The translations under genes and the position numbers were made by a program. Source: Ignavibacteriae bacterium HGW-Ignavibacteriae-2 (GTDB lineage Bacteria; Bacteroidota; Ignavibacteria; Ignavibacteriales; Melioribacteraceae). From it: a stretch of DNA of 45,586 bases. Below are positions 1 through 45,586 of this stretch, piece by piece; within the stretch, counting starts at the first letter, position 1; each line of letters begins with the position of its first letter. The notes beneath the pieces are model-generated. The model was not told where the DNA came from and searched no databases. It worked only from the letters and a program-made list of their open reading frames with translations. Location of the stretch: positions 1-45,586 of the forward strand of contig PGYT01000019.1 of NCBI GenBank assembly GCA_002839805.1, in the 5' to 3' direction.

Positions 1-142
1 AATAGATTTATGAAAAGCTCGTTTGTTATAAGAGTTATATGTGTATTTAACAAAAAGAAGAAATTAGTTATTTGATTTATGCGCAGGCAATAGATATATT
101 CTGAAACAAAACTTAGAACACTTCCCGGATAATTATGATTAA
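1..142 (+). other. Left-edge fragment, possible tail of an upstream gene
   Basis: No complete gene lies here. Three short open stretches follow one another in different frames: one open from the window edge to a TGA at 73-75, one from after the TAA at 48-50 to a TGA at 102-104, and one from after the TAG at 65-67 to a TAA at 140-142. The last ends ...LEHFPDNYD and its stop overlaps the ATG of the permease at 135, as in a translationally coupled gene pair. The region could be the end of a substrate-binding protein gene damaged by frameshifts, or plain non-coding DNA. I cannot decide between these from 140 bases. Confidence 0.22.
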
Positions 143-902
143 GCTATTAACTGAAAATAAAACGCTGCTTATAACAAGGGCAAAGTTTGGATTCACAATT
201 TTATTCGTATATGTGACCCTCTTCGAACTTGTATTACCGGTAAATAAAATATTACCCCGACCTACACTTCTTTGGGAATCTTTACTTTCTGTATGGAAAG
301 ACTACAACCTTATATTCGAATTATCAGTTACAACTCTCGTTGTTTATTCCTCAATAATAATCGGATATTTATTGGTATGGTTAACAAGAATTCCAATGTT
401 TAAACTGTTAAGTTACTTTGGGGATGGTTTTAGTAATATGCGAATTTTTCGTTATTTTCCAGCTTTTTTTTACGCTGTAATTTTTGCGTTCTGGTTTCCA
501 GAATCAATTACCGCTGAGTTTTTTTTCGCGCTTGTGGCCGTAACATTCTATATGATTGTGTCAATTAAGGAAAATCTTGAAACAATTACCGATAGCCACT
601 TAGTGGTAGCAAATAATTTGAAAATATCTGGGAAAAAATTATTTGGAGAAATATTCTGGAAAAATCTTCAACCGGCGGTTTTTAATTCTATTTTGAAAAT
701 TCATTATTTTGTATGGATATTGATTTTGGTTTTCGAATATGTCGGGGATTACGCGGGTCTTGGTCACGTTTATAATCAAGCTCTCGTATACAACGATTTT
801 GCCGGTCTGTTCTCTCTAGCGATTTATATAGCTCTGTTGATTTGGTTTGGGGATTCAGTTATAAAATTCACGAAATCGAAAATTATTTACTGGGAGAATT
901 AA
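135..902 (+). CDS. ABC transporter permease, nitrate/sulfonate/taurine type
   Basis: Inner-membrane subunit of an ABC importer, 255 residues, close to the usual 250-280 for SsuC/TauC/ThiX-like permeases. The N-terminal hydrophobic segment is followed by a loop LPRPTLLWESL, which resembles the LPSP..v loop of this family. About six membrane segments follow. A cytoplasmic coupling region resembling the EAA motif lies around residues 155-185 (ANNLKISGKKLFGEIFWK), but it lacks the usual EAA..G core. The TTG of the ATPase gene begins directly after the stop codon, so the two form one unit. The substrate is not readable from the sequence; sulfonates, nitrate, thiamine precursors and others are all possible. 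No substrate-binding protein gene is visible, though it could lie upstream of the window. Confidence 0.8.
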   Translation: MIKLLTENKTLLITRAKFGFTILFVYVTLFELVLPVNKILPRPTLLWESLLSVWKDYNLIFELSVTTLVVYSSIIIGYLLVWLTRIPMFKLLSYFGDGFSNMRIFRYFPAFFYAVIFAFWFPESITAEFFFALVAVTFYMIVSIKENLETITDSHLVVANNLKISGKKLFGEIFWKNLQPAVFNSILKIHYFVWILILVFEYVGDYAGLGHVYNQALVYNDFAGLFSLAIYIALLIWFGDSVIKFTKSKIIYWEN

Positions 903-1652
903 TTGAGTCGGTTATTTGAAATAAAAAATCTCTCAAAAGAATTTACGGATTCAACAGGATTTGTCAACAAGCTTTTTTCCGATTTAAATTTTTCTTTTAC
1001 AGAGGGTATAACAACAATATTGGCTCCTGTGGGTTCAGGAAAAACTACTTTGTTAAAAATAATTGCCGGCCTGCAAAACCCAACCTCTGGAAACGTTTTA
1101 ACGGAATCAGAGAGTTTAATATTTATTCCGTCGCAATATTCAATTTTCCCTTGGCTGAATGTAAAGGATAATATTTTATACGATCTAAAAGATATTGATG
1201 TTAAGGAATTTAAAAGGGTTATCGAAATTGTTGGTTTGGATGGATACGAGGATCATTTTCCAAAATCTATTAATTCTGGATTCGTTTTCCGCGTTGCTCT
1301 CGCACGTTCAATTATAAGAAAACCTGATCTTATTTTAGTAGATGAACCATTTACAGATTTAAATCCAACAGTATTAATAAAAATACTTCAATTGGTGAGA
1401 AAAATTTGGGAGACCGAAAGTATTCCGGTTTTAGTTGGAACAACAAATATTAGTTCAGCGCTTTTTCTAAGTGATAAAATATTTCTAATGCAAAAGAATC
1501 CCGGCGCGATTATTTATGAGACAGATGTTAAGTTTAACTCCGGCAGGGATATAAATCTATTTAATCAGCCAGATTTTATAGAAAAAAAATTAAAATTAGA
1601 ATCGGAAATTAATTCTTTGGAATCATCCAAGCTGCATAAATTTATAATGTAG
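903..1652 (+). CDS. ABC transporter ATP-binding protein with divergent motifs
   Basis: Cytoplasmic ATPase partner of the preceding permease, 249 residues. Walker A is APVGSGKT (41-48) and Walker B is LILVDE (143-148), both intact. Other motifs are worn. The signature is INSGF (123-127) instead of LSGGQ. The switch (H-loop) position, normally THD, reads TTN (180-182), so the histidine is replaced by threonine. The Q-loop region reads PSQYSIFPW, with its glutamine shifted by one relative to relatives. The start is TTG, directly after the permease stop, with GGGAG at 892-896 as ribosome binding site. The family assignment is sure. Whether it hydrolyses ATP normally is doubtful. Confidence 0.82.
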   Translation: MSRLFEIKNLSKEFTDSTGFVNKLFSDLNFSFTEGITTILAPVGSGKTTLLKIIAGLQNPTSGNVLTESESLIFIPSQYSIFPWLNVKDNILYDLKDIDVKEFKRVIEIVGLDGYEDHFPKSINSGFVFRVALARSIIRKPDLILVDEPFTDLNPTVLIKILQLVRKIWETESIPVLVGTTNISSALFLSDKIFLMQKNPGAIIYETDVKFNSGRDINLFNQPDFIEKKLKLESEINSLESSKLHKFIM

Positions 1653-1655
1653 AAA

Positions 1656-3200
1656 ATGAAGAAAAAAATTGAAAAATTAATCGAAATAAAAAAAACAGCC
1701 CTTAACGGTGGCGGCTTGGAGAAAATTAAACAGCAGCACGATAAGGGTAAATTAACGGCGCGAGAACGAATTGGTCTTTTAGTTGACGAAGGTAGTTTCG
1801 ACGAAGTTGATATGTTAGTTAAACACCGCTGTGAAGACTTTGGACTTGGACAACAAAAGTATTTGGGCGATGGTGTAGTAACCGGATTCGCTAAAATTGA
1901 CGGGAGGCCGGTAGCTTTATTTAGTCAGGATTTTACAGTGTTCGGCGGTTCACTTTCTGAGGCCCACGCAGAAAAAATATGTAAAATACAGGATATGGCT
2001 CTTAAAGTTGGAATACCTGTTATTGGTTTGAATGATTCCGGTGGCGCCAGAATACAGGAAGGTGTTGTTAGTTTAGGCGGATATGCCGAGATATTTTTAC
2101 GAAATACTCTCTCCTCGGGAGTTATACCTCAAATTAGCGCGATATTAGGACCATGTGCAGGGGGTGCCGTTTATTCTCCCGCGATAACTGATTTTGTGTT
2201 TATGGTTAATAAAACCAGTCAGATGTTTGTTACAGGACCCTCTGTTGTAAAAACTGTAACGCATGAGGAAGTAACCATGGAAGAACTGGGCGGGGCCGAT
2301 ACGCACTCCATAAAAAGTGGTGTTGCTCATTTTGCCTTTCAAACAGAAATTGAATTATTGAGTTCGATAAGAAAATTGTTCGGCTATCTGCCGCTGAATT
2401 GGAAGGACAGACCGATCGAAAAAGATTTCGATTATAATCAGAATTTATTAGTGCCTAAACTTGATGAAATTATTCCCAGCCAGGCCAACATACCTTACAA
2501 TATGCACGATATTATTTTAGAATTACTTGACGATAACGATTTTCTTGAGGTTCATAAACATTACGCTGAAAACCTTATAGTTGGTTTCGGAAGAGTGGGT
2601 GGATTAAGCGTTGGAATAGTTGCCAATCAGCCGGCTGTACTAGCCGGAGTACTGGATATTAACGCTTCCATAAAAGGTGCTAGGTTTATTAGATTTTGTG
2701 ATTCGTTTAATATTCCTTTACTTGTTTTGGAAGATGTGCCCGGATTTATGCCCGGAACTGACCAGGAATGGAACGGAATTATTCGTCACGGATCAAAGTT
2801 GCTTTTCGCTTTTTGCGAGGCCACAGTTCCAAAAGTAACTGTTATTACAAGGAAGGCTTACGGGGGCGCTTATGATGTTATGAACTCCAAACATATTCGC
2901 GGTGACTTTAATTACGCTTGGCCTTCGGCGGAAATTGCAGTTATGGGACCAAAAGGAGCAGTTGAAATAATTTTTAAAAAAGAAATTTCTGAGTCAGATA
3001 ATTCAGAACAAAAATTAGAAGAAAAATTGAAGGAATATGTAGAAAAATTCGCTAATCCTTATGTAGCCGCTGAGCGCGGTTACATTGATGACGTTATCAT
3101 TCCTAGTGAAACACGAAAAAAGCTTATAAATTCGTTCCAATTATTAAAAAATAAAGTAGATAAAAATCCACCCAGAAAACACTCCAATATTCCACTGTAA
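1656..3200 (+). CDS. Acyl-CoA carboxylase carboxyltransferase, propionyl-CoA type (PccB/MmdA)
   Basis: Transfers the carboxyl group between biotin and an acyl-CoA, most likely propionyl-CoA to or from methylmalonyl-CoA. The 514-residue length is standard. The N-terminal motif [13 protein letters not shown] is typical. The first oxyanion-hole region is [12 protein letters not shown] (about 165-176) and the second is AYGGAYDVM (about 401-409). The motif GADTHS also fits the propionyl-CoA carboxylase beta / methylmalonyl-CoA decarboxylase alpha group rather than the methylcrotonyl type seen at 17 kb. It starts three bases after the ABC ATPase stop, so it may be cotranscribed, although no functional link is evident. 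No biotin carboxylase or biotin carrier gene is in the window. MeaB, encoded at 20 kb, belongs to the same methylmalonyl-CoA pathway. Confidence 0.9.
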
Positions 3201-3272
3201 TATTTAAATTTCTTTTCGAAACTTAATAGTAGTATTGTCTTGGCTAAAAATAGTTGGCCTAAGATTTGATAT

Positions 3273-3322
3273 TGATAAGTTATTGTTTTTTAATAAAATA
3301 CGTACAATTACATAACTTATCA
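3273..3322. repeat. Perfect 11-bp inverted repeat before the LysM transglycosylase gene
   Basis: TGATAAGTTAT at 3273-3283 is the exact reverse complement of ATAACTTATCA at 3312-3322, with a 28-base spacer. The right arm ends one base before a consensus -35 box (TTGACA, 3324-3329). No T-tract follows, so an intrinsic terminator for the upstream operon is unlikely. A regulator-binding pair of half-sites or a structured element is possible. The 3201-3376 gap holds nothing else I recognise. Confidence 0.5.
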
Positions 3323-3323
3323 C

Positions 3324-3352
3324 TTGACAAAATTTATGTAAGGTAGTAGATT
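3324..3352 (+). promoter_or_regulatory. Putative sigma70-like promoter
   Basis: TTGACA at 3324-3329 matches the -35 consensus exactly. After a 17-base spacer, TAGATT at 3347-3352 matches four of six -10 positions. It lies about 30 bases upstream of the start of the LysM lytic transglycosylase. The call rests on consensus only. Bacteroidota relatives often use a different promoter type. Confidence 0.4.
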
Positions 3353-3382
3353 GCAATCAAATTTGAAAATTTTGGGGTGCCT

Positions 3383-6187
3383 TTGAAAAAGTTATTACTA
3401 GCCATAAACCTGATTGTTCTTACAATTATAATTAGTTCTTGCAGTATATTTGAAAACATATCAAAAAAGGATAATCTTGTTCCATCAGATTCCTTGGCGG
3501 TAATAGATCCCGGAATTGTAGTAAATGAATTATTAGAGCAAGCCCGATTAAAATATATAGACGCTTTAGCAAATCAGAATTTAGGCTATGTGGAATCCGC
3601 AATTAAAGCTTATGAAAACGCTCTTTCCACAATAACTCAACTCAGTTATTACCCAAGTATTAATGATAATCAAGCTTATGTAGAATTGGAAAACTCGATT
3701 GTTGATGATTATCAGACCTATGTCGATTCATTGGATGAATTGCCAGCAAATATTTCCATGACGGCCTTCGACGAATGGGTTAACAAGGGCGCGGCAGAAA
3801 TAGAATTAATTGACGATAATTCCCAGACTGATGAAACAACACCCGAACAAGTTATAATCGTAGGTGATTTTCCTCTTGAGGTTAACAATGCGGTAGAAAC
3901 TTATATCGAGTACTTTACCGGCAAAGGCGCAAAACATATCAATCTTTGGCTTAGTAGATCGGGCAAATATTTCCCCATGATGGCCAGAATATTTAATGAA
4001 GAAAAAGTACCTCAGCAGCTTATATTTTTGAGTATGATAGAAAGTGGTCTTAATCCGGTTGCTAGATCCTGGGCAAGAGCGGTAGGATTGTGGCAATTTG
4101 TTGCAGCAACTGGTAAAATGTATGACCTGAAAATTGATTTTTACCGTGACGAGAGAAAAGACCCCGAAAAGGCAACTCGGGCGGCTGCAAGACATTTGAG
4201 GGATTTGTATTCTACACTGGGTGATTGGAATCTTGCTTTAGCAGCTTATAACTCAGGAGAAGGAAGAGTTCGACGCGCAATGAGGAAAGCCGGATCAACA
4301 AACTTCTGGGCGATCAGAAAACATCTTCCAAAAGAAACACGAAACTATGTTCCGCAATATATAGCGGTTTCACTTATAACCGCCGAGCCTGAAAAATATG
4401 GTTTTACTGATATTAAGTACATGAAACCTATTGAGAATACAATTTTTAAAATTGGCGGTGCTGTGGATTTAGATGTTCTATCTAAATGCGCGGGAGTTAG
4501 CAAAGATGTTATTATGGAGTTAAATCCTGAACTAACACAACCGCATACACCTCCGAATTACGAAGGTGGATATCCATTACGAATTCCAAAAGTAAGTGAA
4601 TTGATTTTTGCCGAAAATCTTAAATCAATACCAAATGACGCAAAATTACAGTACGTTGTTCATACAGTAAAAAAAGGTGAAACCTTATCTCGTATCGCTG
4701 CGAAATATCATTTAGGTATTACCAACCTAGCCAAAGTAAACAATCTTTCTGTTAGGGCTAATATTTTTCCTAAACAAGAATTAAAGATACCTGTTTCCAG
4801 CATTAAGCAGACTGAATTTGCAGTTAGTACTGACCTAATGCCAGCACTCGAAGAGGCGGGTGATTTCTTGGATAACGCTCCTTATCAAATGATGTTAACA
4901 CAGAACAGCGATCCAAATAAATTCAAGAATATCTACGAAAAAGTTCTCAGTGATTCAATTGATATTATAATTCCTAAAGGCAAGGAAGTAGTCCAATATA
5001 CTGTGAGACCAAAAGATAACCTTGTAGACATAGCTGATATGTTTAATGTTCGTGTTTCGGATGTAAGAAACTGGAACAATATTCCTTATACATCAAATAT
5101 ACGGGTTGGTCAATCCATACAAGTATTCGTTCCAATTGAAAAGAAAAGCTATTATTCTAGTTTAGATAGTCTTTCGCGTGAACAGAAACTCGCTGTTATT
5201 TATGGTAACACAGGTGAATCCTGGATTAAACATAAAATAAGACGTGGTGAATCTTTATCCGCAATTGCTTATAAATACGGCGTAAGTGTTTCAAATCTAA
5301 AAAAATGGAATAATCTAAGAACTAATCGTATTGTTTCCGGTAAGATGTTGCAGATCAACTCCAATAAATTGAGTGGAGCCGACAGGGAAGCTAATTCAGT
5401 GTCAAGTACTTCACAGGGTAAATATATTCGTTACAAAATAAGAAAAGGTGATACTATTAGCGAAATTGCCGAACGCTACGGTGTATCTACAAACAATATA
5501 CGACAGTGGAATAATTTGAGAAATAATCAGATATACTCAGGAAAAACTATTAAAATTTATGATAACGGCGGATCATCAGTCTCGGGATCCAGTTCTTCTT
5601 TGGCCTCATCTTCAAATAATAATGATCCTTCACATTATTCAGTTAGAAGAGGGGATACTATAAGTCAAATCGCTGAAAGAAATGGTGTTTCAACAACCAA
5701 CCTTAAAAACTGGAATAATCTTACCTCAAATAAAATTAAAGTTGGTCAAAAACTTATAATTTATTCCGGAAGAAATAATAATCAATCGGTAGCAAAAAGC
5801 GACAGGAATATTGATACACAAAATAATATCTCCCAAAAAGATAATGTTGTAACCCATGTTGTAAAAAAAGGAGATACACTCGGTCAAATCGCGGAGAATT
5901 ACAATGTGTCCGCACAGGACATAAGAAACTGGAATAATATTTCCGGAAGCAAAATTATCCCAGGAAATAAGCTTGTTATTTATAAAAAAGACAATAACAA
6001 CTTGAGCCAAAATTCAACAAAGTCTGATAATAATAACGGAGATTCAAAAGTGCATAAAGTACGCGACGGCGAATCTTTGTGGATAATCGCGAAAAATTAT
6101 AATGTAAAAGTTTCTGATATTATTCAATGGAACGAGTTACAGGACGATAGAATAACAGTCGGTCTTAATCTCAAAATTTTGAATTAA
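3383..6187 (+). CDS. Lipoprotein lytic transglycosylase with seven LysM domains (MltD-like)
   Basis: Cleaves peptidoglycan glycan strands, probably as an outer-membrane-anchored lipoprotein. It has a lysine-containing N-terminus, a hydrophobic stretch and the lipobox ISSC near residue 20. A helical region precedes the SLT domain (about 190-320), with the catalytic glutamate in SMIESGLNP and the typical AVGLWQF and [10 protein letters not shown] motifs. Seven LysM repeats follow, each about 45 residues, with the recurring pattern GDTxxxIAxxYxV and WNN. At 934 residues it is longer than E. coli MltD, which has two LysM domains. I prefer the TTG start at 3383 because GGGG lies 5 bases upstream; the GTG at 3377 is the alternative. 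Low-complexity Ser/Asn linkers separate the later repeats. Confidence 0.92.
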
Positions 6188-6213
6188 TGGTTCTTTTAAT
6201 TACATTCTATTTG
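6179..6213 (+). promoter_or_regulatory. Weak promoter candidate for the riboswitch transcript
   Basis: TCTATTTG at 6206-6213 matches the Bacteroidota -7 box TAnnTTTG except for one base. A TTG at 6179-6181 lies 24 bases upstream, slightly farther than usual for the -33 box. Transcription would begin near 6220, just before the TPP aptamer. The call is tentative. Confidence 0.25.
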
Positions 6214-6225
6214 TAATAAAAAAGC

Positions 6226-6300
6226 AGTTAGGGGTGTCCCATCCGGGGCTGAGAACATACCCTTGAACCTGATCTGGATAATGCCAGCGTAGGAAAACGG
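6226..6300 (+). promoter_or_regulatory. TPP riboswitch (THI element)
   Basis: The conserved thiamine-pyrophosphate aptamer core is present in order: AGGGGTG at 6230-6236, GGGGCTGAGA at 6245-6254, ACCCTTGAACCTGATC at 6259-6274, and TGGATAATGCCAGCGTAGGA at 6275-6294. P1 can form between GTT (6227-6229) and AAC (6296-6298). The segment AAACGG (6295-6300) can also pair with CCGTTT (6322-6327) in the following terminator stem, giving a readable antiterminator. TPP binding should hold P1 closed, free the terminator and stop transcription of the TonB receptor, thiN and symporter genes. Confidence 0.95.
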
Positions 6301-6319
6301 TCAGAACAATTAAATGCCG

Positions 6320-6348
6320 AGCCGTTTCCCTGAACGGCTTTTTTATTT
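6320..6348 (+). terminator. Riboswitch-controlled intrinsic terminator
   Basis: AGCCGTT (6320-6326) pairs with AACGGCT (6333-6339) around a six-base loop. The hairpin runs straight into a T-rich tract to 6348. It lies between the TPP aptamer and the receptor start. Its left arm is complementary to AAACGG at the aptamer's 3' edge. Confidence 0.88.
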
Positions 6349-6375
6349 CTCTTAATATAAATTAGAGGAGTAGAT

Positions 6376-8844
6376 ATGAAACATTTAATTGTTTTTTTGT
6401 TTTTAATAACATTCAGTATATCCGCACAAAATTTTGCTGTTGAAGGATATGTTTATACTTCAACCGGAAAACCGCTGGAACTAGCTAACATTTCCATAGT
6501 CGCAACATCAATTGGTACCGTTACAAATGAGGAAGGCAAATTTATTTTATCCGGTAATTTCAAAGAATCGGATTTAATTCAAATCAGTTTTATAGGATTC
6601 GAAACAAAAAGAATCCCTGTAAAAGATTTGCTGTCAAATCAAAATACGATAATAATTTTGACAAATGCTGTAATCACCAGTCAAACAGTTCTTGTAAAAA
6701 GTTCGATAGGGCAGGAAGGTTTATCCCCCATGAGTTTTAGTAAAATAAAAAGAACAGAAATAGAAGAGGGTTATGTTAATCAGGATATCCCTGAATTATT
6801 GAGTTATTTACCCTCAACTACTTTTTATTCCGAAGGCGGCTCAGGTATAGGATATAACTATATTAGTATCCGAGGATTTGATCAACGAAGAATATCGGTT
6901 GCCATTAACGGAATTCCACAGAACGATCCTGAAGATCATAACGTCTATTGGGTCGACTTCCCGGATTTACTGGCGAGTACAGAATTGATTCAGGTTCAGC
7001 GCGGCGCAGGAGCAGGAGTAATAGGCTATCCATCTGTTGGTGGTTCAATCAATATAATAACATCCCCTTTTTCAAATGAACCTAAAATGGAATTTGATGT
7101 AAATACAGGAAGTTATAACACGCGAAAATATACGGCTTCTGTTGCAAGCGGATTAATTGATAATAAGTACTCGGTTTATATGAAACTCGGTAATTTACTA
7201 AGCTCGGGTTACCGAGAAAAAAATTGGGTCGATCTCAAATCCTATCATCTTTCGGCCGTACGTTACGATGAAAATATTACCACTCAAATTAATTTCTACG
7301 GCGGTCCCATAGAGGATGGTTTAACATATACTGGACTCCCTAAATTTGCCGTAAAGGACAGAAATTTGAGAAAACAAAACTTTTCCTACTGGGAGACTGA
7401 GGGCAATAAATATACTTATACATTAGATAGAAGAAAGGATGAAGTTGAAAGTTTTTCCCAACCTCATTATGAAATACTAAATGAATTTAGAATTAATGAA
7501 GATATAATTTTTAATTCGGCTTTATTTTTAGTGATAGGTAAAGGTTACTTTGATTACGATGGTTCCTGGAGCGTTTACTATGATGATTATTTCCGTCTGA
7601 ATGCTAATGGATACAATTCAGATTCTGTGCCTCAAAACGCTCTGATTAGAGCGCAGGTGGAAAATAAACAATGGGGCTGGATTCCAAGACTAAGTATCAA
7701 ACATAATTCGGGTGAATTGATTGTAGGTGGTGAAATTAGGTTTCACAAATCGTTACATTGGGGAGGTATAAATTATGCTGAAAACCTTCCTGCGGGTCTA
7801 ACAAAAGATTATCGCTATTATAGCTATAACGGTGGAAAAGATATAATTAATTTTTACGCTCATGAAATGTTTAACGCAACCGACAAATTGAATCTATTGG
7901 TTGAAGCTCAAATAGCTTATCATAATTATAAAATTAATAATGAACGTTATGAGGGTAATAATTTCGAAATAAACAATTTATTTTTTAATCCGCGTCTGGG
8001 TGTAAACTATAAATTTTCTCAAGCTTTAAGTAGTTTTATATCATTCGCAAGAGTATCCAGGGAACCGCGTTTAAAAACATATTACGACGCTGCCGAATCA
8101 AGCGGTGGAGAAGTTCCGCAATTTGAAATGTACGAAGACGGTTCATATAATTACAATAAACCGCTTGTTAAACCGGAAGTAATGAATAGTTTTGAACTTG
8201 GTGTAAAATACGATGTTCAGAATCTCTCAGCTTCGGTAAATATTTTTTATATGCTATTTAATGATGAGATTGTAAAAAAAGGGCAACTAGATAGATTCGG
8301 TCAACCGGTCACCGGGAATATTGATCAGACTATTCATTCAGGTATAGAACTTAGTTTGGGATCAAAATTTGCCGATATATTCGAAATAAAATCTAATGCA
8401 GCTTTTAGTAAAAATTATATAAACAAAGGGGTTTATTTTATTTCAGAAAACCAATCCATTGATCTGAAAGATAACAATATCAGCGGTTTTCCTGATGTAA
8501 CCGCAAATATTATTCTTAGTATGAACTATCGTGGTTTTTTCGCACAGTTGAGCGGAAAATATGTGGGTGCGTTCTTTTCGGATAATTATGATGATAATCT
8601 AACTGATTATTTAGTTGATCACCCGGGATTTGTTGATTATTATGACAATAAAGTGGACGCCTATTTTACAGCAAACTTTTTGGCGAGCTACAGAGTTAAT
8701 ATGTTGCCAGTATTTAAAACAGTGAAAATATTTTTACAGGTGAACAACATTTTTGATAATCTGTATGCAGCTTATGCCGTTGGAAAGGAATATTTCCCGG
8801 CGGCCGAAAGACATTTTACCGCAGGAGTAAATGTAGGTTTATGA
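6376..8844 (+). CDS. TonB-dependent outer membrane receptor, probable thiamine uptake
   Basis: Outer membrane active-transport receptor, 822 residues. It has a signal peptide ending near ISAQ (residue 18), a carboxypeptidase-regulatory-like beta-sandwich (about 22-105), a plug domain (about 125-230, with YISIRGFDQRR and SVGGSINIIT) and a 22-strand-type barrel. GAGGAG at 6365-6370 is a strong ribosome binding site. The TPP riboswitch upstream and the coupled thiamine pyrophosphokinase gene downstream (4-base ATGA overlap) predict thiamine or a thiamine phosphate as substrate. That specificity is inferred from context, not from residues. The domain order is common for SusC-like and other Bacteroidota receptors, but no SusD gene follows. 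Confidence 0.93.
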   Translation: MKHLIVFLFLITFSISAQNFAVEGYVYTSTGKPLELANISIVATSIGTVTNEEGKFILSGNFKESDLIQISFIGFETKRIPVKDLLSNQNTIIILTNAVITSQTVLVKSSIGQEGLSPMSFSKIKRTEIEEGYVNQDIPELLSYLPSTTFYSEGGSGIGYNYISIRGFDQRRISVAINGIPQNDPEDHNVYWVDFPDLLASTELIQVQRGAGAGVIGYPSVGGSINIITSPFSNEPKMEFDVNTGSYNTRKYTASVASGLIDNKYSVYMKLGNLLSSGYREKNWVDLKSYHLSAVRYDENITTQINFYGGPIEDGLTYTGLPKFAVKDRNLRKQNFSYWETEGNKYTYTLDRRKDEVESFSQPHYEILNEFRINEDIIFNSALFLVIGKGYFDYDGSWSVYYDDYFRLNANGYNSDSVPQNALIRAQVENKQWGWIPRLSIKHNSGELIVGGEIRFHKSLHWGGINYAENLPAGLTKDYRYYSYNGGKDIINFYAHEMFNATDKLNLLVEAQIAYHNYKINNERYEGNNFEINNLFFNPRLGVNYKFSQALSSFISFARVSREPRLKTYYDAAESSGGEVPQFEMYEDGSYNYNKPLVKPEVMNSFELGVKYDVQNLSASVNIFYMLFNDEIVKKGQLDRFGQPVTGNIDQTIHSGIELSLGSKFADIFEIKSNAAFSKNYINKGVYFISENQSIDLKDNNISGFPDVTANIILSMNYRGFFAQLSGKYVGAFFSDNYDDNLTDYLVDHPGFVDYYDNKVDAYFTANFLASYRVNMLPVFKTVKIFLQVNNIFDNLYAAYAVGKEYFPAAERHFTAGVNVGL

Positions 8845-9527
8845 AAATCGTGAAAGAAAATAAAAAAAAGAAATGCCTTATACTTGCAAACGGTAATAAA
8901 CCATCAAAATACTGGATTAACTATTTTATTCGAACAGGTTATAATTTTGTTATATGCGCCGATGGCGGAGCAGATAATGCTAAACAGTTGGGAATACAAC
9001 CTAAAATTATAATCGGGGATCTCGACTCAATTTCAGCGCAAACATTAAAACATTATGAAAATACGGCGCAAATTATCAAATATAAAAGACAGAACGATAC
9101 CGATCTGGAAAAAAGTATTAAATTCGCCGTTAAAAATGGATTCGAAGAAGTTGTGCTTTGCGGTGCCACAGGCAACAGACTTGATCATACATTCGGAAAT
9201 CTGGGAGTAGTGCTTAAATTTAACGATAAAATAAAAATTTTTCTTCACCATCATAAATCGATTCTTTACGCAATAAAAGGCTCTAATATTATCCCAACAC
9301 ATGAAGGTGAAACGATCTCATTTTATGGAATTGACAACAAAACTAAATTTATCTCAAAAGGATTAAAGTATCCGCTTCGAAATGTAAGTTTACCATTTGG
9401 TATTAGTGAAAGCACAAGTAATGTGGCGAAAACAAAAAATATTACTATTAAAATTTCCGGTGGAACTGGATTTGTAATCAGGGATCTGGAAACGGTTAAA
9501 AAATATGATCTCATTTTCCACGCTTGA
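8841..9527 (+). CDS. thiN: Thiamine pyrophosphokinase
   Basis: Converts thiamine plus ATP directly to thiamine pyrophosphate in the cytoplasm. The 228-residue length is normal. Family motifs are visible: CADGGADNAKQLGI (about 39-52), IIGDLDSIS (about 57-65), QNDTDLEKSI and GATGNRLDHTFGN (about 110-122), which form the ATP/thiamine-binding N-domain. A smaller beta-rich C-domain follows, with ISGGTGFVI. The start codon overlaps the receptor stop by 4 bases, and the gene runs 23 bases into the symporter gene, so all three are probably translated together under riboswitch control. It makes imported thiamine usable as cofactor and produces the TPP that closes the feedback loop. Confidence 0.95.
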   Translation: MKIVKENKKKKCLILANGNKPSKYWINYFIRTGYNFVICADGGADNAKQLGIQPKIIIGDLDSISAQTLKHYENTAQIIKYKRQNDTDLEKSIKFAVKNGFEEVVLCGATGNRLDHTFGNLGVVLKFNDKIKIFLHHHKSILYAIKGSNIIPTHEGETISFYGIDNKTKFISKGLKYPLRNVSLPFGISESTSNVAKTKNITIKISGGTGFVIRDLETVKKYDLIFHA

Positions 9528-10902
9528 TATAATAATAATATTAACATTTTTTATTGCCGTAATGATTGTTGGGTTTATTCCGACTTTTAAAAAAGAAAAA
9601 AATGCGGAAAACTATCTTCTATCTGGGAGAAAAGTTGGTCTAATTCTTTTTATTCTTACAAACGTGGCAACGTGGTACGGCGGTATTTTGGGAGTAGGGG
9701 AGTTTACTTATAGATATGGTCTGGTAAGCTGGTTTACCCAAGGACTTCCATATTATTTTTTTGCGTTTATTTTTGCTATTGTACTGGCTCCCAAAATTAG
9801 CAAAACTTCAATGTTTACAATACCTGAAAAAATTGGAAGTGTGTACGGGGAAAAAATAGGGCTTATTTCGGCGTTGCTTATTTTTATTTTAGTTTCACCT
9901 GCGCCATATCTGCTGATGATAGCAAATCTTATTTCGCTTATTTTTGGGATTGATACACTACCTGCTTTGTTCGCCGGTTTAATAATTTCAATAGCGTATC
10001 TCTTTAAAGGAGGGTATAAATCCGACCTGTACACAGACGCATTGGAGTTTTTTATAATGTTCGCCGGTTTTGCAATTTTATTTTTCGTTAGCAGCAGTAC
10101 AACAGGTGGATATGATTTTCTAGAATCTAATCTTCCCTCGGATCACCTTTCTTTAACTGGAAACACTTCTGTTACATTTCTTATCGTGTGGTTTCTGATA
10201 GCTTTATGGACTTTCACCGATCCGGGTTTTCATCAAAGATGTTATGCAGCAAGAACTCCCAATGTAGCAAAGTACGGAATTCTTATAAGCATAATTTTAT
10301 GGGCGGTTTTCGATTTTCTTACAACTTCAACAGGTTTGTTTGCAAGGGCCGTATTACCCAATTTGAATAATCCTGTGCTCGCTTTTCCATTATTGGCCGA
10401 AAGGGTTTTAGGCAGCGGTTTCAAAGGGATTTTCTACGCAGCTTTATTTGCTACCATTCTTTCTACTTTGAACAGTTTTTTATTTTTAAGTGCAACAACA
10501 ATTAGCCGAGATTTTATCTGGAAAGTCAAACGCGATAAATCTGATGAAAAGCTTATAAAATATACTAGAATAGGACTTTTTCTAACGGGAATAATTTCCC
10601 TATTGCTTGCATACAGTATTCAGTCAGTTATTGAAATATGGTACACAATAGGGAGTATCTGTATTCCGGGAATAATTCTTTTAGTGTTCAGTTCGTATTT
10701 CGAAAAAATAAGAATAAGTAAACACATAGCCATTTATGAAACGCTTGCAGCTGTGGCATCGAGTCTAATATGGTTGTTGATCCGAACAAACGTAACACTA
10801 CACGGATGGCTCGGCGAAATCGAGCCGATGATAATCGGTATGTTATTCGCCTCCACCGTTCATATTTATGGGCTAAGTAAAAGAAAAACTATAGCGTTAT
10901 AA
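9505..10902 (+). CDS. Sodium:solute symporter (SSS family), predicted thiamine transporter
   Basis: Inner-membrane sodium-coupled symporter, 465 residues, with about 13 hydrophobic segments. SSS features include ENYLLSGRKVG in the first loop (about 31-41), ATWYGGILGVGE (about 54-65), a loop FTDPGFHQRCYAAR (about 237-250) and ATILSTLNSFLFLSATTISRD (split as about 315-335). It overlaps thiN by 23 bases and is the third gene behind the TPP riboswitch. By context it should move thiamine or a precursor across the inner membrane, the position held by PnuT in many Bacteroidota thiamine operons. SSS-type thiamine transporters have been predicted in other organisms, but substrate cannot be read from the sequence. 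The stop lies 2 bases from the convergent pdaD gene. Confidence 0.88.
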   Translation: MISFSTLDIIIILTFFIAVMIVGFIPTFKKEKNAENYLLSGRKVGLILFILTNVATWYGGILGVGEFTYRYGLVSWFTQGLPYYFFAFIFAIVLAPKISKTSMFTIPEKIGSVYGEKIGLISALLIFILVSPAPYLLMIANLISLIFGIDTLPALFAGLIISIAYLFKGGYKSDLYTDALEFFIMFAGFAILFFVSSSTTGGYDFLESNLPSDHLSLTGNTSVTFLIVWFLIALWTFTDPGFHQRCYAARTPNVAKYGILISIILWAVFDFLTTSTGLFARAVLPNLNNPVLAFPLLAERVLGSGFKGIFYAALFATILSTLNSFLFLSATTISRDFIWKVKRDKSDEKLIKYTRIGLFLTGIISLLLAYSIQSVIEIWYTIGSICIPGIILLVFSSYFEKIRISKHIAIYETLAAVASSLIWLLIRTNVTLHGWLGEIEPMIIGMLFASTVHIYGLSKRKTIAL

Positions 10903-10904
10903 TT

Positions 10905-11450
10905 TTATGGAATAAGTATTCCAGCTGCAACCACAGTTGTCCACAAACCATCTTTATCACCTTTAGCGGTTTGCGTATTATTAAATGTACGTACAATTTT
11001 ACCCGACATTTTGTAGACCTGCTCTCTTTCGTTCCAGGCTTTGTCAGCGTCGAAATCGATTCCTAAAGTTGTTGCAAGCATAGTTGCTGCAAGATCTTCG
11101 GCATAGTCGCCGGCGACTTTTGCTGTTTCACCGAAAGGATGGTGTTCTGATAAATAACCATACATTTTTTTGTTAGCTGGAATTGCTGCACCAATTGATG
11201 CTGCTATTAATCTGTTTGGCTCGCAAGTAGCGTTACGAGCTATTACGGCATGAACAATTTGACCGGGACTTAATAATTTTAATCCTTCTTCGAGGGTAAC
11301 TGTTTGGCAACCGATCGGATAAATACTGCTAACACTTACTAAATTAAATTTTTCAATTTGAGCACTTCTCAATGCTGATTCGAAGGAAGCCAAATATTCT
11401 TTATGGCGACCAACGCCTTTGGTAAAAACTATTTTTTTTGGAAGGTACAA
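10905..11450 (-). CDS. pdaD: Pyruvoyl-dependent arginine decarboxylase
   Basis: Makes agmatine from arginine for polyamine synthesis. The proenzyme cleaves itself to create a pyruvoyl cofactor. The self-cleavage motif [10 protein letters not shown] is clear, with the scissile bond expected between Ser41 and Ser42. Other family features are the segment [12 protein letters not shown] (about 62-73), AASIGAAIP and [14 protein letters not shown] near the C-terminus. At 181 residues it is in the normal range. The start is TTG at 11450, supported by AAGGAG nine bases upstream. It lies 18 bases after tyrS on the same strand. It is an alternative to the larger PLP-dependent SpeA; none is in this window. 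Confidence 0.93.
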
Positions 11451-11468
11451 TAGAGTTGTCTCCTTGGT

Positions 11469-12695
11469 TTAGTTTGCTAATAATTTAATGAATTTCCTTT
11501 TTCCAACTTTAAGTATTTTTTCTTTATCAAATTTAATAATAGCTTTGAAATCATCAAACTTTTCACCGTCTATTGATACACCTCCTTGCTGAACCAATCT
11601 GCGGGCTTCACCATTGGATTCGGCGAAATTAACCCTTACAATTAAATCAAGCAATCCCATTTCAATAGTTTCGGGTTTGTATTCTGAAATTTCATCTGGT
11701 AATCCTTTATTCTTAAAAATATTATCAAATTCCATCTCTGCTGCCTTGGCGTTTTCATCAGAGTAATACATAGCGACTAATTTACGCGCCAAAGCTCTCT
11801 TTGTATCGCGGGGATTAATATTCTTGTCAGCTAAAGAATTTTTTATATTTATCAATTCTTCATTGCTAACGTCTGCTGCAAGTTCATAATACGTATAAAT
11901 AAGTTCATCCGGTATCGATAATGTTTTTCCGTACATCTGTCCTGGTTCGTCACTTATACCAATATAGTTGTCATAAGATTTACTCATTTTTTCTACTCCG
12001 TCGGTACCCACCAAAAGCGGCATTGTAATTATCACTTGTGGATCAACCCCATTTTCACGCTGAATATCGCGACCAACAAGTAAATTAAATTTTTGATCAG
12101 TTCCGCCAAGTTCAACATCACTTTTAATTGCTACTGAATCCATAGCCTGCGCAAGAGGATACAATATTTCATGCATCGAGATGGGGATGCCGGACTTAAA
12201 TCTTTTTGTAAAATCGTCACGCTCGAGCATTCTGGCAACTGTATATTTAGAAGCGAGTTTAATTACATCGGCAAAGCTCATTTTACCCAGCCACTCGGAA
12301 TTATATACAATATCGGTTTTTTCACGATCTAAAATTTTTGATGCCTGTTCAAAATACGATTTTGCATTCTCTTTTATTTCTTCAGTAGTTAGTGGCGGAC
12401 GGGTAGAATTTCTACCTGAAGGATCTCCAATTAAAGTTGTAAAATCACCAATAATTAGAATTGCCTTATGCCCCAATTTTTGAAACTGTGCTAATTTGCG
12501 TAATACTACAGAATGCCCAAGATGCAAATCAGGGCGCGTAGGATCACAACCTAGCTTTATATTTAGTTGTCTATTTTCTTTAATTGCCTTTTCTAACTTT
12601 TTAACTAATTCATCTTCCGGAATAATTTCTACGGCTCCGCGTTTTATAAGATCCATTTGCTCGTTTAATTCAGGAAATAATATTTTGTCTGTCAA
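11469..12695 (-). CDS. tyrS: Tyrosyl-tRNA synthetase
   Basis: Charges tRNA-Tyr with tyrosine. Class I signature motifs are present: HLGH (in DLHLGHSVVL, about residue 57) and KMSKS (in GVEKMSKSYDN, about residue 231). The C-terminal 65 residues form an S4-like RNA-binding domain (FAESNGEARRLVQQGGVSID). The 408-residue length is typical of bacterial TyrRS. The start is TTG at 12695 with GGAG eight bases upstream; no ATG in that position competes. It sits between smpB and pdaD, all on the minus strand with short gaps, so a translation-related operon is likely. I see no T-box leader, and the 17-base gap to smpB leaves no room for one. Confidence 0.97.
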   Translation of the reverse strand: MTDKILFPELNEQMDLIKRGAVEIIPEDELVKKLEKAIKENRQLNIKLGCDPTRPDLHLGHSVVLRKLAQFQKLGHKAILIIGDFTTLIGDPSGRNSTRPPLTTEEIKENAKSYFEQASKILDREKTDIVYNSEWLGKMSFADVIKLASKYTVARMLERDDFTKRFKSGIPISMHEILYPLAQAMDSVAIKSDVELGGTDQKFNLLVGRDIQRENGVDPQVIITMPLLVGTDGVEKMSKSYDNYIGISDEPGQMYGKTLSIPDELIYTYYELAADVSNEELINIKNSLADKNINPRDTKRALARKLVAMYYSDENAKAAEMEFDNIFKNKGLPDEISEYKPETIEMGLLDLIVRVNFAESNGEARRLVQQGGVSIDGEKFDDFKAIIKFDKEKILKVGKRKFIKLLAN

Positions 12696-12712
12696 TTTCT
12701 GCTCCGTTTATA

Positions 12713-13165
12713 TCACACTTTAAAATTTCGTTCCATGTCTCGTTGTAGGTCTTTTTTCGCGATACTATCTCTCTTGTCGAAGGATTTTTTACCTCTGGCC
12801 AATCCTAATTCAACTTTAATTTTACCTTCCTTAAAATATAGTCTCAGGGGAATAAGCGTATATCCTTTTTCGTCAATTTTAATTTTTAATTTTCTGATCT
12901 CACTTTTTTTCAGAAGGAGTTTTCTTTTTCTAACGGGTTCGTGGTTGAAAATATTTCCATGATCGTATTTTCCTATATGCGCACCCATCAGCCATACTTC
13001 GCCGTCGCGTATTACTGCGTATCCGTCGGTTAAATTTGCATTATTCTGCCTCAAGGATTTAACCTCCGTACCAACTAAAGAAATACCAGCTTCCAATCTT
13101 TGTTCAATAAAATAAAGAAACTCGGCTTTCTTATTTACGGTTATATTTTTTTCTTGTTCAAGCAT
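12713..13165 (-). CDS. smpB: SsrA (tmRNA)-binding protein SmpB
   Basis: Binds tmRNA and delivers it to stalled ribosomes in trans-translation. The typical order is NKKAEFLYFIEQRLEAGI, GTEVKSLRQ, GYAVIRDGEVWL, PVRKRKLLL and the basic tail KKDLQRDMERN. I place the start at the ATG at 13165, giving 150 residues as in the family. A TTG at 13210 would add 15 residues that do not resemble SmpB, and it has no ribosome binding site. It is the first gene of the smpB-tyrS-pdaD set. The tmRNA gene itself (ssrA) is not nearby. Confidence 0.96.
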   Translation of the reverse strand: MLEQEKNITVNKKAEFLYFIEQRLEAGISLVGTEVKSLRQNNANLTDGYAVIRDGEVWLMGAHIGKYDHGNIFNHEPVRKRKLLLKKSEIRKLKIKIDEKGYTLIPLRLYFKEGKIKVELGLARGKKSFDKRDSIAKKDLQRDMERNFKV

Positions 13166-13274
13166 TTTAAATAGAACAACAAATTTATTTTGAAAGGCGG
13201 TTAAATGCAAGGGAAGTAGAAAATCAATTTATTTGATATGTCCGATTTGAAATTGTAAAAAAGCATAAGGAATC

Positions 13275-13306
13275 TGTTAAGATGATTTAATAATAAAAAC
13301 TTAACA
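13275..13306. repeat. 7-bp inverted repeat between smpB and the MFS gene
   Basis: TGTTAAG (13275-13281) and CTTAACA (13300-13306) are exact reverse complements with an 18-base spacer. It lies in the 290-base divergent gap between smpB and the transporter. The gap shows no other recognisable signal. In such AT-rich DNA a chance match is quite possible. Confidence 0.25.
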
Positions 13307-13455
13307 TTAAATATCTGGATTTTTTATTTGAATAATTTTAGAAAGAGAGAATAGGTTAAAAAAAGTTCTTTTGATATAGATGTTAATTGAATATTTTGGC
13401 AGGAATTGATTTTTCCAAAAAAGAAATTTTAACAAACATTTCGAATGGATTAAAT

Positions 13456-14721
13456 ATGCTTGAATTTCAGAAAAAACTGAGTAATATATTTTACGCAATC
13501 CTTAGCTTACCAGCAACAGCTATGGGATTTGCTCTGTCTATCCAAATTGCCGCATTAAGCTGGATAATGAACACACAATATGGTTTTGATATTCACGAGA
13601 TAGGCATAGTATGGGCAGCGGGTCCACTTGCGGGAATACTTGGTCAGCCTATAGTTGGACTTATAAGCGATAAAGTATGGTTTTGGGGAGGAAGAAGAAG
13701 GCCTTTTGTTATTATTGGTGCGACATTAGCGGCTTTAATGCTTTTTGCGCTGCCCAATATTCATCTTATAAATGATTTTTTCGGATTTGGAAGTTTACTA
13801 ATTGTTGCAATTGTAGTCGCTCTTTCACTGGATTTAGCTATCAATATTAGTTTTAATCCCACAAGGTCTATAATTGCAGATGTAACCCCTGAAGGCATCT
13901 CTAGGACAAAAGGTTATACTTGGATGCAAACTATATCGGGAACATTCGGCGTTTTGGCTTATGCTATAGGAGCAATTTTCGGCAATTTTTTTCTCATTTA
14001 CTTTGGAGTCGGACTTGTATTTCTTTTCTCAATTATTCCAATGTTTTTTATAGAGGAGAAAAAAGAACTACTTGAAGTTGTAAAAGAGGATTCGATTGAA
14101 CATAAAACAATTACAACAAATTGGCCCGAATTATGGAAAATTTTTATTGCTCATAGTTTCTCATGGATTGGCGTTCAAACTATGTTCGTTTATATAATTA
14201 TATATATTAAACAAAAAATGTACGGTGTTGTGGATTTTCAGGAAAAATTGACTCCGGATATTGATAATCAGATTGGTCAGATATTATCAATTTCATTTCT
14301 TGTTTTGAACGCTATTGGAGCTTTACTTCCAGCATTTGTACTTGAACCCATTACGAAAAAAATTGGGCGTGTAAAAACCCATTTAATTAGTGTGGGAATT
14401 ATGAGTTTAGCTTACCTGGGTATTGTGCTTATTGGGAAAACTCCTTTTTCACTCTATGTTTTAATGGCATTTGCGGGAGTCGGCTGGGCAGCGATAGTAA
14501 GTCTACCATTTGCGATATTTTCAGAAAAAGTGGACAGCAGAAAGATGGGTTATTTTATGGGAATTTTTAATTTGTCCGTTGTAATACCCCAATTAGTAGT
14601 TAGTTTGGTACTGGGCTATGTTATAAGTGCGGTTGCAGATAAGAATATTATTTTTATTATCAGTGCGATAACTTTGGCAATTTCATCGGCGCTTTGGACT
14701 CTTGTTAAAGAAAGTGAATAA
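13456..14721 (+). CDS. MFS sugar/cation symporter (SLC45/GPH-like)
   Basis: Twelve-helix inner-membrane transporter of the major facilitator superfamily, 421 residues from the chosen ATG. The loop after helix 2 reads GLISDKVWFWGGRRRPFVIIG (shown about residues 62-82), with the GRRRPF motif typical of sucrose/maltose-type and other glycoside:cation symporters. The second half has a related loop near KKIGRVKTH. The substrate is probably a sugar or glycoside, but nothing nearby confirms it. The ATG at 13456 is preferred over the TTG at 13387 because the first helix begins soon after it. The extra 23 residues have no recognisable role. It is transcribed alone, divergent from smpB and convergent with the anti-sigma gene. 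Confidence 0.82.
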   Translation: MLEFQKKLSNIFYAILSLPATAMGFALSIQIAALSWIMNTQYGFDIHEIGIVWAAGPLAGILGQPIVGLISDKVWFWGGRRRPFVIIGATLAALMLFALPNIHLINDFFGFGSLLIVAIVVALSLDLAINISFNPTRSIIADVTPEGISRTKGYTWMQTISGTFGVLAYAIGAIFGNFFLIYFGVGLVFLFSIIPMFFIEEKKELLEVVKEDSIEHKTITTNWPELWKIFIAHSFSWIGVQTMFVYIIIYIKQKMYGVVDFQEKLTPDIDNQIGQILSISFLVLNAIGALLPAFVLEPITKKIGRVKTHLISVGIMSLAYLGIVLIGKTPFSLYVLMAFAGVGWAAIVSLPFAIFSEKVDSRKMGYFMGIFNLSVVIPQLVVSLVLGYVISAVADKNIIFIISAITLAISSALWTLVKESE

Positions 14722-14727
14722 ACTATT

Positions 14728-14765
14728 AAAAAAAAAATTAATACCGTCGGTTAAATTCCGGCGGT
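14728..14765. terminator. Bidirectional terminator between convergent genes
   Basis: ACCGTCGG (14743-14750) pairs with CCGGCGGT (14758-14765), with one G-U pair and a seven-base loop. On the minus strand it begins directly after the anti-sigma stop codon and is followed by a run of ten T residues (complement of 14728-14737). On the plus strand a shorter T-rich stretch follows for the MFS gene. Confidence 0.75.
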
Positions 14766-15941
14766 TTATAATTGCCAGCTTATGTCGTTCCACCATAATT
14801 TAAGCATTTCAACGTCTCCATTAATAATTCCCTCTCTCGACACTTTTACAGGAGGCGGGAAAAAATTTGCTAACTTTTGGTAAATCATTTCCCTGTTGCC
14901 CTTCATCGATAATTCGAGTATCCTCAATAATGTTAAAGCATCAGTTTCACGGGCTTTTAAAAGTACAGAACTGAGCAGTCCGATATCATTTATATTTATA
15001 CTTAATCTGTAAAGTTCATTCCTGAATTCTTCGTTCGTTTTATTGTGGAAAGGAAACATGATTACATTATTGGACTGAATAATGCAGAAATAATTCTTAG
15101 ATAATTTTAGCCGGTCCTTTTTCTTAATTACTTCAATCTTATTTTTTTCTACTTCTATGATGCATTGACCAATTGAATCAATTTGCATTGAAAATGTGCC
15201 ATTCATTCCATTTACAATCAAATCATTATATACAACTTCAAAATTTGGATTATCACTAATTGGTGTAAAACTAATGCTCCCAGAATTAAATACAATTGAG
15301 TTAGTAGTCTGTTTAGTCTCGGTTATTAAAATTGATGAGTTTTTACCCAGAGATATTTCGCCTTCCATTGGAATAATGATCTTCGCTGATGAATTTACTT
15401 CAGTATTAATTCTATCGCCTTGATTTACATTTAATTGTTTCACATTGTTGTTGTTGATTGATATATTTCCATTCAGTGAAGTTACTTTCCATGGTCCGCT
15501 ATTATTGAATACCCTTATAAAATAATAACTGAGCGCCGCTAAAAAAACAATAAGGATAACCAAAAGCATTGAAATTTTGGATATAGCAGATTTTTTTTGT
15601 TTTACAATTTTTTTCGCTGGCGCCTCAAATGTTTCAATTTTAGATTCAGTTTTCCGGCTTCGTTTCTCAATTTTCTTCAATGTTTCAGGTTCAATTTTCA
15701 CCTTTTCCGCGGAATCACTTAACTGCATTAGTTTGTCTGTAAGGTCTGAAATAATTTGTGGCGGTGGATCGAAGGTTAATGGCATTTCGGAGATGTGATT
15801 TTTTATTTTTTTACATGTTTCTAAATATTCATTTTCTTCCTCACAATTGACAATATTTTGTTCAAACTCTATTCTTAAATTATTTGGCAGAAGATCTTCA
15901 AGATAATCATCCGAAAATATTTTTAATTCGTCACAATTCAT
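14766..15941 (-). CDS. Membrane anti-sigma factor with FecR-like extracytoplasmic domain
   Basis: Probably controls the ECF sigma factor encoded just upstream (11-base overlap). The N-terminal ~40 residues (MNCDELKIFSDDYLEDLLP...) look like the anti-sigma zinc-finger domain. In the HxxxCxxC position it reads NIVNCEEE, so the histidine and second cysteine are lost and only one cysteine remains. A charged linker follows, then one membrane segment (about 126-146). After it comes a beta-rich region (about 150-290) with FecR-like features: WKVTSLNGNISI, NQGDRINTE and a repeated beta pattern. The last 100 residues are helical with no known domain. The signal it senses is unknown. A FecR domain usually responds to a TonB receptor, and none adjoins. 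Confidence 0.72.
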   Translation of the reverse strand: MNCDELKIFSDDYLEDLLPNNLRIEFEQNIVNCEEENEYLETCKKIKNHISEMPLTFDPPPQIISDLTDKLMQLSDSAEKVKIEPETLKKIEKRSRKTESKIETFEAPAKKIVKQKKSAISKISMLLVILIVFLAALSYYFIRVFNNSGPWKVTSLNGNISINNNNVKQLNVNQGDRINTEVNSSAKIIIPMEGEISLGKNSSILITETKQTTNSIVFNSGSISFTPISDNPNFEVVYNDLIVNGMNGTFSMQIDSIGQCIIEVEKNKIEVIKKKDRLKLSKNYFCIIQSNNVIMFPFHNKTNEEFRNELYRLSININDIGLLSSVLLKARETDALTLLRILELSMKGNREMIYQKLANFFPPPVKVSREGIINGDVEMLKLWWNDISWQL

Positions 15942-16440
15942 TTTTTAATTCCATTGCAATTTTGCGGCGAATATTACGAACCGATGATTTTATTTCCTGT
16001 TCGTCATAATTGGTAAAAAAGTCTGTGATTTCTGAGTAAGTATAACCTTCCATTTCGTGAAGAATGTAGATTGCCCTTTCAATTTCAGGCAGATGCAATA
16101 AAATCTTTTCCAAAGGGTCATTTGTTGCTGGCGGAATTTCTTCAGATGTAAGTTTTAACTCTTCACTAAGTTTTTTAGTCCTTATTTCTTCAAGAATTGT
16201 GTAGATGGCGATACTTCTCAACCAAACTTCAAAGGCGGTGTCCGCTCTAACAAATTGAATATTTTCCCAAGCCTGCAAATAAATTTTTACGCTTATATGA
16301 TGAGCCAATGTTTCGTTTGTAAGCATACGTACGCATAATGTAAAAATTTTTTTTGCGTTTAATTCACACAAATCTATAAAAGAGTTTTTTCTGCCGCGTT
16401 GTGCGGCTTGAACAAGTAGCTGAAAGTAGTCATGCTGCAT
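15931..16440 (-). CDS. Divergent ECF-type RNA polymerase sigma factor
   Basis: A 169-residue protein with the layout of an extracytoplasmic-function sigma factor. A region 2-like part covers residues about 20-90 (LCVRMLTNETLAHHISVKIYLQAWENI, in part, then WLRSIAIYTILEEIRTKK). A region 4 helix-turn-helix covers about 108-165 (LLHLPEIERAIYILHEMEGY followed by TYSEITDFF). The usual acidic DAEDLxQE stretch of region 2.2 is replaced by LAHHISVKI, so core-polymerase contacts may be altered. The next gene encodes its likely anti-sigma partner and overlaps it by 11 bases. The start ATG at 16440 has no clear ribosome binding site. No target promoter can be named. Confidence 0.75.
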   Translation of the reverse strand: MQHDYFQLLVQAAQRGRKNSFIDLCELNAKKIFTLCVRMLTNETLAHHISVKIYLQAWENIQFVRADTAFEVWLRSIAIYTILEEIRTKKLSEELKLTSEEIPPATNDPLEKILLHLPEIERAIYILHEMEGYTYSEITDFFTNYDEQEIKSSVRNIRRKIAMELKNEL

Positions 16441-16637
16441 AATTTAGATACAATTAATTTTTGTAAAAAATAATTTTAGTACCTCATTATCCCAGAAATT
16501 AGTCATGAAAAAACTATTTAAGCTGTTTAATATAATTTATTTGGGTAAAAACGACGGTACGTTTTTTCGAAAAGTGATAAAAGTTAATAGCTTCCTATCA
16601 ATTAATTTTTTTGATCGAACACAATATTACATTTAGT

Positions 16638-16988
16638 TCAATTAAAACTTTCAATTGCTGTTTCAATCTCTGGAAAAGTTTTAAAAACCTTAAACATTCT
16701 TGTAGTTTCGAACATCGTCCATACAGGGCTTTCAACATTACCAATCACCAGCTTTAAATCTCCACCTGAAGTGGCCATTTTTTTTAATGTAAATACAAGG
16801 GATCCTAAAAAAGTTGAATCCATAAAGTTTACGTTGCGGCAATCGATTAAAATTTTCTTTTCATCATTTTCGATTAAGCGGGTCAAATAACTTTTAAATC
16901 TTTGAGCGTACTTTAATGTGGCATCAGGTGTATTTATTTTAACGACTAATACTTCGTCAAATTTATTATCTTCAAATTCATAGAGCAT
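16638..16988 (-). CDS. STAS-domain anti-sigma factor antagonist
   Basis: A single-domain STAS protein of 116 residues, as in SpoIIAA/RsbV. The phospho-acceptor motif NFMDSTFLGSLV is intact, with Ser58 as the likely site for a partner-switch kinase. The C-terminal half (LVIGNVESPVWTMFETTRM, about 80-98) matches the family. AGGA lies 9 bases upstream of the ATG. By family it would sequester an anti-sigma kinase or another regulator; no matching kinase or PP2C phosphatase is in the window. It stands alone 200 bases before the ECF sigma gene on the same strand. A direct functional link to that sigma factor is not supported by its family, which normally works with sigmaB-type systems. Confidence 0.85.
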   Translation of the reverse strand: MLYEFEDNKFDEVLVVKINTPDATLKYAQRFKSYLTRLIENDEKKILIDCRNVNFMDSTFLGSLVFTLKKMATSGGDLKLVIGNVESPVWTMFETTRMFKVFKTFPEIETAIESFN

Positions 16989-17181
16989 ATAATTATCCTA
17001 TTTAGAAATAATCCCGCTTTTTATTATCGGTTATAAAGCAGAAATCTTTAGTCTATAATGTTACTATTTTTAATAAATTTAATAATAAACGTAAACAATC
17101 GATTAATTACATAAGTAAGCTGCAGAATAATAAAAATTTATTCAACTACATTAGAATATTTTTATCCGGTAATATAAGCTA

Positions 17182-17211
17182 AAATTAAAAAAGTTGTTAC
17201 GTTTGTATAAC
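17182..17211 (-). terminator. Weak terminator candidate after the carboxyltransferase gene
   Basis: On the minus strand GTTAT (from 17211) and GTAAC (to 17196) can pair with one G-U pair around six bases, then AACTTTTTTAATTTT follows. The hairpin spans the stop codon and is only five pairs long, so support is modest. Confidence 0.28.
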
Positions 17212-18852
17212 ACCTGTAGAAAATTTCTCGATATCAGGATTATTGTTGCAAACATCCAAAGAACGTGAAATATAATCTCTTGTTCTGGCAGGATCAATTA
17301 TTTCATCTACCCATAATCTGGCGGCCGCGTATAGAGGATCGCTTGTAGAGTCATAAGATTTTTTTACTTCATTTAGAATTTCGTTTTCTTCTGACTCTGA
17401 AATAATTTTCCCTTGTTTCTTCAATTGTTTAATTTTTATATCCAGTAAAACGCTGCTTGCCTGTGTGCCGCCCATAACGGCAATTTTCGCATTTGGATAA
17501 GCAAATATAAATCTTGGATCATAAGCTTTTCCACACATCGCGTAATTCCCTGCACCGAAACTATTCCCAACAATAATTGTTATTTTGGGCACAACGGAAT
17601 TAGCAACGGCATTTACCATTTTGGCGCCATCTTTAATAATGCCGCCATGTTCCGCATTACTACCGACCATAAATCCTGTAACGTCCTGTAAAAAAATAAG
17701 TGGAATTTTTTTCTGATTACAATTCATTATAAATCGGGCCGCTTTATCGGAACTATCAGAATAAATTACTCCGCCGATTTGCATTTCTTTTAATTCTGTT
17801 TTTACAATTTTTCTTTGATTTGCAACGATGCCAACAGCCCATCCGTCAATTCTGGCATAAGCTGTAATCAGTGTTTTTCCATATCCCGCTTTATACTCAT
17901 CAATTTCAGATTTATCAACTAAGTGGGCTAGTAGCTCGTAAGTATCATACCCTTCTGTTGTTTCTTTGGGGAGAATTCCGTAAATATTTTCAGTTGGGAA
18001 TAGGGGTTCTTCTGATTTAATCCTATTAAAATTCGCTTTTAACGAAGGTCCTGTTTTATCGGTTAATCTTCTAATTTGTTCCAGGCATTCATCATCATTT
18101 TTCATAACATAGTCAGTAACACCAGAGACATTGGATTGAACAACTGCACCGCCTAAACTTTCATTATCAATCTCTTCACCAATTGCGGCTTTAACAAGAT
18201 GCGGCCCCGCCAAAAACACCGAGCCTTCGCCCTCAACAATTAATGCTTCATCACTCATAATAGGAAGATAAGCTCCCCCTGCGACACAGGGTCCCATTAT
18301 TGCCGAAAGTTGAGGGACACCCATAGCGGATAATCGAGCGTTATTACGAAATATTCTGCCGAAGTGTTCTTTATCGGGGAAAATTTCCTCTTGCAATGGA
18401 AGAAATACTCCAGCACTATCCACTAGGTAAATAATGGGCAATCTGTTTTCCATAGCAATTTCCTGAGCACGCAAATTTTTCTTAGCAGTAAGTGGAAACC
18501 ACGCACCCGCTTTAACAGTTGCGTCATTTGCAACAATTAAATGGTCGCGTCCATTTAGTCTGCCGATTCCAAAAACAGTTCCCGCCGAAGGCGCGCCGCC
18601 GTATTCTTCATACATCCCGTATGCGGCAAAAGAATTCAATTCAATAAATTGGCTGTTTTTATCAATCAGTCTCGCTATACGTTCCCGAGCTGTAAGTTTC
18701 CCTTTAGCATGTTGGTGAGCAATGTATTTTTCGCCACCTCCAAGTTCAACTTGTCTTTTTATCGCTGTAATTTTTCTGACAAGATTTTTCTGATAATCTT
18801 CATTCAGAAAAAATTTCCCGTTCTTTTCTTTGTGTGAACCGAGTACTTTCAT
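17197..18852 (-). CDS. Acyl-CoA carboxylase carboxyltransferase, methylcrotonyl-CoA type
   Basis: Carboxyltransferase of a biotin-dependent acyl-CoA carboxylase, about 551 residues. The segment IFPDKEHFGRIFRNNARLS (about 168-186) and the lid-like GAPSAGTVFGIGR are characteristic of methylcrotonyl-CoA carboxylase beta (MccB). The oxyanion regions are GPCVAGGAYLPI (about 199-210) and GNSFGAGNYAMCG (about 436-448). The ATG at 18852 is preferred; an in-frame TTG at 18861 would add three residues. It follows the acyl-CoA dehydrogenase gene with an 11-base gap. In leucine breakdown this pair would be isovaleryl-CoA dehydrogenase plus MCC, but the biotin-carrying alpha subunit is not in the window, so substrate remains inferred. 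It is clearly distinct from the propionyl-type enzyme at 1.7 kb. Confidence 0.88.
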   Translation of the reverse strand: MKVLGSHKEKNGKFFLNEDYQKNLVRKITAIKRQVELGGGEKYIAHQHAKGKLTARERIARLIDKNSQFIELNSFAAYGMYEEYGGAPSAGTVFGIGRLNGRDHLIVANDATVKAGAWFPLTAKKNLRAQEIAMENRLPIIYLVDSAGVFLPLQEEIFPDKEHFGRIFRNNARLSAMGVPQLSAIMGPCVAGGAYLPIMSDEALIVEGEGSVFLAGPHLVKAAIGEEIDNESLGGAVVQSNVSGVTDYVMKNDDECLEQIRRLTDKTGPSLKANFNRIKSEEPLFPTENIYGILPKETTEGYDTYELLAHLVDKSEIDEYKAGYGKTLITAYARIDGWAVGIVANQRKIVKTELKEMQIGGVIYSDSSDKAARFIMNCNQKKIPLIFLQDVTGFMVGSNAEHGGIIKDGAKMVNAVANSVVPKITIIVGNSFGAGNYAMCGKAYDPRFIFAYPNAKIAVMGGTQASSVLLDIKIKQLKKQGKIISESEENEILNEVKKSYDSTSDPLYAAARLWVDEIIDPARTRDYISRSLDVCNNNPDIEKFSTGVIQT

Positions 18853-18863
18853 ATTTTTCAATT

Positions 18864-20030
18864 CTATTGGTTGATTAAATTTCGAGCTATAATTATTTTA
18901 TGTACCTCGGATGTACCTTCTCCTATTGTAAGCAATTTAACGTCTCTATAAAATTTTTCAACAGGGTAGTCTTTAGTAAAACCATATCCTCCGAAAATCT
19001 GAACTGACTCGTTGGCGGCTTTTGTCGCTATTTCGCTAGCAAAAAGTTTCGCGATTGAAGCTTCCTTATTTATATCCTTACCCGCGTCTTTATTAAACGC
19101 GGCTTTATAGGTCATTAACCTTGCCGCTTCCAGCTCCGTTGCAATATCCGCAAGTTTAAATTGGATAGCCTGGAAATCAAAAATTGGTTTTTTGAACTGT
19201 TTTCTTTCCTGTGCGTATTTTACAGAATTTTCGAGACATCCTCTAGTAAGTCCAATACTTAAAGCGGCAATTGAAATTCTTCCGCCTTCAAGTATTTTCA
19301 TAGCTTGTATAAATCCGTCTCCTTCTTCTCCGATAAGATTTTCAGCGGGAACTTTACAATTTTCGAAAATCAACTGCGTGGTCTCGCTTGCCCGCATACC
19401 CAATTTATTTTCTTTTTTCCCTGAGGAAAAGCCTGATGTCCCTTTTTCAACAATGAAAGCAGAAATACCTTTTTTGCCTTTCTCCTTTTCGGTTATTGCC
19501 ATTACAACTGCAATTTCACCTACATTTCCGTGAGTAATAAAATTTTTAGTACCGTTTAATATATAGTAATCACCATCTTTAACGGCGGTAGTCGATAAAG
19601 CCGCGGCATCGCTTCCCGAACCGGGTTCAGTAAGACCCCAGGCGCCAATTTTTCTTCCGGAAGCCAGGTCGGGCAAATATTTTGTTTTTAATTCTTCATT
19701 TGCGAAAAGATTTATATGATTCGTGCACAATCCATTATGGGCGGCAACTGATAACGATATAGAGGGGTCTATAAATGCAAGTTCCTCTACGATAATGGCA
19801 TATTCAATGTAACCGAGGTTTGAACCACCAAATTTTTCTGGAACAAGTATGCCCATAAATCCCAGCTCACCTAACTCGCTCAGTATTTTTTTTGGGAATT
19901 CTTGTTTTTCGTCGTATTCCATAAAAACGGGTTTAATTTTTTGATGAGCGAAGTTTTTTATGGATTCCCTAATTATATTCTGTTCTTCGGAATATGAAAG
20001 TATAAAACGGTCTTGAGTTAAATTTTCCAT
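18864..20030 (-). CDS. Acyl-CoA dehydrogenase
   Basis: FAD enzyme that introduces the alpha-beta double bond into acyl-CoA and passes electrons to ETF. The 388-residue length is typical. Visible are WGLTEPGSGSDAA (about 131-143, FAD/substrate binding), GEIAVVMAIT, YAQERKQFKKPI (about 270-281) and the C-terminal IFGGYGFTKDYPVEKFYRD. The sequence IGEGTSEVH near residue 370 keeps the glutamate used as base in short- and medium-chain enzymes; isovaleryl-CoA dehydrogenases usually have a small residue there. AAGGAA precedes the ATG. It lies between meaB and the MCC-type carboxyltransferase, which suggests branched-chain or short-chain acyl-CoA breakdown. Confidence 0.93.
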   Translation of the reverse strand: MENLTQDRFILSYSEEQNIIRESIKNFAHQKIKPVFMEYDEKQEFPKKILSELGELGFMGILVPEKFGGSNLGYIEYAIIVEELAFIDPSISLSVAAHNGLCTNHINLFANEELKTKYLPDLASGRKIGAWGLTEPGSGSDAAALSTTAVKDGDYYILNGTKNFITHGNVGEIAVVMAITEKEKGKKGISAFIVEKGTSGFSSGKKENKLGMRASETTQLIFENCKVPAENLIGEEGDGFIQAMKILEGGRISIAALSIGLTRGCLENSVKYAQERKQFKKPIFDFQAIQFKLADIATELEAARLMTYKAAFNKDAGKDINKEASIAKLFASEIATKAANESVQIFGGYGFTKDYPVEKFYRDVKLLTIGEGTSEVHKIIIARNLINQ

Positions 20031-20045
20031 TTTATTTCCTTAATT

Positions 20046-20996
20046 CTATGAATTAAAAATCCTGTAAATTTCATCGGCAAGTTCATAAGGTGACTTTTTC
20101 CCTTCTGTAACCTGATAAATATTTGCTAAAAGATATTCTTTTGTACTCTTTCTCCATAGTTCCTGGCTGAATTTTGAAATGATAATTTCTTCTATTCTGC
20201 TTATAAAGTGTTTAGAACGGTTTTTATTTAAGAGGTCTGTGGAAACCAAATAATCTCTATGATTTTGAATAACGTCAACTAGTTCAGTAATTCCAATATT
20301 CATTGAGGCTGTTGTTTTAACTATTTCAGGTGTCCACGATGAAGGATCTCTGAATTTTAGATGCGTCATACTTTTAAGTGACGTAAACGCGCTGTCGGCC
20401 CCCGGTCGGTCGGATTTATTAAGTACAAAAACATCCGCTATTTCCATTAAGCCGGCTTTCATGGCTTGAATCGAATCGCCTGATTCTGGAACGAGACAGA
20501 CAACTGTGGTATCCGCAGTTTTCGCTATATCCAACTCCGATTGGCCGACTCCCACAGTTTCAAAAATTACAAAATCGTAGCCGGCCGCATCAAGCACGTC
20601 ACCAGCCTCGGCAGCTTTTTTACTCAATCCGCCCAGGCTTCCGCGGCTTGCCATGCTGCGTATTAATACTAATTCATCAGTCCCTATCTCACTCATACGT
20701 ATACGATCGCCTAACAAAGCTCCGCCGGTAAAAGGGCTTGTAGGATCAACAGCAATAATGCCAACACTTTTTTTTTGCGAGCGGAATATTTTGGTTAGTT
20801 GATTTGTTATTGTTGATTTGCCAGCGCCCGGAGGACCAGTAATTCCAATTCGATATGCGTTGCCGGTTTTCCTGAAAATATGATTCTGTAATTCCGTTAA
20901 GTCTGCTGAGTTGTTATTTTCGATAAGTGTAATTATGCGGGCGACTGATATTTTGCTGCGTACCGATAAATTTTCGATCAACGAATTAATAGTCAT
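20046..20996 (-). CDS. meaB: Methylmalonyl-CoA mutase-associated GTPase MeaB
   Basis: G-protein chaperone (MeaB/ArgK family) that protects and gates cobalamin loading of methylmalonyl-CoA mutase. The 316-residue length is typical. G1 is GPPGAGKST (54-62). Also visible are VDPTSPFTGGALLGDRIRM (about 83-101), FETVGVGQSELD (G3 region) and VLNKSDRPGADS (G4 NKxD). Its ATG overlaps the nadD stop by 4 bases. The mutase genes are not in the window, but the propionyl-CoA-type carboxyltransferase at 1.7 kb belongs to the same route. Older annotations call this family an arginine/ornithine transport kinase (ArgK), which is not correct for it. Confidence 0.96.
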   Translation of the reverse strand: MTINSLIENLSVRSKISVARIITLIENNNSADLTELQNHIFRKTGNAYRIGITGPPGAGKSTITNQLTKIFRSQKKSVGIIAVDPTSPFTGGALLGDRIRMSEIGTDELVLIRSMASRGSLGGLSKKAAEAGDVLDAAGYDFVIFETVGVGQSELDIAKTADTTVVCLVPESGDSIQAMKAGLMEIADVFVLNKSDRPGADSAFTSLKSMTHLKFRDPSSWTPEIVKTTASMNIGITELVDVIQNHRDYLVSTDLLNKNRSKHFISRIEEIIISKFSQELWRKSTKEYLLANIYQVTEGKKSPYELADEIYRIFNS

Positions 20997-21580
20997 AAAT
21001 TTTTTGGTTGGTATAACTTATTACTCATAATATAGTCTTTTACTTTTTCAGGTACAAGAAAGTCGATAGGTAAATTCTTCAGTAGTCTTTCTCTAATAAT
21101 TGAAGAAGAAATATCAATGACCGGAGTATCCACATAAACGGCTTTTTTCATAAACGTATTCTCTGTTAGGGGGGTAGTATCAATTTTTCGTTTCATTACA
21201 ATTACGTTTGCAAGGCTAAAAATCTTATCAGGGTTTTTCCACTTATCAAAAACCGCTATATTATCGTATCCTACAATCAAATCGATAGAATCGTATAAAG
21301 TTTTAAAATATTCTAAAGTATCTATAGTATAAGATACTCCTCCCCGTTCAATCTCAAACGCTGAACAATCAAACTTAGTGTGATTTTTAATAGCGGTTTT
21401 AATCATAGCGAGTCTATGTTCGGCACTAATTGAATATTGACCGATTTTAAGCGGTGATATATAACAGGGAACAAAAATAATTTTTTCCAATTTACGCTGT
21501 TCTAAAACATTGGAAATTGTTATCAAATGTCCGTTATGTATAGGATCGAATGTTCCCCCAAAAATACCAATGTGACTCAT
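20993..21580 (-). CDS. nadD: Nicotinate-nucleotide adenylyltransferase
   Basis: Forms deamido-NAD from nicotinate mononucleotide and ATP, a universal NAD step. The 195-residue length is typical. The nucleotidyltransferase motif GGTFDPIHNGHL (8-19) and the C-terminal ISSSIIRERL (about 157-166) are diagnostic. GGAG lies eight bases before the ATG. It is packed 1 base after the PrsW-type gene and overlaps meaB by 4 bases, so its expression is tied to an otherwise unrelated set. Confidence 0.95.
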   Translation of the reverse strand: MSHIGIFGGTFDPIHNGHLITISNVLEQRKLEKIIFVPCYISPLKIGQYSISAEHRLAMIKTAIKNHTKFDCSAFEIERGGVSYTIDTLEYFKTLYDSIDLIVGYDNIAVFDKWKNPDKIFSLANVIVMKRKIDTTPLTENTFMKKAVYVDTPVIDISSSIIRERLLKNLPIDFLVPEKVKDYIMSNKLYQPKNL

Positions 21581-21581
21581 T

Positions 21582-22514
21582 CTACTCCGTTTTTTCTTTC
21601 GATTTCAATAAATTAATAACTTTTTCGCGTAAAAGTTTAATTTCTTCCATTAGACTTTCATCATTTCTATAAATTTTTAATTGTCTTTTTCTGAATGCAA
21701 GCATAGTGGAATATTTTATAAAACTTTTTCTAAATGGTTCTTCGATCCATCCTTCTTTAAATCTTTTATCCGAAGCAACAATCATACGAATATCCTCAGG
21801 CATTTCATCAATTAATTCTGTTTGTAATATCCTGCGTTCCAAAAGCAAGGAAATTTTAAACATCAAAATAAATAAACATATCAAAATTAAAAGAAATAGA
21901 AATCCAAAAATATACGTCGAATTAAAACTGACAAAGATATTCCAAACTGCATGAATAAAAATAGCAAGGGAAATGCCGGCAGTTATGATGATACGTTTAT
22001 ATTTAACGGTTGAAAATTTCAAATAACCTAAAATTGCGCCGAATATACCTGTACTAATACAATGCATTAGTGCCGAAAAACATGTTCGGATAAGTACTAA
22101 TCCAAACCATTCTGAAAATGTATCGCCGTACGTTATATAGTAGAAAAAATTTTCTGTCATCCCAAATCCTAAACCGATTGCTGCGCCATAAACCAAACCG
22201 TCCGTAATATTGTCCATCCGTTTGTCAGAGTAACTTTTCCTGAAATATATACCTTTTGTAATTTCTTCAAGCACCGGCGCTGTAATTATTGTCATTAATA
22301 AGGGATAATAATTTTGGCCGAAGGATATATCGAGCAACCATTCTATTGCTGAACTTCCCAAAACAGCAAAAATAATGGCGCCGAAAGCTCCCCACAGAAA
22401 ATGGGAAATTACAAACTTTAGCGGTTCCGGCTCATACTTATCCATTTTCCAAATAATGAATAAATACACAACCATTGGAATAAAAGATGCGACAATTGAA
22501 GCGGCAATCAGCAT
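21582..22514 (-). CDS. PrsW-family intramembrane protease
   Basis: A multi-spanning membrane protein of 310 residues with about eight hydrophobic segments and a cytoplasmic basic/acidic C-terminal helix. The PrsW/CAAX-protease-like motifs are present: APVLEEITKG (EExxK, 83-87), GFGMTENFF (FxxxE, Glu121) and later histidines in ALMHCIST (His151) and FIHAVWN. In Bacillus, PrsW cuts the anti-sigma factor RsiW (site-1 cleavage). A membrane anti-sigma protein is encoded 6 kb downstream, but nothing shows it is the target. It overlaps the ABC-2 permease gene by 7 bases, suggesting coupled translation. Catalytic class is by family, not by experiment here. Confidence 0.86.
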   Translation of the reverse strand: MLIAASIVASFIPMVVYLFIIWKMDKYEPEPLKFVISHFLWGAFGAIIFAVLGSSAIEWLLDISFGQNYYPLLMTIITAPVLEEITKGIYFRKSYSDKRMDNITDGLVYGAAIGLGFGMTENFFYYITYGDTFSEWFGLVLIRTCFSALMHCISTGIFGAILGYLKFSTVKYKRIIITAGISLAIFIHAVWNIFVSFNSTYIFGFLFLLILICLFILMFKISLLLERRILQTELIDEMPEDIRMIVASDKRFKEGWIEEPFRKSFIKYSTMLAFRKRQLKIYRNDESLMEEIKLLREKVINLLKSKEKTE

Positions 22515-23719
22515 TCTGTTTTTCTGTTCATCATTTTAAAATTTTTAAATGAAAAATTTCCACTTCTAATCAAAATAGATGCGTCGTATAATTTTGCTGA
22601 AATCAATACAGAAATATATATAGATGCTATAAGTATAAAAATGCTGAGCATTATCTCCAACATTGAAACCGAACCGGCAGATGATCTTAAAATACCTATC
22701 GGAGCGGCTGTAAAAGGAATTATAGCCAATACTTTGGCTAAAAATGATTCCGGACTTTGTAAAATATTTACAGATAGTAGTAACGGGAAAATTATTACTA
22801 TACTTAATAATGACGTTGCCTGTTGAGCCTGATATTCATTTGAAATGAGCGAACCTGCACCAAGAAAAATTGTACTGTATAATAAATAACCTAATAGGAA
22901 ATAAATAAGCTGTAATACAAAGTATCCGGAAACCGATTGAAGTATAGAAAAATTTGAGAGAAAAATTAAACCGAATAAAAGCCAGATAATGGTTTGAAAA
23001 AGTCCAATAAGAACAAGCCCGAATAATTTACCTCCGACAAGTTCTTTGCTGCTGCAGCTTGAAAGGTATAATTCGATAAGTCCGTTAGACTTCTCATACA
23101 GCATACTTCTTACAAAAGTGCCTCCTGAGGATAACGTTAAAAAAGCCAGCAAAACAATAAGTGAAAAAGAATAAAAAAATATATTCAGTGAGGTAGATAA
23201 GTTTTCGGACTCAACAAGAATTGGTGAAATATCAAAGGTAAATTGATTTGTGAGATTTAGCTTATCCTGAAATTTATTAAGCGAGACCTTAATTAATAAA
23301 TTTTGCAACAGAAGCATATCGGCAGCGCTTAATTCTTTGTTATGAAATAAATCTGTTGAATTACTCTGGTTATTGAAAAGAACTAAACCATCGGCGATTC
23401 CAGCTTTCACCTTATTTTTTGCCCACGTAACCTGCTCATCAGTATCGCCATCTTTAATCATTTTAAAGAAAATAAATCTGGATTCTCGCTCTGATATTCT
23501 GTTTTTTTCTTCAAGTAATCTGAATTCCTGCTCATCTATATTAACAAAACCTATTAAGCGCAAATTATTTGTAGGGTGTTCGGAAGTTAACATGGTGGGC
23601 GCAAGACTTAGTATAATTACGACAAGTGGAAACAGAAGAGTAAAAATAAGAAATGATTTTTTTCTTACTTTTTCTTTAAATTCCCATATTGCAATAGCTA
23701 ATGATTTTCTACTTATCAC
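22508..23719 (-). CDS. ABC-2 type permease (NatB-like)
   Basis: Inner-membrane permease of an ABC exporter, 403 residues. A first helix near residues 18-40 is followed by a large extracytoplasmic region (about 45-175). Five further hydrophobic segments follow, with the conserved-type loop YEKSNGLIELYLSS (about 211-224), as in NatB-like sodium/drug exporters. It starts with GTG at 23719 and has no evident ribosome binding site. The ATPase that such permeases need is not adjacent on either side, so it must be encoded elsewhere or shared. It heads the minus-strand run towards prsW, nadD and meaB. Confidence 0.85.
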   Translation of the reverse strand: MISRKSLAIAIWEFKEKVRKKSFLIFTLLFPLVVIILSLAPTMLTSEHPTNNLRLIGFVNIDEQEFRLLEEKNRISERESRFIFFKMIKDGDTDEQVTWAKNKVKAGIADGLVLFNNQSNSTDLFHNKELSAADMLLLQNLLIKVSLNKFQDKLNLTNQFTFDISPILVESENLSTSLNIFFYSFSLIVLLAFLTLSSGGTFVRSMLYEKSNGLIELYLSSCSSKELVGGKLFGLVLIGLFQTIIWLLFGLIFLSNFSILQSVSGYFVLQLIYFLLGYLLYSTIFLGAGSLISNEYQAQQATSLLSIVIIFPLLLSVNILQSPESFLAKVLAIIPFTAAPIGILRSSAGSVSMLEIMLSIFILIASIYISVLISAKLYDASILIRSGNFSFKNFKMMNRKTEC

Positions 23720-23871
23720 AACAAAAATATATTGGTTTGTAAACTTTAAATATAGTTTAATTTTTGGTTATTATTTTCTTGATCAAAACTTCTTTGTTAA
23801 TTAATTTGATATTCATTCTCTTTTTGTGGTAAATTCATGTAAAACAACAATTTTTCAGGTTATAGAATCTC

Positions 23872-23902
23872 TTGCTTAATAAAATGACTGTTAGTATATT
23901 TG
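23872..23902 (+). promoter_or_regulatory. Bacteroidota-type promoter of the fatty-acid operon
   Basis: TATATTTG at 23895-23902 fits the TAnnTTTG -7 box exactly. A TTG at 23872-23874 sits 20 bases upstream, the expected distance for the -33 box. The ATG of the yceD-like gene is at 23930, so the leader would be about 20 bases. The site lies in the 210-base divergent gap after the ABC-2 permease start. Confidence 0.5.
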
Positions 23903-23929
23903 CAAGATAATTTTTTTTGGTTCTATATA

Positions 23930-24433
23930 ATGATTATCAAGTTTACAAACTATTCGGATGGAATTCACGAATTTGAGCTTGTAAAAAAAGCCAAGGATCT
24001 TCATCTTGAAGAGCCATTTATAAATGATGTTCATATAAATTGTAAAATGGATAAATCTCACAGCCAATTGGTATTGAGCTGTGATTTATCGGTAGACGTT
24101 AAATTAACTTGTGACCGGTGCGCTGATGATTTTGAAAGTAAATTTGAAAATCATTTCGACAACATTTATCTTTTCGGAAGGGAAGAAGAACCTCTTGAAG
24201 ATATAGATGTTTATCAGCTAGCTCCTGAAGCGGATAAAATAGATTTAAGTGAAGACGTTAAAGAATACGCTAATTTGGCATTACCGATGAAAATTCTTTG
24301 TTCAGAGGATTGCCTGGGTTTATGCCCTAAGTGCGGTAAAAATTTGAATGAACAAACTTGTGGCTGTTCCAAAGATAATGTTTCAAATGTTTGGGAACCA
24401 CTTCAAAAATTGAAAGATAAATTAAATAAATAA
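23930..24433 (+). CDS. yceD: DUF177 / YceD-like protein
   Basis: A protein of 167 residues with a C-terminal cysteine-rich segment (LCSEDCLGLCPKCGKNL, then CGC) and an inner CDRCADDF pair, as in the YceD/DUF177 family. This family is almost always encoded directly before rpmF and has been linked to 23S rRNA or ribosome biogenesis. The ATG at 23930 is chosen; an upstream TTG at 23900 would overlap the promoter box. The next gene, rpmF, begins 17 bases later. The arrangement with rpmF, plsX and fab genes confirms the call. Confidence 0.9.
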   Translation: MIIKFTNYSDGIHEFELVKKAKDLHLEEPFINDVHINCKMDKSHSQLVLSCDLSVDVKLTCDRCADDFESKFENHFDNIYLFGREEEPLEDIDVYQLAPEADKIDLSEDVKEYANLALPMKILCSEDCLGLCPKCGKNLNEQTCGCSKDNVSNVWEPLQKLKDKLNK

Positions 24434-24450
24434 ACATAGGTAGTTGAGAA

Positions 24451-24630
24451 ATGGCACATCCAAAGAGAAAGATTTCCAAGAGTAGACGCGATAAGAGAAG
24501 AACTCACTATAAAGCAGCAGCTCCTACGTTAACTTCGTGCTCTAATTGCGGTGACATGAAAATGAGTCACAGAGCTTGTCCAAGCTGCGGGTATTATGCC
24601 GGCAGATCAATGTTTGTTCCGGAATCTTAA
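24451..24630 (+). CDS. rpmF: 50S ribosomal protein L32
   Basis: A small ribosomal protein of 59 residues. It starts [20 protein letters not shown], the standard L32 N-terminus, and contains two CxxC pairs (CSNC and CPSC), so it is the zinc-binding form. It lies 17 bases after yceD and 12 bases before plsX, the classical order. The ribosome binding site is weak. Confidence 0.98.
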
Positions 24631-24642
24631 TCAAATCATTCG

Positions 24643-25680
24643 ATGAGTTCAACAATTAATCCAAAATGCATTATTGCAGTAGATGCGATGGGGGGAGATT
24701 ACGCCCCTCGCAATGCTGTCCTTGGAGCTATTGATGCATTTAAATCCAGCCCGGATTTTGAGCTATTGCTTGTGGGTAAAAAAGATTCTATACAGGAAAT
24801 ATTAAGCGAGAATAATCTTGAATTTGATTCAGATAAAATTATTCATGCTGAGCAAATAATAGAAATGCACGATTCACCTACAACCTCACTAAAACTTAAA
24901 TCTGATTCTTCAATCGTTGTCGGCTCCAAACTTGTAAAAGATAAAAAAGCCCACGCTTTTGTTAGCGCTGGCAATACTGGTGCAATGATGGCCGCCTCAA
25001 CTCTGATCACTGGCAGAATTAAGGGTGTTAGCAGACCTACAATGGGTGCGGCATTACCGACAGCAAAAGGGGGTGTCTGTTATGTTTACGATGTTGGCGC
25101 TAGTGTTGACAGTAAACCCGATCACCTTTTTGAATACGCGGTTATGGCGTCAATATTTGTTTCTGAAATTGAAGGAGTTAAAAATCCTACTATCGGTCTG
25201 TTGAGTGTCGGTGAAGAGTCTGAAAAAGGGAATGAAGCCACTAAAGCAGCGCACAAACTTATAAAAAATTCCAATCTTAATTTTATCGGAAATGTTGAGG
25301 GTCGTGACGTACTTAAAGGTGATATTAATATTGTTATTTGCGACGGATTTGTTGGAAATATATTGCTTAAATTTGCCGAAAGTGTTATAGGATTGTTAAA
25401 AGGGAAAATGCGAATTTATGCCGATAAAAGTATAACTAATAAACTAAGAGCCTTACTTGCAAAAGGAACACTTAAAGGGGCCCTTACTGGGATGGATTAT
25501 CAGGAGTATGGGGGTGTTCCGTTATTAGGGATAAATGGTATCAGTATAATAGGGCACGGTTCAAGCTCGCCATTAGCCATCAAAAATATGATATTGAAAG
25601 CCAAAGAAATGTACGACAAAAATTTAATCCAAAAAATTGAAGAATCGTTAAAGTTTTACACGGAAAAAAATAATGACTAA
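24643..25680 (+). CDS. plsX: Phosphate acyltransferase PlsX
   Basis: Converts acyl-ACP to acyl-phosphate, the donor for PlsY in phospholipid synthesis. The 345-residue length is typical. Motifs visible are [12 protein letters not shown] (about 11-22), [12 protein letters not shown] (about 108-119), [14 protein letters not shown] (about 186-199) and [10 protein letters not shown] (about 231-240). It acts peripherally at the membrane. The fabH start overlaps its end by 8 bases. Confidence 0.97.
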
Positions 25681-26671
25681 AAAAATAAATGCTGCAATAA
25701 CTGGCGTTGGGATGTATGTTCCCGACAAAGTACTTGACAATAAATATTTTGAATCTATAGTTGATACAAATGATGAGTGGATAATGACTCGTACCGGTAT
25801 CAAAGAGAGAAGAATTCTGGAGCAAGGTGCTACAAGTGATCTTGCCGCCGGTGCGATTAAAAATTTATTGGAAACAACGGGTACAGATCCTGAAGAAATT
25901 GATTTGATAATTGTTGCCACAGTTACACCCGATATGTTTTTCCCGGCGACAGCATGTTTGGTGCAAAATAAAGTTGGTGCAAAAAATGCTTGGGGATTCG
26001 ACCTCTCCGCAGCGTGCTCTGGATTTTTATTTGCTCTGGATACAGGATCAAAATTTATAGAGGCCGGTACTCATAAAAAGGTAATTGTTGTAGGTGCCGA
26101 CAAAATGAGCTCCATAGTTGATTATACTGATAGAAATACATGTATTTTGTTTGGAGATGCTGGCTCCGCGGTGCTTCTGGAACCAAATGAAGATTTGAAT
26201 TTTGGTTTACAAAACTCGATTTTAAAAGTTGATGGTTCCGGTTCTGAAGCACTTCACATGAAAGCGGGAGGAAGCGCTATGCCATCAAGTCATGAAACCA
26301 TTGACAACAAGTATCATTATATATATCAAGATGGAAAAGCTGTATTCAAAGTGGCGGTTAAAGGAATGGCTGATGTGTCAGTTGAAATTCTTGAAAAAAA
26401 TAATTTAACCGGTGACGATATTGCCTGGTTAGTGCCTCATCAGGCTAATCTTAGAATTATTGACGCTACTGCTAAAAGGATGGGGCTGCCAAAAGAACGT
26501 GTAACGATTAATATAGACAAATATGGCAATACCACAGCCGCTACAATTCCGCTTTGTTTAACTGAATATTACAGAGATGGAAAAATTAAGAAGGGCGATA
26601 AACTTGTTCTTGCAGCTTTCGGCGGTGGTTTTACTTGGGGCGCAAGGTATCTGGTTTGGAGTATGGACTAA
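25673..26671 (+). CDS. fabH: 3-oxoacyl-ACP synthase III
   Basis: Starts fatty-acid chains by condensing acetyl-CoA (or a branched acyl-CoA) with malonyl-ACP. The 332-residue length is normal. The catalytic triad is Cys115 ([10 protein letters not shown]), His256 (VPHQANLRI) and Asn286 ([10 protein letters not shown]). The ending [14 protein letters not shown] is diagnostic. It overlaps plsX by 8 bases, and its TAA shares an A with the fabD ATG (TAATG). Branched-chain acyl-CoA enzymes encoded at 17-20 kb make branched primers possible, but the primer preference is not readable. Confidence 0.97.
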
Positions 26672-27588
26672 TGGGAAAAGTTGCGTTTATTTTTCCTGGT
26701 CAAGGATCTCAATACGTTGGGATGGCGAAAGATCTTTTTGAGAAATCTGAAAAGATAAGGAATGCCGCTCTTGAGGCCGAAGAGGCGATTAACTTCAAAC
26801 TTTCTGAAGTTATGTTTGAAGGTCCAATGGAATCTCTTAAACAGACGGATATTACCCAGCCAGCAATTTTTATGCACAGTGTTTTTTTAAATTCACTAAT
26901 CCAAAATATTAAACCGGATATGGCTGCGGGACATTCACTTGGAGAGTATTCCGCGTTAGTTTGTGCAGACGCAATTGATATGATTGATGCCATTAAACTT
27001 GTAAGGACAAGAGGGCAAGCTATGCTCCAAGCGGGTAAGGAACAACCTGGAACAATGGCCGCAGTTGTTGGACTTGAGAACCAGAAAGTTGAAGAAGCAT
27101 GCAGGGAGGCTTCTGAAATTGGAGTTGTTCAATGCGCCAATTTTAATTCTTCCGGTCAAATAGTTATTTCCGGATCTATTGAAGGTGTTCGTAAAGCGAT
27201 GGAAATATGCAAACTGAGCGGTGCAAAATTAGTTAAGGAACTTATAGTAAGCGGAGCTTTTCATTCACCTTTGATGTCCGGTGCTAAAGAAAAATTAAAA
27301 ACGAAATTAGAAGAAACATCAATTAGAAATTCGAGAATTCCCGTTTACGCCAACGTTACCGCTAAACCGGCGATAAATGCATCTGAAATAAAAAATTTAT
27401 TGTTCGAGCAATTATCCGCGCCTGTAAGATGGGAAGAAACGATCTTGAATATGATTGAAGACGGTGCCGATGAGTTTATTGAAATTGGCCCCGGCAAAGT
27501 TTTGCAAGGTCTTGTAAAAAGAATCAATAAGGATGTGAAAGTTTGGGGAATTGATACTTTTGAGGACGTAGAAAGGTGCATGGCATAA
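26671..27588 (+). CDS. fabD: Malonyl-CoA:ACP transacylase
   Basis: Loads malonyl groups onto ACP. It has 305 residues from the ATG at 26671, which overlaps the fabH stop as TAATG and puts IFPGQGSQ at residues 7-14 as in the family. An in-frame TTG at 26635 would add 12 unneeded residues. The catalytic serine is Ser89 (GHSLGEYSAL) and the histidine is His198 (GAFHSPLM). It also overlaps the next gene as TAATG. Confidence 0.97.
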   Translation: MGKVAFIFPGQGSQYVGMAKDLFEKSEKIRNAALEAEEAINFKLSEVMFEGPMESLKQTDITQPAIFMHSVFLNSLIQNIKPDMAAGHSLGEYSALVCADAIDMIDAIKLVRTRGQAMLQAGKEQPGTMAAVVGLENQKVEEACREASEIGVVQCANFNSSGQIVISGSIEGVRKAMEICKLSGAKLVKELIVSGAFHSPLMSGAKEKLKTKLEETSIRNSRIPVYANVTAKPAINASEIKNLLFEQLSAPVRWEETILNMIEDGADEFIEIGPGKVLQGLVKRINKDVKVWGIDTFEDVERCMA

Positions 27589-28205
27589 TGGCTGATACTT
27601 TTGAAAAAAAGATAAATGGTTATTACATTGATCCGTTAATTTTTACTCATAAATTTGTAAATGCTTGCGATGTGTGCATTTGTTCGGGTGAATGCTGTTA
27701 TTATGGTGTTTATACCGATAAATTGGAACATGAGAAAATTATGGGTATGAAGGATCGTATTAAAAAATCTATGGACGATTCCCAAACTACGGATGATTCT
27801 CTTTGGTTCGAAGAACCGCAAGAAGATGAAGATTTTGATTCTGGCATAGCTGTAGGAACTGAATTATACAATGGGAAATGCGTTTTTTTGGATAAACAAG
27901 GATTTTGTACCCTTCAAAAAGTTGCCATGGAAGATAAAGAATTCAAGTGGAAATATAAACCGCTATATTGTATATTATTTCCTTTAATTATTATCAATGG
28001 AGCTATTTCGATAGATGACGACCATCTAGACAGGATGCACTATTGTAATAAAATTGAGAATCAAAATTCAACCATATATGATTGCTGTCTTGGTGAATTG
28101 GAGTATTTATTAGGAAAAGACGGAATGGTTGAATTAAAAGAGTATAGAGCCGAATATTTTAGTAAGTTAAATTCCAAAAAGGGTATAAGTGAACCTGTTA
28201 AATAA
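27588..28205 (+). CDS. Cysteine-rich protein, DUF3109/YkgJ-like, inside the fab operon
   Basis: Function unknown; 205 residues from the ATG at 27588, which overlaps the fabD stop as TAATG. An ATG four codons earlier at 27576 is the alternative. Eleven cysteines are present: CDVCICSGECC (27-37), CVFLDKQGFC (98-107), KPLYCILFP (Cys128), HYC (153) and DCC (166-167). The spacing of CxGxCC, then GxCxL, then KPxxCxLxPL resembles DUF3109/YkgJ proteins, thought to bind zinc or an iron-sulfur cluster. An acidic low-complexity stretch covers about 67-85. The 3' end overlaps fabG by 17 bases, so it is cotranslated with fatty-acid genes. A role in lipid metabolism is inference from position only. Confidence 0.82.
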   Translation: MADTFEKKINGYYIDPLIFTHKFVNACDVCICSGECCYYGVYTDKLEHEKIMGMKDRIKKSMDDSQTTDDSLWFEEPQEDEDFDSGIAVGTELYNGKCVFLDKQGFCTLQKVAMEDKEFKWKYKPLYCILFPLIIINGAISIDDDHLDRMHYCNKIENQNSTIYDCCLGELEYLLGKDGMVELKEYRAEYFSKLNSKKGISEPVK

Positions 28206-28950
28206 AAAAGTTATAGTCACAGGCGGAACTCGCGGTATAGGCAAAGCTATTGTAACTGAACTTGCCAATGGTACATATGGCAATTCTTTTATTTCAGACG
28301 TTGCTTTTGTTTATAATAGCAGTGATGATCAGGCACAACTCTTAGTTGATGAGTTATCTAAAGGTCCGGCCAAAATATTTGCCTTCAAAGCCGATGTTTC
28401 ATCTTATCAGAAAGCTCAGGAAACTGTTGAGAGCGCTATTGAAAAACTGGGTGGTCTGGATATTCTTATTAATAACGCGGGCATTACACGCGACAACCTG
28501 TTGTTACGAATGGAAGAATCTGATTTCGATAAAGTTATTGATGTGAATTTAAAGAGTGTTTTTAATTATACGAAGGCAGCCATAAAACCAATGATAAAAC
28601 AAAGATCCGGCAGAATAATTAATATAACTTCTGTAGTTGGTTTAATTGGCAATGCCGGGCAGGCAAACTATTCAGCTTCCAAGGCGGGTGTTATCGGATT
28701 TACAAAATCAATTGCTAAAGAACTAGCGGCCCGTGGAATTACAGTTAACGCGATTGCACCTGGTTTTATTGAAACAGAAATGACAGAGAAATTAAACGAT
28801 AAACAAAAAGAAGCATTACAAGCAATCATTCCGATGAAAAGATTCGGGACACCTGAGGATATCGCCAAAGTAGTCGGATTTTTATGCAGTGATGCAGCCG
28901 ATTATATCACAGGTCAAGTCTTAGCTGTTGACGGCGGCATGGTAATGTAA
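28189..28950 (+). CDS. fabG: 3-oxoacyl-ACP reductase
   Basis: NADPH-dependent reduction of 3-oxoacyl-ACP. It is an SDR protein of 253 residues. TGGTRGIGKA (about 11-20) binds the cofactor, NNAG is present near 101, and the catalytic YSASK has Tyr161 and Lys165. The ending GQVLAVDGGMVM is typical. It starts with GTG at 28189, 17 bases inside the preceding gene, with AGGG upstream. acpP follows after 47 bases with its own strong ribosome binding site. Confidence 0.96.
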   Translation: MNLLNKKVIVTGGTRGIGKAIVTELANGTYGNSFISDVAFVYNSSDDQAQLLVDELSKGPAKIFAFKADVSSYQKAQETVESAIEKLGGLDILINNAGITRDNLLLRMEESDFDKVIDVNLKSVFNYTKAAIKPMIKQRSGRIINITSVVGLIGNAGQANYSASKAGVIGFTKSIAKELAARGITVNAIAPGFIETEMTEKLNDKQKEALQAIIPMKRFGTPEDIAKVVGFLCSDAADYITGQVLAVDGGMVM

Positions 28951-28997
28951 GAGATTCAAAATAAACTTATTTCTAACAATATATTTAGGAGTGTATA

Positions 28998-29234
28998 ATG
29001 GACGTTGAAGCTAAAGTAAAAGAGATTATAATGGATAAACTCGGCGTTGAAGATTCACAAATTACACCAGAAGCGTCTTTCACTAACGACCTAGGTGCCG
29101 ATTCACTTGATATAGTTGAATTGGTAATGGGATTCGAATCGGAATTCGATCTTTCAATTCCTGATGAAGATGCAGAAAAAATTACTACAGTTGGTGACGC
29201 TGTAAAATATTTAAGCGAAAAAGCACAAGGTTAA
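28998..29234 (+). CDS. acpP: Acyl carrier protein
   Basis: Carries growing acyl chains on 4'-phosphopantetheine. It is an acidic protein of 78 residues with the attachment motif [10 protein letters not shown], the serine being Ser36. AGGAG at 28987-28991 is the strongest ribosome binding site in the operon, in keeping with the high ACP demand. A stable hairpin follows 30 bases after the stop. Confidence 0.98.
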
Positions 29235-29263
29235 TTTTAACTTTTCAGCAATTTTTTTATTTT

Positions 29264-29284
29264 GCCCCCAAATGTTTTGGGGGC
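29264..29284 (+). terminator. GC-rich hairpin after acpP, without T-tract
   Basis: GCCCCCAAA (29264-29272) pairs perfectly with TTTGGGGGC (29276-29284) around a three-base loop. The T-run lies 5' of the hairpin rather than 3', so classic intrinsic termination is doubtful in either direction. It may protect the acpP end of a processed mRNA or reduce read-through into fabF. Confidence 0.5.
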
Positions 29285-29368
29285 GGTATTATATCTGAAC
29301 AATTTCCTTATTCCCTTTTAAACTCAATAATTTTAGATAAATTTAGTAATAAATACGGGAGTTCAATA

Positions 29369-30613
29369 ATGCAAAAGAGGCGAGTAGTTGTAACCGGTTT
29401 GGGTGCTCTTACGCCCATTGGAAATAATGTTGCCGATTTGTGGAGCGGATTAATTTCGGGCGGAAACGGTGCTTGTCTAATTTCAAAATTCGATACTTCC
29501 GAATTCACAACTAAATTCGCATTCGAAGTTAAAAATTTTATTGCGGAAGACTTTATTGATAAAAAAGAAGCTCGCAGAATGGATCCTTATGCTCAGTACG
29601 CGGTGGTAACTGCAAATGAAGCCATGAAGGATTCTGAAATCAACTTGGACTCTGTTGACAGAGAAAAATTTGGTGTAATATTTGGAAGCGGTATTGGCGG
29701 AATGCTGACTTTTGAGGAACAAACGAAAGCATTGATTAGTGGAGGTCCAAAAAAAATAAGCCCATTCTTTGTGCCGATGATGATTTCCGATATCGCTGCA
29801 GGTCAAATTTCTATATTGCACGGATTAAAAGGACCAAATTACGCAACTACCTCCGCGTGTGCTACATCTACACATGCAATTGCCGATGCGTTTATTCATA
29901 TACAAAGAGGTTCGGCAGATTTAATGGTTTGCGGTGGCTCCGAAGCCGCCATCACTCCCATGGCAATTGGCGGTTTTAATTCCGCTCGCGCTTTAAGCAC
30001 ATGGAATGAGAGATATATGGAAGCTTCGCGTCCTTTTGACAAGGACAGAAACGGGTTTGTAATGGGCGAAGGCGCAGGCTCACTTATTTTAGAGGAATAT
30101 GAGCATGCCGTTAAAAGAGGAGCAAAAATTTACGCAGAAGTTCTTGGTGTAGGATTAACTGCCGATGCTTATCACATTACAGCTCCGGCACCCGAAGGTG
30201 AAGGCGCTCAACGCTCAATGCGCGAAGCTTTGCGTGATGGTGGAATTTCACCCGATCAGGTTGATTATATAAACGCCCATGGAACATCCACTGAATTAAA
30301 CGATAAAAACGAAACTTTCGCAATTAAAAAAGTTTTTGGCGATCACGCTTATAAATTATCGGTCAGTTCCACAAAATCTATGACTGGTCATCTTCTAGGC
30401 GCAGCAGGCGCGGTAGAATCTATCGCCACCATTTTGGCGTTAAAAAATTCAATAATTCCGCCTACTATAAATCTTGACGAACCGGATCCTGATTGTGATC
30501 TTAATTATACTCCCAAAGTCGCAGTAGAGAAAGAAATCAGATACGCCTTGAGCAATACTTTTGGTTTTGGCGGTCATAATTCTACTATTTTATTCAAGAA
30601 GTACGAAGGATAA
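29369..30613 (+). CDS. fabF: 3-oxoacyl-ACP synthase II
   Basis: Elongating condensing enzyme of fatty-acid synthesis, 414 residues. The active site is Cys164 (TTSACATSTH), with the two histidines in NAHGTSTELND and KSMTGHLLGAAG. The start KRRVVVTGLGALTPIG is standard, as is the ending SNTFGFGGHN. It follows the acpP hairpin after about 85 bases and precedes rnc by 2 bases. Confidence 0.97.
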   Translation: MQKRRVVVTGLGALTPIGNNVADLWSGLISGGNGACLISKFDTSEFTTKFAFEVKNFIAEDFIDKKEARRMDPYAQYAVVTANEAMKDSEINLDSVDREKFGVIFGSGIGGMLTFEEQTKALISGGPKKISPFFVPMMISDIAAGQISILHGLKGPNYATTSACATSTHAIADAFIHIQRGSADLMVCGGSEAAITPMAIGGFNSARALSTWNERYMEASRPFDKDRNGFVMGEGAGSLILEEYEHAVKRGAKIYAEVLGVGLTADAYHITAPAPEGEGAQRSMREALRDGGISPDQVDYINAHGTSTELNDKNETFAIKKVFGDHAYKLSVSSTKSMTGHLLGAAGAVESIATILALKNSIIPPTINLDEPDPDCDLNYTPKVAVEKEIRYALSNTFGFGGHNSTILFKKYEG

Positions 30614-30615
30614 AA

Positions 30616-31386
30616 TTGTTTAAAATTTTTCGTCGGTTTATCAGCAATTTGTTTCCCGGCGGGAAACAGGCTAATCTTCTTAAATTCGAACGGGAAAAGT
30701 TAGTCTTACTTGAAAAACGGCTTGGTATAAAGTTCGGTCAAAAAGAAATTTTTATAAAAGCGCTTACACACCGTTCTTATCTTGAAATATCTCCGGAATT
30801 TGAAAAATCAAATGAACGACTAGAATTTTTAGGCGATGCGGTTTTAGGTTTGGTTGCAGCGGAAACTCTTTTCCAAAAATTTCCCAACAAACACGAAGGA
30901 TTTCTCACCAAATACAGATCTCACCTTGTAGATAAAGAAGCATTATTCGAGGCTGCAAAAAGAATAAATCTTTTTGATTTCGTTCTATACGATCACCGCT
31001 ATGTAAGAGGTTCAGAAGAGGGGAAAAAAACAATTATCGCTGATTGTTTGGAAGCATTGATTGGCGCTATTTACCTTGATAAAGGATTAAAAACAGCAGA
31101 ACATTTTATTGTAAGATGGATAATTACTCCTAATTTCCAGTCAGGTGATGTAAAAGTTGATAAAAATTTTAAAGGTCAATTACTTGAAATAACTCATTCC
31201 GAAAAACTATCCGCACCGAAATACAAAGTAGTCAGCGAAGAGGGCCCCGATCACGATAAAAAGTTTGTTGTTGACGTAATTATAGGTAGTGAAAGTTATG
31301 GGATAGGTGAAGGGAAAAACAAAAAATCCGCCGAACAGGAAGCCGCAAAAATTGCTATAGATAAAATTTTCAGGAACAACAACTAA
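30616..31386 (+). CDS. rnc: Ribonuclease III
   Basis: Cuts double-stranded RNA in rRNA and mRNA processing. It has 256 residues. The catalytic motif ERLEFLGDAVL covers 67-77 and the second acidic site is DCLEALIGAIYLD (about 138-150). A C-terminal double-stranded-RNA-binding domain starts near 183 (FKGQLLEITHSEKLSAP) and ends GKNKKSAEQEAAKIA. The start is TTG at 30616, supported by GAAGGA at 30605-30610. The fabF-rnc linkage is common in bacteria. Confidence 0.96.
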   Translation: MFKIFRRFISNLFPGGKQANLLKFEREKLVLLEKRLGIKFGQKEIFIKALTHRSYLEISPEFEKSNERLEFLGDAVLGLVAAETLFQKFPNKHEGFLTKYRSHLVDKEALFEAAKRINLFDFVLYDHRYVRGSEEGKKTIIADCLEALIGAIYLDKGLKTAEHFIVRWIITPNFQSGDVKVDKNFKGQLLEITHSEKLSAPKYKVVSEEGPDHDKKFVVDVIIGSESYGIGEGKNKKSAEQEAAKIAIDKIFRNNN

Positions 31387-31445
31387 ATCCGTCCTTTTTA
31401 AATAATCCCTAAGTAATTCAGTGTAAATATTTATATTTCGTATGT

Positions 31446-31462
31446 CAAACTAAATTTGTTTG
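31446..31462 (+). promoter_or_regulatory. Putative gcvP promoter within a small palindrome
   Basis: TAAATTTG at 31451-31458 fits the TAnnTTTG -7 box exactly, about 50 bases before the gcvP ATG. It is flanked by CAAAC (31446-31450) and GTTTG (31458-31462), which form an inverted repeat over the box and could be an operator. No good -33 TTG is at the expected distance. Confidence 0.33.
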
Positions 31463-31508
31463 GCGTTAATTATAAATTCGATTTTTATGGAATAAAAACG
31501 AGAGTTTT

Positions 31509-34394
31509 ATGAAAGCGTTAGAAATAACAGACCAATTTGTTGAAAGACATATAGGACCTTCAAGAGAGGAATTGGATAAGATGTTGAAGGCAATTGGTGT
31601 AAATACTTCGGAAGAATTGATAGAAAAAACTATTCCATCTTCAATTAAGCTGGAGGAAAAATTAAAACTTGAGCCGCCACAATCCGAATTTGAGTACATA
31701 AATTCTATAAGATTGCTGGCCGCAAAAAATAAAATTTTTAAGAATTATATTGGTATGGGATATTATCCAACAATTACCCCGGCGGCAATTCAAAGGAACG
31801 TCTTTGAAAATCCGGGCTGGTATACGCAATATACTCCTTATCAAGCAGAGATTTCGCAAGGCCGATTGGAAGCTCTTCTAAATTTCCAGACCATGGTATG
31901 CGATTTAACCGCATTGCCATTGGCTAACGCGTCTTTACTTGACGAAGGTACAGCTGCGGGTGAGGCAATGATAATGGCATTTAACATGCGAAAAGGAGAT
32001 AGAAAAAACTCCAACATATTTTTAATAGATACCGATGTTTTCCCTCAGACGATTGATGTGCTAAGAACTCGTGCTTATCCCCTTGGGATAGATCTTCAAA
32101 TTGAGGATAAAAACAATTGGGTGTTATCCGAAGATGTATTTGGTTTGCTTGTACAATATCCAACTGGAAGCGGAAAAGTTGTTGATTACAAAAAACTTTT
32201 TGATCAATCAGGCAAAGCGGGCATTTATAATATTGTAACTGCCGATCTTTTAAGTTTAGCCTTGCTTACACCGCCGGGAGAATTCGGCGCCGATATAGTT
32301 GTTGGTTCCACACAGAGATTCGGCGTCCCTATGGGATACGGCGGACCGCACGCCGCATACTTCGCCTCAAAAGAAGAATATAAAAGAAATGTTCCCGGGA
32401 GAATAATTGGAGTCTCCATGGATGTACATGAAAAGCCGGCTTTGCGAATGGCATTGCAGACAAGGGAGCAACATATAAAACGTGAAAAAGCTACAAGCAA
32501 CATTTGTACGGCTCAGGCACTATTGGCTATAATGGCTGGGATGTATGCTGTTTATCACGGTCAATGCGGTTTAAGAAAAATTGCTGAAAGAATTCACCTG
32601 CTTACTAAAACCACAGATTTGGCTTTAAAAGATATGGGTCTCAAACAAAATAATACCGTTTATTTCGATACTCTCGAACTGGAACTGGATAATAAAGAAG
32701 AGCAAAAGAAATTAAAAAAGATAGCAGAAGCAAAAGAAATTAACTTAAGATATTATGATGATTCCAGAGTAGGAATATCTTTTGGCGAAAGTATTCTGCT
32801 GGAAGACGTGAAAGAATTATTAGAAGTGTTTTCTCAATTGACCGGCAAAAAATTGAATGAGATCAATGGCCAGTTAGATATAAACTTTCCTGATGATTTT
32901 TCAAGGAAAAGCGCTTATATGACGCATCCTGTTTTTAACAAATATAAAACTGAAACCGATTTGATGCGTTACATTAAAAAACTTGAAAGAAAAGATTTAT
33001 CACTTACACATTCAATGATTCCTTTAGGTTCATGTACAATGAAACTGAACGCTGCGGTGGAACTTTTACCAGTAACATGGCCGGAATTTAATCAGCTTCA
33101 TCCTTTTGCTCCTCGTGAACAAGCTGCCGGATATACTCAGTTGTTTGAAGAGCTGAAAAAACAATTGTGCGAAATAACAGGGTTTGCCGGCGTTTCTTTA
33201 CAGCCAAATTCTGGCGCTCAGGGTGAATACTCAGGTTTAATGGTAATTAGAGAATATCATATCAGCAGGGGAGATACCCACAGAAACGTTATTTTAATTC
33301 CTTCATCGGCTCACGGAACTAATCCCGCAAGCGCGGTAATGGCCGGCGGAAAAGTTGTTATTGTAGAATGTGATAAACATGGTAACGTTCAGCTGGAAGA
33401 CTTACAGGCAAAAGCCGAATTACATAAATCTAACCTCAGTTGTTTGATGATAACATATCCTTCCACTCATGGAGTATTCGAAAACAAGATTAAAGAGATT
33501 TGCGAAATAATTCATGAAAATGGCGGACAAGTTTACCTTGATGGCGCTAACTTAAATGCTCAGGTTGGTATAACAAATCCATTTGTTATCGGTGCCGACG
33601 TATGTCATTTGAATCTTCATAAAACATTTTCTATACCTCATGGAGGCGGTGGTCCCGGAGTTGGCCCTATAGCCGTGGCCAAACATCTCGTTCCTTTTTT
33701 ACCGGGTCATTCTGTTGTTGACATAGGCACGAATAAGGCGTTGAACGCAGTCTCCTCCGCTCCGTGGGGGAGCGCAAATGTGTTGCTGATATCTTACGCT
33801 TATATTAAACTGATGGGCGGCAATGGATTAAAAGCCGCTACTGAAGCTGCGATTATAAACGCCAATTATCTAAAAGCCGTACTTGAACCATATTTTCCCG
33901 TGTTGTATACTGGTAAAACAGGATACGTGGGTCATGAACTGATATTCGATATTCGCCCCTTCAAAACAACCGCCAATATAGAAGTTGAAGATGTAGCCAA
34001 AAGATTGATGGATTACGGTTATCACGCTCCAACTGTATCTTTTCCTGTGCCGGGCACATTAATGGTTGAACCTACTGAGAGCGAATCTAAAGAGGAACTT
34101 GATAAATTCTGTGACGCTATGATTTCAATTAAAAAAGAGATTGAGGAAATTGAAGCGGGAATTCTAGATAAAGTAGACAATCCTTTAAAAAACGCGCCAC
34201 ATACTGCAGAAGTTGTAATTAATGATAACTGGAATCATAGCTATTCAAGGGAAATGGCGGCATACCCGGCCGAATGGTGCAGGGAAAATAAATTCTGGCC
34301 GAGTGTCGGTAGAATTAACAACGCTTATGGAGATCGGAATTTGGTTTGCAGTTGTTTGCCTGTTGAAGCTTATATTGAAGAAACTATTTCATAG
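31509..34394 (+). CDS. gcvP: Glycine dehydrogenase (decarboxylating), full-length P-protein
   Basis: P-protein of the glycine cleavage system: PLP-dependent decarboxylation of glycine with transfer of aminomethyl to the lipoyl H-protein. At 961 residues it is the fused one-chain form, not the split GcvPA/GcvPB pair. The N-half has FIGMGYYPT-like text ([12 protein letters not shown]) and [14 protein letters not shown]. The C-half has [10 protein letters not shown] and the PLP lysine Lys705 ([17 protein letters not shown]). GAGAG precedes the ATG. gcvT and gcvH are not next to it. Confidence 0.98.
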
Positions 34395-34448
34395 GAGTAA
34401 TTTAATCTCCTAATTTTGGAGGATTTTTAATCCTCCAAAATATATTTT
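34392..34448 (+). terminator. Tandem hairpin terminator after gcvP
   Basis: TTTTGGAGGATT (34414-34425) pairs perfectly with AATCCTCCAAAA (34429-34440), followed by TATATTTT. A smaller hairpin directly before it pairs TAGGAG (34392-34397, including the gcvP stop) with CTCCTA (34407-34412). The CTCC of the first could instead pair with the GGAG of the second, so the two compete. Confidence 0.75.
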
Positions 34449-34472
34449 ATAATTATTAATAAGATTGTTTTT

Positions 34473-34868
34473 ATGAATTACTGTGAAATTTTAAAAGATG
34501 CCAAAACAATTGCTGTAGTTGGGCTTTCCACAAATCCCAATAAAACAAGCAGAAACATTGCGCGATATCTCGTTGCGGCAGGATATAAAGTTTATGGCGT
34601 AAACCCAGCCTGTAAAGAAAGGGAGTTAGATGGAATACCGGTATTTGAAAATTTGAAAGAGATACCGGAAAAAATTGATATAGTGGATGTATTCAGACGC
34701 TCCGAAGACATTCCGCAAATAATTCCGGATGTTATTAATATTAATCCTAAAGTATTGTGGCTGCAGCTGGGAATAAAAAATGACGAAGCTGTAAAACCTA
34801 TTTCGAAAAAAGGTATAACTGTTGTTCAGGATGAATGTATATACATTCAACATAATAACTGTTATTAA
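34473..34868 (+). CDS. CoA-binding domain protein (YccU-like)
   Basis: A small Rossmann-fold protein of 131 residues. The N-terminal TIAVVGLSTNPNKTSRNIAR (13-32) is the nucleotide-binding loop of the CoA-binding family related to succinyl-CoA synthetase alpha. VDVFRRSEDIPQI (about 72-84) and LWLQLGIKNDEA (about 96-107) are also typical. The ending IVVQDEC-type motif reads TVVQDECIYI. Its cellular role is unknown in most bacteria. It has no evident ribosome binding site and stands after the gcvP terminator, so it is probably transcribed alone. Confidence 0.88.
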   Translation: MNYCEILKDAKTIAVVGLSTNPNKTSRNIARYLVAAGYKVYGVNPACKERELDGIPVFENLKEIPEKIDIVDVFRRSEDIPQIIPDVININPKVLWLQLGIKNDEAVKPISKKGITVVQDECIYIQHNNCY

Positions 34869-35022
34869 TTGTTGAATTTTTTTGTTTAGTTGTGCCGAAT
34901 TTATTTTTTCAACAAGTGTTCCGCATACAATTCTAATGGAATTAACAAATGTAATTAGGAAGGTTCTCTGTTGATATTAAATCAACATTAGAAAACTTTA
35001 ACAGGAAATTCACTAACGTGAA
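34869..35022 (+). repeat. Four inverted repeats in the leader before the Omp85-type gene
   Basis: The 231-base gap contains TTGTTGAA (34869-34876) with TTCAACAA (34908-34915), AATTC/GAATT (34929-34943), TGTTGAT/ATCAACA (34969-34987) and TTCAC/GTGAA (35009-35022). Each pair is exact. None is followed by a T-tract. The gap holds no other recognised feature. A structured leader or regulator sites are possible. Confidence 0.4.
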
Positions 35023-35099
35023 CATAAAACAAATTAAAAAACCTCAATCTACAAATAAATTTTTATTAGTTATTATCATATCTCTATTAGAGTGGAACA

Positions 35100-36434
35100 A
35101 TGCTCTATAAAATTTCTCTTACTATTCTTTTTATTTCCTTGTTCGTCCAGCAGATCAAAGGCTTTAACTCGGACACGCTTGATGTAGATGACAATACCTT
35201 TATAAAGGTTGATTCAATTGAGATAAGAGGGAATGAAACTACAGAAGATTTTGTAATTATGCGCGAACTTACTTTCAAAAATGGCGACGAGATCAGCGGT
35301 AAAATTTTATCATATAACAAGGAACGTATATACAGTCTTGGTCTATTTAATTTTGTTAAATTATTCGCCGAAAAAAATGACTCGGTTATTGTAATCGTTA
35401 TTAATGTTGATGAATCATGGTATATTTATCCTATTCCCTTTTTAAGTGTGCGGGATAAAGACTTAAAACAAACATCATACGGGATGAGTTTATTATACAG
35501 AAATTTCCGCGGTAGAAACGAAACAATACAAGCGGTTGCTTCATTCGGATACGATAAATTTTATTATTTATCATATTTAAATCCTTTATTGATAGAATCG
35601 CAAGGCATAATATTCAGCTCATCAATTTTATATCAAACTCCGGTTAATAAAAGCAGAAAGGCTGAAATAATTCACGGCGGGTCCTTTGATTATACGGTTG
35701 CTTCGGGTGCTTTCAGTTTTGGTAAAAGACTCAATCAATTTAATGATGTTTATCTGATTAGCGGCTATAATTATGTGGAGGCACCAGAAATTAATTTTAA
35801 AGGTATAACCGCATCGGACGGTAATATTGATAGAGGAATGATGATGGGGATGATGTATGTCTACGATACCCGCGATCTTAAACAATTTCCGACAAACGGC
35901 ATATATTCGAAATTTGATTTTTTACACAAAGGTCTTTTTAATTCGAAAATCAATTATAATGTTTGGGGAATAGATTTCAGGGAATATAGAAAAGTCATCG
36001 AAAACTTAACAGGTAAATGGCGCGTTGCATACAGGAACACTTTCGGAGATTATGTGCCTTTGTACGATTATTTCTTTTTCGGTTATCTTGATTATATTCG
36101 CGGGCATAGAAACAATGTTAGAGAAGGTAAAAATATTTTAATGACTTCTTTCGAAACCGCTTATCCCCTTTTAAAAGAATGGGATGTGAGTTTAGATTTA
36201 CCTTTGATTCCTAAGAATTTAACTTCCGCTAGAATTGCTTTCCATTTAAATTTATTCTATGATGCGGGAATAACGTATAATAAAATAGAACAATTAAGTA
36301 TGAATAATTTCGATTCCGGTTTCGGTGCGGGTATTACAATACTGGTATTGCCTTATAACGCAATAAGATTTGAATATGCTTTTAACAATAAAGGTAAAGG
36401 AGAATTTTTAATTGGATCAGGTTTTTCTTTCTGA
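35100..36434 (+). CDS. Outer membrane protein with one POTRA and an Omp85-type barrel
   Basis: A BamA/TamA-superfamily protein of 444 residues. The signal peptide is LYKISLTILFISLFV-like and ends near residue 21. One POTRA domain (about 34-104) has VDSIEIRGNETTEDFVIMRE and YSLGLFNFVKLF. The rest forms a 16-strand-type barrel, with YDTRDLKQFPTNG and the conserved-type LRGY-like element YIRGHRNN (about 334-341). It ends in Phe (GSGFSF), as outer membrane proteins do. BamA itself has five POTRA domains and about 800 residues, so this is a short paralogue of unknown substrate. It overlaps rsmE by 23 bases. Confidence 0.85.
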   Translation: MLYKISLTILFISLFVQQIKGFNSDTLDVDDNTFIKVDSIEIRGNETTEDFVIMRELTFKNGDEISGKILSYNKERIYSLGLFNFVKLFAEKNDSVIVIVINVDESWYIYPIPFLSVRDKDLKQTSYGMSLLYRNFRGRNETIQAVASFGYDKFYYLSYLNPLLIESQGIIFSSSILYQTPVNKSRKAEIIHGGSFDYTVASGAFSFGKRLNQFNDVYLISGYNYVEAPEINFKGITASDGNIDRGMMMGMMYVYDTRDLKQFPTNGIYSKFDFLHKGLFNSKINYNVWGIDFREYRKVIENLTGKWRVAYRNTFGDYVPLYDYFFFGYLDYIRGHRNNVREGKNILMTSFETAYPLLKEWDVSLDLPLIPKNLTSARIAFHLNLFYDAGITYNKIEQLSMNNFDSGFGAGITILVLPYNAIRFEYAFNNKGKGEFLIGSGFSF

Positions 36435-37158
36435 CACCGAATTATATTTCACTACTCCCGATAAAATAGCCAAACAAGATGTGGTTATTGTCGGCGAGGA
36501 AGTAAAACACATATCTCAGGTAATGCGTAATAGCATTGGGGATGAAATATTTGTTACCGACGGAACTGGTAAAATATTTCGCACAAGCATTAAACACATC
36601 TCAAAAGGGGAGTGTATTGCTGGAATAATACAAATATTTGAATATTCCGATCCTCTAATGGATTTTGTAGTTTGCATTCCTCGTTTGAAGAATAATGACA
36701 AATTGGAACTGGCTTTGGAAAAATGTGTGGAACTAGGAATAACTAATATTCTTGTGTTTCAATCATCCAGATGCATAGGTAGAGGTTCGAAAATCGAGAG
36801 GTGGAATAAAATATCTATTGGCGCTATCAAACAATCTCTGCGCAGTTTTTTACCGACAATAGAGTTTTTAGATAAATTTGAAAATTTTAATAATTTATCA
36901 GGCATTAAAATAATATTCGATCAATCGGGTGATATTTTATTTAAAGATTATTTGAGCTCCAATTCAAATGACAACATCAATGCGGATAATAAAAAAAAAT
37001 ATTTAATCTTCGGTCCAGAGGGGGGATTATCAGAAGACGAAATCAACTTGGTTAAAAATAAAAAAGTGTTAAAATTGAACAATAACAGATTAAGAAGTGA
37101 AACGGCTGTTATAAACGCTGCTTCGATATTGTCGCATTACTTTACAGAAGTTCAATAG
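36412..37158 (+). CDS. rsmE: 16S rRNA (uracil-1498-N3)-methyltransferase
   Basis: SPOUT-family methylase acting on 16S rRNA U1498, 248 residues. The knot motifs are FGPEGGLSEDEI (about 199-210) and NNRLRSETAVINAAS (about 223-237). KCVELGITNILVFQSSR (about 104-120) is also standard. The N-terminal PUA-like domain includes VKHISQVMRN. The start is TTG at 36412 with AAGGAG at 36397-36402, inside the end of the Omp85-type gene. Its 3' end overlaps the convergent purine phosphorylase gene by 17 bases. Confidence 0.94.
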   Translation: MDQVFLSDTELYFTTPDKIAKQDVVIVGEEVKHISQVMRNSIGDEIFVTDGTGKIFRTSIKHISKGECIAGIIQIFEYSDPLMDFVVCIPRLKNNDKLELALEKCVELGITNILVFQSSRCIGRGSKIERWNKISIGAIKQSLRSFLPTIEFLDKFENFNNLSGIKIIFDQSGDILFKDYLSSNSNDNINADNKKKYLIFGPEGGLSEDEINLVKNKKVLKLNNNRLRSETAVINAASILSHYFTEVQ

Positions 37159-37972
37159 TTTTTTTAATCAGTTTTTCAAACTGTTCTTTAACTACTTCTG
37201 CTGTTTCCATAACCTCTGTGTGAGATAATTTAACTTGTGAAATTCCAGCCGCCATATTTGTAATGCAAGAGACAGCCGCTACTTGCAATCCTAATGTTAA
37301 ACCAAATAATGCTTCGTGGGCTGTTGACATACCCACCGCGTCGTTAGAGGTCATCTGCATCATTTTTATTTCCGCGGGAGTCTCATAACTAGGACCTTTT
37401 GTAAAGTAATAAACCCCTTCTTTAAGCGGTATTTTTTCAGATAAGGCAGCCTGTTTTATCGCGTTGCTGATTTTTTGGGATGGAAAATCGAGAGATCGGT
37501 TTTTACTATCAAGAGATGTTAATCCCACAAGGTCTGTTATCTCTTTTTTAATATTTATAGTGTTCAATGAAGTAATAAGCATAAGATCTGCCGGATTAAA
37601 ATTTTGATTTATTCCTCCCGCCGCGTTTGTTAAAATTAAATTTTTACAACCTAATTTATATGCGATTAGAACTGGAAGAACACATTCGTAAATTTTATAT
37701 CCTTCGTAAAAATGAATTCTGCCTTGAAATATCAAAAGTTTTTTGTTATTGTGTTCAGCAAAATGAATATATCCCTTATGTCCCTGAACTGTAGATTCCG
37801 GGTAACCATTCAAATCTGCTGTAGGAATAGACTTTATAGTATTAACAACATTAGCAAATCCGCCCAACCCGCTGCCTAAAATCAAAGCTGTTTCTGGCTC
37901 AAAAGGAGCGAGTGATTTAATTTCTTTTAAGAGATTATCGTATTTGAATTGAATATCCATAAGGCCAGTCAT
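37142..37972 (-). CDS. punA: Purine nucleoside phosphorylase
   Basis: Splits inosine/guanosine-type nucleosides with phosphate. It has 276 residues, the trimeric PNP class. Motifs include LILGSGLGGF (phosphate loop, about 30-39), GHKGYIHFAE, FQGRIHFYEGY (about 78-88), TNAAGGINQ (about 114-122) and GPSYETPAEI (about 191-200). The ending AAGISQVKLSH is diagnostic. The likely start is the ATG at 37972; a second ATG at 37960 is possible. It is the last gene in the run cdd-tdk-nupC-punA, separated from nupC by 143 bases. Confidence 0.95.
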   Translation of the reverse strand: MTGLMDIQFKYDNLLKEIKSLAPFEPETALILGSGLGGFANVVNTIKSIPTADLNGYPESTVQGHKGYIHFAEHNNKKLLIFQGRIHFYEGYKIYECVLPVLIAYKLGCKNLILTNAAGGINQNFNPADLMLITSLNTINIKKEITDLVGLTSLDSKNRSLDFPSQKISNAIKQAALSEKIPLKEGVYYFTKGPSYETPAEIKMMQMTSNDAVGMSTAHEALFGLTLGLQVAAVSCITNMAAGISQVKLSHTEVMETAEVVKEQFEKLIKKTIELL

Positions 37973-38115
37973 AATTTGAATTATTAAATGAAAATTTATT
38001 TATTATACATAACTATAAAAAATATCCTGAATAAAAAAATTACCGTTATTGTTTTCTTCTTTTTTCGTACACCATTTTATAAACAATCCCAACGGACAAA
38101 GACTAATATTCACAA

Positions 38116-39468
38116 CTAAAAAAGTATTCCAGCCAGAGTCGCCGTCATTAAAGTAGCCAGAGTTCCGCCAACTACCGCGCGTAATCCGAGTTTTGCTAAG
38201 TCGGATTTTCTATCAGGCGCAAGGGGGGACAATCCTCCAATCTGTATCGCGATAGAGCTAAAATTAGCGAATCCGCACAAAGCATAAGTAGCCATTAAAA
38301 TCGCTTTTTCATTTGCCATTTCTTTTAATTGAATTAAATTACTCATATCCAGGTATGCCACAAATTCGTTAAGTACCACTTTGGTACCTATAAGACTTCC
38401 GAATTGAAGAGCGTTTTCCCAAGGAACTCCAATTCCATAAGCGAGAAACTGAAGAATAATCCCGAAGAATAATTGCATGCTTAGAGGATTGCCGTAATGC
38501 TGAATTAAAATGGCGTTAAGACCTACTAGATTACCAAATCCTTCCAGCGCGTAATTAACAAGTGCGATAAGCGCTATAAAAGCAAGCAGCATAGCTCCAA
38601 CATTTAATGCCAGTTGTAACCCTTCGCTGGCACCGCCGGCGGCTGCTTCAATTACGTTGGAAGATTTGGTTTCGATTTTAACATTTACATTTCCTTTTGT
38701 TTCCGGTTGTCCCGTTTCAGGAAAAATAATTTTTGAAATTACCAAGGCGGCAGGTGCGGCCATTACACTCGCTCCAAGCAAATGCGTAGCGAACAACAAT
38801 TGTGCTTCATAAATAGAAATTCCCATCGATTGTGCGAATGAACTGCTTAACATCTGAATGTAAGCTGCCATAACGCCGCCCGCAATTGTTGCCATTCCTC
38901 CTGTCATAATTGTCAGAAGCTCGCTATTGGTCATTCCTTTAAGAAATGGTTTTATCATTAGCGGCGCCTCAGTCTGCCCTACAAAAATATTCGCGGTGCA
39001 TGATAACGATTCCGCTCCGCTCGTCCCAAGCACTCTGGCCATTACCCACGCCATTGCCTGAACAATACGCTGCATTATTCCGAGGTGATATAAAATTGCC
39101 ATTAAGCTTGCAAAGAAAATAATAGTGGGGAGCACTTGAAAAGCGAAAAAATAACCGAGACTATTTTCAGTTCCCGGGCTAATTGCCAAATCACCGAAAA
39201 TAAACTTTGCGCCTTCCGTGGTAAAATTTAGTATAAGTACAAAGAAACTGCTTATCCATTGGAAAAATAATTTAGGCCAGCCAAACACGAAAAAAAACTC
39301 ACCGAGTTCTTTACCTTTTATTATAAAAATTGCGAATACAAACTGCAGTGTTAGACCGCTAATTACAAGACGCCAACTTATTCTACTTTTATTATTCGAC
39401 AATAAATACGCGATCCCAACAATTAGTAGAATTCCAATCATTCCACGGAGGATACCGATCATATCCAT
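38116..39468 (-). CDS. nupC: Concentrative nucleoside transporter (NupC/CNT family)
   Basis: Sodium- or proton-coupled nucleoside importer of the inner membrane, 450 residues with about ten hydrophobic segments. The diagnostic motif NIFVGQTEAPLMIKPFL is around residues 161-177. The gate region NYALEGFGNL and the C-terminal ALCGFANFSSIAIQIGG are also present. AAGGAA precedes the ATG. It lies 10 bases after tdk, so the pair is surely one transcript. It supplies nucleosides to Cdd, Tdk and the purine phosphorylase. Confidence 0.95.
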   Translation of the reverse strand: MDMIGILRGMIGILLIVGIAYLLSNNKSRISWRLVISGLTLQFVFAIFIIKGKELGEFFFVFGWPKLFFQWISSFFVLILNFTTEGAKFIFGDLAISPGTENSLGYFFAFQVLPTIIFFASLMAILYHLGIMQRIVQAMAWVMARVLGTSGAESLSCTANIFVGQTEAPLMIKPFLKGMTNSELLTIMTGGMATIAGGVMAAYIQMLSSSFAQSMGISIYEAQLLFATHLLGASVMAAPAALVISKIIFPETGQPETKGNVNVKIETKSSNVIEAAAGGASEGLQLALNVGAMLLAFIALIALVNYALEGFGNLVGLNAILIQHYGNPLSMQLFFGIILQFLAYGIGVPWENALQFGSLIGTKVVLNEFVAYLDMSNLIQLKEMANEKAILMATYALCGFANFSSIAIQIGGLSPLAPDRKSDLAKLGLRAVVGGTLATLMTATLAGILF

Positions 39469-39478
39469 TTAGTTTTCC

Positions 39479-40057
39479 TTATTCTGATTCAGGAATATAA
39501 TGATGCTTTCTGCAGCGGGCTTCGTAACTATCCACCGCTCCTACCAAAACACGTTCACCGGATTTAATTGTACGTTGTGTTCTACCCGCCGGATTTCCGC
39601 ATACAACGCAAATAGCAAGAGTTTTTGTAATATACTCCGCAATTGCTAAAAGCTGATGCATCGGTTCGAAAGGAATACCACGGTAATCCTGATCCAAACC
39701 CGCAACGATCACTCGAACTCCTTTGTCAGCAAGTATATTGCATACATTTATTAATTCGTTATCGAAAAACTGACCCTCATCAATTCCAATAACTGAAGCG
39801 TTACCGGCAAGTTCCAGAATTTCGGATGAAGATTTTACAAGTATAGACGCTAGGGCCTGCTCGCTATGTGAAACAATTGAGCTTTTCGAATAACGTTGAT
39901 CAATTTCAGGCTTGAAAATTTTTACATCAAGTTTGGCGATTTGTGCTCTCCGAAGTCTTCTGATTAGTTCTTCGGTTTTACCGCTGAACATACAACCGAC
40001 AATAACTTCAACCCAACCGGTATCGGCAGGCACAAAATGAGGCGTGAAAGTTGTCAT
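39479..40057 (-). CDS. tdk: Thymidine kinase
   Basis: Phosphorylates thymidine/deoxyuridine. It has 192 residues, the type II bacterial class. The P-loop is GCMFSGKT (21-28), the acidic motif is [10 protein letters not shown], and zinc-type cysteines follow in [13 protein letters not shown] and CRKHH. The nucleoside lasso region is typical. It is sandwiched between cdd (61-base gap) and nupC (10-base gap) in a salvage group. Confidence 0.97.
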
Positions 40058-40118
40058 AAAAAACCAATGTCAAATGTTAGATGAAATATTTTAAAAATGG
40101 TCTGCCTGTGGATTCAAA

Positions 40119-40511
40119 CTATAAAGAATCTTTAGTAAATGAATACGGCAGCAGCTCTTTTAGTTTAACAAGTTTAAAATCATTAATATTTTTAAGCATA
40201 ATAACGTCGATATCTAATCCACAAAGTTCGGCGAGTACTTGTCTGCATGCTCCGCAAGGTGATATATAGTCGTGTGAATCGCTTGTAATAGCAACTGCCT
40301 TAAATTTTTTCTCTCCCTCTAAAACGGCTTTATAAACGGCTGTTCTTTCAGCACACATAGTAAGTCCATAGGATGCGTTTTCGATATTGCCGCCCGTGTA
40401 TATTTTACCATCCTCAGTTAACAAAGCGGCTCCAACGCGAAAATTTGAATACGGAGCGTAAGCTTTTGTTTTTGCTTTTTCCGCTTCCTCTATAAGCAGT
40501 TTATAATCCAT
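40119..40511 (-). CDS. cdd: Cytidine deaminase
   Basis: Converts cytidine/deoxycytidine to uridine forms. It has 130 residues, the small tetrameric class. Zinc ligands are Cys53 (CAE, with catalytic Glu55) and Cys86/Cys89 (PCGAC). The substrate loop YAPYSNFRVGAAL covers 18-30. AGGGAA lies before the ATG at 40511. It begins 18 bases after the glycosyltransferase gene and heads the nucleoside salvage set. Confidence 0.97.
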   Translation of the reverse strand: MDYKLLIEEAEKAKTKAYAPYSNFRVGAALLTEDGKIYTGGNIENASYGLTMCAERTAVYKAVLEGEKKFKAVAITSDSHDYISPCGACRQVLAELCGLDIDVIMLKNINDFKLVKLKELLPYSFTKDSL

Positions 40512-40529
40512 AAGTTCCCTATAAATAAA

Positions 40530-41612
40530 TTATGACCATCTTTTTTTAAAACGAAATGAGTTTATAAAATTAATAATGATAAATACTTCGTAGGTTAGTG
40601 GTAATACGAACAGTTCAAATGTATTAAACTTATAGCCGAATTTTTCTTGGAATGAATTAGTTATCAAATAATCAACCAGCATTTTAATTATTATCGGTAA
40701 AACAAATATAGAACTAAGAAATGATAATAAAAACGAAAAGAGACAAAGAATATTTGCCGTATGCCAAAGAGTAAGAATAATTTTGTGACGCAATAAATAG
40801 TGATGTGAAGTTGAAGTGTGTCTTGCTTTCTGTTTAAAATAATCGTTTAAGGATTTCTTTGGTTCCGAATAAACGAATGCCTGATTAGTTGTAATAAATT
40901 TAATTGATAATTTATGTTTAATAGCTTCTCTTAAAAACAAATCGTCGTCGCCGCTCAATGTTTCGTTAGTTCCATTATAGCCATCAAGTTTATTAAACAC
41001 ACTCTTTTTGAAGGCGAAACTGCGTGCCGAAGCCGAATAAGGCAGACCTATATTCGCAAATCCGAAAATGAGAAGATGGCTTCTTAAACTTTCGAAACAA
41101 ATTATTTTATTTATGATTCCTGAGTTCTGATTAAGGGGCGCTACACCAAAAACAATGTCGCAGCTATTCAATTTTTGTGAGAAATATTTTAACCATTTCG
41201 GCTGAACAGTGCAGTCCGCATCCGTTATAATAAGATTTTCAAAAGTTGCGTTATTAATACCAATTGTAAGTGCTGATTTTTTCCCGATATTTGAAGAATC
41301 TGAACGGATAAGTTTAAGATTATTATTTTTTGATGCATAGCTGGAAATTATTTCAGCGGTATCGTCAGTGGAATTGTCGTTTACGATAATTATCTCAAAT
41401 TTATCCTGCGGATAATTCAGTTGATCTAAAGAACTTAATAATGCCTGGATGTTTTTGGCTTCATTCTTCGCAGCAATTATAATTGAAAAATTTAATAATG
41501 TGCTTTCGGTTAATGTTTCTTCGGAAATTCTACTTAGAGAAAAAAATAGGAGAAACCCAATTAAAAGAAGGAGAAGTGAGAATAACAATATTATAAGCGT
41601 AATTACAAACAT
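40530..41612 (-). CDS. Membrane glycosyltransferase, family 2
   Basis: A GT-A fold enzyme anchored in the inner membrane, 360 residues. It has one N-terminal helix (1-28) and two to three C-terminal helices (about 285-350). The catalytic domain shows IIAAKNEAKNIQALLSSL (about 48-65), VNDNSTDDT (sugar-nucleotide site), the DxD-type ITDADC (about 132-137) and GDDDLFLREA (about 219-228). The QxxRW position reads QKARHTS, so the tryptophan is replaced. Such enzymes add sugars to lipid carriers or cell-surface polymers; the donor and acceptor are unknown. It lies after the helicase gene, with an 85-base gap, and before cdd. Confidence 0.88.
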   Translation of the reverse strand: MFVITLIILLFSLLLLLIGFLLFFSLSRISEETLTESTLLNFSIIIAAKNEAKNIQALLSSLDQLNYPQDKFEIIIVNDNSTDDTAEIISSYASKNNNLKLIRSDSSNIGKKSALTIGINNATFENLIITDADCTVQPKWLKYFSQKLNSCDIVFGVAPLNQNSGIINKIICFESLRSHLLIFGFANIGLPYSASARSFAFKKSVFNKLDGYNGTNETLSGDDDLFLREAIKHKLSIKFITTNQAFVYSEPKKSLNDYFKQKARHTSTSHHYLLRHKIILTLWHTANILCLFSFLLSFLSSIFVLPIIIKMLVDYLITNSFQEKFGYKFNTFELFVLPLTYEVFIIINFINSFRFKKRWS

Positions 41613-41697
41613 AGACTTTTATCGTTAAGAAGTTGAAATATTAATAAAATCATAAAGTGAATAATTTAATTCAATAAATATGTTAAAAACGGTTTTA

Positions 41698-43698
41698 TTA
41701 AAATTCATCTTCAATAATCCATTCCTCTGCTATGTTCTCATCCATTCCCGCAATAAATCTTGAAGGTTTAGCCAAAGTAAAACCAACTTGCCGGTCGAAA
41801 ATACTTGTAGGATAACAAACATATAAATTCTGTTTTGCACGTGTAGATGCCACGTACATCAGCCGCCTTTCTTCTTCAATCGATTCAAGGCTATCGAACG
41901 ATTGGCTCGAGGGAAAAAAACCTTCGAGCGCATGCATAATAAAAACACTATGCCATTCCAATCCTTTTGCAGAATGAATAGTAGAAAGTGTTAAAAATTC
42001 CTTTTCTTTTTCTTCCGCATCTACGTCAATTACACTATCCTGAGGCGGCTCAATGGCCATATCAGAAAGAAAAGTTTCTGTATCCGTATAGTTGGCGGCA
42101 ATATTGGAAAGAATTTCCAAATCTTTTTTTCGTTTGTTGAAATCGTCGTATTTGTTATAAAATAGTGGATTATAATATTCAAGAATCAATTCAATTTTGT
42201 CCGCGGGGTGGTATTGTTTCTTTCGAATATTGAATAACAAACTTACAAGCGGATTTACTTTTTCGTGATAGCTGCCGGGAATTAAAGCTTCAGTCGATTC
42301 GTAGGAGTTAAAATCCAGCGAGTCCAGAGCTGCCATTATCATTTGAGCTTTTTTTGGACCAATACCCTCGTGCAGCATAAGCACCCGATACCAGCTCACA
42401 AAATCGCGCGGATTGTCGGATATTCTCAGAAACGCAAGTACATCCTTAACGTGAGCGGTTTCAACAAATTTCATTCCGCCGAATTTTATAAAAGGTATAT
42501 TTGCTTTCTTCAGTTCAACTTCCAAATCGAATGAAAAATATGAGGATCTGAACAAAACCGCTATGTCATTTAGAGGAACTCCTTCTTCGCGTAATTCCAA
42601 CACTCTTTCAACTATAAAGCGTGACTGCATATTTTCATTTTTTGCGGCCACAATACCGGGAAGATCGCCGTTTGTTCTCCGGGTATATAAATTTTTAGGA
42701 TATTTTTCAACGGAGTTCTCAATAATTTTATTAGTAAAGTCGAGAATCGGTTGTGTGCTCCTGTAATTTTCTTCAAGTTTTATTAAAGTTACATTTTTAA
42801 ATAGGGAAGGGAATTCCATTATATTCTTAAAATTCGCACCGCGAAAAGAATATATCGATTGGGAATCGTCGCCTACGACCATTACGTTATTATTAATCTG
42901 AGCAAGCGCTTTCACAATATCCGACTGCAATTTATTTGTATCCTGGTACTCATCAACCATTATAAAATGAATATTAGACAGCAGCGCCCTTGCGGCCCCG
43001 TTATTGAGAGTTAGAAAATTTTCCAGATAAATTAGAAGGTCATCGTAATCTAGTAAATTATTTTTGACTTTATATTCATTGTAAATTCTTTGTACATCAG
43101 AAATTTTATCGATGTACTGAACAAAATGCGGATAATCTTTTTCGAGTAATTCCAGAATGGGAATGCCTGTGTTTGAGCTAAGACTTATAACACGGAGCAA
43201 GGTTTGTTTATTTGGGAATCGTTTCTTTAATTCTGATAGTTTTAATTGCGCGCGAATAAGATTTATAACATCTTCGCTGTCACCCTGATCCAATATTGTA
43301 AATCCCGAATCGAGTCCGATAGCTTTTGAATACTTGCGTAACGTAAGGTTCGCGAATGAGTGGAATGTTCCACCATTTATTTTAGAACAGCGGTGGTCCA
43401 GCAGAATCGCAGCTCTGTTCATCATTTCTTTTGCGGCTTTACGGGTAAACGTAAGCAGAAGTATGGAAGAGGGATCATAGCCCGATTCAATTAGCCGGGC
43501 AACACGATAAACCAAAGTTCGGGTTTTACCTGTGCCCGCGCCGGCAATCACAAGATAGTTACCTTCAATACGTGAGGCGGCTTCAAACTGAGTGGGGTTC
43601 AACTCATGCTGATAATTTATAGAAAATCGGGCTTCGGTTAGTGCCGGTTTTTGTAACGCCGTTTCATTTATTCTTTTTAACGTATATTTCTTAGCCAC
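41698..43698 (-). CDS. UvrD/PcrA-type superfamily 1 DNA helicase
   Basis: An ATP-dependent 3'-5' helicase of repair or replication, 666 residues, a little shorter than typical UvrD/PcrA (about 720). Motif I is AGAGTGKT (52-59), Ia LLLTFTRKAAKEM, II VDEYQDTNKLQ, III GDDSQSIYSFRGA, IV around VLFRSSYFSF, V STIHSAKGLEW and VI EERRLMYVASTRAKQNLYV. The N-terminal 35 residues before NPTQFEA are unusual for the family. It starts with GTG at 43698, with AAGAGA as a weak ribosome binding site. No nuclease domain is present. Confidence 0.94.
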   Translation of the reverse strand: MAKKYTLKRINETALQKPALTEARFSINYQHELNPTQFEAASRIEGNYLVIAGAGTGKTRTLVYRVARLIESGYDPSSILLLTFTRKAAKEMMNRAAILLDHRCSKINGGTFHSFANLTLRKYSKAIGLDSGFTILDQGDSEDVINLIRAQLKLSELKKRFPNKQTLLRVISLSSNTGIPILELLEKDYPHFVQYIDKISDVQRIYNEYKVKNNLLDYDDLLIYLENFLTLNNGAARALLSNIHFIMVDEYQDTNKLQSDIVKALAQINNNVMVVGDDSQSIYSFRGANFKNIMEFPSLFKNVTLIKLEENYRSTQPILDFTNKIIENSVEKYPKNLYTRRTNGDLPGIVAAKNENMQSRFIVERVLELREEGVPLNDIAVLFRSSYFSFDLEVELKKANIPFIKFGGMKFVETAHVKDVLAFLRISDNPRDFVSWYRVLMLHEGIGPKKAQMIMAALDSLDFNSYESTEALIPGSYHEKVNPLVSLLFNIRKKQYHPADKIELILEYYNPLFYNKYDDFNKRKKDLEILSNIAANYTDTETFLSDMAIEPPQDSVIDVDAEEKEKEFLTLSTIHSAKGLEWHSVFIMHALEGFFPSSQSFDSLESIEEERRLMYVASTRAKQNLYVCYPTSIFDRQVGFTLAKPSRFIAGMDENIAEEWIIEDEF

Positions 43699-43790
43699 TT
43701 AAATCTCTTACACTTATCCAAAGCCCGTTTCTCTTTTCTATTTTAAACTCTGTTGTCTTATTATAGGAAATACTTACAAACTAAAAAAAA

Positions 43791-44357
43791 TTAACGTTTC
43801 CTAAGAGCAATCGGTTTATTCAATATTTCATTTATAATTATAAGATCTCGAAGTTCGTTAGTATTCTTCAATTTTAATTTGATATCGTTTCTTCTTTTAA
43901 TTGTGTACTTGCTTTCTAAGGATCCAATTGTTTTTGGTTCCTCATCATCATTTCGACTCTCGCGTGATGTTTTTATGCGCCGGGTGTATGATTTAGTTTG
44001 TGCGCTTTGTGCGGATCTTTTAATTGCCTCCTCAAAATACGAATCAACCTCAGATAGTTTCTGAGGTTTATATTGAGCATGTTCGTTGTAAACATCCGCG
44101 GATTCGTCGAATGGATCCGCGGATTTTGATGGATCGCCGGAATCATATTTATATCTGGCTGACTTATCCTGCTCAGGTTTATCCGTTCCGTATATTTCAT
44201 CGGGGAAAAGAATTTTGCCGAGATCAATCGATTTTTTAGATTTCTGTTTTTCTCCATCATTTTGCTCAGTATTGGAAGTTGGTTTTTTCTTAAAAAATGA
44301 ACTCAGCGCGCTGACTATAAAAAATAATATTACAAGATATTCTACAATGTTATCCAT
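43791..44357 (-). CDS. Hypothetical membrane-anchored protein, disordered middle
   Basis: Not recognised as a named family. It has 188 residues. One N-terminal helix (about 3-22, EYLVILFFIVSALSSFF) is followed by a long polar, probably disordered region rich in Lys, Asp and Ser (about 24-160). A compact helical tail reads TNELRDLIIINEILNKPIAL (165-184) and ends RKR. Short bacterial proteins of similar layout often end in a pattern like xxAIIxSEILgpPxALR, so the tail is probably the functional part; this is from memory and not verified. It lies between the helicase and floA, 64 bases after floA on the same strand. Confidence 0.6.
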   Translation of the reverse strand: MDNIVEYLVILFFIVSALSSFFKKKPTSNTEQNDGEKQKSKKSIDLGKILFPDEIYGTDKPEQDKSARYKYDSGDPSKSADPFDESADVYNEHAQYKPQKLSEVDSYFEEAIKRSAQSAQTKSYTRRIKTSRESRNDDEEPKTIGSLESKYTIKRRNDIKLKLKNTNELRDLIIINEILNKPIALRKR

Positions 44358-44421
44358 AATTTTTTCACCACAGAGATCAGGAGGAAACTAATAAGAATTT
44401 TATACCACTGTGATTTTCCCT

Positions 44422-45429
44422 TTATTTGTTTTTCTTATCGTCATTTTTATCTTCATTTTTATCATTTGGTCCGGCAATGCTATTGCGCATATCAGTATCG
44501 GCTTGAATATTGCGTAAGTTATAATAGTCCATTACACCTAAATTGCCAGAACGGAACGCTTCTGAAATAGCGCGCGGAATTTCCGCTTCGGCTTCAACCA
44601 CTTTAGCTTTCATTCTAGCGACTTCAGCGGTCATTTCCTGTTCAAGTGCTACAGCGGCAGCTCTTCTTTCTTCCGCTTTTGCACGAGCTACTTTTAAATC
44701 AGCTTCCGCCTGATCAGTCTGTAATATTGCGCCAATATTTGTACCAACGTCAACATCGGCGATATCAATCGATAATATTTCAAATGCGGTACCCGCGTCA
44801 AGTCCCTTGGCTAAAACAACTTTGGAAATACTATCCGGATTTTCCAATACAGCCTTATGTGAATTGCTTGAACCGATTGTCGATACAATACCTTCGCCGA
44901 CTCGAGCTAAAATTGTGGCTTCAGTCGCTCCACCGACAAGTCTTTCCAGGTTGGCTCGTACAGTTATTCTGGCTACAGCTTTAAGCTGTATACCATCTTT
45001 TGCGACAGCCGAAACCATTGGAGTTTCGATTACTTTTGGCAACACGGACATTCTAACAGCGTCAAGGACGTCGCGTCCGGCAAGATCAATCGCGGCTGCT
45101 TTTTCAAAAGACAACTCAAGATTAGCTTTATTAGCTGAAATTAAAGCGTTAACAACTTTAATTACGTTACCACCAGCTAGATAGTGTGCTTCTACAAGTG
45201 AGATGTCGAGTTTAAGTCCGGCTTTTGTGGCTGAAATCATGCTTCGCACAATTACCATCGGCGATACTTTACGAAGTCGCATCCCGACCAGATCTTTAAA
45301 AATTTTAACTTTTACGCCGGAGAAATAAGCGGTGATAAATAATCCGATAGGAACAAAGTAAGTGAAAATTATCAAAAAGAAAATTACACCCACTATTATT
45401 AGAACTGATAATCCTGTAACAGCTTCCAT
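44422..45429 (-). CDS. floA: Flotillin-like protein FloA
   Basis: A membrane scaffold protein of the UPF0365/FloA group, associated with lipid-microdomain organisation. It has 335 residues. A re-entrant hydrophobic N-terminus (about 5-35) is followed by the SPFH-like core ([17 protein letters not shown]-type text near 40-56, then [16 protein letters not shown]). A long Ala/Glu-rich coiled coil (about 225-290, [19 protein letters not shown]) comes next. The C-terminus is Asn/Asp/Lys-rich and low complexity. AGAGGT precedes the ATG. In many bacteria floA follows nfeD; the gene upstream is outside the window. Confidence 0.95.
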
Positions 45430-45518
45430 TTTTACCTCTGTACCTTAGTTAGTAATTCAATTAAAATAAAGATAAAGAAAAAGCGGTAAATATGTATCAG
45501 GAATTGGGAAATAGTATT

Positions 45519-45534
45519 CTTTATTAAAATAAAG
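45519..45534. repeat. 16-base palindrome upstream of floA
   Basis: CTTTATTAAAATAAAG is symmetrical except for the two centre bases. It lies about 90 bases upstream of the floA start. The 45430-45586 stretch holds no gene. A regulator site or part of an upstream gene's terminator is possible, but the AT-rich content makes chance a real option. Confidence 0.25.
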
Positions 45535-45586
45535 GTTGCTCTGTACTAGTAAGGATAAAAGTAATATAAATTAAAGTTCTTCTCAA

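Follow-up and report, generated by a model that had tools for sequence, protein, structure and literature searches.

How is thiamine brought across the inner membrane in a bacterium whose TPP-riboswitch operon ends in a gene of the sodium:solute symporter (SSS) family? This question is raised by a locus of Ignavibacteriae bacterium HGW-Ignavibacteriae-2. It is located in a window of 45,586 nucleotides, the whole stretch of DNA that was analysed (contig PGYT01000019.1).

The riboswitch and its three genes

The TPP riboswitch aptamer (RF00059) is located at 6220-6312 on the forward strand and precedes a TonB-dependent receptor gene. It was detected by cmscan with 72.2 bits (E 2.1e-12) over the full model (1-105), exceeding the gathering score of 54.3, and is the sole copy found in the 4.16-Mb genome. 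The locus start at 6226 in the sequence-only reading lies 6 bases within the modelled aptamer.

Directly after the aptamer and ahead of the receptor gene, a terminator-like hairpin that the sequence-only reading did not contain is the proposed expression platform (6319-6340, forward strand; 9-bp stem, 4-base loop, T tail). The pattern scan yielded 7 such sites in 5 kb versus 2.7 in shuffled sequence, so that the place and the conservation of the hairpin outweigh the bare match. A hairpin between aptamer and receptor was present in 20 of 22 loci examined, a count that includes the window and, for L017, an aptamer end that was estimated and not scanned; it was missed in L016 and L024. The 3' strand of the aptamer, GGAAAACGG (6292-6300, forward strand), could pair with one bulge with CCGTTTCC of the terminator and is the candidate antiterminator strand, the longest exact complement found being 6 bases. 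The predicted fold of 6220-6352 was unremarkable (z -1.20). The riboswitch probably works by transcription termination, with TPP as the OFF signal.

Three genes follow on the forward strand. The TonB-dependent receptor (6376-8844, 822 aa) has barrel, plug and CarbopepD_reg domains (PF00593, PF07715 and PF13715) and is the proposed outer-membrane thiamine receptor. A receptor homologue is also located 3' of the TPP riboswitch in relatives. The second gene, thiN (8841-9527, 228 aa), codes for thiamine pyrophosphokinase, which forms TPP from thiamine and ATP (TIGR01378, 156.9 bits, cut-off 76.4; PF04263 and PF04265). The substrate of the ThiN family is unphosphorylated thiamine. The third gene (9505-10902, 465 aa) encodes the SSS protein (PF00474, 107.7 bits, cut-off 22.8), the proposed inner-membrane thiamine carrier. 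Recomputed gene overlaps are 4 bases for receptor and thiN and 23 bases for thiN and SSS. An opposite-strand neighbour ends 2 bases past the SSS stop, and the operon therefore comprises receptor, thiN and SSS. The order of elements and both overlaps had been read from the letters alone and were confirmed by the family models and the recomputation.

The genome has no match to ThiC, none to the ThiE family at E 0.001 and none to PnuC (PF04973). Without ThiE, the precursors cannot be joined to form thiamine phosphate. The host bacterium is likely a thiamine auxotroph.

Linkage to thiamine genes and exchange with PnuC/PnuT

Within the order Ignavibacteriales, 142 of 164 genomes have the SSS protein and 146 have a TPP riboswitch; ThiC is present in 6/164. 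The SSS gene is located 3063-4090 bases downstream of a listed TPP riboswitch on the same strand in 114 of the 142 SSS-bearing genomes. Of the remaining 28, 22 were fetched for inspection. thiN lies just upstream of SSS in 20 of these loci, and the other two are cut by a contig end. The riboswitch motif was seen in two more of them. Only G153, on the same contig as locus L010, has neither receptor nor riboswitch despite ample upstream sequence; L010 is a thiN-SSS pair. A scan of genome contigs yielded 25 close relatives plus a single distant SSS protein, and thiN, complete or truncated at the end of a contig, adjoins SSS in 25/25 named orthologous loci.

The sample outside the order comprised 74 genomes with an SSS homologue. 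The gene is located behind a riboswitch in cis in 21 genomes, near thiN only in 32 and near neither in 21. One linked case, G167, has riboswitch, receptor, thiN and the SSS start on one contig and a C-terminal SSS fragment on another. The sequence-only reading had considered its thiamine assignment open to refutation by homologues occurring mostly outside TPP-riboswitch operons. This is not the case in the order (114/142 linked), but it is the case beyond it, where 53 of 74 homologues have no TPP riboswitch in cis ahead of them; hence the linkage weakens with distance. Of these 53, the 32 near thiN keep a thiamine context. Each of the 74 genomes contains at least one TPP riboswitch (71 over the cut-off), and ThiC was found in 0/74. 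Among plasmids, 153 records matched SSS, and a TPP motif was present in 0 of the seven loci fetched. Seven phage records also matched, with 22-26% identity among the five listed.

PF04973 exceeded the cut-off in 157 of 395 genomes of the phylum and in 0 of 114 sampled SSS-bearing genomes, where about 45 would be expected with genomes taken as independent and shared ancestry uncorrected. One of the 114, G031, has a match below the cut-off. The contexts of PF04973 genes are mixed. Of 16 PnuC loci fetched, three are beside thiN and a receptor and three beside an AAA_28 gene, which we take to be NadR-like. Because of these mixed contexts, the exclusion as sole proof of the SSS function was rejected.

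A direct swap of PnuC/PnuT and SSS inside an otherwise homologous operon was observed in family f10. Riboswitch, receptor and thiN are followed by PnuC in G242 and G431 and by SSS in G268, G339 and G380; the last gene is PnuC/PnuT in two genera and SSS in three. The SSS operon of G268 shares 60% identity in the receptor and 58% in ThiN with the PnuC operon of G242, and less, 40% and 47%, with the SSS operon of G380. According to work cited in PMC5613172, PnuT transports thiamine on expression in E. coli.

The symporter and its candidate substrates

The family models tried name the protein no more closely than sodium:solute symporter. Its score with the TIGR00813 superfamily model of NCBIfam was 129.9 bits, below the cut-off of 184. 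The NCBIfam equivalogs identified it neither as PanF (83.9 bits, 328.05 needed) nor as PutP (77 bits, 515.5 needed). By eye, one Proteus SSS protein is PutP-like, with no close match to 5nv9. An AlphaFold model of the window protein had a pLDDT of 88.5, and its best Foldseek matches were SGLT2 (query TM-score 0.88), CHT1 (0.85), SGLT1 and SiaT (0.83). Among solved relatives, a profile search placed a choline transporter (9rws, E 3.2e-28) ahead of SGLT1 (5.2e-22) and CHT1 (3.3e-21).

S320 and T321 align with the S-T pair of the TM8 sodium site of PutP, presumably the Na+-binding residues. In 96 aligned clade members, S320 is conserved in 95 and T321 in 85. Further conserved positions are W57 (94/96), Y84 (96/96), D239 (96/96) and F242 (95/96), and position 83 is Y or F in all 96. 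In an alignment read by eye, two of the four aromatic residues of the CHT1 choline cage have aromatic partners, W62 in W57 and Y91 in Y83. The other two differ: W254 is replaced by D239 and W141 by S131, which is itself variable in the clade. The protein also has an F242-H243 pair. Y83, Y84 and F242-H243 could correspond to two of three signature sites of ThiV/SSSP, their positions not being matched to SiaT.

The locus is very probably an operon for thiamine salvage in a likely auxotroph, with the SSS protein as inner-membrane carrier in the place of PnuT. At low cellular TPP, the riboswitch would let transcription read past the terminator at 6319-6340. The receptor would move scarce thiamine across the outer membrane, and the SSS protein would move it with sodium across the inner membrane, filling the slot held by PnuT in other Bacteroidota. 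Conversion to TPP by ThiN would trap the vitamin, and binding of TPP to the riboswitch would close the feedback loop. We infer thiamine as the substrate, the sodium coupling and the direction of transport. That receptor and SSS protein together import thiamine for trapping by ThiN was already the proposal of the sequence-only reading. It gains support from the linkage across the order, the lack of thiC, thiE and pnuC matches in the genome, the PnuC exclusion and the carrier swap, and the role of the SSS protein as a thiamine carrier is, as far as genomic context can tell, well supported.

Since the best solved profile relative is a choline carrier, another organic cation such as choline is conceivable, with the gene merely co-transcribed with thiN. 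The aromatic partners W57 and Y83 fit such a substrate, as do the 21 of 74 outside-order homologues near neither thiN nor a riboswitch. This reading is nevertheless very unlikely: the gene is linked to riboswitch or thiN across the order and in 53/74 genomes beyond it (21 in cis, 32 with thiN only), the outside-order genomes combine a riboswitch in every case with ThiC in none, PF04973 over the cut-off is missing from all 114 SSS-bearing genomes, and the remaining cage residues differ, with D239 for W254 and the variable S131 for W141. Uptake of thiamine monophosphate or diphosphate delivered by the receptor, with ThiN as a side activity, is extremely unlikely. The ligand of the receptor may be a phosphorylated form, but ThiN is known as a family to act on unphosphorylated thiamine, and the invariant acidic D239 and the aromatic residues would fit a cation better than a phosphate.

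Import of a precursor, HMP or similar, has a precedent in SAR11, where the TPP-riboswitch-controlled SSS protein ThiV/SSSP is argued to be the HMP carrier (PMC11452348, PMC4260697). The F242-H243 pair is similar to the signature published for HMP/thiamin symporters, with positions not matched. For the genome of the window this import was rejected because no ThiE was found (E 0.001); ThiC is missing as well. The operon partner ThiN uses thiamine, and in two genera PnuC/PnuT occupies the place of SSS in the operon, which makes a precursor as substrate highly unlikely.

We lean slightly towards a wider reading, in which a single distinct clade of the SSS family is devoted to the symport of sodium and thiamine. 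It would have been exchanged repeatedly with PnuT in the phylum and would serve auxotrophs even where the gene has left the operon. It would retain some residues of an aromatic cage like that of the choline carrier (W57, Y83/F83) and have the invariant acidic D239 at the position of W254 of the choline carrier. If the clade were named a thiamine carrier, likely B1 auxotrophy with a known route of uptake could be assigned to most of the order and to many genomes outside it, which bears on the prediction of vitamin cross-feeding. The PnuT/SSS swap in one operon provides a clean pair for how unrelated carriers come to the same substrate.

Comparison with known systems

The OMthi/pnuT-tnr3 system of Bacteroides thetaiotaomicron shares the TPP riboswitch, the TonB-dependent receptor, an inner-membrane carrier and a TPP-making enzyme with the window. 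It differs in the PnuT carrier, in an operon that is split in that strain and in an organism that makes thiamine as well (PMC5613172). In the window, the carrier position of an OMthi-type operon is held by SSS instead of PnuT.

Several SSS proteins are comparable. ThiV/SSSP of SAR11, Methylobacillus and algae is also an SSS carrier under a TPP riboswitch (PMC4260697, PMC11452348). Its signature comprises a Tyr (SiaT 78), an Asp (SiaT 139) and a Phe followed by His or a polar residue (SiaT 254), the Phe being in TM6; the window protein has F242-H243, positions not matched (PMC11452348). Compared by description, ThiV/SSSP differs in the substrate proposed for SAR11, HMP, and the relevant parts of the reports describe no receptor-thiN operon (PMC4260697, PMC11452348). 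In fungi, deletion of DUR31/NCU01977 caused pyrithiamine resistance, which the authors read as a loss of thiamin uptake. This carrier belongs to the SSS (SLC5) family and is regulated by a TPP riboswitch in some species; compared by description, it differs as a eukaryotic protein controlled via splicing (PMC5997356). CHT1 and sfCHT resemble the window protein in a cation as substrate and in the cage residues W62 and Y91, aligned with W57 and Y83. They differ in the substrate choline and in the cage residues W141 and W254, which the window protein has not kept (PMC11589582, PMC13220886).

The closest precedent is the locus Cabys_3975-3977 of Caldithrix abyssi, published in 2017, with the same gene set in an organism with an incomplete thiamine pathway. 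The receptor was considered the likely thiamine transporter, and the substrate of the symporter goes unmentioned in the relevant part of that paper. C. abyssi belongs to a different phylum, and the likeness to this single organism, reported within a genome paper, is one of gene descriptions and not of sequence (PMC5317091). The linkage of an SSS transporter to thiamine had been called uncommon from the window alone. This has to be revised, as TPP riboswitches are known to control further SSS carriers. The system is well supported but of an already known kind: it is the rule in the order and was published before for C. abyssi, a distant relative.

Layout and control of the thiamine operon

The order of riboswitch, receptor, thiN and symporter stands as first read from the sequence. 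A TPP riboswitch (RF00059, 72.2 bits, gathering score 54.3) is located at 6220–6312 (+), followed by a T-tailed hairpin with a 9-bp stem (6319–6340, +), between the aptamer and the receptor gene. The genes for the TonB-dependent receptor (6376–8844, +), the thiamine pyrophosphokinase ThiN (8841–9527, +) and the sodium:solute symporter (SSS; 9505–10902, +) overlap by 4 bases (receptor/thiN) and 23 bases (thiN/SSS), as recomputed. The SSS stop is 2 bases from the end of the convergent pyruvoyl-dependent arginine decarboxylase gene (10905–11450, −), with tyrS beyond, and several relatives have the same neighbourhood. A gene for a LysM-rich, MltD-like transglycosylase (3377–6187) lies upstream of the operon. 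It also lies 5′ of the operon in the loci L003–L007, L009, L011, L013, L015–L023, L025 and L026; locus L024 has none in its ~2.6 kb upstream. The second riboswitch of genome G078 (L224) is likewise located 3′ of a gene of this type.

Terminator-like hairpins recur between aptamer and receptor gene in 20 of the 22 loci examined, the window counted; none was found at L016 and L024. This recurrence suggests that the operon is controlled by transcription termination. The aptamer 3′ end GGAAAACGG and the terminator's CCGTTTCC could form, with one bulge, a candidate antiterminator pairing. Since exact complementarity extends over no more than 6 bases and fold prediction of the riboswitch region gave nothing unusual (z only −1.20), the antiterminator is a pairing that we infer.

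In the source assembly (4.16 Mb, 99.9% complete), one TPP riboswitch was detected. Genome searches found no ThiC, no ThiE-family protein at E 0.001 and no PnuC-family carrier. From these missing matches and the one riboswitch, the organism appears unable to synthesise thiamine or to join its precursors and would need thiamine itself. Thiamine import, proposed by the sequence-only reading, is the likely function of the operon.

Conservation within the Ignavibacteriales

A search with the SSS gene found Melioribacteraceae and other Ignavibacteriales metagenome genomes as the closest named relatives. Among the 164 genomes of the order, the SSS (E 1e-30 or better) was present in 142, some as fragments, a TPP riboswitch in 146, ThiC in six and a ThiE-family match over the cut-off in nine. 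The six genomes with ThiC carry two TPP riboswitches each. PF04973, the family of PnuC-type carriers including PnuT, was over the cut-off in none of the 164 genomes and gave three matches below it.

The sequence-only reading took so tight a linkage of an SSS transporter to thiamine as uncommon. It has published precedent and is common in the order: in at least 114 of the 142 SSS genomes, the gene is located 3063–4090 bases downstream of a same-strand riboswitch (150 riboswitch rows listed). From the remaining 28, 22 were fetched, leaving out G129, G148, G065, G024, G141 and G045. In 20 of these, thiN is directly upstream of SSS; the other two stop at a contig end. The riboswitch motif was seen in G146 and G028. 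G153 is a true exception, with ~6 kb upstream of SSS containing neither receptor nor riboswitch; in all others, the contig stops before the riboswitch position. G010 has no receptor in the 498 bases preceding thiN.

The 26 named loci comprise 25 orthologues (≥ 55% identity) and a Sutterella protein with 21% identity. In all 25 orthologous loci, thiN, whole or cut, adjoins SSS, and 22 have a whole or partial receptor. The cmscan search detected the riboswitch in 20 of 24 scanned orthologous loci, and L017, outside this set, has the motif. Contig ends truncate L002, L008 and L014. At L010 (L205, the contig of G153), the thiN–SSS pair lies 3′ of a peptidase-like gene without receptor and riboswitch; no other genuine exception was found in the order.

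In G133, a relative of the same genus, a second TPP riboswitch (L223, G133:C370) is located upstream of ThiM-, ThiE- and ThiL-like genes, of which ThiM and ThiL are presumptive names given by eye. With these genes, G133 is probably able to salvage precursors.

Distribution in the phylum and exchange with PnuC

The phylum-wide pattern and the exchange with PnuT inside the operon are additions of this analysis. Of 395 genomes drawn evenly from the phylum, 114 have SSS (match limit 1e-35), 40 inside and 74 outside the order, and the weakest match (1.5e-57) was clear of the limit. None of the 74 genomes outside the order has ThiC, and each has a TPP riboswitch, which exceeds the cut-off in 71. Riboswitch, thiN and SSS are in cis, with a receptor, at 21 of the 74 loci; in G418 of this group, a weak receptor homologue follows SSS. 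A further 32 have thiN less than ~1 kb from SSS, with riboswitch and receptor absent from the fetched stretch. The last 21 have neither riboswitch, thiN nor receptor near SSS (unlinked group). The TPK (ThiN) domain was over the cut-off in 22 of 22 genomes, the 21 unlinked and G167. Riboswitch regions were fetched for 20 of the 53 genomes without a cis riboswitch (15 unlinked, five thiN-group), and a receptor homologue with 22–43% identity to the window's receptor follows in all 20.

All ten genomes of family f7 belong to the unlinked group. An RNase HII-family member is near SSS in nine of them (L141, L144–L151) and a CDP-alcohol phosphatidyltransferase on the opposite side in five, both family names coming from a single member, L149. 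Where the riboswitch region of an f7 genome was fetched (four genomes), the TPP riboswitch is away from SSS and precedes a receptor gene.

PF04973 was over the cut-off in 157 of 395 genomes, judged by size, tallies and handles to be the same draw. It was over the cut-off in none of the 114 SSS genomes against ~45 expected (Fisher p 4.6e-32, uncorrected for ancestry); the SSS genome G031 has a match below it. PF04973 proteins are not all PnuT. Among 16 fetched loci, three (L181, L182 and L193) adjoin thiN and receptor, and three (L191, L192 and L196) adjoin an AAA_28 protein, which we take to be NadR-like.

In families f6, f10 and f32, some genera have PF04973 and other genera SSS. The order in f10 is TPP riboswitch, receptor, thiN and PnuC in G242 and G431, and riboswitch, receptor, thiN and SSS in G268, G339 and G380. 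The G268 receptor shares 60% identity with its G242 counterpart and 40% with its G380 counterpart; for ThiN, the values are 58% and 47%. The riboswitches of G242 (45.5 bits) and G268 (41.3 bits) are under the 54.3 cut-off, and that of G431 has 65.7 bits. Judged from gene order and identities, f10 is the clearest case of exchange: the last gene has been swapped (PnuC versus SSS) and the rest retained. Riboswitches of 41–48 bits, below the Rfam cut-off of 54.3, precede the same kind of operon in G268, G314, G376 and L181. According to the accessible text of PMC5613172, which cites other work, PnuT reportedly moves thiamine when expressed in E. coli; Bacteroides thetaiotaomicron synthesis mutants also lacking receptor or carrier need ~10 times the thiamine of the synthesis mutant.

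Symporter placement, substrate and precedents

Against the NCBIfam models for PanF and PutP, the window SSS protein scored far under the cut-offs. In a quick tree, PutP, PanF and seven plasmid SSS branch apart from 74 clade rows (SH-aLRT 99); it was built on 83 of 105 candidate rows, omitting half of the order's rows, a third of the thiN-group's, L026, L128, L145 and the fragment L143. The order forms one clade (100), as does the unlinked group (100), which groups with linked rows (enclosing branch 87). The root position is unsure because the outgroup branches are long. The AlphaFold model (mean pLDDT 88.5) matched SGLT2 best and CHT1 second, with SGLT1 and SiaT close behind. Among solved relatives, a profile search ranked the choline transporter 9rws (E 3.2e-28) before SGLT1 (5.2e-22) and CHT1 (3.3e-21).

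The ammonium cage for choline in CHT1 is described as W62, Y91, W141 and W254 (PMC11589582, accessible text). In a profile alignment read by eye, these correspond to W57, Y83, S131 and D239 of the window SSS. Among 96 aligned clade members, W57 is conserved in 94, Y84 and D239 in 96, F242 in 95 and H243 in 84; position 83 is Tyr in 75 and Phe in 21, and S131 is variable. The seven plasmid outgroups have W57 in two, D239 in two, F242 in one and Y84 in none. The retention of W57, Y83, Y84, D239 and F242 in 20 of 20 aligned unlinked members suggests that the whole clade shares one substrate. Since thiamine is a cation, the partly retained choline-type cage would be compatible with it. The window SSS protein very probably carries thiamine inward.

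Among the open-licence literature matches listed, with subscription journals mostly uncovered, no description was found of the operon across the order or of the exchange with PnuT; the accessible text of PMC9530715 mentions Ignavibacteria and thiamine, not the order's SSS operon. As far as the sources were accessible, knowledge of SSS carriers under TPP riboswitches goes back to ThiV (Rodionov 2002, cited in PMC4260697 and PMC2211319), and gut genome reconstructions list ThiV among B1 transporters (PMC6593275). SSSP/ThiV of SAR11 is a proposed HMP carrier (PMC11452348), and DUR31 is a reported thiamin carrier in fungi (PMC5997356). The window operon's set of parts was already described for Caldithrix abyssi, where, in the accessible text, TPP riboswitch, TonB receptor, sodium-solute symporter and thiamin pyrophosphokinase occur together (PMC5317091).
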